In this document: positions 1-6,373 of the stretch, in pieces
Layout of the letters: each line of letters begins with the position of its first letter
Numbering within the stretch: the first letter of the stretch is position 1
From: a bacterium
GTDB taxonomy: Bacteria > NPL-UPA2 > JAGMAN01
Length of the DNA: 6,373 bases
Assembly (NCBI GenBank): GCA_023130215.1
Contig: JAGMAN010000002.1
Location: 1 to 6,373 of the forward strand
Direction of reading: 5' to 3'
Translations under genes and position numbers: made by a program
Notes under the pieces: generated by a model
What the model was told of the DNA's origin: nothing
Database searches by the model: none
Seen by the model: only the letters and a program-made list of their open reading frames with translations

Positions 1-1
1 G

Positions 2-97
2 AATGGTCAACTCAGAGTATCTCCCAAGGCCGATTTGGTTAAGCAGGTGAAGGAACTCGTGGGCGAAGAATCTATTTGGATGAAGAGAGGACAATAA
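2..97 (+). CDS. 3' end of a gene, probably DNA polymerase III alpha subunit (partial)
   Basis: Only the last 31 codons and the TAA stop (95-97) are present; the gene starts upstream of the window. The visible tail reads NGQLRVSPKADLVKQVKELV followed by GEESIWMKRGQ. The pattern of a short strand (LRVSP), an amphipathic helix (ADLVKQVKELV) and then a G-E-E-S-I-W ending resembles the extreme C-terminus of bacterial DnaE polymerases, where the OB-fold region is followed by a similar helix and a Gly-Glu/Asp-rich ending. This is family resemblance over a very short segment, so the assignment is tentative and I give no gene symbol. The reading frame is clear because the other forward frames close quickly (for example TAA at 40-42 in frame 1). 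A promoter and a new gene follow within 64 bases. Confidence 0.5.
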   Translation, partial: NGQLRVSPKADLVKQVKELVGEESIWMKRGQ

Positions 98-111
98 TTG
101 GCGAATAAATG

Positions 112-140
112 TTGACAGAAAAAAGAGGTTATAATATAGT
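112..140 (+). promoter_or_regulatory. Predicted sigma70-type promoter
   Basis: A perfect -35 box TTGACA (112-117) is followed 17 bases later by TATAGT (135-140), five of six matches to the -10 consensus. An overlapping perfect TATAAT lies at 130-135 but is only 12 bases from the TTGACA, too close to pair with it. The predicted transcription start is near 147, about 14 bases before the GTG at 161, so the leader would be very short and contain little beyond the ribosome binding site. The position between the upstream stop codon and the next gene fits a promoter for the gene run that starts at 161. Confidence 0.55.
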
Positions 141-160
141 GAAGGGTGGAGGATTAGATT

Positions 161-760
161 GTGAGGAATAAAAAATTAGAGAGGAAGATAGTACTGCTTA
201 AGGAATTCATTGATGAATGGATAAGATTTCGGGACTTTCTTAAGGGGGACTTAAAAGATAGTGAGGTTTCGGCTGAGGAAGAGAGAAAGTTTTTAGAGAT
301 TAAGAGCCTGATTGCTCGCAAATACCAGGGGTTAGTCCAGGCTCTGGGAGAAGAGTTCTCTCCTGATAATCGCATTACAGAGATCATTTCTCAAGCAGTC
401 TCTCTGGAAGGTTTGGCCGGAACTTCAGGGATGAGGTTCGGTAAGATTGAGAATGACTGGCACCAATCGTATATTCGCTTGAACGAATTCCTGGGAGGTC
501 TGGAGAGCCAGAGGGACCAGATAGCCAAAATCAGCCGTGTGAGTCTAATTTTTGGTGGTTTATCAAGAGCAGTGCGAGGACTGCTTAGAGGTGTGATTAA
601 GCTTATTCTCGTCCTCGTCCTCCTCACTATCATTGGGCTATTTGGTAGTTATTTTTTAGCTGGGGAGGAGGCCAAGGAAAAGGGATTGGTTGGTTATGTA
701 ATCACAACGGTCAAGGACTGGACAGGAATGTTTGTTGAGGGGCCGGAGGAGTCAGAGTAG
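161..760 (+). CDS. Unrecognised protein with a single C-terminal membrane helix
   Basis: I do not recognise this 199-aa protein. The GTG start at 161 is supported by GGAGGA at 148-153, eight bases upstream of the start when counted from GGAGG. Residues 1-130 are hydrophilic, charged and mostly helical in character (for example RNKKLERKIVLLKEFIDEW and SAEEERKFLEIKSLIARKY), which suggests a helical bundle or coiled coil. Residues about 144-167 form one hydrophobic membrane segment (VIKLILVLVLLTIIGLFGSYF), preceded by the basic stretch SRAVRGLLRG. By the positive-inside rule the N-terminal part would be cytoplasmic, leaving a tail of about 30 residues on the other side. There is no signal peptide, catalytic motif or cysteine. 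It is the first gene after the promoter at 112-140 and ends 16 bases before the HU-like gene, so the two are probably co-transcribed. A scaffold or membrane-anchoring role is possible but is speculation. Confidence 0.8.
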   Translation: MRNKKLERKIVLLKEFIDEWIRFRDFLKGDLKDSEVSAEEERKFLEIKSLIARKYQGLVQALGEEFSPDNRITEIISQAVSLEGLAGTSGMRFGKIENDWHQSYIRLNEFLGGLESQRDQIAKISRVSLIFGGLSRAVRGLLRGVIKLILVLVLLTIIGLFGSYFLAGEEAKEKGLVGYVITTVKDWTGMFVEGPEESE

Positions 761-776
761 AGGGGAGGTGTTTGGA

Positions 777-1049
777 ATGACCAGGAAGGATTTGGCGGCC
801 AGGGTTGCTGAAGGGACAGGTATGAAACAAATTGAGGTGAAGATAATCGTCCATCGAGTCTTAAAAGAGATCTCACAAAGTTTAGTTAGGGGTGAGAAAG
901 TGGAGTTGAGGGATTTTGGTGTCTTCAAGGTGAAGCAGAGAAAGGCGCGCTTGGGACGGAATCCGAAGACGGGAGAAGGAGTTCAGGTTCCAGCTAAGAA
1001 AGTTGTCCATTTTAAAGTTGGCAAGGAATTGAAGAACATGGTTAGATGA
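777..1049 (+). CDS. HU/IHF-family DNA-binding protein
   Basis: This 90-aa protein has the full length and layout of the HU/IHF family, dimeric nucleoid proteins that bend DNA. The N-terminal helical part starts MTRKDLAARVAEGTGM. It is followed by the signature VELRDFGVFKVKQRKARLGR (43-61) and the DNA-contacting arm RNPKTGEGVQVPAKKVVHF (61-79) with the conserved Pro63, which in the family intercalates between base pairs. The C-terminal helix ends VGKELKNMVR. The ATG at 777 is chosen because GGGGAGG (762-768) sits eight bases upstream and because the protein then begins at the usual family position. The frame is open back to an ATG at 732, but that would add 15 unrelated residues overlapping the previous gene; a GTG at 768 would overlap the ribosome binding site. 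HU and IHF subunits cannot be told apart safely here. The gene probably belongs to the transcript starting near 147. Confidence 0.93.
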   Translation: MTRKDLAARVAEGTGMKQIEVKIIVHRVLKEISQSLVRGEKVELRDFGVFKVKQRKARLGRNPKTGEGVQVPAKKVVHFKVGKELKNMVR

Positions 1050-1055
1050 GGCCAC

Positions 1056-1084
1056 GACTTAGCGAGCGACAGCAAAGCTAAGTC
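1056..1084. repeat. Inverted repeat / hairpin in the HU-lipoprotein gap
   Basis: The arms GACTTAGC (1056-1063) and GCTAAGTC (1077-1084) are perfect 8-base reverse complements separated by a 13-base loop. The repeat starts six bases after the HU stop codon. No T-run follows (the next bases are ATGTGCTCATTG), so it is not a typical intrinsic terminator. It could be an mRNA-stabilising or processing hairpin between two cistrons, or an operator. The function is unknown. Confidence 0.5.
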
Positions 1085-1109
1085 ATGTGCTCATTGAAGG
1101 AGAAATACA

Positions 1110-1238
1110 ATGGTCAGAAAAATCTTGTGGGCGGTTTCCATCTTACTTATGATTTCAATCCTCGGTTGCAGTTTGAAGATAGAGATTGACCCAAGCAAGT
1201 TGAAGAGAACCGAGACATCTCAATCTGAGAAAACATAA
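1110..1238 (+). CDS. Small predicted lipoprotein (42 aa)
   Basis: The ATG at 1110 is preceded by a good ribosome binding site, AAGGAG at 1097-1102, seven bases upstream. The 42-residue product has a textbook lipoprotein signal: a basic start (MVRK), a hydrophobic core (ILWAVSILLMISI) and a lipobox ending I-L-G-C with Cys20 as the lipidation site. The residue after Cys is Ser, which in diderms does not specify inner-membrane retention, so an outer-membrane location is likely if this organism has a Lol system. The mature part is only 23 residues, SLKIEIDPSKLKRTETSQSE plus KT, and is charged and without an evident fold. It lies between the HU-like gene and hisS, four bases before the candidate hisS GTG. 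Very small lipoproteins such as entericidins or LptM are known elsewhere, and the C-S-L-K start loosely recalls the C-G-L-K of LptM, but the match is too short to name it. Confidence 0.72.
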   Translation: MVRKILWAVSILLMISILGCSLKIEIDPSKLKRTETSQSEKT

Positions 1239-1242
1239 AAGG

Positions 1243-2556
1243 GTGGATAGAATTTTGGCTCTGAAGGCGGTGCGTGGGACAAGAGACACCCTTCCTGAGG
1301 AAGCAGAGGGCTGGAGTGACATTGAGGCACTATCCCGCAGAATTCTCCAGACATACCATTACAGGGAGATTCGAACTCCCATCTTTGAGGAGACAGGCCT
1401 CTTCGTTCGTTCCATTGGAGAAACCTCTGACATCGTCACCAAACAGATGTTTACCTTCCTGGATAGGAAGGGCAGAAGTATAACCTTAAGGCCGGAGGGG
1501 ACAGCCCCGGTGGTCAGGGCTTATTTGGAGCACAACCTCCAGCGGGAAGGCTCACTGGGAAAGCTCTTCTATATCGGTCCTTTTTTCCGTTCTGAGCGCC
1601 CGCAGGCAGGAAGAGGGAGGCAGTTTCATCAAATTGGGGCTGAGGCTATTGGCTCTCCTGACCCGGCTTTGGATGTTGAGTGCATTTCTGTGCTTCTGCA
1701 CCTCTTCCGGGACTTAGAATTAGGAGAGCTTGAAGTCCATCTGAATAGCGTCGGTTGTAAAAAGTGCCAGCCTGAATATAAGGAAGTTTTATTGCAGTAT
1801 TTGAGAGGCAAAATCATTTCCTTATGTCCTGACTGTCAATCACGATTAGAGCGAAATCCCCTCCGGGCCTTAGATTGTAAGAGGGAAAGATGCCGATCAA
1901 TAGCCGGGGAGGCTCCTGTTCTCATGGAGTATCTTTGTCCTTCCTGCTCGCAGCATTTCAAGGAAGTTCAAGCTCATCTCAACGACCTCCAGATACCCTA
2001 TCGTCTTAACCCTCATCTGGTGCGAGGACTGGATTATTATACCCGGACTGCCTTTGAGGTAACCCATCCTAAGTTAGGAGCTCAGAATGCTCTTGCGGCT
2101 GGAGGGAGGTTTGATAATCTGATAGAGGAGATGGGAGGTCCCTCAACTCCGGCAGTTGGATTTGCTGTTGGTTTAGAGAGAATAATTTTAGCTAGGGGGG
2201 GCAAGCTAACTACTCCTGCCCGAGAGCTTATTATTTATTTGGCTCCTGCTGGTGCCGAAGCTCACCGCCAGTCAGTTAAACTATTACATGAATTGCGCCG
2301 CCGGGGAATAAAGAGTGAGATGGATTACCAGAAGAGGAGTTTAAGGGGGCAACTGCGGTTAGCTAACAGATTTAAGGCTAAATATGTAGCCATCATAGGC
2401 GAAAGAGAAGTGAGGGAAAAGGTAGTTTCACTTAAGGATATGAGAAGCAGTCAGCAGGAAGAAATAGCTCTAAGTGATGTAGTGGGAGTAATAACTCAGA
2501 AGGAAGCCTCAGATCTGGAACCTGTTGATTTAGAAAGACCACCAATCTTAGGGTAG
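1243..2556 (+). CDS. hisS: Histidine--tRNA ligase (HisRS)
   Basis: This cytosolic class II synthetase attaches histidine to tRNA(His) using ATP. The 437 residues fit bacterial HisRS, which is usually about 420. The N-terminus has VRGTRDTLPEE (10-20). Motif 2 is FRSERPQAGRGRQFHQ (115-130). The HisRS-specific histidine-binding signature is LVRGLDYYTRTAFEV (259-273), and motif 3 lies around ALAAGGRFDNL and GFAVGLERI (284-314). Residues about 325-416 form the anticodon-binding domain. The region between motif 2 and the histidine signature carries four cysteine pairs (172/175, 195/198, 212/217, 232/235). The start is uncertain: GTG 1243 gives this length but has no spaced ribosome binding site, whereas TTG 1255, four codons later, sits eight bases after AAGGGTGG (1239-1246) and would give LALKAVRGTRD, a normal HisRS beginning. 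A tail of about 20 residues after the last domain is poorly conserved in character. aspS follows after 31 bases, a common pairing. Confidence 0.97.
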   Translation: MDRILALKAVRGTRDTLPEEAEGWSDIEALSRRILQTYHYREIRTPIFEETGLFVRSIGETSDIVTKQMFTFLDRKGRSITLRPEGTAPVVRAYLEHNLQREGSLGKLFYIGPFFRSERPQAGRGRQFHQIGAEAIGSPDPALDVECISVLLHLFRDLELGELEVHLNSVGCKKCQPEYKEVLLQYLRGKIISLCPDCQSRLERNPLRALDCKRERCRSIAGEAPVLMEYLCPSCSQHFKEVQAHLNDLQIPYRLNPHLVRGLDYYTRTAFEVTHPKLGAQNALAAGGRFDNLIEEMGGPSTPAVGFAVGLERIILARGGKLTTPARELIIYLAPAGAEAHRQSVKLLHELRRRGIKSEMDYQKRSLRGQLRLANRFKAKYVAIIGEREVREKVVSLKDMRSSQQEEIALSDVVGVITQKEASDLEPVDLERPPILG

Positions 2557-2573
2557 CAGCAGCAGTAGCTCAG

Positions 2574-2590
2574 AAGGAGGCGCCAGGTTG
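2574..2590 (+). promoter_or_regulatory. Ribosome binding site fixing the TTG start of aspS
   Basis: AAGGAGG at 2574-2580 is close to a perfect anti-Shine-Dalgarno match and is followed by a seven-base spacer and TTG at 2588-2590. No ATG or GTG lies at a fitting distance, and AspRS homology begins about ten residues later, so the rare TTG start is well supported. The site lies in the short hisS-aspS gap and starts 18 bases after the hisS stop. Confidence 0.75.
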
Positions 2591-4378
2591 TTAGATACTG
2601 CCTCAGGGCTGAAACGAACCCACAACTGTGGTGAGCTGAATAAGAAGCACTTAGGAAAGCAAGTAGTCCTCATGGGATGGGTGAATGTTCGGCGGGACCA
2701 TGGTGGGCTCATCTTTCTCGACTTACGGGACCGAACTGGGATAACCCAGGTGGTATTTAACCCCCAAATAAGCCGTGGAAGTCATCAAAAAGCGGAAGAA
2801 ATAAGAAACGAATATGTAATTGCCATTAGAGGAAAAGTAGCGGAGAGACCGCCGGGAACAGTTAATCAGAATCTCTCTACTGGCCAGATCGAGGTCTTAG
2901 CAGAGGAACTTCGAATCCTGAATCAGGCAAAGGATCTTCCTTTCGAAATCTCCGATAAGTTGGAGTTAGGGGAGGAGCTTCGACTTCGCTATAGATACCT
3001 TGACCTGCGCCGGCCGGAGATGAGAGAAAAGCTTATCCTGAGACATCGCACAGCCAAAACAGTGAGAGATTTTCTGGATAAAGAAGGTTTTTTAGAGATA
3101 GAAACTCCTTTCCTTACCAAGTCAACCCCGGAAGGGGCCAGGGACTATTTGATTCCCAGCCGGGTGAACCCGGGGAAATTCTATGCTCTTCCTCAGTCCC
3201 CTCAGCTCTTTAAACAGCTCCTTATGGTAGCCGGAATGGAGAAATATTTCCAGATTGTTAAGTGCTTTCGTGACGAGGACCTGAGAGCAGACCGCCAGCC
3301 GGAACATACCCAGATAGACATGGAGATGTCCTTCGTTGAGCCTGAGGATATATTTAACCTGGTAGAGAATCTGATAGTTCACTTATTTAAATCCGTCCTG
3401 GATGTAGCCTTAAAGATTCCTTTCCCCCACCTCAGCTATGAAGAATCCCTTAAAACCTATGGCACTGATAAACCAGATACCAGGTTTGGCCTGGGGATAG
3501 TTGACATATCTGATCTGGCAGGTAAGACCAATTTCAAGATATTCACCTCAGCCCTCCAGAAGGGCGGAAAGGTCCAGGGGATTAATGCTAAGGGCGGAGG
3601 GAAATTATCCAAAAAGGATATCAAAGACCTTGAGGATTTGGTCATAAGCCAGGGGGCAAAGGGAGTGGCCTGGTTTAAGGTCGCCGAAGGCAGTATTGAA
3701 TCCCCTTTCAAAAAGTTTTTTAAAGGGGAAGAACTGAAAGAACTGGTCAGTAGAATGGAAGCAAAAGATGAAGATTTGCTTCTCTTCATAGCCGATAAGG
3801 ATGATGTGGTGACCGAGGTTCTGGGGGAGTTGCGTTTAGAGTTGGGTCGGAAACTTGGCTTGGCCGAAAAAGGCAGGTATCAATTCTTATGGATAGTTGG
3901 TTTTCCTCTACTGCAATTAGATGATGAAGGAAGATGGGACGCTGCCCATCACCCGTTCTGTATGCCCTATGAAGAGGATATTCCTTCCCTGGAGAAGGAG
4001 CCGGGCCGGGTGAGAGCGAAAACCTATGATCTGGTTCTCAATGGTAAAGAATTAGGGACGGGAAGTATCAGGATTCATTTCAGGGAGTTACAGGAGAAAA
4101 TATTTAAGATTTTGGGGATAGGGGAGCAGGAGATGAATTCTAAGTTCGGTTTCTTCCTCCAGGCCTTGGAATATGGAGCTCCTCCCCATGGGGGAATTGC
4201 CATTGGACTGGATAGACTGGTGGCCGGCATGGGTGGCTGGGAAAGCATTCGAGAGGTGATTGCTTTCCCCAAGACCCAGAAGGCCATCTGCCCTCTCACT
4301 GAGAGCCCCTCTCCAGTTAATTCCAAACAGCTAAAGGAATTACATATCACCATTGACAAAACAGCCGCACCGTGGTAA
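2588..4378 (+). CDS. aspS: Aspartate--tRNA ligase, probably non-discriminating (Asp/Asn)
   Basis: This 596-aa class IIb synthetase has the normal length and domain order of bacterial AspRS. An N-terminal OB-fold anticodon-binding domain (about 11-112) includes VLMGWVNVRRDHGGLIFLDL. The catalytic core starts near 140 with YLDLRRPEM, contains PEGARDYLIPSR (181-192) and ALPQSPQLFKQLLMVAG (200-216), and has motif 2 at FRDEDLRADRQPEHTQID (227-244). A GAD insertion domain, typical of bacterial AspRS, spans about 300-425. The site is completed by GKELGTGSIRIH (486-497) and motif 3, GIAIGLDRL (536-544). His38 (in RRDHGG) and Gly90 (in ERPPG) align with His31 and Gly82 of the Pseudomonas enzyme, positions linked to charging of both tRNA(Asp) and tRNA(Asn). 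The enzyme therefore probably makes Asp-tRNA(Asn) for a GatCAB amidotransferase. That prediction is inferred from two residues. The start is TTG, set by AAGGAGG at 2574-2580. Confidence 0.97.
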   Translation: MLDTASGLKRTHNCGELNKKHLGKQVVLMGWVNVRRDHGGLIFLDLRDRTGITQVVFNPQISRGSHQKAEEIRNEYVIAIRGKVAERPPGTVNQNLSTGQIEVLAEELRILNQAKDLPFEISDKLELGEELRLRYRYLDLRRPEMREKLILRHRTAKTVRDFLDKEGFLEIETPFLTKSTPEGARDYLIPSRVNPGKFYALPQSPQLFKQLLMVAGMEKYFQIVKCFRDEDLRADRQPEHTQIDMEMSFVEPEDIFNLVENLIVHLFKSVLDVALKIPFPHLSYEESLKTYGTDKPDTRFGLGIVDISDLAGKTNFKIFTSALQKGGKVQGINAKGGGKLSKKDIKDLEDLVISQGAKGVAWFKVAEGSIESPFKKFFKGEELKELVSRMEAKDEDLLLFIADKDDVVTEVLGELRLELGRKLGLAEKGRYQFLWIVGFPLLQLDDEGRWDAAHHPFCMPYEEDIPSLEKEPGRVRAKTYDLVLNGKELGTGSIRIHFRELQEKIFKILGIGEQEMNSKFGFFLQALEYGAPPHGGIAIGLDRLVAGMGGWESIREVIAFPKTQKAICPLTESPSPVNSKQLKELHITIDKTAAPW

Positions 4379-4393
4379 GATTACCAATGGTGA
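4347..4393. repeat. Nested inverted repeats across the aspS stop codon
   Basis: TCACCATTG (4347-4355) and CAATGGTGA (4385-4393) are perfect 9-base reverse complements flanking the end of aspS. Inside them TGGTAA (4373-4378, containing the stop codon) and TTACCA (4381-4386) form a second perfect inverted repeat. The two share bases 4385-4386, so the hairpins partly compete. A run of six T (4405-4410) lies 12 bases downstream, too far for a standard intrinsic terminator. The element may end or process the aspS transcript, but this is weakly supported. Confidence 0.35.
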
Positions 4394-4467
4394 AGAGGCT
4401 TTACTTTTTTGGAGATGGAAATTGCGAAAATAGTTGAGGATTCTTTATTGGGAAAGGGGGTGAAGAA

Positions 4468-4839
4468 ATGGTGTTCGGGAAGTCAGTTGGAGTAATCGTC
4501 TTAGCGGTGGCCCTGGGAGCAGTTCTTTTAGTCACCAGTGGGATGAAGGTAGTAGCCGGGGGATTCCTCGAAGCCCGTTCATCGGAGGGTAAGGAGTTAT
4601 CCGGGAATAAGGGCATCTTCGTCAAGGGCTATATGTATGGCCCTGGTGGAGCGGCAGTGGAAAAGGGTCGAGAAACTACTTACACCGTAAGAAAAGGAGA
4701 CTGCCTCTGGAACATAGCTGGGAGGAGAAATGTCTACAGAGACTCCGCTAAGTGGCCAAAGATTTACAGGGCCAATAGGAATAAGATTAAGAATCCTGAC
4801 CTTATCTATCCCGGTCAGGTTCTGGTAATTCCTCGTTGA
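4468..4839 (+). CDS. Exported or membrane-anchored LysM-domain protein
   Basis: The 123-aa protein starts at ATG 4468, seven bases after AAGGGGG (4454-4460). Residues 1-30 look like a signal peptide: MVFGK, a long hydrophobic core (VGVIVLAVALGAVLLVTSG) and a possible cleavage after VVA (28-30). Without cleavage the segment would act as a membrane anchor. A linker of about 40 residues rich in Gly and charged residues follows. The C-terminal third (71-122) is one LysM domain: TYTVRKGDCLWNIAGRR, then WPKIYRANRNKIKNPDLIYP and GQVLVIPR. LysM domains bind N-acetylglucosamine-containing glycans, usually peptidoglycan, so a cell-envelope role is expected. The longer form with W-P-K-I-Y-R-A-N and P-D-L-I-Y-P-G-Q is common in bacterial envelope proteins. 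No catalytic domain is attached. The gene is 89 bases after aspS and may have its own transcription. Confidence 0.9.
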   Translation: MVFGKSVGVIVLAVALGAVLLVTSGMKVVAGGFLEARSSEGKELSGNKGIFVKGYMYGPGGAAVEKGRETTYTVRKGDCLWNIAGRRNVYRDSAKWPKIYRANRNKIKNPDLIYPGQVLVIPR

Positions 4840-4847
4840 AAGGACAA

Positions 4848-4922
4848 GGCACAAAGTAAATAAAGGCACAGAGGCACAAAGCGTGAAAAGAGATGAAAAG
4901 CAAATAAACTCTGTGCCTTTAT
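4848..4922. repeat. Intergenic repeat: GGCACARAG copies and a 14-bp inverted repeat
   Basis: Three copies of GGCACARAG start at 4848, 4865 and 4873. The sequence ATAAAGGCACAGAG (4860-4873) is perfectly inverted as CTCTGTGCCTTTAT (4909-4922), with a 35-base A-rich loop. The element begins eight bases after the LysM stop codon. No T-run follows the second arm, so a standard terminator is unlikely, although the stem could protect or process the 3' end of the LysM transcript. From memory, similar GGCACAGAG-type segments occur between genes in many genomes of uncultivated bacteria, which would make this a dispersed repeat. That cannot be shown from one copy. Confidence 0.6.
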
Positions 4923-4932
4923 GCCTATGTGG

Positions 4933-4946
4933 CTGGGCATGCCCAG
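4933..4946. repeat. 14-bp perfect palindrome
   Basis: CTGGGCATGCCCAG is identical to its own reverse complement. It lies 11 bases after the 14-bp inverted repeat and 50 bases before the start codon of the HDIG gene. A palindrome of this size could be an operator for a dimeric regulator or part of the adjacent repeat element. No promoter boxes were recognised around it. Confidence 0.45.
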
Positions 4947-4996
4947 GGCAGCCCGAGTGATTAGAGGCGAATTGGTTGAGGAAATAATCAAGACCT

Positions 4997-6373
4997 ATGA
5001 GAAAGATCCTTGTTGAGAAAAAATTTTTCGGAGAGATTATCCATAGGGTAAAGAGGAGGCTGGCGCCCAAGCTCGATCTTCTGAAGAAGGCTCAGGTTTT
5101 GAAATGGCCCCTAACTCTCTTCTTCTACTTCCTTTCCGTGTGGACAGTAATCCCGGAAGCTGTCTGGGTCTCTTCCGAAAAATTGATATCAGGTATAGGG
5201 GGAATCTCTATCCTGATTCTCATTCTCTTCTTTATCGTCGGTATTTATCTGCGCAACTACCACTCCCAGGTTTTGGCTCAAAGCCGTACCTTCTTCCTCC
5301 TGGGTCTGGTAGTTTTGGGAGTGTCTCTTCTGGCCAGGCTCATTATGCGCTACGGGCTGTCTGGTTACCTCATACCGGTAGCCGTCGCTCCCATGTTAGT
5401 GGCTATATTGGTGGAGGCCAGATTAGGAGTTGTGGTGGCTGTTATCTTAAGTATATTCGTTGGAGTCCTGACCGGATACAGGCTGGACTATATGGTGGTA
5501 TCCCTGGCGGGAGGGATGGTCGGGCTGTTCAGTGTGGCTCATGTGAGGAGGAGAGCAGATTTAATTAAGGCTGGACTTCTGGTCAGTCTTGCCAATCTGG
5601 TCACCATCCTTGGCTTTCGCCTTTTGGGATTTTCAGCCGAGGAACCGATTGCCGATGTCTGTCTGTGGGCGGTAGTGAATGGGGCAGTGTCGGGTGTAGC
5701 AGCCACTGTGGTGCTGCCAATCTTCGAACATCTTTTTAAAGTTACTACAGATATTAAGTTATTGGAGTTATTGGACCTTAATCAACCCATCTTAGAGAAG
5801 TTGAAGAGCCAGGCTCCTGGAAGCTATCAGTCGAGCCTGGCCGTGGCCAATTTAGCCGAATCGGCGGCCCAGGCCATTGGAGCCAATCCGCTCTTAGCAA
5901 AAGTAGGCTCCTATTACCACGATATTGGCAAGATAGAGAAAGCCTCCTACTTCACCGAAAACCGCATGCTAACTTCTGCTATGCAGAAGGATAAACACAA
6001 AAAATTAAATCCAAGCATGTCCAGCCTCATTCTCACTTCCCATGTCAAAGAGGGGGTAGATTTAGCGAACAAAAACAGCCTTCCCGAGGCGGTTGTAGAC
6101 ATCGTCCGCCAACATCATGGGACAAGCCTGACCTCTTTCTTCTATCAGCGGGCAGTAGAGGGAGATGAGCATAGGACCGTTAAGAAGGATGACTTTCGTT
6201 ACCCCGGCCCCAAACCCCAGACCAAAGAGGCAGCCATCGTCATGTTAGCGGATTCGGTGGAGGCGGCTTCCCGCAGCCTAACCCATCCCCCTCCCAGCCG
6301 CATTAAAAATTTGGTCAGCAAAGTCGTTAATGATAAGTTGACCGATTACCAGTTAGATGAGTCCGATCTGACC
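4997..6373 (+). CDS. Membrane HDIG (7TM-HD, PgpH/YqfF-related) protein, 3' end missing
   Basis: The frame is open from ATG 4997 (after an in-frame TAA at 4985-4987) to the window edge, giving 459 residues without the C-terminus. No strong ribosome binding site precedes it; GAGG at 4978-4981 is rather distant. A basic cytoplasmic segment (1-38) is followed by seven or eight hydrophobic helices between about 39 and 243, then a cytoplasmic HD domain (about 258 on). Family hallmarks are ANPLLAKVGSYYHDIGK (296-312), TSHVKEG (347-353), RQHHGTS (371-377), FRYPGPKPQTKEAAIVMLAD (400-419) and SVEAA (420-424). These match PgpH/YqfF, which hydrolyses the second messenger c-di-AMP. Two oddities stand out. 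Only about 12 residues join TM1 to TM2, so the usual large extracellular domain is missing. The first metal-ligand region reads Y-Q-S-S (277-280) where the family has Y-H-H-S. His308, Asp309, His349, His373, His374 and Asp419 are kept. Activity is therefore uncertain. Confidence 0.93.
   Translation, partial: MRKILVEKKFFGEIIHRVKRRLAPKLDLLKKAQVLKWPLTLFFYFLSVWTVIPEAVWVSSEKLISGIGGISILILILFFIVGIYLRNYHSQVLAQSRTFFLLGLVVLGVSLLARLIMRYGLSGYLIPVAVAPMLVAILVEARLGVVVAVILSIFVGVLTGYRLDYMVVSLAGGMVGLFSVAHVRRRADLIKAGLLVSLANLVTILGFRLLGFSAEEPIADVCLWAVVNGAVSGVAATVVLPIFEHLFKVTTDIKLLELLDLNQPILEKLKSQAPGSYQSSLAVANLAESAAQAIGANPLLAKVGSYYHDIGKIEKASYFTENRMLTSAMQKDKHKKLNPSMSSLILTSHVKEGVDLANKNSLPEAVVDIVRQHHGTSLTSFFYQRAVEGDEHRTVKKDDFRYPGPKPQTKEAAIVMLADSVEAASRSLTHPPPSRIKNLVSKVVNDKLTDYQLDESDLT

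Follow-up and report, generated by a model that had tools for sequence, protein, structure and literature searches.

The ligand set H...HD...H...HH...D is treated as a signature of HD phosphodiesterases. The locus described here raises the question of whether a PgpH-type protein in which the first histidine of that set is replaced by serine still functions, and if so, in what way.

A PgpH-type protein with serine at a metal-ligand position

The window, which is the whole stretch of DNA analysed, is an entire contig of 6373 bases from a draft genome of 1.01 Mb. The gene in question begins with an ATG and remains open to the contig end, where its 3' end is missing. Pfam PF07698 and PF01966 were both matched above cut-off, placing a 7TM-7TMR_HD membrane domain ahead of an HD domain, and the NCBIfam HDIG domain was matched as well. 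By homology, the protein is a member of the 7TM-7TMR_HD/HDIG family. The assignment to PgpH/YqfF in a first-pass annotation of this DNA was thereby confirmed, and the best structural match was also a PgpH, that of Listeria (4s1b). The residues that follow the HH ligands are HHGTSL, and GYP was found nowhere in the protein, which does not fit an HD-GYP protein. The features of the gene are listed in Table 1.

Table 1 Features of the pgpH-type gene in the window
Feature	Position	Strand	Basis or remark
PgpH-type ORF (7TM-7TMR_HD + HD)	4997..6373	+	459 residues, 3'-cut by contig end
7TM-7TMR_HD membrane domain, residues 67-251	5195..5749	+	Pfam PF07698, E 5.7e-37
HD domain, Pfam-matched residues 280-423	5834..6265	+	PF01966, E 4.9e-16; superposes on 4s1b
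S-Y-Q-S-S motif instead of T-Y-x-H-S	5822..5836	+	sequence; alignments
Ser279 (TCG), position of Listeria PgpH ligand H514	5831..5833	+	alignments, structure match; PMC8177086
His308-Asp309, HD dyad (H543-D544)	5918..5923	+	sequence, alignment
Lys312, equivalent of catalytic Lys547	5930..5932	+	invariant in alignment; role from PMC12072042
His349 (H580)	6041..6043	+	alignment
His373-His374 (H604-H605)	6113..6118	+	alignment
Asp419 (D648)	6251..6253	+	alignment

The codons AGC TAT CAG TCG AGC are read in the open frame as S276 Y277 Q278 S279 S280, as the first-pass annotation had reported, at the place where 4s1b reads T-Y-H-H-S. The structure alignment paired residue 260 with residue 495 of Listeria PgpH, an offset of 235, and no gaps fell between the S-Y-Q-S-S motif and the HD dyad. 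Ser279 therefore corresponds to H514, the first of the PgpH ligands given in a review (H514, H543, D544, H580, H604, H605 and D648; PMC8177086). Six of the seven ligands are present and the first is serine; His308, Asp309, His349, His373, His374 and Asp419, all described earlier as retained, align with the family, as does Lys312.

The motif had been compared with an HHS family pattern, with both of its histidines counted as lost. The H514-equivalent residue is histidine in 34/34 canonical relatives, which upholds the H-S part of the pattern; of the two histidines, only this one is a ligand. The residue ahead of it is not conserved (His in 15, Gln in 8, Asn in 7, Tyr in 2 and Ser in 2), and the real rule is [H/Q/N/...]-H-S. 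Because the first of the two histidines is variable and the second invariant, it is a single lost histidine that matters, and Gln278 is in itself ordinary. Elsewhere in the alignment, the HH ligand pair reads His-Gln in two canonical relatives (L015 and L029), a further natural ligand change in the family, at the position of His374.

The extracellular 7TMR-HDED domain was absent from the window's protein and from that of a congener (L002) by domain search, and it was present in a protein from the same order (L004) and in L061. Since it has an incomplete ligand set and lacks HDED, the window's protein should not be classified among the canonical PgpH phosphodiesterases.

The serine variant is shared by three candidate phyla

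Two other genomes of the window's genus (85-88% identity) and one genome of the same order (71%) read YQSS at this position. The wider distribution was assessed in 386 genomes across the domain with a DNA pattern that kept the flanks and required at position 279 a codon not beginning with C. This non-His pattern was matched in at least 10 of the 386 genomes and the His-codon version in at least 201; both counts are lower bounds, as non-His codons that begin with C, and GTG in HDVGK, are missed. Of the ten non-His matches, four were in the window's order, five in two further lineages (PGSYQSC and PGTYQSC) and one in G152 (PGTFSSV). The Ser variant was found in 5/5 genomes of one further phylum (that of G353), every PgpH found in another (that of G258) reads YQSC or FQSS, and three of the four genomes in the class of G152 carry a Ser variant. 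These results indicated that the Ser variant is not an oddity of one genome but is common to three candidate phyla. No description of a Ser-variant PgpH was found in the open-licence papers searched.

Origin of the histidine loss

A maximum-likelihood tree of 49 sequences was generated with the two motif columns left out. All 14 Gln-Ser sequences formed one clade (95/93, rough support values from a bootstrap that had not fully settled), and the TFSSV protein was placed outside it. A single origin of all His losses, TFSSV included, was rejected with a p-AU of 0.028 for a group that was chosen after the tree had been seen. Because the Gln-Ser clade is monophyletic, TFSSV lies elsewhere and the single-origin topology was rejected, the tree indicates one old loss that three GTDB phyla share, whether through descent or through transfer, and at least one further independent loss, again to Ser, in the TFSSV lineage. 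The latter, in which the same His was lost independently (PGTFSSV or similar in L063 of G152, L099 and L100), is kept in two genera of one family.

Both the window's genus and the G258 phylum lack the HDED domain, which is present in L004 and the G353 phylum; at the level of single proteins, L002, L059 and L073 are without it, versus L004 and L061 with it. This patchy distribution indicates more than one loss of HDED within the clade. Loss of HDED was considered as a cause or partner of the His loss and rejected: L004, L061 and L063 have HDED without the His, and L034 is short with the His intact.

Selection on Ser279

Whether Gln-Ser is fixed in the clade was a point that the first-pass annotation had marked for checking. 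Position 279 is Ser in 14/14 members over a clade branch length of 4.58 substitutions per site, Gln278 is clade-invariant, and the six other ligands and Lys312 are invariant in the same 14 members. Some members encode Ser279 by TCG, TCC or TCT, others by AGT or AGC. To pass between TCN and AGY serine codons, either two bases must change together or a residue other than Ser must occur on the way. Since both codon families are used, Ser itself appears to be under selection at position 279. Within the genus, omega of the HD region is 0.18-0.24, and the gene is not decaying. The swap is old and is kept by selection, so the protein is probably still functional, although its way of working may have changed.

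Besides 279, the only clade-specific alignment columns are 377, 380 and 381. The last two lie near the HH ligands and are Ser-Phe in the clade versus mostly Lys or another residue and Tyr in canonical relatives. No substitute His, Asp or Glu ligand was fixed clade-wide among the alignment columns.

Predicted structure

An AlphaFold2 model generated with 48 family members had a mean pLDDT of 92.8. Its HD part superposed on 4s1b and 4s1c with 1.3-1.4 A over 188-194 residues and a Z of about 28; the best match was 4s1b_D (Z 28.1, rmsd 1.4 A over 194 residues), which identifies an HD domain with the PgpH fold, and HD-GYP structures scored far lower (Z 11-12 versus Z 28). The close superposition of a high-confidence model indicates that the predicted HD fold is undisturbed. 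The predicted 7TM part (5276-5740, residues 94-248) resembles the S components of ECF vitamin transporters, with RibU 5kbw at Z 12.1 and 3.2 A over 152 residues and further matches to 4hzu, 4rfs and 4huq. This likeness could hint at a small-molecule pocket, although helical bundles at Z of about 12 may match by chance.

c-di-AMP metabolism in the carrier genomes

A diadenylate cyclase was found in 14/15 genomes with a Ser-type PgpH, the exception being a genome that is 64% complete (G391), and in 0/6 genomes of the same phyla without one (Fisher p 1.3e-4, with relatedness among the genomes ignored). The window's own genome (G000) encodes a cyclase of the CdaA type (G000:C114, E 1.0e-41). The CdaA-type cyclases of the clade (L040-L043) carry GTRHLAA where an RHR motif is usual, and their genes lie between folP-like and pdxJ-like genes, named by eye.

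DHH searches of the carriers recovered RecJ-sized proteins and, in many genomes, also one of about 330 aa, the size of DhhP/NrnA. None of GdpP size was recognised among the DHH proteins of these carriers, and the incompleteness of the MAGs makes absences soft. Only a RecJ-sized DHH protein was found in G121, which is 96% complete, and in the f259 genomes G385, G390 and G391, and G000 yielded only a RecJ-like fragment cut by a contig end. By these searches some carriers have no other recognised c-di-AMP phosphodiesterase, an absence that is likewise soft.

The order phoH-pgpH-ybeY was found in L004, L059 and L073 (neighbours identified by domain search in L004 and by eye in L059 and L073). In the window's genus, ybeY follows pgpH, phoH does not adjoin, and the gene of a LysM protein lies upstream (neighbours domain-checked in L032).

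Function of the Ser-type protein

In PgpH, a water that bridges two metals attacks the phosphorus, D648 assists and K547 stabilises the oxyanion (PMC12072042). Every one of these catalytic elements and every ligand but one is present in the window's protein. The first-pass annotation leaned towards an inactive or sensor-only protein. That lean is not supported by six ligands and an HDIGK lysine that are invariant over about 4.6 substitutions per site, by a Ser279 that is kept through the TCN/AGY switch, or by a presence that tracks diadenylate cyclase. The same three observations make a metal-bound and probably hydrolytic protein the more likely case, and the most likely reading, held with somewhat better than even confidence, is a metal-dependent c-di-AMP phosphodiesterase, putatively still working, in which the first metal site has been remodelled.

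The protein belongs to an old monophyletic PgpH-type subfamily in which Ser, with an invariant Gln ahead of it, has taken the place of the first metal-ligand His. According to this reading, its HD domain probably still holds two metals. One metal site would be complete (Asp309, His349, His373 and His374), and the other would keep His308, Asp309 and Asp419. The missing imidazole may be substituted by a water or by one of two side chains, that of Ser279 or that of Gln278; which group takes its place is speculation. c-di-AMP would still be hydrolysed to pApA, probably with an altered metal preference or at a slower, regulated rate, and the Ser-type PgpH would be the main c-di-AMP phosphodiesterase of the organisms that carry it.

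Precedents in the literature for loss of the first His point both ways. RpfG has Phe at the equivalent position (PMC4159591) and is described as an active purified HD-GYP phosphodiesterase (PMC3774798), and in OxsA the corresponding H66, which we read as the first His of the motif, is replaceable by water (PMC8177086). Both precedents argue for activity, as does the second independent loss, also to Ser and also kept across genera. Replacement of the equivalent residue in PmGH (His189Ala) essentially abolished activity (PMC4159591), which counts against it, together with the lack of a clade-fixed substitute ligand and the DhhP/NrnA-sized protein that could degrade c-di-AMP in its place.

The main rival, which we consider possible but clearly less likely, holds that hydrolysis has been lost and that the protein is a membrane receptor for c-di-AMP (or metal), which would bind the nucleotide in an HD pocket loaded with metal and would signal through the membrane domain. 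It would account for the PmGH result, the tracking of the cyclase fits a receptor equally well, and in several genomes the DhhP/NrnA-type protein could carry out the degradation. That the catalytic Lys and every other ligand are kept, and that there are genomes without another recognised c-di-AMP phosphodiesterase, argues against it. Conversion of an ancient three-phylum PgpH subfamily into a membrane c-di-AMP receptor, with its HD site metal-loaded and non-hydrolytic, is viewed as doubtful, at about the same level.

A changed hydrolytic specificity, with c-di-AMP giving way to another dinucleotide, to pApA or to a phosphomonoester, is ranked third and judged unlikely. Nuclearity and ligands of HD proteins have been linked to the type of reaction (PMC8177086), and the clade is also distinct at positions 380 and 381, beside the HH ligands. 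Against this, the remaining strongly conserved positions of the domain are common to canonical PgpH, and the presence of the protein tracks diadenylate cyclase.

An error in sequencing or assembly, or a pseudogene in decay, might be suspected in a gene cut by the end of a short contig of a fragmented draft, but has almost no chance of being correct and is refuted for the clade, as separate assemblies and whole phyla agree on the Ser variant, two or three bases must change to turn a His codon into TCG, relatives use the different codons TCC and AGT, and the frame is intact with an omega of about 0.2.

Comparison with known HD proteins

The window's protein resembles Listeria PgpH (Lmo1466, 4s1b/4s1c) in its 7TM-7TMR_HD and HD domains, the latter with 45% identity and a superposition at 1.4 A, and in six of the seven ligands and the HDIGK lysine. 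Its setting is also that of a PgpH, with ybeY downstream in the window's genus, the phoH-pgpH-ybeY order in L004 and a cyclase in the genome. It differs in having Ser for H514 and Ser-Phe at 380-381 and, in the window's genus, in lacking the extracellular 7TMR-HDED domain. RpfG is likewise a natural HD phosphodiesterase reported to be without the first ligand His, with Phe in that place (PMC4159591), and to be active (PMC3774798), but it is a soluble c-di-GMP enzyme with a GYP motif and a REC domain, and it differs in other ligands too. A further natural HD protein with one altered ligand is Bd1817, an HD-GYP protein that is inactive and still binds metals (PMC8177086). Unlike the window's protein, it belongs to a different family, the ligand it has lost is the terminal Asp and not the first His, and its site is capped by a lid (PMC4159591).

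In the PgpH sample, the first His is invariant outside the two variant lineages. A conserved natural subfamily that lacks it, and whose carriers produce c-di-AMP, can be used to test directly whether cyclic dinucleotide hydrolysis depends on this ligand; alternatively, the Ser-type subfamily may mark a transition from catalyst to receptor. For annotation pipelines, neither PgpH activity nor its loss is assignable from the first His alone.

Other features of the window

No Rfam family was matched in the window. An ORF of 199 residues at 161-760, beside a HU/IHF-type gene, had no Pfam match. Between the LysM gene and pgpH, positions 4846-4926 contain AAGGCACARAG repeats and a perfect 14-base inverted repeat (4860-4873 / 4909-4922), and these repeats are possibly a small mobile or repeat element.
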